Assembly: GCF_027923765.1 (NCBI RefSeq)
Contig: NZ_AP026709.1
Location: forward strand, 1,855,501-1,919,500
Length of the DNA stretch: 64,000 bases
Reading direction: 5' to 3'
Origin: Pseudodesulfovibrio nedwellii
Lineage (GTDB): Bacteria > Desulfobacterota > Desulfovibrionia > Desulfovibrionales > Desulfovibrionaceae
Part shown: positions 1 through 64,000 of the stretch, in pieces
How the letters are laid out: each line of letters starts with the position of its first letter
Position numbering within the stretch: position 1 is the stretch's first letter
Notes under the pieces: model-generated
Seen by the model: the letters and a program-made list of their open reading frames with translations, nothing else
Told to the model about the DNA's origin: nothing
Database searches by the model: none
Position numbers and translations under genes: made by a program

Positions 1-940
1 ACACTTCACACGGGAAGATATCTTCAACCATTTCATCGCGATAATCCTTGTCAGACAAATTAAAAAGTTTTCGCATGGCCGGGTTGATAACCGTAATCTT
101 GCCGGTCACATCCACCACCAACAGACCATCTGCCAAGTTATCAAGAATCGCCGAAAGGTACGCCATATGATCTCGGAGCTCACCGGTAGCCTTGTCCACT
201 TCGCTATTCATTTCCATAAACAGCAACGCTAACTCCTGCCCCATGGACTGCATGGCCCGTCCAAGAAGATTCAGTTCATCCTTGGTCCGAATGTCAATCG
301 TCGCAGAAAAATCATGGGCGGCCAGCCTTCGGGCGTATTCAGTCAGTTGATCGAGAGGACGGGAAATACGCCGAGTAACCAGATACAAAACACCAACACA
401 AGCCCAAAAAGTGAAAAACAGTAAGACCTGCATGTCGAAAATCGCTTTCCAAAAATAACTCACGACCAACTCTTTATCCATCCCGACATGGACATAACCG
501 GCCACACCCGCCAAAACCGGAGCACAGATATCAATCACTCTTCCGAGTGACTCAACCTTCAATTCGGTAACGATCTGCATGTGCTTGGACTTGGGCAAAG
601 GCTTCAAGACATCAGGAACTTCAGGAACAAAGGTATGTGAAACGATAACACCATCAGAATCTACGACAAAAACATATGCCACGCCCTCGATCGCAAGATA
701 TTGATCAATCATGGCCTGAGTCGTGGCTGCATTGCGTCCCAACAAGACTTCCTGGCTGGCGCTGGCAATAGCTGTGGCAATGGCCGCCCCCTTGCTGACG
801 TATTCGCTGGTCAAACGATCGTGCAGGGTATAGGCCGCCAACGCAGAGGTCAGAATGGAAATACAGCCGAACAGACAAAAGGCGAGCAGCCCCGTCTTCA
901 AGAAAATGGACATTCCCTTTATTTGCGCCATGACTGCCAT
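1..940 (-). CDS. Sensor kinase-like protein, N-terminal part (cut by window edge)
   Basis: About 313 residues are visible before the left edge. Order: cytoplasmic start, first membrane segment near residues 10-32, a sensor region of about 130 residues, second membrane segment near 165-187, a HAMP linker (RRISRPLDQLTEYARRL), and the start of a PAS domain (GLLVVDVTGKITVINPAMRK). This is the usual N-terminal half of a membrane histidine kinase or related signalling output; the catalytic part lies outside the window, so the output type is unknown. Several starts are possible: ATG at 940 (GAGGG just upstream), 931 or 913. All overlap or nearly overlap the stop of the upstream binding-protein gene (919-921), so the two are co-transcribed and probably translationally coupled. 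I infer that the binding protein and kinase form one sensing unit. Confidence 0.8.
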   Translation of the reverse strand, partial: MAVMAQIKGMSIFLKTGLLAFCLFGCISILTSALAAYTLHDRLTSEYVSKGAAIATAIASASQEVLLGRNAATTQAMIDQYLAIEGVAYVFVVDSDGVIVSHTFVPEVPDVLKPLPKSKHMQIVTELKVESLGRVIDICAPVLAGVAGYVHVGMDKELVVSYFWKAIFDMQVLLFFTFWACVGVLYLVTRRISRPLDQLTEYARRLAAHDFSATIDIRTKDELNLLGRAMQSMGQELALLFMEMNSEVDKATGELRDHMAYLSAILDNLADGLLVVDVTGKITVINPAMRKLFNLSDKDYRDEMVEDIFPCEV

Positions 941-2175
941 AGTCCCTCATCAAGGGGCACAAACTTACCATCCCTGACCGTTGTAAAATACACTTTATCC
1001 AGCCCTTGGTGATTGCCGGGGCTAAAATTAACGGGAGCATTTATTCCGAGGTCGGCATTTCGGATAAACTCGGCGGCCCACCGGATCCCTGATGTCGGGA
1101 CTTCTTCATATGAAGCAAGGATACGGGCCATGGCCTTGGCATTGAGAAACCCTTCAAAACTCGTAAAACTGTACTTGAGCGGCAGGTATGATTCAACCGT
1201 CAAAGGTGGCGGAGAAGGAGCATAACGATCCATATATTCCCGGTATTCCCTGACAGCGGGCAGACTCAAATCTTCATAACTGGGAACAATCTGCGTATTC
1301 ACAAGATTTTTGGTGTAGTCACGCCCAGACTTGGCCCCTACTTTTTCCAACAAAACAAGAAGATTTTCGCTGCCCACAAATGAAACATTGGCTATCGGGA
1401 CATCAAGTCCCATGTCGCGGGCATCGCGAATAAAGGCTGCACACGCAGCATAGGAACCAATGGACAGCACGACATCCGGCTTGGATCGCAGGAGGATATC
1501 CACCTGCCGTTTCATGGAGTCCTCAAAACGCGCACCCCTTCTATACGTTGCCTCGCCAGCCAAAAACCGATTCCGGGCAGCCAAAGCCTTACGGGTTCCA
1601 TCCCAACCACTCCGACCATAAGCATCAGCTTGATAAAAAACAGCAATCCGAGTTCTTCCACTGTCCAAAAATCTGTTTACCAAACCGTCAAGCTCGTCCA
1701 CATAGGAAGCTCGAAGGTTGAAGACATAACTTCTGTATGGCTGTTGCCGCTGCGGTTCCGCACCCGTAAACGGAAAAAACAAGAGTTTCTGATGCCCCTT
1801 ATATCCCTTTAGCAGAGGTAAAATACGCGTCACCGTCGGCGTTCCCACGTAATTGAAAAGGCACAGGATATCATCATCCTCAAGAAATTTTATCGTGTTC
1901 TCAATGGCGGGATCAGGTTGATACCCATCATCGAGAGGGACGATATTCACATGATGGCCATTGATTCCGCCGGATTCATTGAGAAAAGCAAAATAAGCCA
2001 TGGAGCCTCGATACAGCTCCACACCCAACCCTTTACTCGGACCGTTAAAGGCAGCGGACATGCCCAACAAAAAGTTTTCGCCCGCCCATGCCATCGGCTT
2101 TCCGGCCTGAAAAAGAATCAGTCCCGAAATAAAAAGAAGGAAGAACAGTGCACCGCGTATTCTTTTTTCAATCAT
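919..2175 (-). CDS. Periplasmic branched-chain amino acid-type binding protein (Peripla_BP_6 family)
   Basis: 418 residues. A hydrophobic signal peptide (residues 1-31, ending near AWAGEN) is followed by a type I periplasmic binding fold. LLGMSAAFNGPSKGLGVELY resembles the ligand-binding opening of LivJ/AmiC-like proteins, and later segments (FYQADAYGRSGWDGTRKAL, PDVVLSIGSYAACAAFIRDA) match the second lobe of that family. The family binds amino acids, amides or other small polar ligands in the periplasm. No permease or ATPase gene is beside it; instead its 3' end overlaps the start of a membrane sensor kinase. A role as ligand receptor for that kinase is therefore more likely than transport (inference). 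Ligand not predictable. The gene is transcribed divergently from the GlmS-like gene. Confidence 0.85.
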   Translation of the reverse strand: MIEKRIRGALFFLLFISGLILFQAGKPMAWAGENFLLGMSAAFNGPSKGLGVELYRGSMAYFAFLNESGGINGHHVNIVPLDDGYQPDPAIENTIKFLEDDDILCLFNYVGTPTVTRILPLLKGYKGHQKLLFFPFTGAEPQRQQPYRSYVFNLRASYVDELDGLVNRFLDSGRTRIAVFYQADAYGRSGWDGTRKALAARNRFLAGEATYRRGARFEDSMKRQVDILLRSKPDVVLSIGSYAACAAFIRDARDMGLDVPIANVSFVGSENLLVLLEKVGAKSGRDYTKNLVNTQIVPSYEDLSLPAVREYREYMDRYAPSPPPLTVESYLPLKYSFTSFEGFLNAKAMARILASYEEVPTSGIRWAAEFIRNADLGINAPVNFSPGNHQGLDKVYFTTVRDGKFVPLDEGLWQSWRK

Positions 2176-2457
2176 ACAACTATCGATTATTAGTACTATT
2201 TATATCAAAAGACTCTAAAATAGGCGCAGACCATAGCAGCATGTTAGAGTGTTGAAAAGTTGGTTATAATCTTAAAAATAAACACTCTTTTTGCCTTCAG
2301 TGCAAAACACCGACAAGACAAGGCTCTCCAAACTTGCCAAGCCCTGCCATGTGCAGTAATTCAACTACCGCGCACCCGGTTTCACCAACCTTATGCAAAG
2401 GTCCGGCACGGAAAAGCGCCTCACGACGACAACCATCCATCAGGAGAATAGACCGCC

Positions 2458-5283
2458 ATGTGTGGTATCGCCAGTTTTCTCAGCAACAGACAATGGCTCA
2501 ACACGCCGGACACCGGCTGGCTCACCGAACTTGAAACCGCTTTCACTGAAGCGAGCACAAGTACCGACCTTATGCAGGCAGCAGCCCCATTGGGCGTACT
2601 GGCCGATCATTTTTACGACCTCATGGCCTTTGGCCTACACATGCAACTGGTGGGCAACCAACAAATTCACACCAGCTTGAGTTCCATCCGAGACATTATA
2701 CGGAACATGCGCAACGCCGCAGCAGTCAAGCTGGAACAAGGACCACGCACCGACGCCCTTGAAGGACTGCACGAAACCCTGGACGACTACCTTTGGCAGA
2801 TCGACCGGGAAGTCCTCGGTAACATGCAAGACACACTGGCAATCATGCCTGAAAATATCGCTGAAAAAACCAACGCTCGCGACCGTCACTTCTTGGCCTG
2901 GGGCACCGAACAGGTATTGCAGTCCATCGACAAGCTCGAAGTACGAGGACGCGATTCTGCAGGTGTGGCCGTAGCCTTTATCCTCCCCAAAGGGATAAAC
3001 CCGGAACAAGCGCTAAGTACGACGCAAAAAGACGAACTCCAAAAGCGTTGCTCCATCAATAACGCCGACACACGCCAAGTGTTGGTCCGCACACTCCCTG
3101 ACGGACGCACGGCATGTCGCTTCCTGTACAAAGTGGCTCAGCTTGTTGGTCAGCTCGGCGACAATGGCGCTGCCCTGCGCGAATTCATCACCAACGATGA
3201 TCTACTTTGGAACATGGCTGAAGGGCTGGAAACCCTAAATATCATCGCCCACACCCGCTGGGCTTCCAACGGCATCATTTCAGTCCCCAACTGCCACCCT
3301 GTCGATGGTCTCGTTGAAGGAGATGTCTCCACCGGTCTGGAAAAGACCATGTTCGTGCTGAACGGAGATGTGGACAACTACCGGACTCTGGTTGAAGAAA
3401 CCGTAACCAGCAAAGGCGCATTCATTCCGCCTGTTATCTCCACAGACGCCAAAATTCTCCCTGTTCTTTTTCATCTCGGCGCGACTGAAGACGGCGATGC
3501 CGAAACACGGTTCCGTAGCGTACTCAAACAATGCGAAGGATCGCTTGCCGTAGTCATGCAAAACCTGAGTGACTTCGACTCCCAATTCCTGGCCCAGAAA
3601 GGGTCCGGTCAGTCGTTTTACGTCGGCAACACTCAGGACGGCTGGCTGGTTGCATCCGAAGCGTACGGAATGGCAGCCCGAGCACGAAGTTCTTATCCCA
3701 TAGCCGTCCATCAGCAGGGCGGTGTCTCTGTTATTCTTCGCGACTCCGATGCGGTTGGCAGCATCCCCGTTGCCCGTTATCTCGACTCCGGCGACTCTGT
3801 TGAATTAGCCGAAGAAAAAATTGAGATCTTCTCCAGAGATATTTTCCGGGGGGAATACACCCACTATATCGAGAAGGAAATCCACGAGGCTTCAGATTCC
3901 GTCCGCAATACCTTGCACGGCAAATACCTGCGTAAGAACAACGCCATCGAATTCCTGCCCGAAGGTTTCGGTAACGGTCCAGACTTGGTCAAACGGTTCA
4001 AGGACACAACGACACCTATCAAGCGCATAATTTGCGTTGGTCAGGGAACAGCAGCCGTGGCAGCCATGGCCGTGGCCCAACTTCTGCGCCGCACATTGGC
4101 CGGAACTGGCCTGTCCGTGGAATCCTATACAGGATCAGAACTGATCGGTTTTATGGGCAAAGACCGTATGAACGATGTATTCCTGATCCCCGTTTCCCAG
4201 AGTGGAACAACCACGGATACCAACCGCGTTGTGGACCTTTGTCGCGATCAGGGCGCGTGGGTCAACTGCATTGTCAACCGACGCAACTCACCTCTGGTCC
4301 AAAAATCAGACTCTTATATCTACACATCAAATGGGCGTGACGTGGAAATGGCAGTGGCCTCCACCAAGGCGTTCTATTCACAAATTGCGGCTGGAAAATT
4401 GCTCTCCCTGTGGCTGGCAGACGTACTCGATTCCATGGACGCCGGGGCTATCCTCACCGAAATTGAAGCGCTTGAAGACCTACCCGACAAAATCGATCAG
4501 GTACTCGCCAACAAAGATGCCATAGGTGAAGTGGCGAAGAAATTCGCCCCGGTCCACCGATATTGGGCATTGGTAGGCAACGGTGCCAACTGCGTTGCGG
4601 CTCAGGAAGTGCGCATCAAGCTCTCTGAACTATGCTACAAGTCCATCCCCTGCGATGTGACCGAAGACAAAAAGCATATCGATCTGTCCACCGAGCCACT
4701 GACCCTAGTCATGGCTTCCGACCTGCCTGAAATGGTCGCCATGGACACAGTCAAGGAAACCACCATATTCAAAGCACACAACGGGTCACCCATTGTATTC
4801 TGTGCCGAAGACGAGACCCGATTTGACGGCATTGCCGAAGCCACCATCAAGGTGCCACGTGTCGGCGGCGGTCTGGACTTCGTGCTGGAAACCGTGGCTG
4901 GACACTGGTGGGGTGTCATGGCGGCCAAAGCAATCGATGCCCATGCCGAACCGTTCCGTAAAGCACGGATTGTTCTCGGCGAAATGATCGCAGATCCCAA
5001 TAAATGGGACCGCAAAACCCTGCTCGTCCAGCTCAACAAATGCATTGACCGTATCGCATCCGGTGCCACGGATTCGGCTCTGCCTGCCCGTGTGACCGCA
5101 GGACTCGCCAACTATATGCTCTGGCTCGTCAATCAGTCCGCCGACATCCTCGTGTCAGAAGCACGACTGACAGACATCCTGACCGTGCTGAACAAAGCCA
5201 TCGAAGAAATGACCCGCCCCATCGACACCATCCGTCACCAGGCCAAAACTGTCACGGTTGGTATCAGCAGGCCTCAAGGATAG
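2458..5283 (+). CDS. Large GlmS-like glutamine amidotransferase / SIS-domain isomerase
   Basis: 941 residues, against about 610 for ordinary glucosamine-6-phosphate synthase (glutamine + fructose-6-P to GlcN-6-P + glutamate). It starts MCGIASF, so Cys2 can be the class II amidotransferase nucleophile. The next core motif, RGRDSAG, comes only at residues 163-169 instead of near 26, so roughly 140 helical residues are inserted. HTRWASNG and NCHPVDG follow, then two SIS domains (VSQSGTTTDT; VASTKAF). Residues matching the GlmS isomerase site are visible: Lys and Glu in RIKLSEL, His in KKHIDL, and a C-terminal AKTVTV resembling AKSVTV of GlmS. A further insertion of about 100 residues precedes the C-terminus. 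AGGAG lies 11 bases before the ATG. Likely still GlmS activity, but substrate use could differ. A terminator follows directly. Confidence 0.85.
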   Translation: MCGIASFLSNRQWLNTPDTGWLTELETAFTEASTSTDLMQAAAPLGVLADHFYDLMAFGLHMQLVGNQQIHTSLSSIRDIIRNMRNAAAVKLEQGPRTDALEGLHETLDDYLWQIDREVLGNMQDTLAIMPENIAEKTNARDRHFLAWGTEQVLQSIDKLEVRGRDSAGVAVAFILPKGINPEQALSTTQKDELQKRCSINNADTRQVLVRTLPDGRTACRFLYKVAQLVGQLGDNGAALREFITNDDLLWNMAEGLETLNIIAHTRWASNGIISVPNCHPVDGLVEGDVSTGLEKTMFVLNGDVDNYRTLVEETVTSKGAFIPPVISTDAKILPVLFHLGATEDGDAETRFRSVLKQCEGSLAVVMQNLSDFDSQFLAQKGSGQSFYVGNTQDGWLVASEAYGMAARARSSYPIAVHQQGGVSVILRDSDAVGSIPVARYLDSGDSVELAEEKIEIFSRDIFRGEYTHYIEKEIHEASDSVRNTLHGKYLRKNNAIEFLPEGFGNGPDLVKRFKDTTTPIKRIICVGQGTAAVAAMAVAQLLRRTLAGTGLSVESYTGSELIGFMGKDRMNDVFLIPVSQSGTTTDTNRVVDLCRDQGAWVNCIVNRRNSPLVQKSDSYIYTSNGRDVEMAVASTKAFYSQIAAGKLLSLWLADVLDSMDAGAILTEIEALEDLPDKIDQVLANKDAIGEVAKKFAPVHRYWALVGNGANCVAAQEVRIKLSELCYKSIPCDVTEDKKHIDLSTEPLTLVMASDLPEMVAMDTVKETTIFKAHNGSPIVFCAEDETRFDGIAEATIKVPRVGGGLDFVLETVAGHWWGVMAAKAIDAHAEPFRKARIVLGEMIADPNKWDRKTLLVQLNKCIDRIASGATDSALPARVTAGLANYMLWLVNQSADILVSEARLTDILTVLNKAIEEMTRPIDTIRHQAKTVTVGISRPQG

Positions 5284-5319
5284 CACCTGTATAGATGAGT
5301 AATAAAATTGTTAAGTAAG

Positions 5320-5368
5320 GCCGCTTCTGGTGATCACGTTAAGTGCTCTCACCAAAAGCGGCTTTTCT
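5320..5368 (+). terminator. Rho-independent terminator of the GlmS-like gene
   Basis: A 14-base arm at 5320-5333 pairs with 5349-5362 with one mismatch (GCCGCTTCTGGTGA / TCACCAAAAGCGGC), followed by TTTTCTTA. Confidence 0.85.
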
Positions 5369-5560
5369 TATTACCGATCAGAAAAACAAATAGAGTCACA
5401 TTCGTGTAGCTGTAATGATGGGCCGCACTTTATCAATCTGAAAAGATAGAACATCTACGAAATCTTAGATCCTTATTACAATAGCACTTGCATTTGATAA
5501 TGAAAGTCGATATCAATTGCTTGTCGCGAGTCATTAAGCCCTCAAAGAAGGGAGTAGAAA

Positions 5561-5752
5561 ATGGCAAAAGCGGTATTTAACGATAAAAAAAATGGAGTTA
5601 CCATGACATTCAGAACCAGTATCAACAGCAATGGCAATCCGAAAGATTTCCTAAAGCGTGGACTCAAGTCAATGTTCCCTAATTACGAAGAAGAAAAAAA
5701 AAATCCGCCCGTAGAGACTGACGAAACCAAAAGAATTAAAGAATCGTCCTAA
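5561..5752 (+). CDS. Small hypothetical protein (63 aa)
   Basis: 63 residues, unrecognised. It begins MAKAVFNDKKNGVTMTF and ends with a charged, lysine/glutamate-rich tail. No membrane segment or signal peptide. A good ribosome binding site (AAGGGAG) lies 7 bases before the ATG, which is the main reason to accept it. It stands alone between the GlmS terminator and the DUF2721 gene. An internal ATG (MTFRTS) is a weaker alternative start. Function unknown. Confidence 0.5.
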   Translation: MAKAVFNDKKNGVTMTFRTSINSNGNPKDFLKRGLKSMFPNYEEEKKNPPVETDETKRIKESS

Positions 5753-6011
5753 GGAATACACGGAACGGGAATAAGCATGAAGGGATTCCCACAGCTAAGA
5801 GGTGAGCATTAATAATCAAGACAAAAAGCTCGCTTGCATCGCTGAACACCATGTAGAGCAGGCATTTTTGAGGACAAAGGATTCGGGTACACTTTCTGAA
5901 CCAAATACGATAAAACTGAGCCATACTAACGACACAGGGTTCAGCCATTGTGCCCACCAAGTAAACGTCCTTTGACTATTCGCGCCACGCGCTCTCTCTG
6001 GGAGAACTTTC

Positions 6012-6404
6012 ATGCAAATATCCGTGACCACGCCGGCTCTACTTTTCCCGGCCATATCGCTTTTCATGCTCGCTTTTACCAACCGCTTCCTGTCATTAGG
6101 AAGCCGTATCCGCAACCTGCATGATCAATATAGGGATTCAAAAGATGACTCCATTCGTGAACAGATCGAGAACCTGCGGGTACGAGTTCACATGATCCGC
6201 CACATGCAGGGCTTCGGAGTCATGTCCATGCTTGCCTGCATATTTTCCATGGTTTCCATTTTTCAAGACTGGATGCTCGCAGGACAATTCCTTTTTGGTA
6301 CCAGTCTACTTTTTCTCATCATTTCACTTATCATCTCTTTTCTGGAAATCCGCATTTCCATAGAAGCCCTAAATATTTTGCTCAAAGATATGGAGCAGAA
6401 ATAG
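6012..6404 (+). CDS. DUF2721 family membrane protein
   Basis: 130 residues. It starts with PALLFPAISLFMLAFTNRFL, followed by the basic segment LGSRIRNLHDQYRD and two further hydrophobic segments (residues about 70-90 and 95-118). This layout (helix, conserved R-x-R-x-L, charged loop, two helices) matches my recollection of DUF2721, an inner-membrane family of unknown function. GGGAGAA precedes the ATG by a few bases. It converges on the minus-strand gene 6462-6950 across a shared terminator. Confidence 0.7.
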   Translation: MQISVTTPALLFPAISLFMLAFTNRFLSLGSRIRNLHDQYRDSKDDSIREQIENLRVRVHMIRHMQGFGVMSMLACIFSMVSIFQDWMLAGQFLFGTSLLFLIISLIISFLEIRISIEALNILLKDMEQK

Positions 6405-6410
6405 CGCAAA

Positions 6411-6442
6411 AAAAAGCCCCGGAAACAACTCCGGGGCCTTTG
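6411..6442. terminator. Bidirectional terminator
   Basis: GCCCCGG at 6416-6422 pairs with CCGGGGC at 6431-6437, with an A-run on the left and TTTGAAATTT on the right, so it can serve both convergent genes. Confidence 0.8.
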
Positions 6443-6461
6443 AAATTTCTAAAAACTGACG

Positions 6462-6950
6462 CTAAATATACAACGTCTTAAAATTCTGTTCTACATCAGG
6501 GAACTTTTTGAAATCCTTGTATTCACGCGCAGCCTTCGCCATATAAGAAACCATCTGCTTCACAAGCCTGTCACGCTTGACCTTTCGATTCCATGACCGG
6601 ACCTCACAGTTACCGTTGGTTTCCAATGCCAATGACCAAGCCATTTCGGTATTCTTCTTGATTACCTCTGTTCCACCCTTGACATCCAACGTCAATATGA
6701 CTTGAACAAATGTGTCGCGGTGCAAATCCACGGCCTTGTTGATAGTGGAAATTTCGGCCTTGGTAAGCCGCAAATTTTCCAACCCGACTGATCCCCTGAC
6801 AGAAACCAAACCGGATAATCCACTGCCGGGTACCTGCATCCGGGTAAGAAGCCCCACCTTAAAAACAACTACTCCGATAAGTAGCACGAAAAAGACCGTG
6901 ATCGAACCAACAACAAAAGGCCTTCGTGCCTGAGAACTCTTGGAAGCCAT
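6462..6950 (-). CDS. Single-pass membrane-anchored protein of unknown function
   Basis: 162 residues from the ATG at 6950 (MASKSSQARRPF). That start has AGGCGG about 8 bases upstream. The frame is open further upstream to 7094, but that region lacks a convincing ribosome site and reads as low-similarity filler. Residues 11-35 form one membrane anchor (VVGSITVFFVLLIGVVVFKVG); the rest is a mixed alpha/beta extracytoplasmic domain with no motif I recognise (ENLRLTKAEISTINKAVDLH; TFVQVILTLDVKGG). It does not belong to an obvious operon. Function unknown. Confidence 0.65.
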   Translation of the reverse strand: MASKSSQARRPFVVGSITVFFVLLIGVVVFKVGLLTRMQVPGSGLSGLVSVRGSVGLENLRLTKAEISTINKAVDLHRDTFVQVILTLDVKGGTEVIKKNTEMAWSLALETNGNCEVRSWNRKVKRDRLVKQMVSYMAKAAREYKDFKKFPDVEQNFKTLYI

Positions 6951-7217
6951 CACAATACCGCCTAAAAAACCAATATTCCCGGATAGAAAGAATGTGGAAA
7001 ACATATTCCAACAGAAATTATTTAAATCATTTTGATATACTTTGCAAATGATATCTCTGCCCCCCTTCAGTGACAGCGTATCAACCTCGTTCATGAACTA
7101 TACACATAAGAGGGAAACGTATGCCAACGCTTGAAGATGTATGCAGATGGTCATTTATCTACGCCAAAGTGAAAGCTATTGTATGTTATTGACTGATGCG
7201 GTAAAATCACCCGCATA

Positions 7218-8495
7218 ATGGTGAACAAAAACAATACAGAATACAGAATCCCCGTAAGCCAACTCAGGCCAGGGGTTTTCATCAGACTGGAAAAAACAAA
7301 CTGGTTTGATCATCCTTTTTTGTTCAGCAACTTCAAAATCAAAGACCAAAAACAAGTCGCGCTCATCCGAAAACTGGGAATCTCCCATGTGATCTGCATC
7401 CCGGAAAAGAGCGACGTTCTGCCCCTCAAACCGACTGAGAAGACTCCTCCGCAACCTGATATTGATAAAGAACTCTCTCAGGAAGTCATCGACCACCTGT
7501 GGGAAATTAAAAATGAACGGACAGTCCGTCTTCGACAAAAAAAAGAACACATCGCGCTGTGTGAAAAACGCTTCGCTGTCTGCATCAAGGCTTTCAACTC
7601 CATCCTCAAGGGCGTTCTCGGCGGCAACATCCAATCCCTGCAAGAATCTATTGGATTTGTGGACAGGTTAACCGATTATTTCCTGAACGATCGAGAATCC
7701 ACGCTGCACTTGATGCACGTCATGAGTAAGGAAGAGGCTACTTACTCCCACCCCATGAATGTCGCTGTACTCGCCATGATCGTGGGCAAAGAAGCCGGGG
7801 TGACCGAAGGCGAAATGACCGCTCTCGGCCTGGGCGCACTCTTCCACGATATCGGCAAGGACCGCATCCCAAAAAAAATCTTGAAAAAGCGTGGAGAACT
7901 GACCCGGCCCGAACAGGAAATAATGGAGCAGCATCCCGCATTCGGGGCAGGATTACTGGCTGATATTGATCTTTTCCCACAAGGTGTTGTGACTATAGTG
8001 GCCCAGCATCACGAATGTATGGACGGTTCAGGATACCCTGAGGGACTTCACGGGAATGACATTGACAGACTCGCCCGTATCGTGGCTATCGCAGACGCTT
8101 ACGATAACCATTGCAACCATGCCAACCCCATGAACTCCATGACTCCGTACCTTGCCCTGTCCTACATGTTTGGTCACCAAAAACACATTTATGATGTGGA
8201 GCACCTGGCCCTGTTCATCCGCTGTCTGGGCGTATACCCACCGGGCACAGTCGTCGAGTTGTCAAACGGCGACATCGGCATGGTCATGGCTGTGAATCCG
8301 AAGAACCAGCTCAACCCAAGCGTTATGTTATATGATCCCGACGTTCCCAAAAAAGAAGCCCTCATCGTTGATCTAGCGGACGAACCAGACCTCAAGGTCG
8401 AAAAATCCATCCGATTGGCTCAACTGTCTCAGGAAGCACACGACTATCTTTCACCCAGAGCAAAAATCACCTACTACGTCGACCCGACACAATAA
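7218..8495 (+). CDS. HD-GYP domain cyclic-di-GMP phosphodiesterase
   Basis: 425 residues. The N-terminal ~130 residues resemble the DUF3391 region often found before HD-GYP domains (RIPVSQLRPGVFIRLEKTNW). The catalytic domain follows: an upstream histidine (YSHPMNVAVLA), the metal-binding HD of ALFHDIGKDRIP, the lone His of MEQHPAFGAGL, HHECMDGSGYPEGL (the GYP signature), and a distal aspartate in VAIADAYDNH. These are the residues expected for an active di-metal phosphodiesterase that cleaves c-di-GMP. No membrane segment, so cytosolic. The start has only a weak ribosome site. With the GGDEF protein at 35870 the window encodes both synthesis and breakdown of c-di-GMP, beside a large adhesin gene, a common output of this messenger. 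Confidence 0.9.
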   Translation: MVNKNNTEYRIPVSQLRPGVFIRLEKTNWFDHPFLFSNFKIKDQKQVALIRKLGISHVICIPEKSDVLPLKPTEKTPPQPDIDKELSQEVIDHLWEIKNERTVRLRQKKEHIALCEKRFAVCIKAFNSILKGVLGGNIQSLQESIGFVDRLTDYFLNDRESTLHLMHVMSKEEATYSHPMNVAVLAMIVGKEAGVTEGEMTALGLGALFHDIGKDRIPKKILKKRGELTRPEQEIMEQHPAFGAGLLADIDLFPQGVVTIVAQHHECMDGSGYPEGLHGNDIDRLARIVAIADAYDNHCNHANPMNSMTPYLALSYMFGHQKHIYDVEHLALFIRCLGVYPPGTVVELSNGDIGMVMAVNPKNQLNPSVMLYDPDVPKKEALIVDLADEPDLKVEKSIRLAQLSQEAHDYLSPRAKITYYVDPTQ

Positions 8496-8865
8496 GCTTT
8501 TTTCATGTGGGCTGTTGCCCTTTTGAGGAAGCCATTGCTCTTTTTTTGGGGAGCGTTGCGCATTCGCGATAAAGAGTTACTCATTATCGTTACAAAGGTT
8601 TCGCCTTTACGGCGACCTGCTTTTTTTTGAGGCAAAAAAAAGGAGGCAAAAAACGCCTTCTTCGTTGTGATCCTGATCTCGAACCCAAGAGCCTGTACGC
8701 GGCTCCACAGCCCGACAGGATTGTCTGTGACACAGAATCGATCGGGCTACGCTCCGCCACGCTGAACAGGCTCTAAGGCCCGCTATCAACTGTTCGTCGC
8801 TATAAGAACTTTTTCGTTGTAGGTGCCCACCTTTGATTCAGGTTCTTCGATAACCATAAAGGGCC

Positions 8866-9220
8866 TTGGGGTGTATAACACCCCAACACAGCTCTCCCTC
8901 CGAAGACGCACATTTCTTCCTCCCAAACGAAAACGGAACCCAGCCCTTGATCGGCGGCTTAGAAGCTGACCAATCGAAGGAGGCGGCTCTTGTAAGGGAA
9001 TCTGATGATTTTATCTTAAACTGATAAATGAGGGGGGGGGGAGAAAGGACTTATGCTTTTGACAGGATGGAACCGACTCGATTGGATCAGATTCTTGCCG
9101 CCGATCATGGGGGCGGCCAAGCTCGTGAGCCGAGTTTTTTGGTTCTTTTTGGGGCGGCTCAGCCAAAAAGATCCGCCGCCCGCGCAGGGCATGGAAAGCC
9201 TTGGGTGCTTCAGCACCCAA
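8866..9220. repeat. Pair of related 8-bp-stem hairpin repeats
   Basis: Copy A (8866-8886) and copy B (9201-9220) share CCTTGGG, a perfect 8-bp stem, a different 4-5 base loop, then CCCAACA and a nearby CTCTC. Stems are kept while loops differ, which suggests an RNA or structural repeat family. Confidence 0.45.
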
Positions 9221-9251
9221 CAATGACTCTCGCTAAAGCCGCATATTCCAA

Positions 9252-9276
9252 TAAAAAAGGCCGCTTCAAGCGGCCA
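9252..9276 (-). terminator. Terminator of the acyl-CoA synthetase gene
   Basis: GGCCGCTT / AAGCGGCC (9259-9275) with a T-run in the minus-strand direction (ATAAAAAA on the plus strand at 9251-9258), 47 bases after the stop codon. Confidence 0.8.
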
Positions 9277-9322
9277 TCCTTATTTCTTTTTTTCCCTCGC
9301 AAAGACTCAAGCACCTACTCCT

Positions 9323-11737
9323 TCAAACTCGCTGTCGAAGCGCCCCCGCATTCAACCGCCCTTCAATATACTGAGCAAGCGCGGCCACCGCCAAATCCGA
9401 AGTACGGAACGTACACAACCCAACTCCCTTGAGACGATCTTCAAGCGCATCATACTGCCGCCCGCCATCAACAACACCGATAACCGGCGTATCAAGCGTC
9501 GGCAAAAGCTCTGCCAATAAAGCAGCAATGGATCGTTCATCATCCATGGTCAGCGGAGTATCAGGATCAGCCAAAGTCCGCATGACTGGCGACATCGGGT
9601 CCAACCCCGCCACCACGGCATCAACATTCGGTCCTTCAGCCAAAATACGTATGGCATCAGCATGAACCTGATCATTGGAACCGGGCGTAATATCAAGCGG
9701 ATTAGTCACTGTAACCAACGAATCAAGTCGATTTTTCACGAAAAGTTCATTCAAAGCCGCTTGGGTCTTTTTTGAAAGCGGGGCTAACTCCATACGATAG
9801 TCGTCCGACTGAATGGAATCAGCCATACCAACGGCCTCGAAACCAGCGCCAGACATAGCGGCCAGCCGATTACCACGAATGACCTTGTCGTGAAGTCGTT
9901 CCGCCAACATAAACAGGTTCTCAAATTGAGTGAAAGATTGGGCGACAATAGCCCCGGCCTGACGCACACAGGATTCACAGACGGGATAATCACCTGCCAA
10001 TGATGCCGTATGTCCACTGGTTGCGGATTTTCCCTCAGGGGTACGTCCCGCCTTGTAAAAGACAACGTCCTTTCCTGCCAATACAGCTCGACGAACTGAC
10101 CGACAAAACGCCAGTCCGTCCATGTCGTTAAAACCTTCGGCATAAACCGCGATTACATCCACGGCATCCGAGTCTGCAAAGTGGGCTACCATGTCGCCAA
10201 GTGTCAAATCTGTCTGGTTCCCCATGGAAATCATATATGACGGGTTGAGCTCAGGACATTGAGACAACCGAGTCAGCATAAATGCACCCGACTGGGAAAT
10301 AAACGCAGCCCTATGCGGAGACCCTTTCAATTCAGGCAGCTTTTCTTCCGGGATGAACCATGTATCATAGTTGCCGGGACGCGATACCACGCCCATGCAA
10401 TTGCCACCGAGAAAAACGGGACCGGTTCCCTGAGCATGGGCCGCGTTGATCTTTGCTATCACTTCGGCGGCACGTTCCTTGCTTTCTTCGGTTTCACCCA
10501 TGCCACCGGGAATCAGCATCACACCATTGGCGACATCCAGCTCCACAAGTTCATCGACCAATGCCGGAACCTGTTGCGCACTCACAGCCACCACAAACAA
10601 ATCAAGCTTACGATCAAGGGACGCAAGATCAGACACGCAAACTACGCCGTCGATTGCATCGACGCCCGGACGAATGATCCGCACATCATTCTTTGCAAAT
10701 CCGGCTTCAAGCACATTGTTAAGAATGATCCGTCCAAAATTCATACGAGAGGCAGAGACACCAATGATGCCGATGGTCTTCGGATGCAACAACGAAGCGA
10801 TCTTGTCCACAGGCCTCGGCGCAGGTACTGAGCCGGGGCGAGAAAACCGACACATACCGTCCAATGGCACCATGAGATAATCCGCGTAGGCAAACGGATT
10901 AATTTCCAACTCCTCAATATGAAACGGTGCGTCTGGATTTTGCGGCGAGTAGTGGTTGGCCATATCAATAAATGAAGAAAAGCACTCGACAAGCTGCTCA
11001 TCGGTGACAATACGCCGCTGGCCACGCGTCAACCCAGCCAATTTTTTGTAGGACAAGGTCTTCTTGAACAATTGAAAAAACTGCTCACCGTTGGTCATGG
11101 CCGTAGAACACAAGGTGACAGCCTGTCCTTTCCTGAATCGCTCGGCATATATTTCAGTATCAGTCCCGCCAAGACCCGCCCCTAAAACAGCACCAAACTC
11201 TCTCGTCTTTCGAATCCCGACAATAAGCTCATTGCCAAATTCCTTGGAATCCGGCTCCATGAACTGGACCATAAGTACGCCGCGCACATCACGGGCAACG
11301 GCCTGTATCAACGACTCACCTTCAAGCCCTTGGTAGTGATCCGGGGCTGTTGAAGACTGGCGTTCAAGAAAAGCCACATAATTTTCAGGGACTTCATACA
11401 GCATACGACGCCAAGCAGAACGGATGGCATCCGGAGAATTTTCCACGACACGCACGCCACCGACTTCAGTCTTGTGTACTATAGTGGGTGAAACAATCTT
11501 GAGCACCACCTTGTCACCGGTCAGACTCGATAGGGTCGCGTCATCAGGCCGAGCGCCCCGCTCCAAGAGCACACACTTAGGCGGTGTTTCAGCGCCAGAT
11601 TCCTTAAGCAAATCATAGACTTCGTACTCGAAAAGACTATCCCGCCCTTCGGCGTGAGCCTCTTCAAACAACGCATTAATGGCGTCATAATTAACCGCCA
11701 CCTGCACGGACCCAAATGCAAAATGAGAATCTGCCAC
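9323..11737 (-). CDS. ADP-forming acetate/acyl-CoA ligase family protein, beta-alpha fusion
   Basis: 804 residues. The N-terminal ~270 residues are an ATP-grasp domain (VVLKIVSPTIVHKTEVGGVR; IEELEINPFA). They are followed by a CoA-binding Rossmann domain (HPKTIGIIGVSASRMNFG) and succinyl-CoA-ligase-like domains (FISQSGAFM; SGHTASLAGDY, where the His of SGHTAS corresponds to the phosphohistidine). Members interconvert acyl-CoA + ADP + Pi and acid + CoA + ATP in the cytosol, usually in the ATP-yielding direction. Here the beta-like part comes first; many relatives carry alpha first. The start is GTG at 11737 with GGGAG 7 bases upstream; an out-of-frame ATG lies just before it. Acyl substrate not predictable. 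Monocistronic, ended by its own terminator. Confidence 0.85.
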   Translation of the reverse strand: MADSHFAFGSVQVAVNYDAINALFEEAHAEGRDSLFEYEVYDLLKESGAETPPKCVLLERGARPDDATLSSLTGDKVVLKIVSPTIVHKTEVGGVRVVENSPDAIRSAWRRMLYEVPENYVAFLERQSSTAPDHYQGLEGESLIQAVARDVRGVLMVQFMEPDSKEFGNELIVGIRKTREFGAVLGAGLGGTDTEIYAERFRKGQAVTLCSTAMTNGEQFFQLFKKTLSYKKLAGLTRGQRRIVTDEQLVECFSSFIDMANHYSPQNPDAPFHIEELEINPFAYADYLMVPLDGMCRFSRPGSVPAPRPVDKIASLLHPKTIGIIGVSASRMNFGRIILNNVLEAGFAKNDVRIIRPGVDAIDGVVCVSDLASLDRKLDLFVVAVSAQQVPALVDELVELDVANGVMLIPGGMGETEESKERAAEVIAKINAAHAQGTGPVFLGGNCMGVVSRPGNYDTWFIPEEKLPELKGSPHRAAFISQSGAFMLTRLSQCPELNPSYMISMGNQTDLTLGDMVAHFADSDAVDVIAVYAEGFNDMDGLAFCRSVRRAVLAGKDVVFYKAGRTPEGKSATSGHTASLAGDYPVCESCVRQAGAIVAQSFTQFENLFMLAERLHDKVIRGNRLAAMSGAGFEAVGMADSIQSDDYRMELAPLSKKTQAALNELFVKNRLDSLVTVTNPLDITPGSNDQVHADAIRILAEGPNVDAVVAGLDPMSPVMRTLADPDTPLTMDDERSIAALLAELLPTLDTPVIGVVDGGRQYDALEDRLKGVGLCTFRTSDLAVAALAQYIEGRLNAGALRQRV

Positions 11738-11760
11738 TCCATAACTCCCTGAACTTATCT

Positions 11761-11784
11761 ATAAAAAACGAGGATTTCTCCTCG
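11761..11784 (-). terminator. Terminator of the nitroreductase/binding-protein operon
   Basis: CGAGGA / TCCTCG at 11769-11784 with ATAAAAAA at 11761-11768, which is a T-run on the minus strand. Confidence 0.75.
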
Positions 11785-11802
11785 TAAAAAACCTTGCCGA
11801 CC

Positions 11803-12588
11803 CTATTCCGACTCAATCCCTGCATACCGTTGAACAATCACGTCATATGCACCGTTTTTATGCAACGACCTCAATCCGCGATTAAAGGCATCACAAAGTT
11901 CGCGATCCTTAAAAGAAAGGTTGCGTGGAGATGGTGGAAATATCGAGAAAAATTGGACATCCTGCTTTATATCAATATCTTCTGACGCAGAACCACTGAG
12001 CAATTTTTTGCGCCAGTAAAGAAATATTCGTTTATCCGAAACCACGACCTGTACTCTCCCGGAATATAACATACGAACCTGAAGCGATTGATCGGCCAAT
12101 TCTTTATACTGTAAATTTTCGGTAGCCATGGCAGCATATTCAGAACCGAGGTACTTGACCGCATTATTAAAACTCAAAACCACTTTATCTTTAAGATCGT
12201 TAATGGATTGAAGGTTAAACCCTGAGCGTTTCATAGCCACTGCGTAATTCTGATAGACAAGGGTCACATCCGAATCAAAAGATTCCAAACCGGACTCGTA
12301 AGACATATCATACGTAGCATTCGTCGCCACGCAATCAACCATGCTGTCCGCAAAGGCAACCGGCAATCGCAACTTCGGTAAATACATGAATTGTGTATTC
12401 ATACCGACCGCTGCAAACGACTCACGAATAATATCAACCTCCAGCCCTGCATGCTCCTCTTTGATCACATAAGGAGGCAATGAAAACCCGATACCAACCG
12501 TAACATCACGAGCGTGTGCGATTCCGACCATTACACTGGCCGCGACAAACACAACAAGACACCATGAAAACAAGCGGACGCATTGCAT
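11803..12588 (-). CDS. Periplasmic amino acid-type binding protein (SBP_bac_3)
   Basis: 261 residues from the ATG at 12588, chosen because AAGGAAG lies 5 bases upstream and a signal peptide (MQCVRLFSWCLVVFVAASVM ... HA) follows at once; an in-frame opening up to 12651 would put about 20 unlikely residues before it. The mature part is a type II periplasmic fold (DVTVGIGFSLPPYVIKEE; LEVDIIRESFAAVGM). The family binds amino acids or other small ligands, as transporter receptors or as sensory modules. No ABC permease or ATPase is nearby. The gene lies 53 bases downstream of the ferredoxin-nitroreductase, on the same strand, and shares its terminator. Confidence 0.8.
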   Translation of the reverse strand: MQCVRLFSWCLVVFVAASVMVGIAHARDVTVGIGFSLPPYVIKEEHAGLEVDIIRESFAAVGMNTQFMYLPKLRLPVAFADSMVDCVATNATYDMSYESGLESFDSDVTLVYQNYAVAMKRSGFNLQSINDLKDKVVLSFNNAVKYLGSEYAAMATENLQYKELADQSLQVRMLYSGRVQVVVSDKRIFLYWRKKLLSGSASEDIDIKQDVQFFSIFPPSPRNLSFKDRELCDAFNRGLRSLHKNGAYDVIVQRYAGIESE

Positions 12589-12641
12589 GCAGGCTTCCTT
12601 ACACAGTGAAGGCACAGAAAGTTCAACTTTCACAAAAAACA

Positions 12642-13460
12642 CTAGATCCACCGCACAGTCGGTTCCGGCCTCGGAGGAATGAACGATAAGCTTCTAACAG
12701 GTCTACCAAGAAGCAATGCGCCATACACAGCACAATCTTCCGGCACGCCAAGAAGGTCAGTCACCTTACGATCATATGTTGCCGCCGCAATCACATACCC
12801 ACACCAACACCCACCAAGTCCGACTGATGAAGCGGCCAAATCCAGATAGGTAACAGCGACAACCGCATCCTCACGCGGCATAATTCCCTTTTGCGGACCA
12901 TAAGCTACAGCAAGAGCTGGGGCATTCCGACAAACAAGATCGAGACCATTGTCCCACGCACGGACAATACCGGGTAAATGCAACCTGCCTGAAACCGCAG
13001 TCTCCCCTTCGGCCTCTCTCCGCATCCAATCCACCACGGAGTTGGCGACCAATGCGACTTTCTCTGGAGAATCAGCCACAGCCCACCGAGTTGGTCGGGC
13101 GTTATGAGCTGATGGACAGTATTCAGCAGTCTGAAGCAAAGATATAAGCATTGCCCGGCTCACAGGGGTCTCCTTGAAAGTGCGTACGGATCGACGCGCC
13201 CTGAGAAACTGTTCGCCTTGCGCCTGAGATATCCGCAAATCCTTTCTCTGTCGCACGGCTTCTGTCGGGAACCTTTCCAAAGCAATGGCCCCGGTAGGGC
13301 ACACTGCCACACAATGCCCACACTCCAGACAGTACGCCTGTTTTTTTTCGTGTGGTACTGGCAACGCCCCGTTTTCAAAAACAATACATCCAGCGGGACA
13401 TTCGGCGGCACAGAGTCCGTCCTTTATACATTTCTCAGAATTTATAGTGAACAAAGGCAT
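12642..13460 (-). CDS. Ferredoxin-nitroreductase fusion protein
   Basis: 272 residues. Residues 1-65 hold two iron-sulfur motifs. The first reads C-IKD-GL-C-AAE-CP, with Asp in place of the second Cys; the second is a full C-LE-C-GH-C-VAV-CP. Residues 80-270 are a nitroreductase (FMN) domain with the usual early arginines (RARRSVRTFKETPV) and SAHNARPTRWAVA. These fused flavoproteins transfer electrons from ferredoxin-type clusters to FMN; physiological substrates are mostly unknown. The Asp substitution is known in ferredoxins whose cluster is [3Fe-4S] or Asp-ligated [4Fe-4S]. The ATG has GGAGA upstream. Cytosolic; first gene of a two-gene operon with the binding protein downstream. Confidence 0.85.
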   Translation of the reverse strand: MPLFTINSEKCIKDGLCAAECPAGCIVFENGALPVPHEKKQAYCLECGHCVAVCPTGAIALERFPTEAVRQRKDLRISQAQGEQFLRARRSVRTFKETPVSRAMLISLLQTAEYCPSAHNARPTRWAVADSPEKVALVANSVVDWMRREAEGETAVSGRLHLPGIVRAWDNGLDLVCRNAPALAVAYGPQKGIMPREDAVVAVTYLDLAASSVGLGGCWCGYVIAAATYDRKVTDLLGVPEDCAVYGALLLGRPVRSLSFIPPRPEPTVRWI

Positions 13461-13618
13461 TGGTTCTCCAGTGTCTATTTATTTGGAAAATGAATTGTAC
13501 AGACAATTAAATTACGCAACCTAACGACAAGGGTCAACACACTCTCTCTATGCTCATTCCTTGCATAGAAAGACCTTACACCTTTGCAGAAAGGCTCTTT
13601 TTCAGTTAATGCAATTTT

Positions 13619-14395
13619 ATGAAATTCCTATTGTGTAACATTGTGACATGCATTCTTCTCCTTTCAGCACTGCCATGTTTCGCGGATGAAACATTTCATG
13701 AAAAAAAAGAAGTCATTGTTGTTGTGAGTCACTATCCACCATGGAAAATCATCGAAGAAGACAACTTCAAGGGGATCGATATCGAATTAACAAGGACCTT
13801 GCTTCTTGAAGTCGGATATACGCCGCGCTTCATCGGCTGCCCCTGGATTCGCGGCATAAAAATGCTTGAAAATGGTGAGGCTGATCTTATCAGCGGCATT
13901 CTCAAACGATCTGACCGCGAAAAAACTATGACTTTTCTTGAACCTCCATACAAAACAAAATCAAGCAAGGCCTTCTTCATCCACAAGGACGGAATGGATA
14001 TAGCTAACTATGAAGATCTCGACGGGAAAATTCTCGGCGTCCAACGAGGTGCCAAGTATTTTGAACGGTTCGACAACGACATCACATTGAACAAACAAAT
14101 CATCCACAACAACGAACTCAACTTCAAAAAACTCGTGACGGGCCGAATTGATGCCCTCATTGTCACGGAAAGCATCGGCGATTATCTGGCTGCGGAAATG
14201 AATTTGAACCACATCGTAAAAAAAGCATCCTTCCGTCACGATAAATCCGTTCCGGTATATTTCGCCATTTCCAAAAAATCCCGGTTGATATCTATAAGCA
14301 AAGAACTCATGGCCGCCACAAAACGACTCAAAGAAAACGGAGAATTCGACCGAATCATTAATTCGTTCTTCGAAAAGTTACACGCTCCACACTAG
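13619..14395 (+). CDS. Periplasmic amino acid-type binding protein (SBP_bac_3)
   Basis: 258 residues. Signal peptide at residues 1-22 (ILLLSALPCFADE). The mature protein opens with VIVVVSHYPPWKIIEED and GIDIELTRTLLLEVGY, typical of the type II binding fold, and has CPWIRGIKMLENGEADLISG, the segment before the second lobe. No transporter genes flank it. It is divergent from the nitroreductase operon and upstream of glnS, with no shared signal visible. The ribosome site is weak. Probably a solute receptor of unknown ligand. Confidence 0.8.
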   Translation: MKFLLCNIVTCILLLSALPCFADETFHEKKEVIVVVSHYPPWKIIEEDNFKGIDIELTRTLLLEVGYTPRFIGCPWIRGIKMLENGEADLISGILKRSDREKTMTFLEPPYKTKSSKAFFIHKDGMDIANYEDLDGKILGVQRGAKYFERFDNDITLNKQIIHNNELNFKKLVTGRIDALIVTESIGDYLAAEMNLNHIVKKASFRHDKSVPVYFAISKKSRLISISKELMAATKRLKENGEFDRIINSFFEKLHAPH

Positions 14396-14556
14396 GTCCT
14401 GATCATTCCAAGAGTCACTCTGTGGACAATTCACGACACGTTGACCGCCCTGCCGATTTCCCGTATTTCCTGACCCGTCAGGATAATCACTGACGTTTCC
14501 GTTTCAAATACGATATATAATCCGTCTACGGATCACTCTATACCACGAGGTTTTTC

Positions 14557-16332
14557 ATGAGCACCAAGGCCGATGTCCCGGAAAAAGGCAAAGACTTCAT
14601 TCGTCAGATTATCGAAAAAGACAACGAAACAGGTAAATACGGAAGCCGGGTGCATACAAGGTTCCCCCCGGAACCCAATGGGTACCTGCATATCGGTCAC
14701 GCCAAGTCTATCTGCCTGAACTTCGGTGTTGCCCGAGACTACGATGGCAAGTGCAATCTTCGTTTCGACGACACCAATCCGGTAAAAGAAGATATAGAAT
14801 ACGTTGATTCCATCCGCGAAGACGTAGAATGGCTCGGTTTCAAGTGGGACGCCAACCCGTTTGCTTCCGACAATTTCGAGAAGCTCTATTTCATCGCTGA
14901 GCTGTTTATCAAGATGGGCAAAGCGTATGTGGATCACCAGTCCGCCGAAGAAATTCGCGAAAACCGAGGCACTCTCAAAGAACCGGGCACCAATTCCCCG
15001 TATCGCGACCGCACCGTGGAAGAAAATCTTTCCCTGTTCCGCGCCATGAAGGCGGGCGAACTGGAAGATGGCGAGTGTATCCTGCGTGGCAAGATTGACA
15101 TGACCGCAGCAAACTTCATGCTCCGCGACCCGGCCCTGTACCGTATCAAACATGCCGATCATCACCGCACTGGCGACACGTGGTGTATATACCCTATGTA
15201 TGACTTCACCCATGGTCTGTCCGACGCCATCGAAGGGATCACCCATTCTATCTGTACCTTGGAGTTCGAAAACAACCGTCCGGTATACGACTGGTGTGTG
15301 AACACCCTCATGGAAGGCCTCAAACAGCCTGAACTGTTCGGTGAGAATGCTGCCATCTACGAAGAATTGGCAGCCCTGCCTGGATTCAACCAACGTCCGT
15401 GGCAGTATGAATTCGCTCGTTTGAACATCACCGGTACCGTGCTCTCCAAACGCAAGCTCATCCAGCTCGTGCAGGAAGACTATGTTTCGGGATGGGACGA
15501 CCCCCGCATGCCAACTATTTCCGGCTTCCGCAGACGCGGCTTCACCCCGGAATCCATCCGCGACTTCTGTGACCGTATCGGTGTTGCAAAAGCTGACTCC
15601 ACGGTGGAATACGCCCTGCTGGAGTACTGCCTGCGCCAGGACCTGAACGACCGCGCCGCTCGCTATATGGGTGTAGTTGATCCGGTCAAACTCGTCATTG
15701 AAAATTACCCCGAAGATCAAGTGGACGAATTCGAAATAGCTCTCCACCCGGAATACGAATCCTACGGCAAACGCAAAGTTCCTTTCACTAAAGAATTGTG
15801 GATCGAACGGGCTGACTTCATGGAAGACCCGCCGAAGAAATTTTTCCGCATGGGCCCGGACCGGGAAGTTCGTCTGCGCGGTGCTTATTACGTCTTGTGC
15901 ACAGGATACGATACTGACGCAGACGGCAACGTCACGGAAATCCGCGCCACTTACGACCCCGAAACCAAAGGCGGATGGCTGGAAGGTGGCCGCAAGGTCA
16001 AGGGAACAATGCACTGGGTTTCCGCCACCAAGGGCATCAAAGCCGAGGTGCGCAACTACTCTAACCTGTTCAGCATAGATAATCCCAACGCACCGGAAGA
16101 AGGCAAAACTTTCGTGGATTACGTTGACCCTGATTCTCTTGAAGTCCTGAGCGAATGTTACGTGGAACCGGCTCTGGCAAAAATGCAGCCGGGCACAAAC
16201 TTCCAATTTGAACGCACTGGATATTTCTGCTCGGACTCCAAAGACCACAAACCTGGTGAAAAACTGGTCTTCAACCGGACCGCCACCCTGCGCGACTCCT
16301 GGGCTAAAATCCAAAAACAGATAGGGAAATAA
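14557..16332 (+). CDS. glnS: Glutaminyl-tRNA synthetase
   Basis: 591 residues; charges tRNA-Gln with glutamine in the cytosol. Class I signatures are clear: the HIGH motif inside PNGYLHIGHAKSICLNFG near residues 44-60, and a KMSKS-like VLSKRKL near residue 308. VHTRFPPEPNGYLHIG is characteristic of GlnRS/GluRS. The C-terminal anticodon-binding barrels are present, giving full length (E. coli GlnRS is about 554). CGAGG lies upstream of the ATG, and a TATAAT at 14516-14521 is a plausible -10. Its own terminator follows at 16402. Confidence 0.97.
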   Translation: MSTKADVPEKGKDFIRQIIEKDNETGKYGSRVHTRFPPEPNGYLHIGHAKSICLNFGVARDYDGKCNLRFDDTNPVKEDIEYVDSIREDVEWLGFKWDANPFASDNFEKLYFIAELFIKMGKAYVDHQSAEEIRENRGTLKEPGTNSPYRDRTVEENLSLFRAMKAGELEDGECILRGKIDMTAANFMLRDPALYRIKHADHHRTGDTWCIYPMYDFTHGLSDAIEGITHSICTLEFENNRPVYDWCVNTLMEGLKQPELFGENAAIYEELAALPGFNQRPWQYEFARLNITGTVLSKRKLIQLVQEDYVSGWDDPRMPTISGFRRRGFTPESIRDFCDRIGVAKADSTVEYALLEYCLRQDLNDRAARYMGVVDPVKLVIENYPEDQVDEFEIALHPEYESYGKRKVPFTKELWIERADFMEDPPKKFFRMGPDREVRLRGAYYVLCTGYDTDADGNVTEIRATYDPETKGGWLEGGRKVKGTMHWVSATKGIKAEVRNYSNLFSIDNPNAPEEGKTFVDYVDPDSLEVLSECYVEPALAKMQPGTNFQFERTGYFCSDSKDHKPGEKLVFNRTATLRDSWAKIQKQIGK

Positions 16333-16401
16333 TCGGCCCCACAAAAACGTGCACATCCTTCACTAAAATATGGAGAAGACTCCGTAACCAAGATTCAAAT
16401 A

Positions 16402-16426
16402 AAAGCCCCGACATCGGGGCTTTTAT
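16402..16426 (+). terminator. Terminator of glnS
   Basis: AAGCCCCGA and TCGGGGCTT form a hairpin at 16402-16422 with a very short loop, then TTTATCG. Confidence 0.8.
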
Positions 16427-16500
16427 CGTTGTGCCACAACAGATATTGCAGCACACACAGGGTAATGATCTCAAAGAATAATAAAGATTTTGAAATCCGC

Positions 16501-16556
16501 TTGACATTGATTGTACAATCAATCTATAGCTTCATCACAAGCTGATTGCACAATCA
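16501..16556 (+). promoter_or_regulatory. tetR-family promoter with two palindromic operators
   Basis: TTGACA at 16501-16506 and TATAGC at 16525-16530 form a -35/-10 pair with 18-base spacing. The spacer is filled by the perfect 18-bp palindrome ATTGATTGTACAATCAAT (16506-16523). A second near-perfect copy, TGATTGCACAATCA, lies at 16543-16556; the centres are 35 bp apart. The position predicts repression by the regulator encoded 22 bases downstream. Confidence 0.75.
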
Positions 16557-16577
16557 ATCGATAGAGAGAAATAGATC

Positions 16578-17168
16578 ATGTCCAAGAAGGAAGCCATACT
16601 CAAAGCCGCCCAGGAAGCCTTTGCTCAACTGGGATTCACCGGCGCCACCGTCAAAGACGTAGCGAATCGCGCCGATGTCTCTTTCGGACTGGTTTCCCAT
16701 TACTTCGGGAGTAAACAGGAACTGTTCCTGGCCGCTGGATTTGACATGGCTGACAGGTTAGTGGCCCGGTTGACAGAAGCCACTGCCAAAGAGACCGATG
16801 GCCTTGTTGCCATTCAACGGTACATGACCGCATATTTTGATTTCACCGAGGAGCATAGGAATCGTTTCTCCATCCTCCTGCGGTGTTCCCCCTTCAGCCA
16901 CATGGAAACCGGCCTAGATGCCGAAAAGGTGGCTGAAAAGTTCAGCATCTTCATTGATGAGCTGAAACGCTGCGTATCTCTCGGCATTAAAGACGGATCG
17001 ATCCGCGACCTTCCTCTCGAAGAAACCGCGTTGATCATCTACGGCAACATTGTCGGTTCCGTCCGCACCAGTCTTCTTACTCCCTATGAGTCTGGAAACA
17101 TCTTTGCCGAAACCATAAAACATGTGATGCGCAGCCTAAAAAACAGCCCCGGTCAGGACGGCTGTTGA
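16578..17168 (+). CDS. TetR/AcrR-family transcriptional regulator
   Basis: 196 residues. The N-terminal 50 residues form the TetR helix-turn-helix (AILKAAQEAFAQLGFTGATV, KDVANRADVSFGLVSHYFGS). The rest is a helical ligand-binding/dimerisation domain with no recognisable ligand motif. It is probably a repressor of its own promoter, since two palindromic sites lie directly upstream and one occupies the promoter spacer. The only gene downstream on this strand before a terminator is the 40-residue ORF at 17247, which may be co-regulated. No efflux pump, the commonest TetR target, is next to it. Confidence 0.9.
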   Translation: MSKKEAILKAAQEAFAQLGFTGATVKDVANRADVSFGLVSHYFGSKQELFLAAGFDMADRLVARLTEATAKETDGLVAIQRYMTAYFDFTEEHRNRFSILLRCSPFSHMETGLDAEKVAEKFSIFIDELKRCVSLGIKDGSIRDLPLEETALIIYGNIVGSVRTSLLTPYESGNIFAETIKHVMRSLKNSPGQDGC

Positions 17169-17246
17169 TAAAACACCTGACGCAACACCGGTAAAGGCTT
17201 TGTCCAATTTACTGAGAACGAAATTGTTTATTACGGAGTAAGAAAT

Positions 17247-17369
17247 ATGTTTTCCAACCTCACAGCATCCAGAATCATGGAAATTATTCTTGGAAGCCGT
17301 AGCTGGCTGACCTACATCGATTCTTTCAAGTCCTGGTCTCAGGATTGGAATCGCAACCAAAACTCTTAG
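17247..17369 (+). CDS. Very small protein (40 aa), possibly in the TetR transcript
   Basis: 40 codons starting MFSNLTASRIMEIILG and ending NRNQNS. ACGGAG lies 8 bases before the ATG. The sequence is rich in Ser, Ile and Trp, with an amphipathic look and three Trp residues; no signal peptide or known domain. It sits 78 bases after the TetR stop and about 100 bases before a strong terminator, so it can be in the TetR transcript. Supported only by its ribosome site and context. Confidence 0.45.
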   Translation: MFSNLTASRIMEIILGSRSWLTYIDSFKSWSQDWNRNQNS

Positions 17370-17469
17370 TCCCGAACGAATCACCTCCTATGGGCATTGG
17401 AATGGACCGCAACCCACACCTAAAAGCCTGATAGATACGTTTCGGACACCCGGTTTAACCGGGGATATT

Positions 17470-17500
17470 GGGAGTCGCCTCGGCGACTCCCATTTTTTTA
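17470..17500 (+). terminator. Strong terminator after the TetR region
   Basis: GGGAGTCGCC at 17470-17479 pairs with GGCGACTCCC at 17482-17491, followed by ATTTTTTTA. Confidence 0.9.
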
Positions 17501-17663
17501 CGTTTCAAACGTTCTAAATGTCGCAAAGCTACACTTATGTCGCTTTTATGTTGCAGGACGTTGCAAAAGAGACGTTTACGCGACAGCTGCCGTTCTACTG
17601 ATCAAAGTATAGACTTTTTATAACCCTTAGTATTTTAATAATATAATCAAAATAACGTATTCT

Positions 17664-17679
17664 TGGCACAGCCGTTGCT
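17664..17679 (+). promoter_or_regulatory. Consensus sigma-54 (-24/-12) promoter
   Basis: TGGCAC-AGCCG-TTGCT matches the sigma-54 consensus TGGCAC-N5-TTGCW exactly, 61 bases before the CII-like start codon. Upstream, TGTCGC occurs at about 17519 and 17538 and GCGACA at about 17580, possible activator sites (inference). Confidence 0.75.
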
Positions 17680-17740
17680 TATACTAGTCCCAGTGACCAG
17701 GGGGACAAGAAGCAACATTCAAAACATGCGGGAGGGCGAT

Positions 17741-17989
17741 ATGTTTGATAAGAACGTGACCAAGGTGGTTCAGGACTGTATCCTCGACAGCGGTATTCAG
17801 GCCAAAGTTGTAGCCAAAAAAATCAACAAGCCGTATTCCACACTCATGCGTGAAATCAACCCCTTCGATGTCAGCGCTAAACTGGGCGCAGAAACCTTGC
17901 TGGAAATCATGAAGGTAACACACGACATTCGCCCTTTGAAATATATGGCCACCGAAATGGGTTTCAACCTAGACGGATGTAGCGCATAA
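17741..17989 (+). CDS. Phage CII-like small regulatory protein (first copy)
   Basis: 82 residues from the ATG at 17741, chosen because GGAGGGCGAT lies directly upstream; the frame is open back to 17663, but that would place the start on top of the sigma-54 promoter. MFDKNVTKVVQDCILDSGI is followed by KKINKPYSTLMREINPFD, a probable helix-turn-helix, and KLGAETLLEIMKVTHDIRPL. The pattern resembles the Phage_CP76 / CII family of phage regulators. By eye about 45 of the first 76 residues match the second copy at 24983. Probably a DNA-binding regulator now used by the chromosome, expressed from a sigma-54 promoter, and thus under an enhancer-binding activator. Its own terminator follows. Confidence 0.75.
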   Translation: MFDKNVTKVVQDCILDSGIQAKVVAKKINKPYSTLMREINPFDVSAKLGAETLLEIMKVTHDIRPLKYMATEMGFNLDGCSA

Positions 17990-18012
17990 TTAAAATTTTC
18001 TCGACGCACCCC

Positions 18013-18043
18013 AAGACCGGACACTTAGTCCGGTCTTTTTTTT
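18013..18043 (+). terminator. Terminator of the first CII-like gene
   Basis: AAGACCGGAC at 18013-18022, loop ACTTA, GTCCGGTCTT at 18028-18037, then TTTTTT. Confidence 0.9.
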
Positions 18044-18160
18044 GCCTCTTTCGTCTTTTATTGACCATTACATCCATAAATTGCTCTGTCGTCTTGCGAA
18101 ATTTTCATGAACATCATATGACTTTCGTGGTATAAATAAACACGAAAAAGAGACCGACAG

Positions 18161-20176
18161 ATGACCCCGGACACACGCACGCTGACCAAAGCACATTCTC
18201 TCAGCCGCAGAGCCGCCATTCTGCAAATGGGTCTGATCGGCATCATCGTTCTTTGTTTTTCTGCCGCCATTATTGGATTCAATGCCTACCGGCTAAAACT
18301 GCACCTTTCCGATCAAACCCAAAATATTTCCCATCTAGCCAGAACCAGCCTTGCTTCCGCTGTCTGGCAGGTCGACCACGCTTCAGCTAAAGACTTTATC
18401 GACGCGGTCTTTCAGGATGAAACGGTAGTGTTTGCACAGGTTGTCACTGGCCGAGAAATCATGGCCGTTAAAACCCGTCCTCGGTTCGCCGACAAAAACT
18501 TCACTTTTTTCAAAAACAACCGACAATTTCTGACAAGTTCCGTGGAAATCAAAAAATACGGAGACTGGATCGGCACGTTCCGCCTCGCAGTTTCCACGGA
18601 GAGATACCATCAGGAAATTGGCATTTACGTCATTGCCACCCTGATTCTTGCCATGTTGCTCATCGGGGCGATCTCCCTGACGTCGTATTTATTCACACGG
18701 AAAAAGTTTTTTGCCCCGCTCAAACGAATTGAGACATCCGCAGCCTTTATCGCGGACGGAGATCTTGATGCCTACATCGACACCTCTGCTCCCAATGAAC
18801 TCGGAAATCTTGCACGAGCTATTGATGACATGCGAGAATCCCTTCGCCACCTCATTGATGACCTTCAGGAAGCCAACTCCAAACTGCAAAACCACCAAAA
18901 TATCCTGGAAACAACCGTCAAAAAACGCACCGAAGAACTTGAGGCCAAGAACCTTTCTTTGAACGCGGCACTCGAAGAAATACGCAATTCCAAAAAAACC
19001 GCTGAAGTCGCCAACCAGGCAAAGAGTAGTTTTCTCGCGAGCATGAGCCACGAAATTCGCACACCTATGAATGCCATCCTCGGTATGGCCGATATTCTCT
19101 GGGAAACAAAACTCTCCGAAGATCAAGCAAAATATGTCAATGTTTTCCGCACTGCCGGAGAAAGCCTTTTGGAAATCCTCGACGATATTCTGGACTTGTC
19201 AAAAATTGAAGCCGGACATTTGAAGCTGGAGTCCACATGGTTCTCACTCAAAGAAACTATGGACAAAATGTGCACCATCATTAACACCAAGGCACAACAA
19301 AAAGGGCTGTCGCTGGCCTGCACAATTCCTCCGCAAGTTCCTGATCGGCTGCAAGGTGATCCAACACGACTCAGACAGATCTTACTCAATCTGCTCGGTA
19401 ACGCCGTCAAATTTACCGACTCCGGCTCCGTAAATCTCGCGGTTCAAACAGCACCCGGTCCCGCTGGCAAAACCACCCTCCAATTTTCCATTACGGACAC
19501 GGGTATGGGAATATCCGGCGACAAACTCTCTACAATTTTCGATTCCTTTACCCAAGCGGACAGTTCCACGACCCGCGAATTCGGCGGCACTGGCCTAGGG
19601 CTGGCCATCAGTAAACAATTGACACAGCTTATGGATGGACGCATCTGGGCAGAAAGCACACCGGGACGCGGCAGCACGTTCCACTTTACTGTCTGTTTCA
19701 ACGCTGACTCAAAAGCCGAATCAAGCCCCGGCGAGGGACTGATTGAAGGCGATGAAAAGCCGTTGCCCGAGACAAACATCCTCATGATGGAAGATTCCAA
19801 ATACAACGCTTTCGTCATCCAGACCTATTTAAAAGGCACGCAATGTCTCCTAACCGTGGTGGAAAACGGCAAGGAAGGATTTGAAATTTTCAAACAGGGC
19901 GGATGGGACCTGATTCTCATGGATATTCAAATGCCACTGATGGACGGTTATTCAACTACACAGGCTATCCGTACATGGGAATCCGAACAAAACGCCACCC
20001 CCATTCCCATTGCCGCAATGACGGCGCACGCACTGGAGGAAGATGCCAAACGATGCCTCGACGCAGGAGCGAATCTGCATATTCCCAAGCCGGTCAAAAA
20101 AAGCACACTTTTTGATGCCATTCGCCAAATGACAGACTCAACATCTACCAAGAACACGGGGACTGACAATGACTAA
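18161..20176 (+). CDS. Membrane hybrid sensor histidine kinase
   Basis: 671 residues. Membrane segments at about 21-45 and 152-175 enclose a ~105-residue periplasmic sensor region. Next come a HAMP linker, a coiled coil (about 230-285), a HisKA domain with the phosphorylated His in FLASMSHEIRTPMNAIL, an ATPase domain (N box LLNLLGNAVKFTD; G boxes DTGMGISGDKL and GGTGLGLAIS), and a C-terminal receiver with the phosphorylated Asp in LILMDIQMPLMDGY. The kinase therefore carries out an internal phosphorelay step and needs a further partner for output; none with a DNA-binding domain lies in the operon. It is the first gene of an operon: its stop overlaps the next start by 8 bases. Confidence 0.93.
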   Translation: MTPDTRTLTKAHSLSRRAAILQMGLIGIIVLCFSAAIIGFNAYRLKLHLSDQTQNISHLARTSLASAVWQVDHASAKDFIDAVFQDETVVFAQVVTGREIMAVKTRPRFADKNFTFFKNNRQFLTSSVEIKKYGDWIGTFRLAVSTERYHQEIGIYVIATLILAMLLIGAISLTSYLFTRKKFFAPLKRIETSAAFIADGDLDAYIDTSAPNELGNLARAIDDMRESLRHLIDDLQEANSKLQNHQNILETTVKKRTEELEAKNLSLNAALEEIRNSKKTAEVANQAKSSFLASMSHEIRTPMNAILGMADILWETKLSEDQAKYVNVFRTAGESLLEILDDILDLSKIEAGHLKLESTWFSLKETMDKMCTIINTKAQQKGLSLACTIPPQVPDRLQGDPTRLRQILLNLLGNAVKFTDSGSVNLAVQTAPGPAGKTTLQFSITDTGMGISGDKLSTIFDSFTQADSSTTREFGGTGLGLAISKQLTQLMDGRIWAESTPGRGSTFHFTVCFNADSKAESSPGEGLIEGDEKPLPETNILMMEDSKYNAFVIQTYLKGTQCLLTVVENGKEGFEIFKQGGWDLILMDIQMPLMDGYSTTQAIRTWESEQNATPIPIAAMTAHALEEDAKRCLDAGANLHIPKPVKKSTLFDAIRQMTDSTSTKNTGTDND

Positions 20177-20675
20177 ACCGACTCTCATCTGGTGCCATGG
20201 TTCTCTCAGCCACCCCTGGGGAGCCAAGAGCAAAGCCTTGGCGGCAACGGCTAAAGAGTTGGGATTGTCCATGGAAGCCCCAGACTTTCAAAATATTGAA
20301 AATGCGGACGAACGGGTTGAGCATCTTGTGAAACGCCTGAAAGCACTTGATGGTCCACCCATTCTTGTTGGATCGAGCATGGGAGGATATGTCGCTGCAG
20401 CGGCTGCCAGGCATGTGAAAACCAAAGGCCTTTTTCTGTTGGCTCCGGCTTTCTATCTTCAAGGTTATGCCCTGCACGTCTTCACTAACCTGCCAAAAAA
20501 GCTTACAGTTATTCATGGATGGACCGATGACGTCGTCCCCGTTGACAATTCTTTGCGCTTTGCCAAAACCCACAAGGCGAATCTCCACGTCTTCAACGAC
20601 ACACACAGGTTAGAAAACAGCACGGACAGACTGTGCGCGATATTCAACCGTTTCCTGATAACTGTCACAGCCTAG
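20169..20675 (+). CDS. Small alpha/beta hydrolase (YqiA/RBBP9-like)
   Basis: 168 residues. TLIWCHGSLSHPWGAKS gives the oxyanion region, VGSSMGGYVAAAAA is the nucleophile elbow G-S-S-M-G with catalytic Ser, GWTDDVVPVD supplies the Asp, and DTHRLEN the His. All three catalytic residues are therefore visible. Size and pattern resemble YqiA-type esterases; substrate unknown. Cytosolic, no signal peptide. It overlaps the hybrid kinase by 8 bases and is followed after 14 bases by the exported rhodanese gene, so it is translated as part of the same operon. Confidence 0.8.
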   Translation: MTKPTLIWCHGSLSHPWGAKSKALAATAKELGLSMEAPDFQNIENADERVEHLVKRLKALDGPPILVGSSMGGYVAAAAARHVKTKGLFLLAPAFYLQGYALHVFTNLPKKLTVIHGWTDDVVPVDNSLRFAKTHKANLHVFNDTHRLENSTDRLCAIFNRFLITVTA

Positions 20676-20689
20676 AGTTAAAAAAAACC

Positions 20690-21853
20690 ATGCACACGCA
20701 CTCGCACACATTTCCATTCCTCGCGATCCTCATGATTGTGACACTTCTGTGCCCGCTCATACCGGCCCACGCTCAGGAAGATTTTCCACTGCGCCCATAT
20801 TACCCGGAAGTCACCCCCATCACGACAGACAAACTCATGGCAGAGTATGATATAACCGTGATCGTCGACATCCGATCTCGACTCGAATACGAGGTTGCCC
20901 GCATCAACAAGGCAATCCTCCTCCCCCTCACCTTAGAAAACTTTGCCGACAAACTGGAAGAAGTCCGTCCAAAACACAGCGCAAAACCAATGGCCTTTTA
21001 TTGTAACGGTCATTCCTGCGCCAAAAGCTATCAGGCGGCCCAGCTCGCCCTCTCCCTCGGATTCGAAAACGTTTTCGTATATGACGGTGGCATTTTTGAC
21101 TGGATTACCGCCATCCCGAAAAGGGGAACGCTCATGGGGGAAACACCGGCCCGCGCAGACCGTATTATCGATTCCCAAAAATTTCTCCAGCACCAGATTT
21201 CCTATGACGAATTCTTGGCTGCTTCCAAAGAACCAAACACGGTTGTCATTGATATCCGTGATCCATTCCAACGAGACAGCGGCCCCAGAATCGACGACAT
21301 TCGCAACATCCCGCTGGACCCACTCCTTGACCTTGTAACATCTCGTATCTGGACAGAAAAAAAACTCCTCTTTTTTGATGCCGTCGGCAAACAAATTCGT
21401 TGGCTGCAATACTTCCTGAACGCTTATGATTACTTCGATTACGCGTTCCTCGAAGGCGGCATGCGTGCCATTGCCAACGATCCCACCAAGATCAAACCCG
21501 TCATTGAAACCGACCAGACAGTCATTACCAGCCAGTCCATGCTTCTCAAACTGACGGCAGATCAACGACTGGACAATGCCGATCGCAAAGTCATCAGTTA
21601 TCTGCTTGCCAACATCAAATTCAACAATTACGTGGTAATCGACATTAATGACGTCAGCCGGGACACGGGTATCAGCTCATCCCTGCTTACCAATTCAATG
21701 AAAAAACTCACCACTTTCGGTTACGCAACACACTCGATAATGCAAGGGATGCTCATCGCACAGGTTGACCCGCGTCTAGCCTGGAAAGGCGACCCCGACA
21801 GCCCACTCTGGAATCACAAAGTCAAGGAATTCGATGCTGCCATTCAACAATAG
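20690..21853 (+). CDS. Exported double-rhodanese protein with C-terminal winged-helix-like domain
   Basis: 387 residues from the ATG at 20690 (MHTHSHTFPFLAIL), which gives a clear signal peptide ending at PAHAQ; the longer in-frame opening overlaps the hydrolase gene. First rhodanese domain about 50-165, with the active-site loop FYCNGHSCAKS. Second rhodanese-like domain about 185-290, where the loop (LLFFDAVGKQIRW) lacks Cys and is presumably inactive. Residues about 310-380 (DRKVISYLLANIKF; DVSRDTGISSSLLTNSMKKL; AQVDPRLAWKGD) resemble a winged helix of the RepL type. A DNA-binding-like fold behind a signal peptide is unexpected; it may be a protein-interaction domain in the periplasm. Its 3' end overlaps the NMT1 gene by 20 bases. 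Confidence 0.75.
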   Translation: MHTHSHTFPFLAILMIVTLLCPLIPAHAQEDFPLRPYYPEVTPITTDKLMAEYDITVIVDIRSRLEYEVARINKAILLPLTLENFADKLEEVRPKHSAKPMAFYCNGHSCAKSYQAAQLALSLGFENVFVYDGGIFDWITAIPKRGTLMGETPARADRIIDSQKFLQHQISYDEFLAASKEPNTVVIDIRDPFQRDSGPRIDDIRNIPLDPLLDLVTSRIWTEKKLLFFDAVGKQIRWLQYFLNAYDYFDYAFLEGGMRAIANDPTKIKPVIETDQTVITSQSMLLKLTADQRLDNADRKVISYLLANIKFNNYVVIDINDVSRDTGISSSLLTNSMKKLTTFGYATHSIMQGMLIAQVDPRLAWKGDPDSPLWNHKVKEFDAAIQQ

Positions 21854-22835
21854 ATCGACTAAAATCCCAGGGACAACGGCTTGTACCATGTTGCTGATTG
21901 CGGCCTTGGCCATCGCATTGTCCCCTGTCTATGCGCAGGCTTTGGACAAGACGAGCCTTGTTCTGCAGTGGCTTCCACAGGCTCAATTTGCCGGATATTT
22001 CGTAGCCAAGGACAAAGGTTTCTATGAGGAAGAAGGCATTGACCTCACCCTTATATCTGGTGGCCCGGATGTACTTGCCAGTGAACAACTCGACGCTGGC
22101 AACGCGGAATTCGCCACCCTATTTCTCACAACAGGTCTACAACGAAGGACAACCCTGCCTATCGTCAACATCGGCCAGTTCGTGCAACGGTCGGCACTCA
22201 TGCTCATTGCCAAAAAATCCTCGTGCATTACCTCGTTCAAAGACTTGAATGGCAAAAAAATCGGCCTGTGGGGTAACGAATTCCAAATTCAGGCTCGAGC
22301 CCTCTTTCGTCAAATGAACCTCAAGGTAACAGTGGTTCCGCAGTCCTCTTCGCTTGACCTATTCCTGCGCGGCGGAGTCCATGCAGCCTCAGGCATGTGG
22401 TATAATGAATATCACACACTTCTTACCTACGGTCTTGATGAAGAAGAACTCCACCCCTTGTTTTTCAATGATGCCGGCCTAAATTTCCCGGAAGATGGCA
22501 TATACTGTCTGGAACAAACGGTCGAAATGCGCCCCGAACTGTGCCAAAAGCTGGTCCGGGCCACCATCAAGGGTTGGGAATACACCTTTGCCCATCAGGA
22601 TGAAGCTCTCGATATAGTCATGCACCGCATGCAATCAGCTAGAGTCCCGGCAAACCGCGCACATCAGCGATGGATGCTGAAACGAATGGAAGATATCATC
22701 ATGACCGATGAAGCCGCCACCATGGGAGTCCTTCGCAAGGACGACTTTGAACGGGTTCGTCAAACGTTGCTGGATACCGGTTTTCTAGATACAGCCCCAA
22801 CTTTCGAAGAATTCTACAAAGGGGCACTCCAATGA
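21834..22835 (+). CDS. Periplasmic NMT1/THI5-like binding protein
   Basis: 333 residues with a signal peptide (about 1-36, LLIAALAIALSPVYAQA). The mature protein starts LVLQWLPQAQFAGYFVAKDK and GFYEEEGIDLTL, the hallmark of NMT1/THI5-type proteins, which bind thiamine pyrimidine precursors, taurine or similar ligands. No ABC permease or ATPase is in the operon. It overlaps the upstream rhodanese by 20 bases and the downstream phosphatase by 4 (ATGA), so it is tightly coupled to signalling genes. I infer a role as periplasmic ligand sensor for the membrane phosphatase. Ligand unknown. Confidence 0.85.
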   Translation: MLPFNNRSTKIPGTTACTMLLIAALAIALSPVYAQALDKTSLVLQWLPQAQFAGYFVAKDKGFYEEEGIDLTLISGGPDVLASEQLDAGNAEFATLFLTTGLQRRTTLPIVNIGQFVQRSALMLIAKKSSCITSFKDLNGKKIGLWGNEFQIQARALFRQMNLKVTVVPQSSSLDLFLRGGVHAASGMWYNEYHTLLTYGLDEEELHPLFFNDAGLNFPEDGIYCLEQTVEMRPELCQKLVRATIKGWEYTFAHQDEALDIVMHRMQSARVPANRAHQRWMLKRMEDIIMTDEAATMGVLRKDDFERVRQTLLDTGFLDTAPTFEEFYKGALQ

Positions 22836-24760
22836 AACGTTGGCCCATTGCTTTCAAACTCACGCTTTTCATCCTGTCCTGCGCCTTCGTTATCGTAGGA
22901 GCCATCGTAGGGTATAACTACTATTACTCTCGCGATATCATCCTTCGCCAAACACGGGACAATTCGCGTCTTCTCGCTCGCGAAACCGCAGGCAGCATAG
23001 ACGCGACGCTTTACAGCGTACAAAAAGTTGCTGAAAACATTGCGTTTTCCCTTGAAGACGCGACCATGACTTCGCAAGAAATTTTGGAACTTAATCGCCG
23101 GGTACTAGCAAACAATCCCGAAATATACGGTATGGCGATAGCCTTTGAACCGTATTCTCTCGAACCGGACAAACTTTACTTCGCACCATACTATTTCCGT
23201 TCCGGTGGCCGCATCGGTTTCACCATGCTCGGAGATGCAAAATACAGATATTTTTACATGGATTGGTACCAGTTGCCCAAAGAACTGGGACACCCGGTCT
23301 GGACTGAACCATATTTTGACGAAGGCGGCGGCGGTGTTGTAATGGCGACTTATGCTGTACCTTTTTTCCGAACAAAGAACGGAAAAACCACCTTTGCTGG
23401 TGTTGTCACAGCAGATATTTCTCTGAGTAAACTTCAGGAAAGAGTGGCAAAAATCCGTATCTTTGACACTGGATACGCCTTCCTGCTTTCCCGACACGGA
23501 ACTTTCATCACACACCCGGATCGTCGACTGGTCATGAATCAAACCATTTTCTCGCTGGCTGAAGAACTCGGTTCTGACCGGCTCCGCAAACTGGGCCAGG
23601 ACATGCTTTCTGGCGTGACCTCATTCGTGGCAGCCGGCAAGGCCATCAATGATCAGGAATGTTACCTGTACTCGAAAGGCCTTGAATATGGCGGCTGGTC
23701 TCTAGGCATTCTCTTTCCCAAAGATGAAATGCTGGCCGATGTCCACAGTCTTTCGAAAACCATGGGCTTGATAGGTCTGGCAGGCTTTGCTCTTCTTGCT
23801 TTTGTCACCATGGGCATCGCGCGACGTATCACACACCCTCTGCGTCAATTGTCGGGAGCCGCCCGTGAAATTGCCTCTGGAGATCTGGACGTCATGCTTC
23901 CAGAAATATCCAGCCGTGATGAAGTAGGCGACCTGACGGACTCCTTCCGTTACATGAAGGCGTCCCTCAAGGAATTCATTCAGGATCTGACCTCCACAAC
24001 AGCGGCCAAGGAACGTATCGAGTCCGAACTCCGCATTGCCCGCGAAATACAAATGGGTATCCTACCCAAGCTCTTCCCGGCCTTTCCTGAACGCAAGGAA
24101 TTCGAGGTATTCGCTTCCATTGAACCGGCCAAGGAAGTTGGAGGAGACCTCTACGACTTCTTCTTCGTGGATGAAAAGCATTTCTGTTTCCTGGTAGGCG
24201 ATGTCTCCGGCAAAGGCGTCCCCGCTGCCTTTTTTATGGCCGTGACCAAAACATTGCTCAAGGTTGTCTCAGAAAAGGGACTCAACCCCGGTGAGGTTCT
24301 GACCAAAGTCAACGCCGATCTTTCTGCCGATAACGAATCCTGTATGTTTGTCACCTTGTTCCTGGCTGTCATGAACATCGAAACCGGCGAAATCAAATAT
24401 GCCAATGCCGGTCACAATCCTCCCGTCTTTATGCCATGCGGAGGCACACCTGAATGGATTCCGCCTTTTGGCGAACCAGTTGCAGGCATCATGGAGGACA
24501 TGGAGTACTCGACCAAGACCATGACCATGAAAAAAGGGGATATCATGTTCATCTACACCGATGGTGTAACTGAAGCCATGAATCCGGACAAAAAACTCTA
24601 CTCAGAAGACCGCCTCATGAATCTGCTTGTTTCCATGGAAGAACCGTTCGCGCCCAAGTTGGTCAAAGACGTTAATAGTTCAATTAAAGAGTTTACACTC
24701 GGAGCCGAACAGTCAGACGACATCACCATGCTCGCTATGCAATTCATGGGTAAGTGCTAG
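22832..24760 (+). CDS. Membrane sensor with SpoIIE/RsbU-type PP2C phosphatase domain
   Basis: 642 residues. Membrane segment near 8-30, a large periplasmic double-Cache-like sensor (about 35-300; YFRSGGRIGFTMLGDAKYRY, WTEPYFDEGGGGVVMATYAV), second membrane segment near 305-328, HAMP, a short coil, and a PP2C-type serine phosphatase domain (about 400-640). The phosphatase shows EIQMGILPK, KEVGGDLYDFFFV (metal Asp), VGDVSGKGVPAAFFM, NAGHNPP and YTDGVTEAMN. RsbU-type proteins dephosphorylate an anti-anti-sigma partner in partner-switching pathways; no such partner is in the window. Last gene of the operon; ATGA overlap with the NMT1 gene. Confidence 0.92.
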   Translation: MKRWPIAFKLTLFILSCAFVIVGAIVGYNYYYSRDIILRQTRDNSRLLARETAGSIDATLYSVQKVAENIAFSLEDATMTSQEILELNRRVLANNPEIYGMAIAFEPYSLEPDKLYFAPYYFRSGGRIGFTMLGDAKYRYFYMDWYQLPKELGHPVWTEPYFDEGGGGVVMATYAVPFFRTKNGKTTFAGVVTADISLSKLQERVAKIRIFDTGYAFLLSRHGTFITHPDRRLVMNQTIFSLAEELGSDRLRKLGQDMLSGVTSFVAAGKAINDQECYLYSKGLEYGGWSLGILFPKDEMLADVHSLSKTMGLIGLAGFALLAFVTMGIARRITHPLRQLSGAAREIASGDLDVMLPEISSRDEVGDLTDSFRYMKASLKEFIQDLTSTTAAKERIESELRIAREIQMGILPKLFPAFPERKEFEVFASIEPAKEVGGDLYDFFFVDEKHFCFLVGDVSGKGVPAAFFMAVTKTLLKVVSEKGLNPGEVLTKVNADLSADNESCMFVTLFLAVMNIETGEIKYANAGHNPPVFMPCGGTPEWIPPFGEPVAGIMEDMEYSTKTMTMKKGDIMFIYTDGVTEAMNPDKKLYSEDRLMNLLVSMEEPFAPKLVKDVNSSIKEFTLGAEQSDDITMLAMQFMGKC

Positions 24761-24796
24761 AAATAAAAAACAAACTATACGAATAAAGAACCAAAG

Positions 24797-24833
24797 CCCC
24801 TCATTCTCCTATACTATATAGAGGAATGAGGGG
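24797..24833 (+). terminator. Hairpin after the signalling operon
   Basis: CCCCTCATTC at 24797-24806 pairs with GAATGAGGGG at 24824-24833. No T-run follows on the plus strand, so it may be an mRNA-end hairpin or a weak terminator. Confidence 0.5.
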
Positions 24834-24982
24834 TAACGTGTTGTAGTTTCACTACAAAGGTTCCTTTTTTCTCTCATTCATCAAAGAACTTCCCCCTTTT
24901 TTTACTTTTCGTTGGCACAAAAATGAAAAAGGGAGTAACTTTCACCACAAGGCAGAAAAATTCAACATGTGGGGGGTAAAGC

Positions 24983-25288
24983 ATGTTTGAGAAGAATCTG
25001 ACCAAGAAAATGCAGGACGTGGTCCTGGAGGGTCGCATTCCGGCCAAGGAAGTGTCCCGAGTCATCAGGAAGCCGTATTCGACACTGCTTCGTGAGCTCA
25101 ATCCGTTTGACACACATGCCAAACTTGGCGCCGAAACCATGTTCGAAATTGTGAAGGTAACGCACAACGTTGCCATCATTGAATTCATGGCTCGGGAAAT
25201 GGGTTACACCCTCATGCCTGTTGAGGGCGTGAAAACGGGCAAGCCCCGGTCAACCAACCTCATGCGCGGTCGGGAAGCTACCATGTAG
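24983..25288 (+). CDS. Phage CII-like small regulatory protein (second copy)
   Basis: 101 residues, MFEKNLTKKMQDVVLEGRI followed by KPYSTLLRELNPFD and AKLGAETMFEIVKVTHN; clearly a paralogue of the protein at 17741 with a longer basic C-terminal tail (KTGKPRSTNLMRGRE). GGGGGGTAAAGC precedes the ATG. Family resemblance is to Phage_CP76 / CII regulators, so DNA binding is likely. The promoter differs: TTGGCAC occurs at about 24913, but no GC follows at the -12 position. The two copies bracket the five-gene signalling operon; no other phage genes are nearby, suggesting domesticated regulators rather than a prophage. Confidence 0.75.
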   Translation: MFEKNLTKKMQDVVLEGRIPAKEVSRVIRKPYSTLLRELNPFDTHAKLGAETMFEIVKVTHNVAIIEFMAREMGYTLMPVEGVKTGKPRSTNLMRGREATM

Positions 25289-25447
25289 CGCCCAGCCGAA
25301 CCACACGTCGAGCGTCCCGGGATGCTTCACGCATCTCGGGGCTTCGGCATGGGCATTCCCAAATCACAACTTACCGTTTCATTTTGACTTTATGAAACGT
25401 TTGGTTTCTACTGTCTGTTGTACACAAACGCTCCAAGGAGGAAGGGC

Positions 25448-26713
25448 ATGTCCCAGGATACTTTCAAAAAAGCACTCGCCGTCGGTCGTCCGCCGAACGT
25501 CGTTCAAAATTTCCCAGGTTCCCAGGCACTGCTTGTCAGTGGCAAGGTCATTGATCGTGCCATGACTGCCAAAGGCGGCGCCATGACCATCGCAGCAAAC
25601 GGCCGCAACATCTTCATTATCGAAGGCGCTCTCAAAGCAGCCCAGCGTGCCAACGCTGCCATCATCATTGAAATCGCACGTTCCGAAGCCACATACTGCC
25701 CCACCACCTTGTGGAACATTGCACGCAGAGTCGATTATCTGTGTAACAAGCTCGGCATTACCATCCCGGTAGCCGTGCACGCAGACCACTATTTCATTAA
25801 ATCATGGGATGGCGTGGCCGAGGCCAAAGCGGAAATCCCATCGGTATTCGATGCAGGCATCACTTCCATCGCCATCGATGCCTCACACATGACTGACGAC
25901 CTCAACCTTCTTGCCAACCTCGTTGTTGCGCCAACTATCCCGACATGGGCCGGTTACGAAACGGAGATCGGTGAGATTAAAGGCGAATTTGGCCTGTCCA
26001 GTCCGGTGGAAGCCAAGTTTTTGTGCCAAGGACTCAATGCCCACAATTTTTGCCCTGACTGGATCGCTCTCAACAACGGCACCACCCACGGCATTGAGGC
26101 ATCTGGTGAAGGAATTCAGGTCGATCTGACCGCTAAAATCCATGAAACGCTTAAACCGTATGGCACCTCCGGTGCACAGCACGGTACTTCCGGCAATGAT
26201 TCTGCTCGCCTGCGCGAAATTGCAGCACAGACAGCCACCACCAAAGCCAACGTGGCCACAGCCCTTCAGATGATCGGTTGGGGAGTGAAGGTCAATGAAT
26301 TCGGCAATGCCATCATGGACGGCGATCACTTTGCCAAGGTGACCGGTACAGGCGTGGATGATGCATTGTGGGATGAGATGGTCGCATACGCTGACGACAA
26401 CGGCATTTCTGGCGGCAACTACAAGAAGCTCAATCTCGTCTTCGAACGCCGCTGGCAGGGCCAAAGTCAGGCAATACGTCAACGCATGGCAGACAATGTG
26501 GAAGGATTCGTCTACGACCTTCTGGTCAACGTTTTCAACGCACAGGACACTGCTCCGATTGCATACGACCTGATCCTTGAAGCAGGCTCCTACGACCTCG
26601 GCCCCAAAGCCAAACAATTTGAAGATCCTGCCGAATGGACCGAGGAAAAAATCAAGGCCATGGCTGCCTCGATTGACACCGACAAAGGTCCCGAAGGCGA
26701 CTTCGACGACTAA
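25448..26713 (+). CDS. Class II fructose-bisphosphate aldolase family protein (long form)
   Basis: 421 residues from the ATG at 25448, chosen for the strong AAGGAGGAAGGGC site just upstream; the in-frame codon at 25418 has none. Zinc-aldolase landmarks: PVAVHADHYFIKS (HADH, metal His and catalytic Asp), TSIAIDASHM, EIGEIKGEFG, NNGTTHGI and GAQHGTSGND (phosphate binding). Class II aldolases are usually 290-360 residues, so this belongs to a longer subgroup. It would cleave or form ketose bisphosphates in central carbon metabolism; the exact sugar is not certain. Monocistronic, with its own terminator 25 bases downstream. Confidence 0.8.
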   Translation: MSQDTFKKALAVGRPPNVVQNFPGSQALLVSGKVIDRAMTAKGGAMTIAANGRNIFIIEGALKAAQRANAAIIIEIARSEATYCPTTLWNIARRVDYLCNKLGITIPVAVHADHYFIKSWDGVAEAKAEIPSVFDAGITSIAIDASHMTDDLNLLANLVVAPTIPTWAGYETEIGEIKGEFGLSSPVEAKFLCQGLNAHNFCPDWIALNNGTTHGIEASGEGIQVDLTAKIHETLKPYGTSGAQHGTSGNDSARLREIAAQTATTKANVATALQMIGWGVKVNEFGNAIMDGDHFAKVTGTGVDDALWDEMVAYADDNGISGGNYKKLNLVFERRWQGQSQAIRQRMADNVEGFVYDLLVNVFNAQDTAPIAYDLILEAGSYDLGPKAKQFEDPAEWTEEKIKAMAASIDTDKGPEGDFDD

Positions 26714-26737
26714 CCTCTAGAGGCATCGCACACTATG

Positions 26738-26770
26738 GCCCGCATTGGTTTATACTAATGCGGGCTTTTT
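26738..26770 (+). terminator. Terminator of the aldolase gene
   Basis: GCCCGCATT at 26738-26746 pairs with AATGCGGGC at 26757-26765, followed by TTTTT. Confidence 0.9.
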
Positions 26771-26784
26771 ATGTGTATTCACTA

Positions 26785-27561
26785 TCACTGATTAAGACTT
26801 CTGGAAGGATGAAATGCATTATCCGGATTCTTCACCCCATATATTTTTAACAAATCGGCATACGCAGGACTATCGAAAAACTTTGCCAACGACTTAGACA
26901 ACTTTTTGGACAGAGCACGATGTCCAGGTTTGCGGCTCAATGCTACATAATAGTAATTTGGAATAATTGGTAAAGAAGGAACAATTTCTTCTTCAAAACC
27001 ATGCTTATTAATTAATTCCCGAGTTGAGGTAAGATAATTAGCAAAAACATCAATCCGGCCAGCTTCAAGACTGCTGAAGGCCGCCCCAAAGGAAGTAAAA
27101 GAGGTTACTATAGGCGTGCCGCTTTCTTCAAACCACCGACTCCAATCCTCACCATGCATAATTCCAAGCCGTAATGACTTTGAGAATCGCCCTTGATAAG
27201 AAAAATCACTGTCCGGCTTGACCCAAAAAACAATCGTTTCCTGACTCAATGGAGTATCCACAAAATGCAATACTGATCCCCGGCGGGCTGTTGATGCCAG
27301 ATCAAAAACACCGTCCGTCAATGAATCTTCAGCCATCTGAGTCGCACGTTTCCAGGGAAACGGTATAAATTCTATTGCATATCCGAGCTCACTCGCCACA
27401 CGACGAAAAATGTCAGCATCAATCCCCGTCAACTCGCCCTTAACCCACTGATAATGTCCGGCCCAATCCTTATTTTCCACGCTGATAACAAGCACCTGCT
27501 CTGCACAAGCAAAATTTGCCATCAATAACAGAAAAAAAACAGTATATGCCAATCGTATCAT
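26785..27561 (-). CDS. Periplasmic binding protein (SBP_bac_3), tandem copy 2
   Basis: 258 residues from the ATG at 27561, whose A is the last base of the upstream stop (TAATG), with GGAAGAG upstream. Signal peptide about 1-20 (AYTVFFLLLMANFACAE). The mature start VISVENKDWAGHYQWVKGEL and LTGIDADIFRRVASELGY parallel the upstream gene closely, so the two are a tandem duplication that has diverged. Type II periplasmic binding fold. No transporter genes adjoin. Ligand unknown. Confidence 0.8.
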   Translation of the reverse strand: MIRLAYTVFFLLLMANFACAEQVLVISVENKDWAGHYQWVKGELTGIDADIFRRVASELGYAIEFIPFPWKRATQMAEDSLTDGVFDLASTARRGSVLHFVDTPLSQETIVFWVKPDSDFSYQGRFSKSLRLGIMHGEDWSRWFEESGTPIVTSFTSFGAAFSSLEAGRIDVFANYLTSTRELINKHGFEEEIVPSLPIIPNYYYVALSRKPGHRALSKKLSKSLAKFFDSPAYADLLKIYGVKNPDNAFHPSRSLNQ

Positions 27562-28355
27562 TATCGAACTCTTCCTTCTTTGGACTTCAGCCAAGGGCGA
27601 ATATCAACACCACCGTATTGCTCCAGCAAACGATCATATTCAGCACTCTTGTAAAAGACTTTCAGAGCATCAGAAAATGTCTTGGCCAGTCGGATATGTT
27701 CTCCTTTCTGTGTAAAGGCAATGGAGTAAGATAGTCCATGAAGCATTGGCTCAGAAGGTTCCACCTTACCCACAAATCCCAACCTACGAACCTGATCCTG
27801 TGTAGGGGCTAGATACCCACCAAATGCATCAATTCTCCCTGCAATCAAACTGTTAAAAACAGCTTGATAGGAATAAAAGACCTCTACAGTAGGCATGCCT
27901 TCGCGGGCGAATCTGTCGCTCCAGTCTGAACCATGCATCAGCCCTATCCTCATGGAAGAATCAAACGCCCCGGAATAGTGATAAGAACTTCCTCTTTTCA
28001 CCCAAAACACTGTCGATTCCATAGAAATTGGTGTGCTGACATAAGAAAGAAACTCTTTCCTTTGAACTGTTGGAGCCAAATCGAGAACCCCGTCAATCGA
28101 CTTTTCTTTTGCCATAAGCATAACCCTTGGCCACGGCAGGGGCATGAAAACAATCGAATATCCCAATTTATTCGCAACCGTACGAAGCACGTCGGCATCA
28201 ATACCAACCAATGCTCCGTTCGCCCATTGATAATGTCCTGCCCAATCACGGTCATCCACACCAAACGCAAGAGGTTGTCCTGCATTGGCCGAAATACCCG
28301 TCAACAGCACAACAAAAAAGACGCAATACACAATACGAACCAACAAGAAATTCAT
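27561..28355 (-). CDS. Periplasmic binding protein (SBP_bac_3), tandem copy 1
   Basis: 264 residues if started at the ATG at 28355 (MNFLLVRIVYCVFFVV), which directly opens a signal peptide and has GGGAAGGGC about 11 bases upstream; the frame is open to 28421 but the extra residues do not look like a signal sequence. The mature part has LAFGVDDRDWAGHYQWANGA and VGIDADVLRTVANKLGY, shared with its downstream neighbour, to which it is coupled by TAATG. Same family and presumably related ligands. No permease or ATPase nearby. Confidence 0.8.
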   Translation of the reverse strand: MNFLLVRIVYCVFFVVLLTGISANAGQPLAFGVDDRDWAGHYQWANGALVGIDADVLRTVANKLGYSIVFMPLPWPRVMLMAKEKSIDGVLDLAPTVQRKEFLSYVSTPISMESTVFWVKRGSSYHYSGAFDSSMRIGLMHGSDWSDRFAREGMPTVEVFYSYQAVFNSLIAGRIDAFGGYLAPTQDQVRRLGFVGKVEPSEPMLHGLSYSIAFTQKGEHIRLAKTFSDALKVFYKSAEYDRLLEQYGGVDIRPWLKSKEGRVR

Positions 28356-28450
28356 CAACTCAGCCCTTCCCATTTGAGGTATAAGTATTGCCCTCATAGT
28401 TAACAAAAAGACAAAGGTCATACTATTAGAATAGCTGCCTCTTCTGCAAA

Positions 28451-28479
28451 CAAAAGACCCCGCCGTTTCCGACGAGGTC
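28451..28479 (-). terminator. Terminator of ychF
   Basis: On the minus strand GACCTCGTCG, loop GAAA, CGGCGGGGTC (two G-T pairs), then TTTTG. Confidence 0.75.
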
Positions 28480-28523
28480 TCAACTATTAAAGAATATCTG
28501 TAATGATATCAGGCGAGGCAGTG

Positions 28524-29621
28524 CTATACGTTAAACAGGAAATGCGTCACATCCCCGTCCTTCATCACGTAGTCTTTACCTTCAACACGCAATACGCCTT
28601 CGCTCCGGCATTTGGCCTCGGAACCATGTTCTACAAAATGATCGTAACTGGCAATTTCAGCGCGAATAAATCCCCGTTCAAAATCAGTATGAATAACACC
28701 GGCAGCCTGAGGGGCTTTATCGCCCTCATAAATAGTCCAAGCACGGACCTCCTTCACGCCTGCCGTAAAATAACTGATCAATCCAAGCGAATGAAACCCT
28801 GTGCGGATAATCTGATGCAAACCGGATTCTTCGATGCCGTAGGACTCAAGAAATTCTTGGTAGTCCTCGTCTTCAAGGCCAACCAATTCTTCTTCCATCC
28901 GGGCAGAAATTTTAACGAACTCGGCGCCACGTTCTTCTGCCAACGCACGGACCGACTTCACATATTCATTGTCCTCGACAACGCCTTCTTCGTCCACGTT
29001 CGCGCAATAAATAACATTCTTGGCCGTAATCAAATGCAATTCCACCAACAACTCATCCAAGGACTTGCTTTCACTGTCAAAGGTGCTGACAGGTTGAACT
29101 TCGTCCATATGAGCGAGTAACTTCTTGGCGACCTCAATCTTCGGAGCCAACGCCTTGTCACCCTTAAGTTGCTTTTCCATGCGTTCAAGCCGGCTTTCCA
29201 AAACCTGAACATCAGCCAGGATCAGCTCGGTTTCGATAACTTCTATGTCGCGCAACGGATCAACAGAATTGGCGACATGAATTACGTCATCATCGTCAAA
29301 ACACCGAACCACATGCAAAATAGCCTGAGTCTCGCGAATATTGCCAAGGAACTTATTGCCAAGGCCTTCGCCTTTGCTGGCACCAGCCACCAGCCCAGCG
29401 ATATCCACAAAATCCACAGTAGAACTTTGGACTCGTTGCGGCTTGACCAAATCGGACAAGACTTCAAGGCGACTGTCCGGGACCGGCACTACAGCCTTGT
29501 TCGGCTCGATGGTACAAAAAGCGTAGTTTGCGCTTTCGGCATTCTGAGCTTTGGTGAGTGCATTGAACAGAGTAGATTTGCCGACATTGGGCAGGCCGAC
29601 GATACCGATACTAAGTGACAT
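28524..29621 (-). CDS. ychF: YchF/OLA1-family ATPase
   Basis: 365 residues, the family's normal length. G1 motif GLPNVGKSTLFNALTKA, G3 DIAGLVAGASKGEGLGNKFL, and NVDEEGV in the region of the usual NKxD motif, which is altered in this ATP-preferring TRAFAC family. A coiled-coil insertion lies near 130-200 and a C-terminal TGS-like domain ends DGDVTHFLFNV. YchF binds ribosomes and participates in stress and redox responses in other bacteria. AGGAG lies before the ATG. Cytosolic, monocistronic. Confidence 0.95.
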   Translation of the reverse strand: MSLSIGIVGLPNVGKSTLFNALTKAQNAESANYAFCTIEPNKAVVPVPDSRLEVLSDLVKPQRVQSSTVDFVDIAGLVAGASKGEGLGNKFLGNIRETQAILHVVRCFDDDDVIHVANSVDPLRDIEVIETELILADVQVLESRLERMEKQLKGDKALAPKIEVAKKLLAHMDEVQPVSTFDSESKSLDELLVELHLITAKNVIYCANVDEEGVVEDNEYVKSVRALAEERGAEFVKISARMEEELVGLEDEDYQEFLESYGIEESGLHQIIRTGFHSLGLISYFTAGVKEVRAWTIYEGDKAPQAAGVIHTDFERGFIRAEIASYDHFVEHGSEAKCRSEGVLRVEGKDYVMKDGDVTHFLFNV

Positions 29622-29743
29622 GGAAACTCCTGAAAAAAAGAATTGCCGAAATTATATCTCGGCGAGGCGACTCAGTACCTTCCTTCACTCCAGGATGCAA
29701 GCTTATATTAGTGGGACCTCCCGGAAAAACCCGCGTCACAAAC

Positions 29744-29771
29744 AAAAAAACCCGCCGATCAGCGGGTTTTT
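29744..29771. terminator. Bidirectional terminator after the GH65 gene
   Basis: AAACCCGC and GCGGGTTT (about 29748-29769) form a hairpin with A/T runs on both sides. Confidence 0.85.
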
Positions 29772-29781
29772 GAAATCCGTA

Positions 29782-32700
29782 CTATGCAGAACGAGACCGT
29801 CTGGCCTCCACTGTCATACCGGGCTTGAGCTTATACGGTTTGCCAAAGATTTCCACAGGAACAACCTTGTCACCCTTGTGATAGGCGGTCATATTTACAC
29901 GATCCGGCTCAATTACAAGATCAAACCAAATGGATCGCCAGATGAAGCTAAAACGCATTTCCCCCCAATGCGCAGGCAATTCAGGATCAACCCGCATGGG
30001 CGAACTTGACATGTTGAGTCCGGCGAAATCCTGTTTAAGCACTTCGAGCGTTCCGGCCATCACACCGGTATGAACACCTTCAATGGTTGTCCCTCCCTGT
30101 GTGTCGCGGATATCACTTTCCATAGCCTCCATGAACCAATCCCATGATATTTCACTGGAATAGATATAGCGAGAAATAACCGCGTGCACAACCTTGGACA
30201 GTGTCGACCCGTGACTTGTACGCTGTTCGTAAAAGTCATAATTATCCTTGAGCAGCTTGAGTGGGTCCTCCACTTTGTGTCCAAGCTGATTGAGAATCCG
30301 CGCCACTTCTTCAGGCTCAAGGATATACCATGTCATCAACGTATCAGCCTGCTTGGCTACCTTGTAATGATCAGGGTTATCCCCTTCCGCTTTAAGGATG
30401 CGGTCCATTCGGTGGATGGAATAGAACCTTTTACGATACCCTTCCCAATCCAGTTCATCCAACCCCATATACCCTTCGAACTGACTAATGATGCCGTCCT
30501 CGGTCATAATGACATTGAGTTGCGTAGTCATAGCCCGCCACTTGGCAATGTCCTCGTCGGTCAAACCAATTTTGACAACCATTTTCTCCCGCACCTTGAG
30601 CGGCAGTTGTTCCAATATTTCAAGCGATTTTTCCAAAAGCCAAACAACTAGGATATTTGTGTACGCATTGTCACGCACGCCCTGCTCATCACTTCCGGGC
30701 AAAGCCTCATGAAACTCATCAGGTCCCATGATTCCTTCAATATGGTACTTACTCGTGCTTTCCTCAAAAGTTGCAATACCGCCCCAAAACCGGGCAATAT
30801 CAAGCATCATTTCAGCGCCATAATCCGTCAGGAACCGCTTGTCATTCGTACAGGATATATATCGCCATGTATTGACGAAGACAGCAATGGAGACATGTCG
30901 CTGGCGTCGGGAAAGGTCCGGCCCCCAATCCTTCGATTCAGGGTTGTAATGGACTTCCTGCGTTTCCTCGGAGCCATCATCTGCGGTCTGCCATGGATAC
31001 ATCGCACCAGTATACCCATTTTCCTTGGCGTATTCACGGGCCGCGTCAAGTCGGTTGTATCGGTACAAAAGAAGAGCCTTGGATATTTCCGGGAAATTCG
31101 CGTCATAAAACGGCTGTATATAAACTTCGTCCCAGAAAATATGACCTCTATATGCCTCACCGTGCAACCCTCGAGCAGGCATACCGGCATCACGATCGAC
31201 GTTATGAGGACTGGCCGTAACCAGAAGATGGAAAATATGCAGTCGGAGCACACGCTGAACAAACCGGTCACCAGTCACGCGTATATCTGCCTTCTGCCAC
31301 AACGCCTTCCAACTCTTGGCATGCGGACCAAAAACACCCTTGAATGTCTTGGCACCCTTCAGCCCGTCGAGACACATCTCCTTGAGATTCCCCGGTTCGC
31401 GATCAAGCGAAGTCCGCACATACACGAACTTCTCCAAAGAATACCTGTGATTTTCATGCACAAAGACTTGCATTTCCTCGGAAATCTTAGCCCGATCCTG
31501 AAGAACATCCTTGCGTACATCCAATGGTTTGCCATCTTCCATGACCCGCGACTTGGCCGCCATGACGACTTGATATCGCGAATGAGATGTCTCGGTATGC
31601 AGGAATATGCCATCACCAGCCTTACCACCGCCCACACGATTCAAATGCAAGGTGTTGAGGCTGGAATACCGAGCCACACCGTCGTTCTTTACATTGCCGT
31701 CCAAAGAGCAACGAACCGTGGCTTTTGCCGAATAGTTGAGCGGTGTAAAATCAAATTTGAGAGCCAACAGATGAGGATCAGCCATGGAGGCCACGCGACG
31801 AGACGAGATACGAGAAATCCGGCCCACTTGGTCTTTGACCACCAAATGCCGTTCCATGACACCTTCACGCATGTTCAGCCGATGCGCGTAACTCAAAATT
31901 TCCATGGACAACGGACTGACAAACTCACCGGACCCGATTCTAAAAGACACGGGCAACCAGTTCGGACAATTAACGAAATCATTATTCCAGATTTCACGGC
32001 CCTGCACTTCGCTCGGCGTCTTGTTAAACACACCGGAAATGTAAGTGCCTGGATAAAAATAATAAGATGAACATTCACACTCATATGCACCGCGTGTACC
32101 GAGATAACCATTCCCCACGGTAGTCAGTGTTTCACGCAGCTTTTCGTCGCCCGGATCGAAACCATGGTAACTGAGATACCACTCATCCGTGGCCATGCCA
32201 CTTTCAAACCAATCCAGCAGATCTTCCACGGTGATTTCACCAAGGTCTGAGACAACCCAGTCCGCGCCAAACCGTTTAAGCATCTCGCCCTGAATATTTC
32301 GGGCCACGCCAAGCGTCATGCCGAAATTCCCTTTGCATCCGGCCTGCACACCGGAAATAGCATCTTCAACCACCACACATTCACCGGGATTCAGACCCAT
32401 ATTCTTGGCGGCAGTCACAAAAATATCTGGTTCAGGCTTGCCCTTCAGCCCTTGATCTGCCGAGACTACACCATCAACAACAGTTTCAAAAACATCCTCT
32501 AACCCAGCCAAACCAAGTACTAACTTCCCATTTCGGCTGGATGTGGCAAGCCCCACGCGAACACCCTGTTGCTTGAGATTCTCAATGAGGTCTACAGACG
32601 TTTGAAAAACTTCCGGCCCTTGGTCCTTGAGAATTTTCTGAAACAGTTCGTTCTTCCTATTACCTATTCCGCACACGGAATCCAGACTCGGCGGGTCTTC

Positions 32701-32955
32701 CGGTGTCCCCGGCGCTAGCCGAATATTCCGGGACTTGAGGAAACTCAACACGCCCTCGAATCGAGGTTTACCGTCAACGTAATTGTGATAATCCCCGGTC
32801 CGGTCAAACGGCTCAAAGGGAATATTGGCTTGCTCGGCGTTTTGTTTCAAAAACTCGTTAAACGCAGTTTCCCACGCCTCGCCATGAATTCGTGCAGTCC
32901 TGGTGATAACCCCGTCCAGGTCGAAGACGACACCTTTTAGAGTGATTGCAGACAC
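29782..32955 (-). CDS. Beta-phosphoglucomutase / GH65 disaccharide phosphorylase fusion
   Basis: 1057 residues from GTG at 32955, which has AAGGAG 7 bases upstream; a TTG at 32970 is a poorer alternative. Residues 1-255 are a HAD phosphomutase: GVVFDLDGVITRTARIH (nucleophile and acid/base Asp), LATSSRNGKL, KPEPDIFVTAAK, and VVEDAISGVQAG, as in beta-phosphoglucomutase. Residues 260-1050 are glycoside hydrolase family 65: WYLSYHGFDP, TVGNGYLGTRGAYE, GHIFWDEVYIQPF, and the likely catalytic acid in EGIMGPDEFHEA. Such enzymes phosphorolyse trehalose, kojibiose or maltose to beta-glucose-1-P, which the mutase domain would convert to glucose-6-P. One polypeptide thus joins two consecutive steps. Distal gene of the operon 35615-29782. 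Confidence 0.9.
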   Translation of the reverse strand: MSAITLKGVVFDLDGVITRTARIHGEAWETAFNEFLKQNAEQANIPFEPFDRTGDYHNYVDGKPRFEGVLSFLKSRNIRLAPGTPEDPPSLDSVCGIGNRKNELFQKILKDQGPEVFQTSVDLIENLKQQGVRVGLATSSRNGKLVLGLAGLEDVFETVVDGVVSADQGLKGKPEPDIFVTAAKNMGLNPGECVVVEDAISGVQAGCKGNFGMTLGVARNIQGEMLKRFGADWVVSDLGEITVEDLLDWFESGMATDEWYLSYHGFDPGDEKLRETLTTVGNGYLGTRGAYECECSSYYFYPGTYISGVFNKTPSEVQGREIWNNDFVNCPNWLPVSFRIGSGEFVSPLSMEILSYAHRLNMREGVMERHLVVKDQVGRISRISSRRVASMADPHLLALKFDFTPLNYSAKATVRCSLDGNVKNDGVARYSSLNTLHLNRVGGGKAGDGIFLHTETSHSRYQVVMAAKSRVMEDGKPLDVRKDVLQDRAKISEEMQVFVHENHRYSLEKFVYVRTSLDREPGNLKEMCLDGLKGAKTFKGVFGPHAKSWKALWQKADIRVTGDRFVQRVLRLHIFHLLVTASPHNVDRDAGMPARGLHGEAYRGHIFWDEVYIQPFYDANFPEISKALLLYRYNRLDAAREYAKENGYTGAMYPWQTADDGSEETQEVHYNPESKDWGPDLSRRQRHVSIAVFVNTWRYISCTNDKRFLTDYGAEMMLDIARFWGGIATFEESTSKYHIEGIMGPDEFHEALPGSDEQGVRDNAYTNILVVWLLEKSLEILEQLPLKVREKMVVKIGLTDEDIAKWRAMTTQLNVIMTEDGIISQFEGYMGLDELDWEGYRKRFYSIHRMDRILKAEGDNPDHYKVAKQADTLMTWYILEPEEVARILNQLGHKVEDPLKLLKDNYDFYEQRTSHGSTLSKVVHAVISRYIYSSEISWDWFMEAMESDIRDTQGGTTIEGVHTGVMAGTLEVLKQDFAGLNMSSSPMRVDPELPAHWGEMRFSFIWRSIWFDLVIEPDRVNMTAYHKGDKVVPVEIFGKPYKLKPGMTVEARRSRSA

Positions 32956-32981
32956 GGATCGCTCCTTCAAAGCTGAGTTGT

Positions 32982-34193
32982 TTATCGCATAGCAGGGCTC
33001 ATCGTGCCCAAAATGGTGACCAACATATCCGGTTCGGGCACGATCAACGCACCACGAGTCAACCCGGTTATGCGTTTGGCCAATTCCTCGTTTTTTGTGA
33101 CGTATATAGCTCGGACGTCGGAGGTCAGTTCCAGAGCGGCTTCCAGCATAGGGACATCCGAACCTGTATCCCCGCAGATAAGATGCGGTCCCCGATACAT
33201 CTGGAGATCCAACTCGGAATTAAGAAATTTTACACCGTCACCTTTGTCAAAATCCTTGAGACCATCACCGGATGTTTCCACAGTGAGAATAATCTCCACA
33301 TCCAGTCCGGTATCCTCGATACGAAAGTTTTTCGACTCCGGGTCCAGCTCGGCAACCAGAACTTCAAGGATCTTGAAAAAAGCATCTGATTCGGCAGCAT
33401 TAATCGACGTGCCGATATCCTGCCGAGCCACGGTAGATTGACCAAATTTAAATTGCAGACCGGAGCCGATATAGGTGAATTTCTGATATTCTGGTCGGTC
33501 TGTCAGTTCTGTTAAACGCGCATTCAGACAGTCCATGGCCTCTTGTTTGGCTCTGGGAATAGGTAACCGGCGAATACGACCTTCCAAGTCCAGACACTCC
33601 CGTCCCTTGGATGCGGCGTAATACATCTCACTTTCCGGGTTGACGCTGATTTCAATCAACCCATCAAGTGGTGCAGAAGTCAGGATTACCGGCCTACGAG
33701 CATTATTTTGCGCAAACCGTGTCAGAAAAACGGAATTATAAATGGACTGAATTGACGTCAGATACCGTGCACAATAATTGTTGATAGTTCCGTCGCGATC
33801 AGTGATAAACGCGTTGAAATCAAGCCCGTGAAGCAACTCCCGACCAGCCTGCACGTATTCATCAAATCCGGAGTGAAAGTCCGAAAGAAACTCCAAAAAA
33901 GTTTCCTCCCCCTCTTCCAAATAAAAAATATCCTTCCGCATTTCATTGATTTCATACTCCATATCAAGCGCAATGGTCCGCGTCCCATCCAACGACAAAA
34001 TCTTTTTCCCATCCTCTTCAGGAACGGCTTCCAAAGATTCCAACGCATGACTCAAGGATGCCGCGGCCTCGTCCACCACACAGTTGCCATCCAGAAGTGA
34101 TGCCACAGTCTTGAACCGCACCGTCCGGGTAGCGGCCATAAGATCATAGAAATCCTTAAGCGTTTTCAATGCAACAGACGTGATATCCGGCAT
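32982..34193 (-). CDS. HAD-superfamily sugar-phosphatase-like protein
   Basis: 403 residues. The N-terminal ~130 residues are helical and unrecognised. The HAD motifs start at FITDRDGTINNYCARY (motif I D-x-D-G-T), then VILTSAPLDGL (motif II), and GDTGSDVPMLEAAL (motif IV), as in trehalose-phosphatase and sucrose-phosphatase-like proteins. Phosphatase on a sugar phosphate is likely; trehalose-6-phosphate is my best guess because the next gene, 26 bases downstream, encodes a GH65/phosphomutase fusion. GAGGGG precedes the ATG. The DUF4139 gene ends 12 bases upstream, so the three genes form an operon. Could be a phosphatase for another disaccharide phosphate. Confidence 0.7.
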   Translation of the reverse strand: MPDITSVALKTLKDFYDLMAATRTVRFKTVASLLDGNCVVDEAAASLSHALESLEAVPEEDGKKILSLDGTRTIALDMEYEINEMRKDIFYLEEGEETFLEFLSDFHSGFDEYVQAGRELLHGLDFNAFITDRDGTINNYCARYLTSIQSIYNSVFLTRFAQNNARRPVILTSAPLDGLIEISVNPESEMYYAASKGRECLDLEGRIRRLPIPRAKQEAMDCLNARLTELTDRPEYQKFTYIGSGLQFKFGQSTVARQDIGTSINAAESDAFFKILEVLVAELDPESKNFRIEDTGLDVEIILTVETSGDGLKDFDKGDGVKFLNSELDLQMYRGPHLICGDTGSDVPMLEAALELTSDVRAIYVTKNEELAKRITGLTRGALIVPEPDMLVTILGTMSPAMR

Positions 34194-34205
34194 AAGCCAT
34201 CCCCT

Positions 34206-35615
34206 CTAATAATCAATCCTAACCGTGTAATTGATGGATTTTCCTTCCGTACCCTTGGAAGGCAACAGCGACGTGAGCGCAAATTCAATGGATCCCGAGT
34301 CGGCCTCGGTGTATTCAACATCAGCAGACAATATTTTCCATGAACCCGGAAAGGATTCACGCAATGTCAGATCCTGCGGCGTAGACTTGCCGTTCTTGAC
34401 TGTAATTTTCCAACCTATTTCAAAGGCGTTCTTCCCCACTTTTTTAAAATGCGTCTGTGTACGCTCAACCTTCACATCAAAAGAGCGGCCAAGCACAAGA
34501 CGAACTTCATTCCCGACCGCTGTGTGGTTAAGACGCGTCTCCCCAGCCAACAGCTGTGTACCGTCCATAGTGGGCATAAAAACACGAACCACCCCGCCAG
34601 GCATAGGACGACCAAGTTTGCCGACCTCGGTGTTTTCAAAAGACAACGCCAACTCGACAGGTTGTGAAACCTTGCCATTTCGCTGACCGGGGCCACTATG
34701 AAAACGACTTGTCAATTCCTGCTGCACAGGAAGATCAACCGCAGAAAACAAACCAACCTGTTTGGACCCTTGAGATGGCAACGAAATATACCGGCCAACT
34801 GAATATACGTGATATTGAGAAAAAGATTCTTCCGAGGCATAGCCCCCCGCACCGTCCATAGACGCGGACTCCATAGCCATAACGCCCTTGTTACGGGCCA
34901 TTCTGGGAGCAGGTGCGCGTTGAACATCACCAGCAACCAATCGAACATCAGCGCTTTTAAATGCACGCCCAGAAGCGTTTGTCACCGTAGCCCACGCATC
35001 CAAATCGGCCATTGTACCGGACTTACTCAAAGTCATGGTATAATCCGCGTGCCAATTCACCCCACCCATAAGATAACTCAAGGAAACATTCTTCTTTCCT
35101 TCTGCAACGTTCTGTGTGGTCAAGGTCAATGTCGGTTCCGTATCAAAATCCTTGGGGAGTTTTGGCAGAAGCACTGCTTCAAAATTACCCACATACACCT
35201 CATTACCCACAGAAAAAACAGGCTGTCCCTTATTGGAAAGCAACGTGGCCTGTCGTAAAATGCGCGCATTTGCATCTGACGGATCAGGAAGAATCACTGA
35301 CAATTCCTTGCCGACATAGGCATCGAGAAGATTCCCAGCTGTGATTGGATGGTAGCTGTATTCAACGTCATTAACCGTCATCCCGTCAGCCGCTGCCCGA
35401 ACCGATGCAGGCTCTAAAGTGGTAGGGATATCGGTAAACACAACAGCGGCAGGGCCTTCCGGGAGCGTAACAACACGTGTTTCTCGGACCAGTGCCCGAC
35501 CAGAATTATAGACAGCGATAAATGCACCACTGCCATTCGCATGGGCCATGCACGGGATAAGAGAGAGTGTGAGCGTGAAAAGAATAATGAGAACACCAGA
35601 TTTCAGCCGAGTCAT
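34206..35615 (-). CDS. Exported DUF4139 domain protein
   Basis: 469 residues. Signal peptide 1-26 (VLIILFTLTLSLIPCMAHA). The mature part is beta-rich: VVTLPEGPAAVVFTDIPTTL, then YLMGGVNWHADYTMTLSKSG, which corresponds to the W-x-x-Y-x-x-x-L motif of DUF4139, and a C-terminal beta-sandwich ending YTVRIDY. This family is exported and of unknown role. GGAGG precedes the ATG. It is the first gene of the operon with the HAD protein and GH65 fusion, a link I cannot explain. Confidence 0.8.
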   Translation of the reverse strand: MTRLKSGVLIILFTLTLSLIPCMAHANGSGAFIAVYNSGRALVRETRVVTLPEGPAAVVFTDIPTTLEPASVRAAADGMTVNDVEYSYHPITAGNLLDAYVGKELSVILPDPSDANARILRQATLLSNKGQPVFSVGNEVYVGNFEAVLLPKLPKDFDTEPTLTLTTQNVAEGKKNVSLSYLMGGVNWHADYTMTLSKSGTMADLDAWATVTNASGRAFKSADVRLVAGDVQRAPAPRMARNKGVMAMESASMDGAGGYASEESFSQYHVYSVGRYISLPSQGSKQVGLFSAVDLPVQQELTSRFHSGPGQRNGKVSQPVELALSFENTEVGKLGRPMPGGVVRVFMPTMDGTQLLAGETRLNHTAVGNEVRLVLGRSFDVKVERTQTHFKKVGKNAFEIGWKITVKNGKSTPQDLTLRESFPGSWKILSADVEYTEADSGSIEFALTSLLPSKGTEGKSINYTVRIDY

Positions 35616-35869
35616 CGAGCCTCCGGACGTAAGTGGTCAATACTTATATAACAGTAATATCCCCTTACCGAAGAAGATACACTGCACAATTCTTTTTTGC
35701 AAAATAATAACAAAGATTATCACCACAAAAACTAATCCCCGATTACAGCGGAGAATAAAGCATCTTGTAGCACCTCAGCCATTCGCTTAAGATTATACCA
35801 ACTATTTGTATTCATGTCACATTTACTGACTCGCCAAAAGTCTGGATATTTGCTAGACAAAAATGAGCT

Positions 35870-36850
35870 ATGAAAATTCTCATTGTCGATGATTCACCGT
35901 CTACGGTGGACCAACTTACTGCAATCCTTCACGGTGCAGGGTACCGGGATCTCTCCGCTGTCACGACACTGGAAGAGGCTCTCGACTCGCTTTCATTAGC
36001 CGCCAAAATAGAAGTCCCCATAGACCTCGTCCTTCTCGACCTTGATATCGCCGCCACCAATGGCATAGCCGCCATATTGTCCATAAAATCTCATAACGAA
36101 TTTCAAGATATTCCCATCATCGCAATCACCAAAGATGACGGCACAGCGAACCTTGACCAGGCCTTTGCAGCAGGTGCATCCGACTACATTGTCAAACCAC
36201 TTGGCAAGACGGAACTTCGAGCACGAGTCCGATCCGCTCTGCAATTACGGCGAGAAATGATCAAACGAATGATGCGCGAACGGGAACTTGAACAACTGGC
36301 TCGTAAATTGGAGCGCATGTCTAATCAAGACGGACTGACGGAACTGGCTAATCGACGATGTTTTGATGACGCCCTTGTTTGCGAATGGGTCCGCAATGGA
36401 CGTGAGGATCAACCGCTAGGGTTGTTGATGATCGATATTGATCATTTCAAACAATACAATGATGCACTCGGTCATGTGAACGGAGATGGTTGTCTTTACG
36501 CCGTTGCCAAAGCTCTTCAAAATGCAGTGCATCGCCCAGGCGATCTGGTCGCTCGGTACGGCGGCGAAGAATTTGCCATCATTCTTCCTAATACCGGATA
36601 TAAAGGTGCCAAAGCCGTGGCGGACAACATCCACGAGAACCTCGCAAAAACAGCTCTTGGACATCCAGATTCCACTGTTGGCTCCAATGTTACCGTCTCA
36701 ATCGGTGTGGCATCCGGGATTCCAACCTGTGAATCTTCCCCCGAGCACCTGCTTCAGGCGGCTGATAGTGCCCTCTATCAAGCCAAAGAATCTGGCCGCA
36801 ACAGGACCGAAGTCATTAATCTTCCCAGCCCAAAATCTCTGCGGCAATAA
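35870..36850 (+). CDS. Receiver-GGDEF diguanylate cyclase
   Basis: 326 residues. Residues 1-125 are a CheY-like receiver: ILIVDDSPSTVDQ, the phosphorylated Asp in LVLLDLDIAATNG, and the Lys in YIVKPLGKTELRAR. After a coil comes a GGDEF domain with the active-site motif ARYGGEEFAIILPNTG. The product-inhibition site is also present: RPGD lies five residues before GGEEF, the correct I-site position. The protein makes c-di-GMP from two GTP when phosphorylated. Cytosolic. No kinase adjoins, so its partner is unknown. Its opposite activity, the HD-GYP protein, is encoded at 7218. Confidence 0.95.
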   Translation: MKILIVDDSPSTVDQLTAILHGAGYRDLSAVTTLEEALDSLSLAAKIEVPIDLVLLDLDIAATNGIAAILSIKSHNEFQDIPIIAITKDDGTANLDQAFAAGASDYIVKPLGKTELRARVRSALQLRREMIKRMMRERELEQLARKLERMSNQDGLTELANRRCFDDALVCEWVRNGREDQPLGLLMIDIDHFKQYNDALGHVNGDGCLYAVAKALQNAVHRPGDLVARYGGEEFAIILPNTGYKGAKAVADNIHENLAKTALGHPDSTVGSNVTVSIGVASGIPTCESSPEHLLQAADSALYQAKESGRNRTEVINLPSPKSLRQ

Positions 36851-36998
36851 AAGCTCAGCCCCCTCCCTTGCGACATGGCTCCGTTTTCCGAATGAAAAAC
36901 GAGGACCACACGTTCCGGGGAGTCACGCATGGCCCTCATTCAACAGGGATGGACAAACAAGCCCGCAGGGTTCGGGAGTCTGTCGGAAATATCAAAAA

Positions 36999-37163
36999 TT
37001 ATCGAAGGAAATGAATGGAGAGATAACTCCCGCAACAAGGACAAACCTTGACGGGGGATACGATTACGTCATCTTCAACGATAACCGCTTCCCAGGGAAT
37101 AAAACCATCAAGAGTGTATTGAACCATCAGCCTGTGACCGCACTTGCAAAAACGTTCCTGCAT
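36999..37163 (-). CDS. Small zinc-ribbon-like protein (54 aa)
   Basis: 54 residues, starting MQERFCKCGHRLMVQYTLDG, with a second cysteine group (KVCPCCGSYLSIHFLR) at the C-terminus. The two clusters, C-K-C-G-H and C-P-C-C-G, could bind one zinc ion as a zinc ribbon, as in small phage regulators such as Com, although I cannot assign a family. Support is good: AAGGAGA lies just upstream of the ATG and a promoter (TTGACA, 17 bases, TTATTA) lies 66 bases upstream. It faces the GGDEF gene convergently and stands beside the CI-type repressor. Confidence 0.65.
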   Translation of the reverse strand: MQERFCKCGHRLMVQYTLDGFIPWEAVIVEDDVIVSPVKVCPCCGSYLSIHFLR

Positions 37164-37228
37164 GACTCTCTCCTTGAAACATCGCGCCTTGACGCGTTTG
37201 TTGTTCTTTTCGACTCAACGTGGCTTTT

Positions 37229-37257
37229 TAATAAACAGCCTCTACCCATTTTGTCAA
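37229..37257 (-). promoter_or_regulatory. Promoter of the zinc-ribbon gene
   Basis: On the minus strand TTGACA (37257-37252), a 17-base spacer and TTATTA (37234-37229), 66 bases before the ATG at 37163. Confidence 0.6.
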
Positions 37258-37337
37258 CTATAATTTTACATTTTGTTGGCTTTTACAAGACAACACCTAT
37301 GCTATACATTTTGATTAACAATATCAGATAAATAAAA

Positions 37338-37369
37338 AATCCCCGCAACGAATTTTCGTTACGGGGATT
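37338..37369 (-). terminator. Terminator of the CI-type repressor gene
   Basis: AATCCCCG at 37338-37345 pairs with CGGGGATT at 37362-37369, with an inner AACGAA/TTCGTT stem; the A-run before it reads as T on the minus strand. Confidence 0.85.
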
Positions 37370-37393
37370 TTGATGTTTTATAAAAAATCAGAA

Positions 37394-38056
37394 CTAGCGA
37401 TATTCTCTGGATGCCCACAGAACCTGCCCGATGACGCGAACATTATTCAATTCGTCACCCGATAGATGGATAGGAGAATAATCCACATTGTCACTCCGGA
37501 GAACCAAAGTACCGGGCAGTCGCTCCACCCGTTTGACCATGACAGTATCCTCGACACCAACGGCGTAGATACCACCGGAAAGCACATCGGAACGAGCTTG
37601 GTCAATAAGAACCATATCCCCTTCCTTAATCTCCGGCTCCATGGAGTTACCGATGACTTCCATGAGGACCATATTGGCCGGATTCCCCCGGCTTTTCAAC
37701 CAATCAGAACGAAAAGAGTAATACCCTTCAACCATTCCATCGGTTTCAAACGACCCGCCACCGGCACACAACCGAGCGCGTACCTTGGGCACTTCCTCAT
37801 AGGAGGCGCCGTCCTCTTCAACTGCTGCGACGGCTGCCTCGGAACGAGGATAACCCTTGCCTTTTTCCAACCAGAGCGGATTCAATCCAAACCGGGCAGA
37901 CAGATCAAGTATCCATCGTGCAGGGATGGATTCTTTCTTTTTGGCAAGGGATACCGCGGCCCGCCCCACGTTCAATTCACGGGCAAGCTGCGATTGATTT
38001 CTAATTTCTGTTTCCGAACACAGCCTCTTGAAAAAAGCTTCGAATCCGTTCGTCAT
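37394..38056 (-). CDS. CI-type repressor with S24 self-cleavage peptidase domain
   Basis: 220 residues. The N-terminal ~70 residues form an XRE/CI helix-turn-helix (NQSQLARELNVGRAAVSLAK) with the phage-CI-type ending FGLNPLWLEKGKGYPR. The C-terminal domain is a LexA/CI peptidase: catalytic Ser in VIGNSMEPEIKEGD and Lys in VMVKRVERLPG. Such proteins repress promoters and may lose activity by RecA-stimulated self-cleavage; the Ala-Gly cleavage site would be in the RARLCAGGGSFE linker region. No phage genes adjoin. AAGGCG precedes the ATG, and two direct repeats upstream are candidate operators. Targets are unknown; the window's recA lies 12 kb away. Confidence 0.85.
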   Translation of the reverse strand: MTNGFEAFFKRLCSETEIRNQSQLARELNVGRAAVSLAKKKESIPARWILDLSARFGLNPLWLEKGKGYPRSEAAVAAVEEDGASYEEVPKVRARLCAGGGSFETDGMVEGYYSFRSDWLKSRGNPANMVLMEVIGNSMEPEIKEGDMVLIDQARSDVLSGGIYAVGVEDTVMVKRVERLPGTLVLRSDNVDYSPIHLSGDELNNVRVIGQVLWASREYR

Positions 38057-38076
38057 TGTTGCGCCTTAGTTAATAT

Positions 38077-38103
38077 ATAGTGTTGCTCTATGAGAATAGT
38101 GTT
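38077..38103 (-). promoter_or_regulatory. Candidate operator direct repeats of the CI-type repressor
   Basis: ATAGTGTT occurs at 38077-38084 and 38096-38103 (plus strand), 19 bp apart, about two helical turns, directly upstream of the repressor gene start at 38056. Confidence 0.4.
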
Positions 38104-38211
38104 TAGTCAAAATAAACTTATGCGTCAACCAAAAATATAATCTGTAGCAAATGGGCCCGTCTGAATACAAAAACAAAAGAACAAATGCCTTCTGAAAGTT
38201 TAAGAAACGCT

Positions 38212-40410
38212 CTATTCAATCAAATCCTTATAATCCACGGCTGCGGCCTCCACGGATTTAAGGCTGAAATTGAGTTCCAGACGTTCCAGATGAACCTCAT
38301 CGAGCACGACCTCCACAGGCTGTCCAAGGGCAAAGGCTCGACCTGACCGTTCGCCAACAAGTATTTCCCGCTGAGACCAATACGTGTAATAATCATCGTC
38401 CATGGAGGAAAGACGAATAAGTCCTTCGGCCATGACATCTTTCAACTCCACGTAAAACCCGAAGTCCGTGATGTGAGAAACAACCCCATTAAAAGATTGC
38501 CCAACCTTGTCCCGCATAAACAGCACAGTCACTCGTTTGAGTATTTCGCGTTCGGCGTCCATGGCGATACGTTCGCGACTGGAGATATGGTTCGCTATAT
38601 TTTGCAATTTTTTCTGGCCGGAAATGGGAATCTTGACTGCGGAATCACTGTCGAGGCTGATAGCCGTCTTGAGCAAACGATGGACAACAAGATCAGCATA
38701 CCGGCGAATCGGCGATGTAAAATGTGCGTATTCCTCACTCGCCAAGCCGAAATGGCCCTCATTTTCCGGAGAATACTTGGCCTGTTTCATCGAACGAAGC
38801 AACATGCGGTTGACCACATATTCCTTGTCTGTGCCACGCATGGATGCCACGAGCATCTGAAGTTTTTTAGGCGTTATCTCCTTGGGCATGACAACACTTT
38901 TGTCTGTGCGGGAAAGCATGCGAAACAGATTTTGCAATTTCCCTTCATCGGCATGTGGATGAATACGGAACAGGCACGGCAAACCCCGCTCAATAAGATG
39001 ATGCGCCACGGCCTCGTTTGCCGCGACCATGAATTCCTCAATAAGCTGATTAGCAAAAGAACGTTGTTTGGGTCGGATTTCCGACACCTCGCCAGCAGCA
39101 TCAAAAAAGACTTCCGGTTCTGGCAAATCAAAATCAAGGGAACCGCGTTGACTCCGTAGTTTATTAATCTTTCGAGCCAGTTCTTCGGCCAATTCCAACA
39201 TGGGTACCACTGGTTCAATTTTTCGCCGCGCGTCTTCATCACGGTCAAGAATTGCCTGTTTTACCTGAGTATATGTCAGTCGCGCATGACTCTTGATGAC
39301 AGCCTGACAAAACGAGGCGGAACGAGTCCTACCGGATTCATCTGTGTCCATGCACACGACCATGGTCAGCCTTTTTACATCGGGATTCAACGAACAAAGG
39401 CCATTGGACAACCGCTCAGGGAACATGGGTACAACAGACCGGGGGAAATAATAGGAATTGCCGCGCTCAAGGGCTTCCTTGTCCAAAGGCGTTCCTTCAG
39501 CCACATAATGGGCCACGTCCGCGATGGCGACCCACAAACGATAACCCTTGTCCAGTCGCTCTACCAAAACGGCATCATCAAAATCACGGGCTGTTGCGCC
39601 ATCAATGGTCACAAATTGCTTCTCTGTAAGGTCGCGACGCCCAACGAAATCCTTTTCAGACGGCTCACAGGGCAAGCCTTCTGCCTGACTCTCGGAGCCA
39701 GAGGGAAATCGGGTACGGATATTGTGATTGGACTTGACCAACGCTTCCTGCACCGCAATATCGACTTCCGAGCCTAGAAGCTCCGTGATTTCGCCCTGCC
39801 ACATTGTCGGGTCCATCTTTTCACCGGGGACACAAATAACAATATCACCGGGTTTCAATTCGAGGGACTCTTCCTTGAGGGTGCAAATAATCCCAAACGC
39901 CAGCTTGGGGTCGCTGGGCCGACACAGCCACTCGTCGCCCATCTTCTTGATGACTTTTGCAGGCAGGGTTTTGCGCCCCCGCTCCAAAATACGAACAATA
40001 CGGCCCTCGGCATTACGGCCTTTTTTTGGCTCGCCGAGCACTGACACGACAACACTATCACCGTGCCACGCCTCACCAATATCCCGCTGATTGATGAAAA
40101 CATCCTTGCGCCGGGAGTCTTCCGGTATCACGAAGCCAAACCCCTGCCGCTGGATTTCCAGCCGCCCGGTAATACAATGCATGGACTCAGCCAAACCATA
40201 TCCACGTCGAATACGAATAAGCTTACCTTGCCGCACAAGATCCTTGAGCAGATCCTTGATGATATGCTTATCCCTCTTCTTGAGCCTAAGCTGACGAATA
40301 ACCTCAGCTCGCGACATGGGGCGTTGCACTTCTTTAAACAGCTTGAGAATAACACCCGCATACAAAGGCGGCGTGCTTGGACGAGGCTGATTGCGTTTTT
40401 TTTTAGGCAT
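38212..40410 (-). CDS. rnr: Ribonuclease R
   Basis: 732 residues; 3'-5' exoribonuclease for structured RNA and tmRNA-linked quality control. Order: N-terminal basic winged-helix (about 15-75, RAEVIRQLRLKKRD), two cold-shock domains (FVIPEDSRRKDVFINQ), the RNB catalytic domain (DLTEKQFVTIDGATARDFDD, the four-Asp metal site; YFPRSVVPMFPERLSNGLCS; HFTSPIRRYADLVVHRLL), and an S1 domain ending near FALGQPVEVVLDEVHL. GGAGG precedes the ATG. It follows lpxK after 9 bases in the same operon. Confidence 0.96.
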   Translation of the reverse strand: MPKKKRNQPRPSTPPLYAGVILKLFKEVQRPMSRAEVIRQLRLKKRDKHIIKDLLKDLVRQGKLIRIRRGYGLAESMHCITGRLEIQRQGFGFVIPEDSRRKDVFINQRDIGEAWHGDSVVVSVLGEPKKGRNAEGRIVRILERGRKTLPAKVIKKMGDEWLCRPSDPKLAFGIICTLKEESLELKPGDIVICVPGEKMDPTMWQGEITELLGSEVDIAVQEALVKSNHNIRTRFPSGSESQAEGLPCEPSEKDFVGRRDLTEKQFVTIDGATARDFDDAVLVERLDKGYRLWVAIADVAHYVAEGTPLDKEALERGNSYYFPRSVVPMFPERLSNGLCSLNPDVKRLTMVVCMDTDESGRTRSASFCQAVIKSHARLTYTQVKQAILDRDEDARRKIEPVVPMLELAEELARKINKLRSQRGSLDFDLPEPEVFFDAAGEVSEIRPKQRSFANQLIEEFMVAANEAVAHHLIERGLPCLFRIHPHADEGKLQNLFRMLSRTDKSVVMPKEITPKKLQMLVASMRGTDKEYVVNRMLLRSMKQAKYSPENEGHFGLASEEYAHFTSPIRRYADLVVHRLLKTAISLDSDSAVKIPISGQKKLQNIANHISSRERIAMDAEREILKRVTVLFMRDKVGQSFNGVVSHITDFGFYVELKDVMAEGLIRLSSMDDDYYTYWSQREILVGERSGRAFALGQPVEVVLDEVHLERLELNFSLKSVEAAAVDYKDLIE

Positions 40411-40419
40411 GACAGCCTC

Positions 40420-41514
40420 CTATATGCGGGCCTTATCTTTGAGCCGCGCGTCAATAATTTCAAACCGTCGATTCCACCATGCTTCAAAGTCGGTATCATC
40501 GCCAAGAGTGGATGGACCAAACTCCAAATGGAGATCAAACTCCCAAAACTCCTCGGTGCACAACGGCCCGAGTTTGACCGCATCCTTAGGTGTACACAAG
40601 ACAGCCTTACATCCTGCCTGGCGAGCCTTGGTGGATATCTCAAGCGCATCTTTCTTCGAGTACGGATGATGGTCCTTGAAAATCATATGCTGCAACGGCG
40701 GATATCCAAAATATCCCGTAGCCGTATGCTTGACTTGCTCAGGGTCACCAACGCCTGACACAAGCAAGTATTGTCCTTTATCAAAGTCACGCGCCGAATC
40801 ACCGCCCAGCAAATGGCGCACGCCCGTAGGCATTATCTGAAAGCTGAAAACCGGCTTGAAAAACTGACTCAGATGTCGGTCGATGAACGGCGTGAGAGCT
40901 TCAAATCCCAAAGGACCGATCTTGATCATAAACGCATCGGCTCGGGCGAGGGCTGACTCTGGTTCGCGCCACGATCCGGCAGGGATAACACGATTCCAGC
41001 CTTCCATCAGGTCTTCCGGCTTAAGCAAAACAAGATTGCAATGCCGTTTGACCGCCATATGCTGAAAACCGTCGTCCAAAATAACAAAATCAGGATTGAA
41101 CCGCTCCATAGCGGCTTTCCCAGCCCGAATGCGATTAGGATCCACCATAATACGTGCTTTTTCATTGGAACGGGCCAGCATGAGCGGTTCATCACCCGAT
41201 TCCTCGGCCAAGGCCCCAGACTGCACGTGATATGGAAGCGACGTAGGACGCGCTCCGTAGCCTCTCGTGAGCAAGACACTTTGCAATCCATGCCGTTCAG
41301 CCCAGCCAAGAAGCCAATCGGCCACTGGGGTCTTGCCCGTGCCACCCCAGCCTATGTTGCCCACGGAAACAGTCGGCACCGAAGGTTCCCATCTCCGCAT
41401 AAAACCACGATGAAACAGCGTTTCACGTATACGCATAACTCCGCCGTACACCCAGCCAAAAGGCTTGAGCACGGGAGCAAGAATATTCTGTAATTCAGTC
41501 ACTGATTCAGACAT
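40420..41514 (-). CDS. lpxK: Tetraacyldisaccharide 4'-kinase
   Basis: 364 residues; the inner-membrane kinase that phosphorylates the 4' position of the lipid A disaccharide. The P-loop region reads VGNIGWGGTGKTPVADWLL, followed by LLTRGYGARP and PDFVILDDGFQH, both conserved in LpxK. The N-terminal segment can associate with the membrane. It proves a Gram-negative outer membrane. GGAGT precedes the ATG. First gene of an operon with rnr. Confidence 0.96.
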   Translation of the reverse strand: MSESVTELQNILAPVLKPFGWVYGGVMRIRETLFHRGFMRRWEPSVPTVSVGNIGWGGTGKTPVADWLLGWAERHGLQSVLLTRGYGARPTSLPYHVQSGALAEESGDEPLMLARSNEKARIMVDPNRIRAGKAAMERFNPDFVILDDGFQHMAVKRHCNLVLLKPEDLMEGWNRVIPAGSWREPESALARADAFMIKIGPLGFEALTPFIDRHLSQFFKPVFSFQIMPTGVRHLLGGDSARDFDKGQYLLVSGVGDPEQVKHTATGYFGYPPLQHMIFKDHHPYSKKDALEISTKARQAGCKAVLCTPKDAVKLGPLCTEEFWEFDLHLEFGPSTLGDDTDFEAWWNRRFEIIDARLKDKARI

Positions 41515-41698
41515 GATACTCCATAAAAATATAAAAAAGCACAGGGTGAATCATACGTCCCTCTGTTACCCGTGGCAAGGCGCAAGTGAACAGGCCAAAA
41601 GAAGCCAACGCCAGAATTATACTATGACAACAGAGCCATCTTACGTATATAAAAAACAGAATTAGCAAAAGGATGACAAAAAGCAAAAAAGGCCGCAC

Positions 41699-42694
41699 AT
41701 GCTCAAAATAATCTGCATATACATCATCGCTTTACTTCTCATGACCACTTCAGCCATTGCCGACATGCCTCGTGTTTTCGTCATCAACAGCTACCATAAA
41801 GATTTTCAATGGGTTGCAGAGCACAACGCAGCACTGAAACGGGGGCTCAAGAATGTCGCTTCTCTCTCATTCTTCGACCTGAACACCAAAAGAATTCCTC
41901 GAAGCGAATTCAAAACGGCCAGAGATCGTGCCATCCAAGAACTCAAAACCATTAAGCCCAAAGTCGTCGTCATAACAGATGACGATGCCCTCAAACTTCT
42001 TGGAAAACGTATTTCGGATTTGCATATTCCAATTGTGTATCTCGGCATCAATGCAAATCCCCGCGACTACCACGTTCTTGACCATCAGGTGACAGGTGTC
42101 CTTGAGCGCCCGCTCTTCAAACGTTCAATCGTTTTCATCCAGGACATACTTCACGGAGGCCTTAAAAAATGTCTGGTCCTCTACGACAACAGCACCACTG
42201 CTTATGCCTCGCTCGACTCGGTCTTCGACAACCAACAGAATCTCAGATTCGCTGGTACAGAGACTAACATCCGGCTTATAGACACGCTAAAAGATTGGCG
42301 TGAAGCCGTTCTTTCCGCCAAAGATCATGGATATAACGCCATGATTGTCGGACTCTATCACACCATCGTCGACGAGGATGGAAACCACGTGCCTGATGAA
42401 AACGTAATCCGGTGGACTTCTGCCAACAGCCCTATCCCGGTTTTTGGCTTTTGGGATTTTTCCATTGGGAAAGACAAGGCTCTCGGTGGGTTGGTTCTTG
42501 CCGCAGACCCCCAGGGATGGGAGGCTGCAAAACTGGTTAAACGCATTTTGGAAGGAGAAAGAGCCTCCGACATAGAACCTGTCATAGCGGAAACAGGGCG
42601 ATTTATATTCAGTGATTACGAGTTAAAACGATGGAACCTCAGCAGACCAGTTCATCTAACCGTTCCATCCATCACCATACGACACGTCGAATAA
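41699..42694 (+). CDS. Periplasmic ABC_sub_bind-like protein
   Basis: 331 residues with a signal peptide (about 1-21, IIALLLMTTSAIADM). The mature protein begins RVFVINSYHKDFQWVAEHNA, and continues with KPKVVVITDDDALKLLGK and LHIPIVYLGINANPRDY, resembling the tryptophan/substrate-binding TrpX-like (PF04392) fold found as receptors of sensor kinases and diguanylate cyclases. Alone, with no permease. AAGG lies upstream of the ATG. Probably a sensory binding protein; ligand unknown. Confidence 0.75.
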   Translation: MLKIICIYIIALLLMTTSAIADMPRVFVINSYHKDFQWVAEHNAALKRGLKNVASLSFFDLNTKRIPRSEFKTARDRAIQELKTIKPKVVVITDDDALKLLGKRISDLHIPIVYLGINANPRDYHVLDHQVTGVLERPLFKRSIVFIQDILHGGLKKCLVLYDNSTTAYASLDSVFDNQQNLRFAGTETNIRLIDTLKDWREAVLSAKDHGYNAMIVGLYHTIVDEDGNHVPDENVIRWTSANSPIPVFGFWDFSIGKDKALGGLVLAADPQGWEAAKLVKRILEGERASDIEPVIAETGRFIFSDYELKRWNLSRPVHLTVPSITIRHVE

Positions 42695-42701
42695 CATACG
42701 C

Positions 42702-42735
42702 AAAAAAGGCCGCACCCGATTGAACGGATGCGGCC
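42702..42735. terminator. Terminator between the binding-protein and Bax-inhibitor-like genes
   Basis: GGCCGCA at 42708-42714 pairs with TGCGGCC at 42729-42735. The A-run at 42702-42707 is a T-run for the minus-strand gene. Confidence 0.8.
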
Positions 42736-42765
42736 TCATTTGGTTTTCAAGAAGACTGTATGAAA

Positions 42766-43497
42766 TTACTCGCGGTTCCCCAAAAGTCTGAGCAACATCA
42801 GGAACAGGTTGATGAAGTCCAGATACAGGGTCAGAGCACCGAGGATGGTACCACGCCGAATGGCTGCAGAATCATTCATCGGGACAGTCTCGCCCATGGT
42901 CTTGAGCTTCTGCGTGTCATAAGCGGTCAGGCCAAGGAAGATGATCACACCGATAACCGAAATAGCGAACGCCATAGCGGAACTCTGCAGAAACATATTC
43001 ACGACCATGGCAATAACGATACCGATCAGCCCCATGAACAACAGGCTGCCCCAGCTGGTCAGATCCTTTTTGGTGACAAGTCCGTAGATGGACATGGTAC
43101 CAAACATGCCAGCGGTGATAACAAACGTGGAAGCCACGGATTCAGCGGTATACGCGAGCAGAATCGGGGTCAAGGTCAACCCGTTCAGGCCGGAATAAAG
43201 CATGAACAAAGCAGTGGCCGTGGCCGGAGCCATGGTCCTGATTTTCGCGCCCAGATAAAAGACAATGCCCAGTTCGGCAAAAAGCAAAATAAAGACCAGA
43301 GTCGACATGCCCACGGCACCGGTGGCGGGGTCAACAACGAAAAACATCTGCATAAGAGTCTGAGACTGGGTAACGGCAAAGGCGACCAAAGCGGTCAGGC
43401 CAAGGCCTGCGCTCATCCAGCCGTAGACACCACGCATGAAGGCATTGACAACTTCGGCACGGGAGCCGGTTTGTTGCATGCTGGGATATTGAGCCAT
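42766..43497 (-). CDS. Bax inhibitor-1 / YccA family membrane protein
   Basis: 243 residues from the ATG at 43497, which has GGAGGAA just upstream; the frame is open to 43830 only by chance over the neighbouring gene. Seven hydrophobic segments; typical features are VYGWMSAGLGLTALVAFAV near the N-terminus and GLTAYDTQKLKTMGE near the C-terminus, with the conserved Asp of the BI-1 pH-sensing pair region. The family comprises inner-membrane calcium-leak or stress-related proteins; bacterial YccA modulates FtsH. Monocistronic. Confidence 0.92.
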   Translation of the reverse strand: MAQYPSMQQTGSRAEVVNAFMRGVYGWMSAGLGLTALVAFAVTQSQTLMQMFFVVDPATGAVGMSTLVFILLFAELGIVFYLGAKIRTMAPATATALFMLYSGLNGLTLTPILLAYTAESVASTFVITAGMFGTMSIYGLVTKKDLTSWGSLLFMGLIGIVIAMVVNMFLQSSAMAFAISVIGVIIFLGLTAYDTQKLKTMGETVPMNDSAAIRRGTILGALTLYLDFINLFLMLLRLLGNRE

Positions 43498-43616
43498 TAA
43501 ATTCCTCCGAATTAATATCAGATAATAGCCGGGATAATCCCGGCGACTGGTGCATATGTAAGCAGGTTTTCGCCCTCTGGCAAGAGGGGTGCACCACTTT
43601 GCACAAACGTTTTTGA

Positions 43617-44048
43617 TTACTTTCTGACGCCGTACAACCGCTCCGCATCTTCCACGGTCACGGATGTCATTCCAATAGGAGCCAGAGTGGCGCCCGCAAG
43701 CTTGAGATGCTGCCATCCCCATGGAATACCAATAATGGTGATGAAACAACCAAGCGAGGCCATGATATGACCGATGCACAACCACCAACCAGCAAAAATG
43801 AACCAGATAATGTTGCCGAGCATTCCCCAATCCGAGGTGCCTACATCCTTTTCACCGGTCACGATATCGCGCCGAATAAGCGTGCGTCCAAAGGGAATCA
43901 AAGCAAATTTTGCGATAACGAAAGCAGACCGCGCCCAAGGCAGTCCGATAATGGAAATGGCCATCAAACATCCGGCCAGAAACCAGCCCAAAGCCATGAA
44001 AAGGCCACCGATGACCCACCAGATGATATTACCGAGAACTGAAAGCAT
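43617..44048 (-). CDS. YccF-domain membrane protein
   Basis: 143 residues from the ATG at 44048 (AAGGAG upstream). It contains two repeats of the YccF motif: LGNIIWWVIGGLFMALGWFL with IIGLPWARSAFVIAKFALIPFG, and LGNIIWFIFAGWWLCIGHIM with IIGIPWGWQHLKLAG. Four hydrophobic segments. Inner-membrane protein of unknown function, near full family length. It lies between BI-1 and the YibE/F gene, all on the same strand. Confidence 0.9.
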   Translation of the reverse strand: MLSVLGNIIWWVIGGLFMALGWFLAGCLMAISIIGLPWARSAFVIAKFALIPFGRTLIRRDIVTGEKDVGTSDWGMLGNIIWFIFAGWWLCIGHIMASLGCFITIIGIPWGWQHLKLAGATLAPIGMTSVTVEDAERLYGVRK

Positions 44049-44105
44049 TGAGACTCCTTGCACGATTAGTATTCACCCATGGTGTCGCCTATACAAACGC
44101 ATTCG

Positions 44106-45254
44106 TCAATGGTTCAATCCACCTCGGTCTTCTTTACCCACTAAAAGCATACCACCCACGACAGCCGTGAACGGGGCTACCGTAACCAGTCCAAAGCTAC
44201 CCACCAATGTCTTAAGCACCTCGGCAGCCACATACACAAAATTGAACGTGGACCCCAGCGGAATACCCTGAGCCATAAATGCCATAAGCAATGTCACATA
44301 TCCACCGGAATAGGCGAGCAGCAACGTGGTGGTCATGGTGCCGACAACAGCCCGCCCCACGCGGATACCAGACCAAACAGCCTCCACCCTCGAAATCCCG
44401 GGTTTCTTGGACACGACCTCCCCCATGGAGGCGGCCACATCCATAGCAAGGTCCATGACCGCACCACTTGAAGCCAAAAACACTCCGGCCATAAAAATAC
44501 GTGTCAGGTCCAAATGACCGTACCCCGCATACAGCAGGGTTTCGGCAAAAGGCATCACGGCCCCGTGCACATGAAATTTACTCGTAAAATAGGCAGCCAA
44601 CGCACAACTGGAAATCACGCCAAGAAGCGTCCCGATAAACGCGGTCAATCCTGTACGGTTGAGACCCGCTACCATAAAAATGATCACGCCACTGAGCAGG
44701 GCTACTACGCACAGAGCGAGCCAAACCGGATCAGTTCCCTTGAGCAAAAGCGGCACGAGTACTTTCCAGATGGTCATGCCGGTAAAGATAAATGAAAGCA
44801 GTGCCTTCAGGCCTGTCATTCCGCCAAAAAGTATCAATAATCCGGCAAACAAGCCAAGCAGGAGCAATTCCAGACCCAATCGATAATGTGCTTGCGGATT
44901 GACAAAGATGACTTCGCCGTCCTCGCCAATGGTCAGAACGACATAGGCAGTGTCACCGACCCGAAAGTCCTTGTCTCGATCCATCTGACCGAGAAGCTGA
45001 TTCAACCCGTCAAACTCCTGTCCTGAATAAGGACCGTCGAGCATACGCAAAGTCACGCTCTGCTCGCCTGTACGGATCATGCCAAGTTCCTGAATATTTT
45101 CGTTGTCCACGCCCACCACTTCGGCAGTGCAGCGAACAGCATCCTCATCCTTGTTTTTCTCAAAACCCGTCGGGACAAAATACAAGGCCGTGGCAAGGAT
45201 GGTAAAAATGCCGATGAGTAACCAATCACGAGATTTTTTGCTGGGAGAATACAT
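44106..45254 (-). CDS. YibE/F-family membrane protein
   Basis: 382 residues. One N-terminal membrane segment (about 10-27), a periplasmic beta domain (about 35-120, CTAEVVGVDNENIQELGMIR), then about seven membrane segments. GLDLTRI-like and ASSGAVMDLAMDVAASMGEV are characteristic of YibE/F proteins, whose role is unknown (a transport role has been proposed). AAGGAAAGC precedes the ATG. Follows the alkaline phosphatase gene after a terminator. Confidence 0.85.
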   Translation of the reverse strand: MYSPSKKSRDWLLIGIFTILATALYFVPTGFEKNKDEDAVRCTAEVVGVDNENIQELGMIRTGEQSVTLRMLDGPYSGQEFDGLNQLLGQMDRDKDFRVGDTAYVVLTIGEDGEVIFVNPQAHYRLGLELLLLGLFAGLLILFGGMTGLKALLSFIFTGMTIWKVLVPLLLKGTDPVWLALCVVALLSGVIIFMVAGLNRTGLTAFIGTLLGVISSCALAAYFTSKFHVHGAVMPFAETLLYAGYGHLDLTRIFMAGVFLASSGAVMDLAMDVAASMGEVVSKKPGISRVEAVWSGIRVGRAVVGTMTTTLLLAYSGGYVTLLMAFMAQGIPLGSTFNFVYVAAEVLKTLVGSFGLVTVAPFTAVVGGMLLVGKEDRGGLNH

Positions 45255-45263
45255 GCTTTCCTT

Positions 45264-45301
45264 GAAAAAAACGGGCGGACCGAACGTGTCGATCCACCCG
45301 T
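45264..45301 (-). terminator. Terminator of the alkaline phosphatase gene
   Basis: On the minus strand ACGGG, GGA and matching TCC, CCCGT form an imperfect hairpin, followed by TTTTTTT. Confidence 0.7.
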
Positions 45302-45319
45302 AAATGTCGAGAGTTTGAT

Positions 45320-46810
45320 CTAGTTGGCAGCCATCTGCATCTTGCCGGAATTCACATACTGCGGCTTGGCCTTCAGGCCCATGAGAGACATGATCTTAGT
45401 GGCGATATCAACGTTGTCATAGCTGCCATTAAAGGAAGCGGAACCAACGCCGATGGCAGAAGTGGAAACCGGCACGCCCGTGTGCTTGTAAGAAGTCCAG
45501 CCAAGGCCGGCTTTCTGGTTGAGCACATGGGTGATAGCTACTGCAATAGGCTCATATTCGCCGTACATGATGTATTCCGAACCACTGGCCTTTTCCTTGC
45601 CTGCCATTGAACGATCAAAGGCAGTCTTGATCTCGGCAATCTGAAAATCTGCCAAAGCCAAAGCGTCCTTCTTGGGATCGCCGGAAAACTTCAGGCCGAA
45701 GTTTTTGGTGATGACAGGCTTCATGGCTTCGAAGTTACCACCCTTCTTTTTGAAATCGGCAAAGATTTCGTCTGTGAATTTCTGGAAGGAGACTTTCTGC
45801 TGACCCAGAATTTCAAAATGGGAACCATACTTGGTTCCGGCAAAGCCAAGGGTCAGCCCGCCGCACTCGTGGTCACCGGTCACAACAATCAAAGTGTCTT
45901 TCGGGTGTTTTTTATAGAAAGCCAGTGCCTTTTGTACGGATTCGTCAAAGGAGATGGTGTTCAAAATGGACGCGGTGGCGTCGTTTGCATGACACGCCCA
46001 GTCGATTTTTCCACCTTCAACCATCAGGAAAAAGCCCTTGTCATTGTCGAGCATTTCAATGGCCTTGGACGTAAACTCAGGCAGGGTGATATCCTTCTCG
46101 GTCATATCCATGACATAGGGAAGCGCTTTGCCATCCTGCAGCCATTCGTTCCAAGCCAGAATTTTCCCGTCACCGGGCTTGATGGCCATGAAGTCTTTCT
46201 TGTTATTAATGATGGTGTACCCATTGTCTTTGGCAATCTTGAGGGCATCACCCTGCGGAGCCTTGGACTTCTTCCCTGCGGGGTCTTTCAAACCACCACC
46301 GGCAAAGAAATCGAAACCGGACTTGGCAAGGGCCACATCGATTTCATGATACATTTTGCGGGTCTTAACGTGAGCATAGAAAGCAGCCGGGGTAGCGTGA
46401 TCAATGGACACGGAAGAAACGATGCCGACCTTCTTGCCCTGCTCCTTGGCCATTTCAGCAATGGTCTTGACCGGCTTAAAATCCGGGTCCACGCCAATAT
46501 AGTTGATGTTGGTTTTGATACCGGAAGCCAAAGACGTGGCCGATGCAGCGGAACCGGTAATGAAACGATTGGCAGCAAAAGTCGTGGTGATGCCCTGCGC
46601 AGGCATGGCATCAATAGCCAGCTTTTTACCAGTATAGGCAGCAGTCGCGGCACGTTGAGGCAACCCCATGCCGTCACCGACAAAGAGAAATACGTATTTA
46701 GCTGTTTTTGCTTTTGCATCGGCAGACTTGACTTGTCCACCAACCATGAACGTGACGGCCAAAATGAGCACCAGTGCACATTTTGCAAAACTTTTTCCCA
46801 TAATAATCAT
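45320..46810 (-). CDS. Exported alkaline phosphatase
   Basis: 496 residues. Signal peptide about 1-32. The metal-binding Asp is in VFLFVGDGMGLPQRAA, the nucleophile Ser in ITGSAASATSLASG, and further metal ligands in SVSIDHATPAAFYAHV, MVEGGKIDWACHAND and VVTGDHECGG. This is the PhoA-type fold, hydrolysing phosphomonoesters in the periplasm with zinc and magnesium. AGGAGG lies 7 bases before the ATG at 46810. Monocistronic. No clear Pho box found by eye. Confidence 0.93.
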   Translation of the reverse strand: MIIMGKSFAKCALVLILAVTFMVGGQVKSADAKAKTAKYVFLFVGDGMGLPQRAATAAYTGKKLAIDAMPAQGITTTFAANRFITGSAASATSLASGIKTNINYIGVDPDFKPVKTIAEMAKEQGKKVGIVSSVSIDHATPAAFYAHVKTRKMYHEIDVALAKSGFDFFAGGGLKDPAGKKSKAPQGDALKIAKDNGYTIINNKKDFMAIKPGDGKILAWNEWLQDGKALPYVMDMTEKDITLPEFTSKAIEMLDNDKGFFLMVEGGKIDWACHANDATASILNTISFDESVQKALAFYKKHPKDTLIVVTGDHECGGLTLGFAGTKYGSHFEILGQQKVSFQKFTDEIFADFKKKGGNFEAMKPVITKNFGLKFSGDPKKDALALADFQIAEIKTAFDRSMAGKEKASGSEYIMYGEYEPIAVAITHVLNQKAGLGWTSYKHTGVPVSTSAIGVGSASFNGSYDNVDIATKIMSLMGLKAKPQYVNSGKMQMAAN

Positions 46811-46970
46811 TGTTCGACCTCCTCAGGACGCAGTGTTTTTATGTTGGATTCATAACTACCCCCAAAAAGTTACGAATCCGTGTTGCATTGAGGAGGAACT
46901 GTCACCGAGGAATGGCAAGTCTGTGACAAATAACTATGGAACAACCTTGATTATCATTCTTTAAAACCAC

Positions 46971-46996
46971 AAAAAAAAGACCACCCAAAGGTGGTC
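46971..46996 (-). terminator. Minus-strand terminator
   Basis: GACCACC at 46979-46985, loop CAAA, GGTGGTC at 46990-46996, with eight A before it (T-run on the minus strand). Confidence 0.75.
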
Positions 46997-47059
46997 ATCA
47001 TAAATGTATCATCAAACTAAAAACGTCTTTACTTCTCTCGTCCAAACTCCCCCCCCCCC

Positions 47060-47233
47060 GACGCCATGAGGCTTGGGAGAGTGGTGTAGATGCGAGGTGG
47101 AAGGGGGCGTGGTTGCCACAACCCCCAGCACGGCGAGGACAACCATAACGCTTCCAACTGCGCAAATGGTTGTTATCGCGAATTTTAAAAAGGTATCCCC
47201 GATGCCGTGAGGCTTGGGAGAGTGGGGCAGATG
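47060..47233. repeat. 33-bp direct repeat, two copies
   Basis: 47060-47092 and 47201-47233 share 29 of 33 bases; the common core is TGAGGCTTGGGAGAGTGG. Unit spacing is 141 bp. Confidence 0.75.
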
Positions 47234-47310
47234 TGCATTTTCTCGGGCGCAGTTTAACCGGAGGCGTAGCCTAGCTACGGTGAGGATTAAACAAAGCCCG
47301 AAAAATGTGC
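47232..47310. repeat. Long imperfect palindrome
   Basis: Nested arms: GCATTTT-TCGGGC with GCCCGA-AAATG-GC, GTTTAA at 47252-47257 with TTAAAC at 47287-47292, and GTAGC/GCTAC around CTA at 47266-47278. It could fold into one long hairpin as DNA or RNA. Confidence 0.6.
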
Positions 47311-47345
47311 AGATGGCCCGCTATCGCAAGCCGAGTAACAAAGCA

Positions 47346-48275
47346 TTACGCCATGAAGTCGCGTGCCCAACGAACGAGATTGATGGCGATCAGGAGCGCT
47401 CCTTCCCAACGGGAAACCCGCCAGCCGGTGCGCAACAAAATCAAGACCAATCCAACCATGCCCACCAGCACGATAAGGCCACTGGATGCCTCTGGAGAAA
47501 CAGGCAACGGCTTGAGTAGGCAAGTCAGGCCAAGCACTCCGGCAAAGTTAAAAAAATCGGACCCAATGAGATTACCAAGCAGCATCTCATTCTTGCCTTT
47601 GACTGAGGCGGCAAGACAGGTGACAAGCTCAGGCAGACTGGTTCCGGCGGCGACAATGGTCACCCCGATAACCCAGGAAGAGACACCAAGCGTTGTGGCA
47701 ATGGATGTGGCCGCAGACACCATGAGATGGCCGCCCATAGCGATGGCCGCGAACCCGCCGATAAGCAACACATAATCCAGCCATTTCACAGTCCGGTCCT
47801 TGAGCTCTTCCAACTCATCTTCACCCGGAGATTCGCGATTCATGCCAAGATAAACAAGATAGCTGATGAGCAAAGCCATCAACCCGGCGCCAAACCAACG
47901 TCCAAGCTCGCCCACAAATGACACGGCGAGAATGCCTGCGGTGGTCAAAAACAACAGTAGGCCATCGCGATAGACAACGGTCCTGTTGGATACCAACGGC
48001 TTTATCATGGCCATAAGACCGAGGATAAAACCAAGATTAAAAATATTGGACCCCACCACATTGGACAGGGAAATGTCGTTGTGCCCACGGAAAGCGGCAT
48101 TCATGGTCACGAGAAATTCCGGCGCCGAAGTACCGAGTGCGACAATTGTCAGTCCGATAACCAGTTCGGACACGTTGTATTTACGGGCGATAAGGGCGGC
48201 CGAAGTCACGATCCAGTTGGCGCCAAACCAGAGTAGAACTGCGGCAGCGCAAAAGGTGATGATGTCTATAGTCAT
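47346..48275 (-). CDS. Calcium/sodium antiporter (CaCA family)
   Basis: 309 residues, about ten hydrophobic segments. The two alpha repeats are clear: VIGLTIVALGTSAPEFLVTM in the first half and VIGVTIVAAGTSLPELVTCL in the second, each with the GTS-x-PE ion-coordination motif and a following GSNIFN or GSDFFN. This is the YrbG-like exchanger fold, exporting Ca2+ against Na+ or H+. The middle loop is acidic (GEDELEELKD). The start codon has no good ribosome site, so the start is uncertain. Confidence 0.93.
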   Translation of the reverse strand: MTIDIITFCAAAVLLWFGANWIVTSAALIARKYNVSELVIGLTIVALGTSAPEFLVTMNAAFRGHNDISLSNVVGSNIFNLGFILGLMAMIKPLVSNRTVVYRDGLLLFLTTAGILAVSFVGELGRWFGAGLMALLISYLVYLGMNRESPGEDELEELKDRTVKWLDYVLLIGGFAAIAMGGHLMVSAATSIATTLGVSSWVIGVTIVAAGTSLPELVTCLAASVKGKNEMLLGNLIGSDFFNFAGVLGLTCLLKPLPVSPEASSGLIVLVGMVGLVLILLRTGWRVSRWEGALLIAINLVRWARDFMA

Positions 48276-48311
48276 TAAATATATATATGCTATGCGAATG
48301 AATGGAGCAAG

Positions 48312-49385
48312 CTAGGCTTCGGAATCAGCCTGTGACTTTTTCCATTCCTTCACGATTTCGGGCTTGGGTTCGGCCCACTCAAAAACATTTTCGCGGGTCG
48401 GGGCAATCTTCACACTTTCAAAGGATGTTCCACGTTTGACCGTAACACCGATCTTTTCACCTGTAGCTTCAAAATGCTTCCGGGCCTTACCGGAATAGGA
48501 AGCCATAAGCGCGGCCGCATCATGCACAGCCTCCGTACTCCAATCTCCTGCCACAGGACGACCTACAGCAAGCGGACCTGGAAAATTTTCCACTTTAAAC
48601 ACATAGTCAGCAGGCTCAATACAAGATTCGATCTGCAAATTGTCTTCTGCAGTGCGGCCAAAAGTCAACCAATGGGTTCCGGCCCAATACTGACGACCAG
48701 CACGGGCCAGAGAGAAATCAGTGGCAGACGGACGCTCACGGTGCATGAACAATTTGACGAACCGGCCGGCCCCGGAAGCCTCGGTCAAACAACACCCGCC
48801 ACCGGGGGTGGGAATTTCGGTAAATCCATACTGTTCGGCCAAAGCATACTGCGGCTTGCGACCACGCCCGGACCAGTCAAGGAGACGTTCACGGTCTACC
48901 AGACCAGACTCTTCCATAGGGGTAGGATTCAGATTCTTCGCGCTCAAAGGCCGAAGCAAAACGTCCCGGACATGCGCCCGTTTAGTGATGAGATTGAGGG
49001 CATCTGCCCGCTGACTCATAGGCCGCTGGCCCACCACCTCACCGGAAATAAGAAATTTAGCCTCATATTCAGGCAACAGCTTCACAGCGTGTGAAAGCAT
49101 GGTAATTTTACAATCAATACACGGATTGAGCCACTTGCCGTACCCCTGAGAAGGACCATCCAGCATCATGTTTACATAGTGTTGCCGGATATCGACTTCC
49201 ACGGCATCGATACCGTAGTGTTCTTTCCAAAAAGGAATCAATTCCGGTTTGCCAAAAAAAGGTGTGACAAAGTGCAAACCGAGCACTGTCAAACCCTGGT
49301 CCATCACGGTCCGTATAGCCAGAATCGAATCCAGGCCACCGGACAACAACGCAAGCGCGTCATAGTGTTTATTCATATCCGCCAT
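48312..49385 (-). CDS. PP-loop ATPase, MnmA/ThiI-like RNA-modification enzyme
   Basis: About 357 residues. The PP-loop is at the N-terminus (LALLSGGLDSILAIRTVM), and NPCIDCKITMLSHAV carries the cysteine pair position used by thiouridylases; GEVVGQRPMSQ and CCLTEA follow. A C-terminal part of about 130 residues (RRPSAT to end) is not the MnmA beta-barrel and resembles the NFACT-R-like domain seen in deltaproteobacterial relatives (tentative). Probably thiolates or otherwise modifies tRNA; exact base uncertain. ATG at 49385 or 49376 (GGCGG upstream of the latter), or GTG at 49397, could be the start. Confidence 0.75.
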   Translation of the reverse strand: MADMNKHYDALALLSGGLDSILAIRTVMDQGLTVLGLHFVTPFFGKPELIPFWKEHYGIDAVEVDIRQHYVNMMLDGPSQGYGKWLNPCIDCKITMLSHAVKLLPEYEAKFLISGEVVGQRPMSQRADALNLITKRAHVRDVLLRPLSAKNLNPTPMEESGLVDRERLLDWSGRGRKPQYALAEQYGFTEIPTPGGGCCLTEASGAGRFVKLFMHRERPSATDFSLARAGRQYWAGTHWLTFGRTAEDNLQIESCIEPADYVFKVENFPGPLAVGRPVAGDWSTEAVHDAAALMASYSGKARKHFEATGEKIGVTVKRGTSFESVKIAPTRENVFEWAEPKPEIVKEWKKSQADSEA

Positions 49386-49631
49386 GGAAGCGACCACTAT
49401 GTTAGATCGGTGACAAGGGCAAGAATTTTACGATCCCCTACTCGCCACACCTTTTCGTTCAAGAAAACACAAAACGATCAACCTTCTCATATCATCCCGA
49501 TTTAACGCAGCAAGTAACTATTAACGCACCCCTTTTTTACCATATATATGATTGTTGCCCACCACACGCGTATCTGGTATTTGAACATGTTGCTCAATTG
49601 TTGCCGCCTGAAAATCCCGGAGGATAAATAT

Positions 49632-50678
49632 ATGGCTCGAAAAGCCGTTGATCCTGATGTCCTGCGCAAAGAGGCGCTCGGCACTGCTCTGACTACCATT
49701 GAACGCAAGTTCGGCAAAGGTTCGATCATGCGTATGGACGGCGAAGCGTCCCACTCCATCCCTGCCATCCCGACCGGCTCCATCGGCCTGGATATAGCGC
49801 TGGGTATTGGTGGCGTACCACGCGGTCGCGTTATAGAAATTTACGGCCCGGAATCATCGGGTAAAACCACACTGGCTCTGCATATTATTGCTCAAGCCCA
49901 AAAAGCCGGTGGTAATGCCGCGTTTATTGACGCCGAGCATGCCCTCGATCCCGGCTATGCGAAACGACTGGGAGTCCTGACAGACGATCTACTCATTTCC
50001 CAGCCCGACTACGGCGAACAGGCTCTTGAAATCGCAGACTTGCTCGTCCGTTCCAGCGCAATTGACGTCGTGGTTATCGACTCCGTTGCCGCACTCATTC
50101 CCCAGGCCGAACTCGAAGGGCAGATGGGTGAGACACAGGTCGGCGGTCAGGCACGGCTCATGTCCCACGCGCTCAGAAAGTTGACCGGCACCATTCACAA
50201 ATCCAACTGTGTGGTCATCTTCATCAACCAGATTCGCATGAAGATCGGCATGACCGGCTACGGCAACCCGGAGACGACTTCCGGCGGCAACGCACTCAAA
50301 TTCTACGCCTCCTGCCGTCTCGACATCCGCCGCATCCAGACCCTGAAGGACAAGGACGAGGCGTATGGCATCCGCGCCCGCATCAAGGTCGTCAAAAACA
50401 AGGTCGCCCCGCCCTTCCGTCAGGCTTTGGTAGACGTCTTGTACGGCCAGGGTATCAGCCGTACGGGCGAACTTATCGACATGGGCGTGGAGCACGGCAT
50501 CATCGAAAAATCCGGCTCCTGGTTCGCCTATGGTTCTGAGAAACTCGGCCAGGGCAAAGAAAACGTTCGTCAATTGTTAGAAGACAATCCTGACATGGCC
50601 GCATCCATTGAAGAGAAACTGATGACTCATCTCGGGTACCGAGACGAAGTCGAAGAAGCCGGAGACGCCGGCAAATAA
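49632..50678 (+). CDS. recA: Recombinase A
   Basis: 348 residues from the ATG at 49632, chosen for GGAGGATAAATAT upstream; the frame is open upstream only by chance. The Walker A motif is [10 protein letters not shown], Walker B region [11 protein letters not shown]2 loop region [20 protein letters not shown]. RecA forms filaments on ssDNA, promotes strand exchange and stimulates LexA/CI self-cleavage. An 8-bp palindrome AACATGTT lies about 40 bases upstream and could be part of a LexA site, but I cannot confirm that. A terminator follows and alaS is next, with no recX between. Confidence 0.98.
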
Positions 50679-50696
50679 AATGTTTTTAGCCCAGAT

Positions 50697-50731
50697 AAAA
50701 CGCCTCGGGTCCGTGTCTCGAGGCGTTTTTA
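50697..50731 (+). terminator. Terminator of recA
   Basis: AAAACGCCTCG at 50697-50707 pairs with CGAGGCGTTTT at 50719-50729. Confidence 0.88.
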
Positions 50732-50762
50732 ACTGGAAATCATTTTTTGGAGAATTTGCGAG

Positions 50763-53402
50763 ATGAAAGCCAACGAAATCCGTCAACGGTTCCTTGAATA
50801 CTTCGAGAAGAACAGCCACGCCATAGTGGAGTCTTCACCGCTGACCCCCAAAGACGACCCGAGCCTGCTCTTCACCAATGCAGGCATGGTCCAGTTCAAG
50901 AAACTTTTTCTGGGCCAGGAAAAACGTGACTACAACCGCGCTACCACTTCGCAGAAATGTCTGCGCGTGGGCGGCAAGCACAACGACTTGGAGAACGTGG
51001 GTCGCACCGCACGCCACCACACATTTTTCGAAATGCTCGGCAACTTCTCCTTTGGCGATTACTTCAAGGAAGACGCCATCAAGTTCTGTTGGGAATTCCT
51101 CACCGAAGAACTGAAGCTCGACAAAGAACGCCTCTATATTACTATATATAAAGATGACGACGAAGCAGGCGAACTTTGGAAGAAAATCGCAGGTGTCCCT
51201 GAAGAGCGTATTTTCAAACTGGGCGAAAAGGATAACTTCTGGTCCATGGGCGACACCGGCCCCTGCGGTCCCTGCTCCGAAGTCCACTTTGACCAAGGCG
51301 AAGAAGTTGGCTGCGGTCCGAATTGCGGTATCGGCAAATGTGACTGTGACCGCTATCTGGAAATATGGAACCTCGTGTTCATGCAATACGATCAAGCCGA
51401 AGACGGCACTCGCACCGATCTGCCCCGCCCGTCCATCGACACAGGCATGGGCCTTGAGCGTATCGCTGCTGTGGCACAGGGCGTAGCCTCGAACTATGAG
51501 ACCGACCTGTTCCAGTCCATCATCCAGTACACCGCTGATCTTGCTGGTGTGAAATACCGCCAGTCCGAAGAGATCGACACCGCGCTTCAGGTCATTGCCG
51601 ACCACTCACGCGCCATTGCCTTCTTGATCCCGGATCAGGTTCTCCCGTCCAATGAAGGACGTGGATATATTTTGCGCCGTCTCATTCGCCGTGCCTATCG
51701 CTTCGGCAAACTCATGGGCCTTAAGGGCTCCTTCCTGTGGAAAACCGCTTCCAAAGTCGTTGACGACATGGGCGGACACTACAAGGAACTGGAAGAAACC
51801 CGCGACTTCATGATCGAAGTAGTCAAAGGTGAAGAAGAGGGCTTTGCCAATACCTTGGACAAAGGCCTTGAAATGCTCGAAGAGGAACTGGCTGAACTGA
51901 AAAAAGTCAAGGCCTCCATCGTTCCCGGCGAGACCACTTTCAAACTTTACGACACGTACGGCTTCCCCATCGACATCGTACGCGACATCGCAGAACAGCA
52001 TGGCATGGGCGTTGATGAAACCGAATTCGACAAATTCATGCAGGAGCAAAAAAAACGCTCCAAAGCCGCATGGAAAGGCTCCGGCGAAAAAGACATCGCT
52101 TCCACCTTCCAGACACTCCTGGAACAGGAAGTGACCTCTGAATTCTCCGGCTACGAAACCATGGCTGACCAGTCTGACATCGCCTACCTGCTCACTCTTA
52201 ATGGCAAAATTGTCGACACTCTGCCCGATGGCTCGTCCGGCTGGATAGTCGCGAAGTCCACGCCGTTCTACGGTGAATCCGGCGGCCAGACCGGAGACAC
52301 TGGCTCCATTGCTGCTTCCGGCGGCAAGGCTGACGTTCTCGAAACCGTGAAACCTTCGCAAAAACTGACCGCTCACAGGGTAACAGTAACAGAAGGGACA
52401 TTTTCCACGGGCGACACAGCGTTCTTTAACGTTGATCGCTCCCAACGTTTGGCCACCATGCGTAACCACACGGTAACTCACCTGCTCCATGCCGCCCTGC
52501 AAAAAGTTCTGGGCGACCATGCAAAGCAGGCCGGTTCACTAGTCGGCCCGGATCGTCTGCGCTTTGACTTCACGCACATCAAAGGGCTGTCTCATGACGA
52601 ACTCGCTGAAGTGGAAGCCATCGTAAACCAAAACATTCTCGACGCCATTCCGGTAGACCGCTCAGTTATGAGCATCAAAGAAGCTCAGACCAAGGGCGCA
52701 ACCGCCCTGTTCGGCGAGAAATACGGCGACACCGTATCCATCATCGAAGTTCCTGGCGTATCCATGGAATTCTGTGGAGGCACACATCTGGATAATACCG
52801 GCATTGCCGGAACATTTATCATTACTGCCGAGGCCGGAGTGGCCGCAGGTATCCGCCGCATTGAGGCTGCGACAGGCCATAATGCTGTAGCTTATCTCAA
52901 CGAACGTCGCGAAGCCGTTGCCGAAGCCGGAGCCATGCTCAAGGCCCAGCCCGCAGATCTGCCCAAGAAGGTCAAGGACCTCCAAAAGCAAGTCAAAGAT
53001 ATGGCCAAGGAGATGAAATCCTTGCAGGCCAAGCTCGCATCCGGCGCGGGCAGTGACATGATGAGCAAAATTGAAGATATCAACGGAGTAAAAGTTCTGG
53101 CTGTTGAACTGGAAGCCCCAAACATGGGTGTCATGCTGGAACAGATGGACGCCTTGCGCTCCAAGATTGATTCCGGTGTCATCTGCCTCGTGGCAGGCCA
53201 TGACGAAGGTAAGGTCTCGGTCGCACTTGCAGTGACTAAAGACCTGCATAACCGGTTCAAGGCTGGCAACCTGATCAAACAGGTAGCAGGCGAAGTCGGC
53301 GGTGGCGGCGGAGGCCGTCCCGATCTGGCTCGTGCAGGCGGCTCAAACGCTGCAGGCATACCGAACGCCATTGCCAAAATAAAAGAACTGATCGCAGAAT
53401 AA
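50763..53402 (+). CDS. alaS: Alanyl-tRNA synthetase
   Basis: 879 residues, full length. Class II core at the N-terminus ([40 protein letters not shown]), an editing domain with zinc-binding residues in [13 protein letters not shown] and [12 protein letters not shown], a coiled coil (about 740-775) and a C-Ala/DHHA1 domain ending [15 protein letters not shown]. It charges tRNA-Ala and hydrolyses mischarged Ser/Gly-tRNA-Ala. The ATG follows a weak purine-rich site. Separated from recA by a terminator. Confidence 0.98.
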
Positions 53403-53416
53403 CAGCTCCTATAAAG

Positions 53417-53458
53417 AAAAGCCCCTCACATCATTGAATGTGAGGGGCTTTTCTTTTT
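53417..53458. terminator. Bidirectional terminator of alaS and the small lipoprotein gene
   Basis: AAAAGCCCCTCACAT and ATGTGAGGGGCTTTT form a 15-bp stem, with T-rich sequence on the plus side and A-rich sequence on the other. Confidence 0.9.
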
Positions 53459-53472
53459 CATACGTATTATTG

Positions 53473-53589
53473 TTATTGACCCAACAAAATCAAATTTGCT
53501 TCATGAGCAGGTTCCACTTCATGGTGGCAACCAGCTACAGCACCGACGAGCATAACGAGCACCACTGCACACAAAAGAAACTTTTTCAT
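53473..53589 (-). CDS. Very small lipoprotein (38 aa)
   Basis: 38 residues, starting MKKFLLCAVVLVMLVGAVAG followed by Cys-His-His. The segment is a textbook lipoprotein signal: two Lys, a hydrophobic core and a lipobox (V-A-G-C) with Cys21 as the lipidation site. Only 18 residues would remain after cleavage, beginning CHHEVEPAHEANL. AGGAAAG precedes the ATG, and the alaS terminator closes the gene in this direction. Comparable tiny lipoproteins include entericidins, but I see no specific family match. It is likely anchored to a membrane in the envelope. Confidence 0.7.
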   Translation of the reverse strand: MKKFLLCAVVLVMLVGAVAGCHHEVEPAHEANLILLGQ

Positions 53590-53901
53590 AGGACTTTCCT
53601 CACTTAGGTTTCAAGAAGAGTAACATGCAGTTCTCTTCAACGCAAAACGGTTGTTTGAATAAACGAGGCCTCCCTCCCTTGACGACTCAAAGCAGAAAAA
53701 ACTTGTCACTTGACGTGATCTATGGCACAAGCATCCTCCCGGTTAGAAGAACCGGCGTGTTTGAGACGTCCCGTTACAAATTGTCCCAGATGCGCACCAT
53801 CTTCTGATCGCGCGATTATAAATAATACGTTGCATGAGGGTTGACATGTGCATTTCATATGCGTAGAAGTCCCCCTCTTAGTTTGCGCAAGGAGCAATTT
53901 T
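53590..53901. other. Leader region of rplM-rpsI
   Basis: 312 bases without a gene. TTGACA at 53841-53846 with TAGAAG at 53864-53869 (17-base spacing) is a candidate promoter. The remainder presumably contains the promoter of the divergent small lipoprotein gene. No autoregulatory RNA was recognised. Confidence 0.4.
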
Positions 53902-54330
53902 ATGAAGACATATAGCCCGAAGCCGGAAGACGCGAACCGCGAATGGTTCATCGTCGACGCCACGGACAAGATCCTGGGCCGTCTGTGCACCGAGATCACC
54001 ACTCGTCTGCGCGGCAAGCACAAGCCTGAATTTGCCCACCACATGGATATGGGCGACTTCGTGATTGTCATCAACGCCGACAAGATCAAGGTCACTGGCC
54101 AGAAGCTGGACAAAAAGATGTACTACAAGCACACCAATCATCCCGGTGGTCTGAAAGAAAAGACCCTCCGCGAGATGTTGGCCATCAAGCCTGAGAACGT
54201 CATCACCGCCGCTGTCAAAGGCATGCTGCCCAAAAACCGCATTGCCGCTCAGCAGATCAAGAAGCTGAAGGTATACGCAGGTTCCGAGCATCCGCACGCA
54301 GCCCAGGCTCCCAAACCTTTGGATATTTAA
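53902..54330 (+). CDS. rplM: Ribosomal protein L13
   Basis: 142 residues, starting [20 protein letters not shown], with the L13 signature region [20 protein letters not shown] and [14 protein letters not shown]. Assembles early into the 50S subunit. The ATG at 53902 is preceded by AAGGAGCAATTTT; the open frame upstream is accidental. First gene of the usual rplM-rpsI pair; 12 bases separate it from rpsI. Confidence 0.98.
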
Positions 54331-54342
54331 TCGGGGATTATC

Positions 54343-54732
54343 ATGAGCGATTTCACTTACAGCACTGGTAAAAGAAAAAACGCCATCTCCCGTACCCGCC
54401 TCTACGCTGGTACAGGGCAGATCACCGTTAACGGTCGTCCTTTCGAGGACTACTTTCCCCGCAAGACCCTGCAAATGGTTGTTCAGCAGCCCCTGAAGCT
54501 GGTCAAGATGCTCGACAAGTACGACATCAAAGCCAACTGCTCCGGTGGCGGCGTATCCGGTCAGGCCGAGGCACTGCGCCACGGCATTTCCCGCGCCCTC
54601 TGCGAGATCGACCCTGAACTGCGCACCATTCTGAAGCCCGCCGGTCTCCTGACCCGCGATGCTCGTAAGAAAGAGCGTAAAAAGTACGGTCTCCGCGGCG
54701 CCCGCGCCAGCTTCCAGTTCTCCAAGCGTTAA
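54343..54732 (+). CDS. rpsI: Ribosomal protein S9
   Basis: 129 residues, starting [19 protein letters not shown] and ending [17 protein letters not shown], the conserved S9 tail whose last residues contact P-site tRNA. Full length. It follows rplM in an operon and ends in a strong terminator. Its last ~24 bases plus the terminator recur 295 bp downstream as a duplicate without the rest of the gene. Confidence 0.98.
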
Positions 54733-54760
54733 GCCGAGAATCGGAATACAAAGACTATCA

Positions 54761-54791
54761 AAGGTCGGTACCCATTGGGTGCCGACCTTTT
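54761..54791 (+). terminator. Terminator of rpsI (copy 1)
   Basis: GGTCGGTACCC at 54763-54773 pairs with GGGTGCCGACC at 54777-54787 (one mismatch), then TTTT. Confidence 0.9.
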
Positions 54792-54892
54792 CGCGTGGAC
54801 TTACACATCGATTCCATCCATTTTTTATCTCTCCCCCCTTCTCGACAACACACACCCTCAACGGGTGTCCACTGGACACCATACCCGATTTA

Positions 54893-54998
54893 CGTTTTGG
54901 ACGAGAGTGCCGCAACGGCAAGGCGCAAGGACGAAGCTGTGGCTTGTCCACTGCGAGTCCGCAGCAACGCAGCAGATGCGGTGCTCTCGTCCAAAACG
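54893..54998. repeat. Inverted-repeat element between the two rpsI-tail copies
   Basis: CGTTTTGGACGAGAG (54893-54907) and its exact reverse complement CTCTCGTCCAAAACG (54984-54998) enclose 76 bp that contain a further GGACGAAGC/GCTTGTCC pair and CTGCG/CGCAG. It can form a branched hairpin; MITE- or BIME-like. Confidence 0.65.
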
Positions 54999-55054
54999 CG
55001 CCTAGCTTCCAGTTCTCCAAGCGTTAGCCGAGAATCGGAATACAAGACTATCAA

Positions 55055-55085
55055 AAGTCGGTACCCATTGGGTGCCGACTTTTTC
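55055..55085 (+). terminator. Duplicated terminator hairpin (copy 2)
   Basis: AGTCGGTACCC pairs with GGGTGCCGACT, then TTTT. The outer G-C pair of copy 1 is A-T here on both arms, so pairing is preserved. Confidence 0.75.
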
Positions 55086-55184
55086 GCGTGGCCTCACACT
55101 TAACCTCATTCAAAATCCCACCTCTCGACAACGCACACCCACCATGGGTGTCCACTAGGCATCTACCCGATTTACGTTTTGGAC

Positions 55185-55214
55185 AAAAAAAGAGCAGAGA
55201 TACCATCTCTGCTC
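55185..55214 (-). terminator. Terminator of the exported protein gene 55248-55781
   Basis: GAGCAGAGAT at 55192-55201 pairs with ATCTCTGCTC at 55205-55214; seven A precede it (T-run on the minus strand). Confidence 0.85.
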
Positions 55215-55247
55215 ATGCTTCCTATAAAAAAAACCAAAATCGAACGA

Positions 55248-55781
55248 TCACTCAACAAGCGCTTTTTTGTCACGAAGCACAGGCTCAACCCCACTCCCGT
55301 CCTTTTTCAAAATTCCGACTTGGGTAACGCCGTATACGAGTCGTTCAGGTTCCTCGCGCACTACCTGATCCAATTCCGGTGTCATCGACGTCATGGAGGT
55401 TATAAGACCACCATCGTCTTCTATAGTGACAAACACACGGTCCCCAACTTCGGGGTAATAATACGTATCGCCACCCACCAAGGCATTCGTTCGCTGAGGT
55501 TCCGTATCCACAGACTTACATTTACCAACGAAGGTATCGAGGACACCAGCTTCAAGTGCGTACTCAAGTGTAAATGTAACATCCTTGGACGTATATCGCT
55601 CGCCTACAAGAACCGTTTTCACATCGACTATGGTAGCAATGGCTTTAATTTTCGACTCTCTTGAAGCCTTCGCATACACTCCTGGCGGCATGAGTGCTGA
55701 GGCGGTAATCGCCGACAAAACCAGTAGCAGTGCAATCGAGCCCATAGCTATACATGAATATTTTAGGGAATAATTATGCAT
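55248..55781 (-). CDS. Exported protein of unknown function
   Basis: 177 residues. A positively charged start and long hydrophobic stretch (IAMGSIALLLVLSAITASAL) look like a signal peptide with cleavage after about residue 30; a start at the internal ATG (MGSIAL) is possible. The mature part is beta-rich (IKAIATIVDVKTVLVGERYT; VGDRVFVTIEDDGGLITSM) and may be an OB- or SH3-like small domain, but I recognise no family. It ends with its own terminator and is divergent from the radical SAM gene. Confidence 0.65.
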   Translation of the reverse strand: MHNYSLKYSCIAMGSIALLLVLSAITASALMPPGVYAKASRESKIKAIATIVDVKTVLVGERYTSKDVTFTLEYALEAGVLDTFVGKCKSVDTEPQRTNALVGGDTYYYPEVGDRVFVTIEDDGGLITSMTSMTPELDQVVREEPERLVYGVTQVGILKKDGSGVEPVLRDKKALVE

Positions 55782-55913
55782 TATTATCTTTCCTCTCTAC
55801 CTTGCCTGATATCACATTTCAAAGGTTTGTAGAACAGGGGAAAACCCAGCAATATTATAATATGGATTCGTCCCTTGCCCAATCCCGGTGTTTGCCATTA
55901 GGATGCCTCCATT

Positions 55914-57176
55914 ATGTCATCCAAGAAAAAACCACAGCCAAAGATGCTGTTTGCGACTCCGGAAGGTGAAATATTCGACCATCCGGATCTTTTACTCATG
56001 ATCCGTCGAGGCGACGAATTCGGCCTGCCAAGACCTGATGAAATCACCCCGCTCCCCGCAGAATCCGAATTCTTCATGCTGCCCGGTCGTCACGCCATGG
56101 GCTATAACCCGGAAACGGGACAAGCCGAAGTCATGGAAGAACTGGCCGTGGCCGCATTTGCTTGTCCGGGTCACACGCTCACCGGCGTTGCGGCCTATGA
56201 CTTAGACGATGATGCGCCAATACTGCCTTTGCTGTCATATGGCGGCATTGGATTTGCTGACGGCAAGTTCTGGGTCTGCGCCAAAAAGGTAGACGACGAC
56301 AAACGACAAGTGTTCAAACACATTCCACCAGATCGTGTGGAAGCCGGAGCTCATCAACTTATTTCAGAAATGCCGGAAAACAGATTGGTCAACCATCTGG
56401 CGGGGTGCGCCTTGACCAGCGGTTGCCCTGCAGCCAAAAACCTTGCGCTAGGCCGCTTTGAATGCCCTCTGCCCACGGCACAGTCATGTAACGCCCAATG
56501 CGTTGGCTGCATTTCCAAGCAACCCGAAGATTCCGGTTTCCCATCCCCGCAATGCCGAATCAGTTTCACGCCCACGGCCAAAGAAATCGTGCAAGTCATG
56601 CGCCGCCACGAATCCCGTGAACGCCGCCCCATCTTCTCCTTTGGGCAGGGTTGCGAAGGAGAACCCCTCACTGAAGCCGAACTTATCTGTGATGCAATCA
56701 AGGAATACCGCTCTGACGGAGGCTCCGGTACCGTCAACGTGAACACCAACGGTTCACGCCACATGGTTATTCCTGCCCTCAAGATAGCTGGCGTGAACTC
56801 TATACGTGTCAGCCTGAATTCAGCGCGTAAAGGCCCATATGAGGCATACTACCGTCCCAAGGGCTATACCTTTGAAGATGTCCGTGAAACCATTGCCAAG
56901 GCCCATGAGGTCGGCATGTTCGTGTCATTGAACCTTCTTTTCTTCCCTGGCATTACCGATACCGAGGAAGAATTCGACGCATTGGTCGAACTGGGCGAGT
57001 CATGCAAATACGACTTCGTTCAATTACGCAACCTCAACCTCGATCCTGACCTTTACATGCGGTTAATGAAACCCTTCGGTCATTCCCCAAGCATGGGCTT
57101 CATGAACTTCAAGAAACGGCTTAAAAAGGCCCTCCCCTGGATCGAATACGGATATTTCAATCCGTATCTGGGATAA
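55914..57176 (+). CDS. Radical SAM protein of unknown specificity
   Basis: 420 residues. The [4Fe-4S]-binding motif is C-NAQ-C-VG-C (CX3CX2C) near residue 190, preceded by several other cysteines (ACALTSGCPAA; GRFECPLPTAQSC) that could bind another cluster. GQGCEGEPL follows in the position of the SAM-binding GGE motif, and RVSLNSARKGPYEAYY continues the TIM-barrel. The N-terminal 190 residues are not typical of simple activases. Substrate unknown. Cytosolic. Monocistronic, ended by the terminator at 57194. Confidence 0.85.
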   Translation: MSSKKKPQPKMLFATPEGEIFDHPDLLLMIRRGDEFGLPRPDEITPLPAESEFFMLPGRHAMGYNPETGQAEVMEELAVAAFACPGHTLTGVAAYDLDDDAPILPLLSYGGIGFADGKFWVCAKKVDDDKRQVFKHIPPDRVEAGAHQLISEMPENRLVNHLAGCALTSGCPAAKNLALGRFECPLPTAQSCNAQCVGCISKQPEDSGFPSPQCRISFTPTAKEIVQVMRRHESRERRPIFSFGQGCEGEPLTEAELICDAIKEYRSDGGSGTVNVNTNGSRHMVIPALKIAGVNSIRVSLNSARKGPYEAYYRPKGYTFEDVRETIAKAHEVGMFVSLNLLFFPGITDTEEEFDALVELGESCKYDFVQLRNLNLDPDLYMRLMKPFGHSPSMGFMNFKKRLKKALPWIEYGYFNPYLG

Positions 57177-57193
57177 TATTAAATCCAAACGAT

Positions 57194-57228
57194 AAAAGCC
57201 GCCCTCCATTTGGAAGGCGGCTTTTTTA
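57194..57228. terminator. Bidirectional terminator, radical SAM gene and selenorhodanese
   Basis: AAAGCCGCC-TCC pairs with GGA-GGCGGCTTT, with T-run on the plus side and A-run on the other. Confidence 0.88.
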
Positions 57229-57242
57229 TTCTCATCAATTTG

Positions 57243-57659
57243 TCATTTCAATTGTGTCGGATATTCTTTTTTTTCCCACGCAGCCCATCCACCTTTAAGA
57301 GCATAGACGTTCTTATAGCCAGCCTTGATCAATGCCTGCGCCGCCCGGGCGCTGGTGTATTCATTGTATCAGGCGCAATAAAGGACAATCGTCTTATCTT
57401 TAGGCATATCTGCCATCCATGAAGTATCATCATGCGGTTTACGGACAGCATTCTTAATCATGAACTCACTTTCGTCCCAGTCCCGACCACGACGGACATC
57501 AACGATCACCAATTCATCGGAGTCAATCATTTCTACCAGTTGCTCCACTTCCATACGGGGGGCACTGTCATCAGCTCTTGCGCTCGGCACAATTCCAACC
57601 GCACACACAACTCCCAACACTAAAGTCATTGTCATCAACATCATTTTTCGCTGAATCAT
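57243..57659 (-). CDS. Exported rhodanese with predicted selenocysteine at the active site
   Basis: 138 residues if the TGA at 57371-57369 is read as selenocysteine (residue 97); 96 residues if it stops. A signal peptide (about 1-29, ending PSARA) leads to a single rhodanese domain: VIVDVRRGRDWDESEF, then VLYCA-U-YNEYTSARAAQAL, AGYKNVYALKGGWAAW, stop TGA at 57243. Eight residues separate U from AAQ, the same as from the catalytic Cys to AAQ in GlpE (from memory), so U stands at the catalytic position. The frame and rhodanese similarity continue for 41 codons after the TGA. A SECIS-like hairpin follows at once. The protein would be a periplasmic sulfur- or selenium-transferase or reductase. 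AGGAAG precedes the ATG. Confidence 0.8.
57335..57355 (-). promoter_or_regulatory. Predicted bacterial SECIS hairpin
   Basis: On the minus strand CC-A-GCGCC, loop CGGGC, GGCGC-A-GG. The loop begins 21 bases after the TGA and has G as its second base, both within the bacterial SECIS model (loop roughly 16-37 bases after UGA, G among the first two loop bases). Confidence 0.7.
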
Positions 57660-57792
57660 ACTTCCTGCCTTGTCCTGTCGCCACGTACGGCCTCCCGCAG
57701 GGCACGATTGCCACCATCACAAAATGACGGGGAGACTCTCACAATAGAATAAAATCAGGATCAGGATCAAGACAAACCGACAATAATACCAT

Positions 57793-57824
57793 CAAAAAAA
57801 AGGCCGCTCCAAAGAGCAGCCTTT
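57793..57824 (-). terminator. Terminator of purM
   Basis: On the minus strand AGGCTGCTC, loop TTTG, GAGCGGCCT (one G-T pair), then TTTTTTT. Confidence 0.85.
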
Positions 57825-57847
57825 CATAAACTCAATATTACCTAATA

Positions 57848-58909
57848 CTAGGGAAAAGTAATCTCGACTTGCTCACCGGAGCCTTCGCGCTCAACAATTT
57901 CGCCAATGCGATAGGCTTCAACATCATCGCGAGCGTCAAGTATCTCCATGGCCTTATCTGCACTGTCTGCTGCAAGGATGAGAATATACCCGATACCGCA
58001 GTTGAATATCTGCAACATTTCCGGCCAGGAGAGTCCGCCCTGATTCTTAAGCCAATCAAAAATCGGCAGCATGTCCCAGGAACCAAATTCTATGGCTGCC
58101 GTGACATCATCAGGCAGAACACGGGGAATATTATCGTAGAATCCGCCACCCGTGACATGAACCATTCCCTTGATGGTCAAGGCCTCCATGACTTCAAGGA
58201 CAGCCTTGACGTAAATTTTCGTCGGCTCAATGAGCACTTCGGCCACGGTCTTGTCCGTTCCGGGGAATGTGTCGTCCTGTTTGAGACCGGATTCGCCAAG
58301 AATCTTTCGAATCAAAGACCAACCATTGGAGTGGGCGCCCGTAGAACCGAGCCCGATGAGCACATCACCGGCCTTGACGTCCTTGCCGGTCACCATCTTG
58401 GGCGTATCCACCATGCCAACAGCAAAACCGGACAGGTCGTACTCGCCGTCAGGATAGAAACCGGGCATTTCAGCGGTTTCACCGCCAAGAAGTGCGCACG
58501 CTGACTGGCGACATCCTTCACACACGCCAGAAACGACCTGTGCGGCAACACCAGATTCCAGTTTGCCTGTGGCAAAATAGTCAAGGAAAAACAGCGGGTT
58601 CGCCCCTTGGACAAGCACATCGTTAACCGACATGGCAACCAGATCAATACCCACGGTGTCATGCTTATCAAACATGAAAGCAAGCTTGAGCTTGGTGCCC
58701 ACGCCGTCAGCCCCGGCCACAAGCATGGGAGCTTCCATGCCGGAAATTTCTGGCTTGAACAGACCGCCGAAGCCGCCGATGTCCGTTGCCACGCCGGGCG
58801 TGAAGGTGGATTTCACCATATCTTTAATGCGACCGACAAATTCATTGCCTGCCTCGATGTTCACACCGGCTGCGGTGTATGCCTGGGAACGTTTGGCGCT
58901 ATCGCTCAT
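57848..58909 (-). CDS. purM: Phosphoribosylformylglycinamidine cyclo-ligase
   Basis: 353 residues; makes aminoimidazole ribonucleotide from FGAM with ATP in purine synthesis. Family landmarks: YTAAGVNIEAGNEFVGRIK, LVAGADGVGTKLKLAFMFD, VAMSVNDVLVQGANPLFFLD, GGETAEMPGFYPDGEYDLSG and HVTGGGFYDNIPRVLP. Full length. TTAGGAGAAATAT precedes the ATG. No other pur genes adjoin; own terminator. Confidence 0.97.
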   Translation of the reverse strand: MSDSAKRSQAYTAAGVNIEAGNEFVGRIKDMVKSTFTPGVATDIGGFGGLFKPEISGMEAPMLVAGADGVGTKLKLAFMFDKHDTVGIDLVAMSVNDVLVQGANPLFFLDYFATGKLESGVAAQVVSGVCEGCRQSACALLGGETAEMPGFYPDGEYDLSGFAVGMVDTPKMVTGKDVKAGDVLIGLGSTGAHSNGWSLIRKILGESGLKQDDTFPGTDKTVAEVLIEPTKIYVKAVLEVMEALTIKGMVHVTGGGFYDNIPRVLPDDVTAAIEFGSWDMLPIFDWLKNQGGLSWPEMLQIFNCGIGYILILAADSADKAMEILDARDDVEAYRIGEIVEREGSGEQVEITFP

Positions 58910-59066
58910 ATATTTCTCCTAACAAGCGTTCAAGATGGAGCTTCTATAGATGGTTGCTCGCTCAAGTTCAAGGAGAGAATGGACGGCCCGCCAATTGCAT
59001 TGCCATAATTACGGCCTGCGCGTATATAAACAATAAGAAAGAACACCGTCTGTCATGGAGGAAACC

Positions 59067-59447
59067 ATGCGCCATTTCAGTACCATAGCCGTCGCAATCC
59101 TGACCGTCCTGGTTTTGACGATCACTCCGGCATTGGCCCAGAATAAATTCAAAAACGAAGACTCTGCCCAAAACAGACAAGACAATGCATTCGGAACCCG
59201 TCAGATTGAAGACGAAAAGCCCACGACCACTTTCGGCACCAATGAAGCCGGAGATAGCACTATCAGTTCCGACCCGCCCCAAAAGGAAGAAACAGACTGG
59301 TACGACCGGGAAACCGTGATAACACCATGGGGCGTCTCATCCAAACCCGCCAACTCAAATTCTACCACGACTACCACCGAAGAATTTGTTGACGAGGATG
59401 GCAAAAAAACCACCCGAACGACAACGACTAAGACAAAAAAAGACTGA
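59067..59447 (+). CDS. Exported low-complexity protein
   Basis: 126 residues from the ATG at 59067, chosen because GGAGGAAACC directly precedes it; an ATG four codons earlier lies in that ribosome site. Signal peptide 1-25 (TIAVAILTVLVLTITPALAQ). The mature region is hydrophilic and disordered, with a Thr-rich end (TTTTEEFVDEDGKKTTRTTT). No family recognised. It lies upstream of amrS with a 64-base gap, perhaps independently transcribed. Confidence 0.7.
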   Translation: MRHFSTIAVAILTVLVLTITPALAQNKFKNEDSAQNRQDNAFGTRQIEDEKPTTTFGTNEAGDSTISSDPPQKEETDWYDRETVITPWGVSSKPANSNSTTTTTEEFVDEDGKKTTRTTTTKTKKD

Positions 59448-59511
59448 GTTCATTCTCGGCCCATGACGAACACACACCCTTCTGGTAATATACCGCCAGG
59501 AGGGTTTTCCC

Positions 59512-60531
59512 ATGATTGAAGCGAGACTTTGGGAATCAATTGGACGCGACACGATTTCCTGCCGATTATGCAACCACTACTGTCCGATCAAGCCCGGTAA
59601 GCGGGGACGATGCGGTGTGCGTGAAAACCGTAACGGCACACTCTATTCGCTAAATTACGACAAAATAGCCGTTCAAAACCTTGATCCCGTAGAAAAAAAG
59701 CCACTCTATCATTTCCAACCGGGGACACGCACATATTCAATAGCCACCATGGGCTGCAATCTACGCTGTTCATTCTGCCAGAATTGGTCGTTGTCTCAAC
59801 CGCCACACGAAAACGGTATCATTGAAGGTCATGCAGTGACACCGCAACAATTGGTGGACGATGCCATCAGACGGGGGGCAGCATCCATTTCCTATACATA
59901 CTCCGAGCCAACCATCTTTTTCGAATTGATGCAGGATACAGCCACTCTCGCCAAAGAGCGTGGCCTAAAAAATATTATGGTGTCCAATGGATTCATGAGC
60001 ACGGAATGTCTCGATGAACTGGCACCTATTGTTGACGCCATCAACGTGGACTTGAAATGCTTCACCGAAGATTTTTACAAAGAAATATCTGGCGCACGCC
60101 TGAAACCTGTGCTGAACAACCTCATAAAAATCAAACAGGAACTCAAGTGGTGGCTCGAAGTCACGACCTTGCTCATCCCCGGCCACAATGATTCTCCGGC
60201 TGAATTGAACCAACTGACAGAATTTATTGCCAAGGAACTCGGCACAGATACGCCATGGCACATCTCCCGCTTCCACCCGGACTACAAAATGACCAATTCA
60301 GGAGTTACTCCCGGAGACGCTCTGGAAACCGCATATGATATCGGCAAGTCAAAAGGGCTTAAATACGTATACATCGGCAACATGCCGGGACTTGATAGGC
60401 AAACGACCTTCTGCCCCGGCTGTAACGCCCAACTCATCGACCGTTCCGGATTTTCCCTGCAACGCTCAGGAATCAAGGACGGCCAGTGTACAAAATGCGG
60501 CGAAACCATCCATGGCATAAATATTGGATAG
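59512..60531 (+). CDS. amrS: AmmeMemoRadiSam-system radical SAM enzyme
   Basis: 339 residues. An N-terminal cysteine cluster (SCRLCNHYCPIKPGKRGRCG) precedes the radical SAM motif C-NLR-C-SF-C in TMGCNLRCSFCQNWSLSQPP; this pair is characteristic of AmrS, a PflA-like enzyme that accompanies AMMECR1 and Memo proteins in other genomes. A C-terminal zinc-like cluster is also present (TFCPGCNAQL; CTKCGETIHG). Neither partner gene lies in the window. CAGGAGGG precedes the ATG. Recent work in other organisms assigns glycyl-radical or related chemistry; I make no claim on its substrate here. Confidence 0.9.
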   Translation: MIEARLWESIGRDTISCRLCNHYCPIKPGKRGRCGVRENRNGTLYSLNYDKIAVQNLDPVEKKPLYHFQPGTRTYSIATMGCNLRCSFCQNWSLSQPPHENGIIEGHAVTPQQLVDDAIRRGAASISYTYSEPTIFFELMQDTATLAKERGLKNIMVSNGFMSTECLDELAPIVDAINVDLKCFTEDFYKEISGARLKPVLNNLIKIKQELKWWLEVTTLLIPGHNDSPAELNQLTEFIAKELGTDTPWHISRFHPDYKMTNSGVTPGDALETAYDIGKSKGLKYVYIGNMPGLDRQTTFCPGCNAQLIDRSGFSLQRSGIKDGQCTKCGETIHGINIG

Positions 60532-60850
60532 TCGGGCTTGCCAAGAGCGAACATATGCAGTAGGTATGCATCCCTCCACGGCGCAGTTGTTTGTTTTTGG
60601 TTTTTTGTCAGAGTGCGAGAATCTCCATCTGACACAATGCAGTGAGAATTGAATCTCCGCATATCCCAATATGCCAAGATTCGCCTTTCACAACAACGCA
60701 GCCAGAGCGTAAGCTCTTTGTGACTTGTCAGATTCGTGAGGATTTTCTCTGGCAAGGCACAAGAAAAAGGCATGATCGTCGCGTATTTTATACGCAAGGG
60801 TCCGACTTTTTTCGCAGCAACGAAGCCAGTGGAAATCTTCACGAATCTGA
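60532..60850. other. Repeat-rich leader of tRNA-Pro
   Basis: 319 bases with no gene. A long inverted repeat: 60727-60753 pairs with 60825-60851 (about 23 of 27 positions), enclosing a GCGTA/TACGC hairpin at 60781-60795. A related partial copy of the same arm begins at about 60609 (GTCAGAGTGCGAGAATCTCC). The right arm ends at the first base of the tRNA. Confidence 0.6.
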
Positions 60851-60851
60851 C
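60727..60851. repeat. Inverted repeat element abutting tRNA-Pro
   Basis: Left arm begins GTCAGATTCGTGA and right arm ends TCACGAATCTGAC; about 27 bp each with four mismatches, 71 bp between arms. Confidence 0.75.
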
Positions 60852-60927
60852 GGGGCGTGGCGCAGTCTGGTAGCGCGCCTGCTTTGGGAGCAGGATGCCG
60901 GGAGTTCAAATCTCTTCGCCCCGACCA
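60851..60927 (+). tRNA. tRNA-Pro (TGG anticodon)
   Basis: 77 bases including an encoded CCA. Acceptor CGGGGCG pairs with CGCCCCG; the anticodon stem CCTGC/GCAGG encloses TTTGGGA, giving anticodon TGG; the T arm has GTTCAAATC. Reads CCN-type proline codons. A terminator follows after 11 bases. Confidence 0.95.
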
Positions 60928-60938
60928 GTGATATTAAC

Positions 60939-60984
60939 AGCCTTGATTCTTGGTACTTTACCGAGAATCAAGGCTTTTATTTTG
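60939..60984 (+). terminator. Terminator of tRNA-Pro
   Basis: AGCCTTGATTCT at 60939-60950 pairs with AGAATCAAGGCT at 60964-60975, then TTTATTTT. Confidence 0.88.
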
Positions 60985-60997
60985 AACGTTATTCCAA

Positions 60998-61342
60998 TCA
61001 ATTGTTACAGTGAAAACTTGGAAACGACGCACAGACATATCCGCCTTTATCGCCGTGGCCCCACCGACTATCACCGCGCATGTTCTCAGGAGCTGAATCG
61101 CCATGGACTTCGGCTAAATGGATGTAGTTTTGTGGAGTCCATTCTATACTGTACCTTTCGTGTTCCAAACATATTATAGCAGCCTGTCTGGCAACGCATC
61201 TGTTCATATAAGTTGGCAGCATTAAATCCAATAGAAGTCTACGCCAACTGAACACTCTACTTAGGTCCTGAGCGCCCATGTCGGATAGAGGAAGGCCTTG
61301 ATTGACAAAATGTCCATCAAGGTCATTGTCTTTGTCTAACAA
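60998..61342 (-). pseudogene. Possible gene remnant (unrecognised)
   Basis: A 114-codon open frame without an ATG near its beginning (best start TTG, no ribosome site). The translation (FVNQGLPLSDMGAQDLSRVF; YMNRCVARQAAIICLEHERY; WTPQNYIHLAEVHGD) looks protein-like in composition but matches nothing I know. It contains a perfect hairpin (CCTTGAT/ATCAAGG, 61296-61322). It may be the decayed end of a gene inserted next to tRNA-Pro, or chance. Confidence 0.25.
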
Positions 61343-61796
61343 GAGCTTGTCATACAGTGAAACTCTCCACCATGCTGCTATAGTGAGATTCCTTTAATTA
61401 ATGACATATGACTAGATAGATGGAGTGAGACTCACTGTAGATTTTGTTAACAGCAGCCTTCAAATATCATAACCAGTTTGTTTTACGCATAAGAAGTGGG
61501 TTCAGTGTATTGGCACAATGAGTCAGAATGAACACCAAATATCCCACGTGTGTCCTATTATTATAAAGGTTAGGGCTGTGAGACCATTCTGAGCATGACG
61601 TCAATGGGCAAATTGCTATCGTTACCGGTCTGCTGGGAGCATAAAGCTGCTGAAGTACAACAGCGCATTATCCACAGAATAACATTTCGGTTTGTTTAAC
61701 TTTTATATGTTGACACATAAGATAATAGACCCATAGGTTAAAGATTATTAAATTTCAAACAGTTGTTCTATTGTTAGTCTTTATTAGGAGGACGCA
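61343..61796. other. Upstream region of the adhesin gene
   Basis: 454 AT-rich bases with no gene seen. TTGACA at 61710-61715 followed 17 bases on by ATAGGT is a weak promoter candidate, and AGGAGGACGC directly precedes the adhesin ATG. No c-di-GMP riboswitch motif was recognised. Confidence 0.4.
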
Positions 61797-64000
61797 ATGC
61801 CTGATTCCAATGATGCGGTATTAAAGGTTGTGATCCCAGATGCTGGTCAGACCCGGACGTACACGCTCTCTTCAGGTGTTCCTGTTCAATTTGACTTCAA
61901 CACCGACAACGCGATCTTTGCCAGTAGAAACGGCAATCTTGAAATAACCATAGAAGGCGACGGAACCGTTATCCTCGTAGGGTACAAGACTCTGGTCGAT
62001 TCCGGGAGCCTGCCCATTTTCAAAGCCATGGGCGGCGAAGAAGTGGCTGGCGACGTCTATCTCTTCGCTTTTAAAAATAGAGACGCAAACGCGGAAGACG
62101 AAATGGAAACCGCTGCGAGTAAGTATTTCGACGACCCCGGCGATTTAGCAGAAGGCGTTGATAATCTGAGCCAATCAGGAATTATAGGCACCCAAACTGA
62201 CTCTTTTGCAACCATACACCCCCAAACAACAATAGCAGATTTTTCCAACCAACCCGCTATGGGCATGAGCAATGTGCCCACGGATCCAACCTCCATCGTG
62301 ATCAATAACGGCGATACCGCCTCGGGTGACGTGCATGAGGATGGTGTGATCATAGCTAACGGCACCCTGTCTCTATTCGACAAAGGCGGAGACGGCGCAT
62401 GGTCCGACACGGTTAACAATGAAACTACGAACAATCTTGGTTCCCTGCATCTGAATACAGCTACCGGTGAATGGACTTACATGGTTGCCAATGCCGATAT
62501 CCAGCACCTAGGCACCAAAACCCGAATCGAAAAGTTCAAGGTCTATACGGAGGACGGCCAAGACGAGCAGGTCATTTCTGTTGCTATCCACGGGAGCAAT
62601 GATGCCCCGACCGTCACGGTTGGAGGGGCTGGTAATGCCAACTTCATCGAAGACGGTTACGCTCTTGATGGTGTGACCACCGTCGGAACGGATCCGGTTT
62701 CCATTCTCGGTGGCAAGTCGCTCGTTTTTGATGATGTGGATGATTTACCCGAAGTCATGACTGTGACCATTCAAAACATCGATTTCGTCTCTGGCGATAC
62801 ATTCGATGTGAATGATGTGAATACAAACCTGTTTACCGTTAACGTAGATAACACCACCGGAACAGCCATCATCAGCACCACGCATGCCGCGGACTATGAA
62901 TTCAGCGATCTGCAGGACGCAGTAGACGCTGTCACCTTTTCGGTGGCAGGTGATAAGGTCATTGATGGAAACCGTTCCATCAGCATCACCATTGCAGATG
63001 ACGAGAGACCAAACAACGCCCTCAATGTTGAATTAGTCAATATCGACATCGAAGGCACCAATGATCTGCCCAACGCCATCGACTACAGCAACAACGAAAT
63101 CATTATCTCCTCCACAATAGTAGATAACGTGCTTAATGCCTTCAGCGAATTTGCAAACATGTCGACACATGAAGTCAACAACATCAAACTCACCGCCATA
63201 AGCCGCATACCAAGTTGGACACACGCACCTGAAATGGATGGAACTGCATATTTTACTCATAATCAAGGCTCCTATACTAACGGGAAACCATATGACTATA
63301 TTGGCGTGGGGTATGATGGTGATGTGGCACATGGTGATGCCTTTTCATATCAGGATTGGACCCCAATAGAGGGTTTTGACCAACAAGACGGGATTCTTAT
63401 CGAATTCACGGATTATGGCAAAGAGACTGCCACTATCAGTATAAACGGATCGTATATTTCGGGTCATGTTGAACTGCGTATCAATGGCACTGACTGTGGA
63501 ACCATTACCCATTCGAGCAGAAACCTCGTTTTTAATGCGTCTGATTACAATGTTGAATCAATCAATTCTATTGAACTCATATGTTGCAGTCCATATTATG
63601 AAGACTTTGTTACATATGTACCTTACTTCAATGTAGAGGGCATAAAAGTTGATGCCCTACAACCGGTCCTAAGTGCTTCGAGCGTCAACGGCGATGTTCT
63701 AACTAACGACTTCGACATCGACGATGACGTTCTGAACGTGACCCTTGTAAACGGAACTGCGATTGACCAAACTGACGGCGTTGACACCAACATCCTCGGC
63801 ACTTACGGCAACCTGCACATCGACGCAGACGGCGAGTATTCCTACGTCATGCACAATGGATGGGAAAACCTCACCTCCAGTGTAACCGAAAGCTTTCAAT
63901 ACACCATATCCGACGGCAACGGTGGTACCGATGTGGCAACTTTGGAATTCCCTATCCATGTAGAAGCCAATAAGATCACCGAGATGGATACAAACTCCGC
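61797..64000 (+). CDS. Large VCBS/cadherin-type repeat adhesin, N-terminal part (cut by window edge)
   Basis: 734 residues are visible and the frame is still open at the edge. No signal peptide. The first ~100 residues (TLSSGVPVQFDFNTDNAIFA; LEITIEGDGTVILVGYKTL) resemble the retention-module start of type I-secreted LapA-like adhesins. Then come VCBS-like repeats: GTLSLFDKGGDGAW, LGSLHLNTATGEWTYMVAN, GSNDAPTVTV, and near the end NGDVLTNDFDIDDDVLNV, YGNLHIDADGEYSYVMHNG, TISDGNGGTDVATL. Asp/Asn-rich turns suggest Ca2+ binding. It should be exported by a type I system and stay on the cell surface; C-terminal secretion signals and transporter genes would lie beyond the window. AGGAGGACGC precedes the ATG. 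Confidence 0.85.
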   Translation, partial: MPDSNDAVLKVVIPDAGQTRTYTLSSGVPVQFDFNTDNAIFASRNGNLEITIEGDGTVILVGYKTLVDSGSLPIFKAMGGEEVAGDVYLFAFKNRDANAEDEMETAASKYFDDPGDLAEGVDNLSQSGIIGTQTDSFATIHPQTTIADFSNQPAMGMSNVPTDPTSIVINNGDTASGDVHEDGVIIANGTLSLFDKGGDGAWSDTVNNETTNNLGSLHLNTATGEWTYMVANADIQHLGTKTRIEKFKVYTEDGQDEQVISVAIHGSNDAPTVTVGGAGNANFIEDGYALDGVTTVGTDPVSILGGKSLVFDDVDDLPEVMTVTIQNIDFVSGDTFDVNDVNTNLFTVNVDNTTGTAIISTTHAADYEFSDLQDAVDAVTFSVAGDKVIDGNRSISITIADDERPNNALNVELVNIDIEGTNDLPNAIDYSNNEIIISSTIVDNVLNAFSEFANMSTHEVNNIKLTAISRIPSWTHAPEMDGTAYFTHNQGSYTNGKPYDYIGVGYDGDVAHGDAFSYQDWTPIEGFDQQDGILIEFTDYGKETATISINGSYISGHVELRINGTDCGTITHSSRNLVFNASDYNVESINSIELICCSPYYEDFVTYVPYFNVEGIKVDALQPVLSASSVNGDVLTNDFDIDDDVLNVTLVNGTAIDQTDGVDTNILGTYGNLHIDADGEYSYVMHNGWENLTSSVTESFQYTISDGNGGTDVATLEFPIHVEANKITEMDTNS

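Follow-up and report, generated by a model that had tools for sequence, protein, structure and literature searches.

Selenoproteins that reside in the periplasm are known, for example formate dehydrogenase and [NiFeSe] hydrogenase, and the rhodanese GlpE of Escherichia coli is cytoplasmic and carries a Cys instead of a C-x-U motif. Rhodanese-type selenoproteins appear among those listed in the available portions of two marine surveys (PMC2398784 and PMC1088965), and a rhodanese-like selenoprotein as well as a sulfurtransferase selenoprotein have been predicted in a marine deltaproteobacterial genome, according to the accessible text of PMC8318568. The closest described family is covered by the NCBIfam equivalog model NF041203 (rhodanese_LYCAU, "rhodanese-related (seleno)protein"), which the available part of PMC13188914 lists as 'Rhodanese-like domain-containing protein form 3' with the motif CxU and the accession TKB26178.1, credited to Zhang and Gladyshev 2005; in an excerpt of PMC9312934 that accession is listed as COG0607 form 2, CxU. 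The same part of PMC13188914 also lists 'rhodanese form 1, UxxS', and gives the motif UxxxxU for TsoB (NF045694), a rhodanese/DsbD fusion-like selenoprotein. A literature search for periplasmic rhodanese or sulfurtransferase selenoproteins of Desulfovibrio or Desulfobacterota returned none.

The window, that is the whole stretch of 64,000 nucleotides analysed here, comes from Pseudodesulfovibrio nedwellii, whose genome is a single contig of 3.76 Mb. An earlier note had placed at 57243-57659 an exported rhodanese with a TGA at codon 97 and 41 further codons; these coordinates are right, and both the TGA and the 41 sense codons between it and the terminal stop are found on the minus strand, which that note had left unstated. 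The gene runs from 57659 down to 57243 and encodes 138 residues plus stop, and a plus-strand reading of the same interval was rejected, there being no rhodanese frame on that strand. The locus comprises the following features.

57573..57659, minus strand: predicted signal peptide, residues 1-29, with likely cleavage after SARA, read from the sequence.
57243..57659, minus strand: coding sequence of the candidate Sec-rhodanese, 138 residues, with the terminal stop UGA at 57245-57243.
57270..57548, minus strand: rhodanese domain PF00581, residues 38-130, from a match of 59.5 bits (gathering cut-off 22.2) and the predicted fold.
57375..57377, minus strand: codon of C95, which opens the C-x-U pair and shows no variation in 34 rows.
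57369..57371, minus strand: UGA codon 97, read as Sec; of 35 orthologs, 33 have TGA here and the other two TGC.
57338..57352, minus strand: putative bSECIS hairpin with a 5-bp stem and the 5-nt loop CGGGC, the loop starting 21 nt past the UGA.
57194..57226, no strand given: inverted repeat resembling a terminator, with A/T runs, located between the Sec-rhodanese gene and the convergent radical SAM gene and identified by eye.

The active-site loop of the translated product reads IVLYCAUYNEYTSARAAQAL, in which YCAU are residues 94-97, and its C-terminal end reads GGWAAWEKKEYPTQLK; without recoding of the UGA the frame amounts to 96 residues. Upon scanning the entire window for TGA-joined frames, eight were left, among which the rhodanese was the sole selenoprotein candidate, the other seven being judged by eye.

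We find that the window protein is a further member of a catalogued, computationally known selenoprotein family, as described in the available part of PMC13188914, and is not new. With U read as C, its NF041203 score is 164.9 bits (curated cut-off 115), with residues 17-138 aligning to positions 4-126 of the 126-position profile (157.6 bits for the same locus in the genome search), and its LYCAU loop is that of the family, with the C-x-U motif that the accessible entry of PMC13188914 gives for this model. There is no difference in kind, and only the UxU relatives described below exceed the single-Sec CxU entry of the review table, the term 'UxU' being absent from the available text of that review. 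NF041203 is the annotation model that NCBI uses for the family, and this was overlooked in the earlier expectation that automatic annotation would call a truncated 96-residue protein. Membership of TsoB was ruled out: the rhodanese domain and the paired Cys/Sec loop are shared, but the spacing of the pair differs and the window protein scores 38.3 bits where the cut-off is 805. What is novel are the paired Cys/Sec loop found across the wider family and a second Sec-rhodanese in the host genome, both beyond the scope of the earlier note.

To place codon 97 in a comparative frame, the protein was searched against 288 genomes from its taxonomic family, of which 188 gave matches, and the top 35 rows, down to an E value of 1.8e-19, were taken as the ortholog set; the first listed match below it has an E value of 6.1e-12 and is stop-free. 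A homologue search for Cys or TGA at this position had been proposed, and among the 35 orthologs codon 97 is TGA in 33 and TGC in two, with no TAA or TAG. The TGA-bearing orthologs span seven genera, the two Cys orthologs (L038 and L034, from genomes G213 and G214) have the loop YCTC, and within the genus the distribution is patchy, an ortholog being found in 11 of 36 genomes. One locus, L010, is a copy of L009 and was dropped from alignments A1 and A2, from the tree and from the signal-peptide count. Over the 34 distinct sequences 15 residues are invariant; position 97, which is Sec or Cys throughout, counts as one of them, along with C95, E100, T102, S103, G123, G124, W125 and W128.

Cys forms were also sought across the genome collection with the pattern YCAC-[PYH]-[NSD]-E, which recovered 32 loci (L090-L121); this pattern required Cys and is therefore informative on Cys forms only, and uninformative on the frequency of Sec forms. 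All 15 loci that were translated share the loop with both Cys and the GG-x-x-x-W end, and in 11 of them the rhodanese end is preceded by a long membrane part, which we take to be DedA-like. The window protein differs from them in lacking that membrane part and in having Sec where they have Cys. The stand-alone Cys protein of Desulfatitalea (L090) is 48% identical to the window protein.

The test for selA, selB, selC and selD suggested in the earlier note found all four in the host genome above cut-off, with SelA at 612.5 bits (cut-off 267.9), SelB at 398.6 bits (cut-off 242.25), tRNA-Sec at 78.7 bits (cut-off 47) and SelD at 340.6 bits (cut-off 125). Furthermore, SelB was matched at 6.6e-98 or better in all 35 ortholog genomes. 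The SelD frame of the host (L056, G000:C1:2702383-2703312) itself holds one in-frame TGA, and SelD is thus likely a selenoprotein too.

Next, we examined the hairpin downstream of the UGA. A SECIS-like hairpin with its loop 21 bases past the UGA and G as second loop base had been described, and exactly such a structure was found at 57352-57338, with the sequence GCGCC [CGGGC] GGCGC. The bSECIS limits given in the available part of PMC13188914 are a loop of 3-9 nt, a stem of 4-16 bp, a spacing of 16-37 nt, a G within the first two loop bases and an MFE <= -7.5, and the window hairpin lies within the limits of that source, with a loop of 5, a stem of 5 bp and a spacing of 21. Its folding energy is -7.9 kcal/mol for the bare 15-nt hairpin and -11.4 for 23 nt. 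The hairpin of the single window sequence is weak evidence, an equally good one arising in 11% of synonymous shuffles of the window sequence alone. When folding z-scores against synonymous shuffles were calculated, the 33 TGA sequences (L010 included) averaged -1.36, with single values from -3.2 to +0.4, compared with -2.88 and -1.30 in the two orthologs with Cys, so that Sec and Cys orthologs are not separated; single-sequence folding was dropped as support, since the energies fail to distinguish TGA from Cys orthologs.

It is the comparative evidence, rather than single-sequence folding, that carries the SECIS case. Across the 32 distinct TGA sequences, standard pairs occupy 98.8% of the cells of the 5-bp stem (UGA+17 to +31), with one mismatched pair in two of the 32, as against 28-63% of cells paired in slid control helices, and RNAalifold recovers the identical helix unaided. 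Twelve stem cells, in two pairs, are altered on both sides, which none of 500 shuffles matched; likewise, none of the 500 reached the covariation score of 0.317, their mean being 0.151. Two of the five covariation measures, the counts of pairs and of pair types, were not above the shuffles (131 and 452 of 500), which we attribute to the helix having five pairs only. The paired changes are visible in the protein, where S-A-R-V-A, S-S-R-V-G and S-T-R-V-V correspond to GCC/GGC, TCC/GGG and ACC/GGT, respectively. That 32 distinct sequences conserve the hairpin through paired changes strongly supports a predicted SECIS element. Judging from these comparisons, it is nearly certain that the window protein would be a selenoprotein.

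We also examined the N-terminus of the orthologs. A positively charged N-terminus leading into a hydrophobic stretch was found in all 34 distinct orthologs, under a crude rule and with an upstream GTG start taken for L022. Export through the predicted N-terminal signal peptide is highly probable, as is the selenoprotein and family reading when taken together with export. The signal-like N-terminus claimed in the earlier note is well supported, and its being special to this gene did not hold, all 34 distinct orthologs having the same feature. As a well-supported, predicted exported rhodanese selenoprotein, the protein occurs in a single-contig genome and has orthologs in the genus, and the role of a Sec-bearing rhodanese is therefore testable here.

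We then turned to the wider family and searched NF041203 in 395 genomes drawn evenly across the phylum. There were 84 rows over the cut-off, in 61 genomes, of which 75 have at least one TGA, eight are stop-free and one has a TAA only, the position of the stop codons being read in the fetched loci only. Two TGAs are present in 11 of the rows over the cut-off, every one of them U-x-U, and a further U-x-U row lies below it (L164). In these UxU loci (L130, L136, L140, L147-L154 and L164) the loop is Y-U-x-U with one conserved hairpin each, and that single hairpin lies 21 nt after the second UGA, or 27 nt after the first. The 45 phylum loci that were fetched had been enriched on purpose for two-TGA and stop-free rows, and the 12 UxU among 36 are not a frequency. 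Hairpins are intact in 5 of 5 pairs in all 33 Sec-type sequences read from the phylum loci, whereas 2, 1 and 1 of the 5 pairs are left in the forms without Sec, namely CxC (L155 and L156) and CxS (L160). A literature search for UxU selenoproteins returned only a paper on metal binding in neurodegeneration, which leaves room for UxU rhodaneses to have been described elsewhere.

The eight stop-free rows over the cut-off comprise two CxC, five CxS and one SxS. Outside the Sec forms, position 97 is Ser more often than Cys in the phylum sample, which fits poorly with Cys as the sole alternative to Sec. No motif was recovered in nine of the 45 loci (L131, L157, L158, L159, L161, L162, L163, L165 and L166), and upon aligning these nine together with L160 we observed CxS in six (L157-L161, and L163, where residue 94 is a stop), SxS in L162, CxA in L165 and L166, and YCA-stop with a second stop further on in L131. 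C95 is kept in eight of the nine relatives with Ser or Ala at position 97, the exception being L162. The loci L157-L163, L165 and L166 are paralogs without Cys or Sec at this position, and they may be ordinary single-Cys rhodaneses.

On a tree of 78 rows with the motif masked, the four states CxU, UxU, CxC and CxS need 13 changes; UxU alone needs eight, five of them forced by starred branches, and CxC needs four, three of them forced. This tree was built from 108 columns and has 25 open forks, several long branches and an unsettled bootstrap, and of the ten loci aligned separately (the Ser/Ala forms and L131) it includes only L160, so that Ser and Ala are hardly sampled. Because of the few columns, the open forks, the long branches, the unsettled bootstrap and the single Ser/Ala row, repeated switching between Cys and Sec is the only safe reading of it.

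Regarding the fold, an AlphaFold2 model on alignment A1 has a mean pLDDT of 86.7, low in the first 30 residues only, with a strand at 90-94, a helix at 101-112 and a loop between them, and in this model both C95 and U97 are predicted to lie within the active-site loop between strand and helix. Foldseek and VIA-align recover rhodaneses (3tp9, Z 16.7; 6mxv, Z 14.2; GlpE 1gmx, Z 14.0), and the 50 listed structure matches, at Z 12.9-16.7, include rhodanese-type proteins, GlpE among them. E. coli GlpE shares the rhodanese fold at an rmsd of 2.7 over 105 residues and is two residues shorter across the alignment, which sets its 1..107 on 30..138 of the model. According to the earlier note, the TGA falls exactly on the catalytic Cys position in rhodaneses of the GlpE type. 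A gap-free HMMER alignment to 6mxv agrees, with U97 on the classical loop Cys, but MAFFT with six of the other rhodanese domains of the host genome places C95 on the classical Cys, the loop being two residues longer. Overall, Sec, the rhodanese fold and the signal-like N-terminus are the well-supported parts of the first interpretation, while corrections apply to its points on annotation, on export as a special feature and on the exact match to the catalytic Cys, for which the two alignments disagree.

We propose that SelB and tRNA-Sec, together with the hairpin that lies 21 nt further on, would decode UGA codon 97 as Sec, and that the product would be a single-domain rhodanese of 138 residues exported by its predicted N-terminal signal peptide. 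C95 and U97 would form a C-x-U redox pair, in which a sulfane sulfur or an oxidising equivalent would be accepted by one residue and resolved by its partner through a selenenylsulfide. Outside the cytoplasm, the protein would in this way reduce persulfide, polysulfide or an oxidised sulfur (or selenium) species of that sort, or transfer it. We consider this redox-pair mechanism somewhat favoured, with the invariance of C95 in 34 rows and the existence of UxU, CxC and CxS relatives pointing towards it. A broader proposal, which we hold to be evenly balanced, is that the loop of the family would be an interchangeable Cys/Sec pair (C-x-C, C-x-U, U-x-U), with the window protein as its one-selenium state, several Cys/Sec swaps and one hairpin for two UGAs, that these proteins would be secreted selenenylsulfide/diselenide oxidoreductases and not simple sulfurtransferases, and that the second Sec-rhodanese of the host genome (P0002) would follow the same rule, though with a different spacing of the pair. 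The natural CxC, CxU, UxU series could reveal what selenium adds at each position, and the UxU relatives whether one hairpin decodes two UGAs one codon apart.

The leading alternative, which we regard as possible but rather unlikely, is a plain sulfurtransferase in which U97 would be the classical nucleophile, forming a selenosulfide and handing on sulfur, with C95 as a structural residue. This would agree with the rhodanese fold and with the HMMER placement of U97 on the loop Cys of 6mxv, but C95 is invariant in the 34 rows, is set at the classical position by MAFFT and is retained by all but one of the nine relatives in which residue 97 is Ser or Ala; moreover, position 95 is Sec in the 12 UxU sequences, which would be needless for a structural residue. 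The redox pair remains our preferred reading over this alternative and over a role in selenium rather than sulfur chemistry, such as selenite handling outside the cytoplasm, which appears improbable. In favour of a selenium role, the host makes Sec and, according to the available text of PMC10298544, selenite and glutathione can give rise to a selenopersulfide on a rhodanese, but the nearest genes are purM and the radical SAM gene, with no recognised selenium genes, and Cys relatives exist at the 32 YCAC loci.

The genomic neighbourhood was compared over the 35 loci, and no neighbour in this operon context points to a substrate or function. Within the genus, purM is a neighbour in 10 of 11 loci and the radical SAM gene in 6 of 11. 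The commonest neighbour overall is an upstream membrane protein, at 19 of the 35 loci, followed by purM at 10 loci and a downstream membrane protein at 8. The upstream membrane protein is about 400 residues long and occurs at L019-L022, L024-L030, L032, L033 and L035, these 14 being from other genera, and at five more loci; two of its members were searched and gave no Pfam or NCBIfam match. The radical SAM protein, at window positions 55914-57176 and convergent to the Sec-rhodanese gene, matched five NCBIfam models, each with a score under the respective cut-off.

Two further readings concern the UGA codon itself. The UGA could be a true stop, with the 96-residue N-terminal part as the working product; UGA is a release factor 2 stop, and partial termination at Sec codons is usual. 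Such a product would end before two elements that contain invariant residues, the helix that follows the loop and the GGW motif, and the segment downstream of the UGA is under purifying selection. NG86 dN/dS past the UGA was 0.02-0.34 in 16 of 17 close pairs, with dS saturated in the remaining one, for pairs that were hand-picked and non-independent, one of them the Cys pair, and that span 41 codons (47 in the Cys pair). The same TGA is present in G227, a second genome of the species, and given this, the conservation and the selection past the UGA, the true-stop reading was rejected as very improbable. A pseudogene or sequencing error, that is an ordinary Cys rhodanese with a newly arisen nonsense codon, would account for an unrecoded frame of only 96 residues but is scarcely conceivable and was refuted by the conservation of the UGA codon and the downstream frame, with TGA kept by 33 of the 35 orthologs, across seven genera, at least one TGA in 75 of the 84 NF041203 rows over the cut-off, purifying selection past the UGA and the TGA shared by G227.

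Finally, the host genome contains further rhodanese-type genes. The second exported Sec-rhodanese, P0002, lies outside the window (L004 1348-2358; G000:C1 about 2844115-2845125) and has 336 aa, with a rhodanese and an AhpC/TSA-like domain and the loop YCRSFRU. When P0002 was searched in the 288 genomes, 45 rows at E <= 1e-20 were found, 37 of them with one TGA, and the Cys relative L089 reads CRNFRC, that is C-x4-C as against C-x4-U. All six pairs of a hairpin with the loop GGGC, 25 nt past the UGA, form in 21 of 25 loci, among them the Cys locus, and the predicted minimum-energy folds of the P0002 loci often differ from this structure. No NCBIfam model matched P0002 above its cut-off, TsoB reaching 97.9 of 805 bits. 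Directly upstream of P0002, at L004 186-1283, lies one protein that has three rhodanese-domain matches and CGGFHC / CGGYKC loops. Within the window, at 20828-21478, a 435-residue frame free of internal stops has two rhodanese-domain matches.
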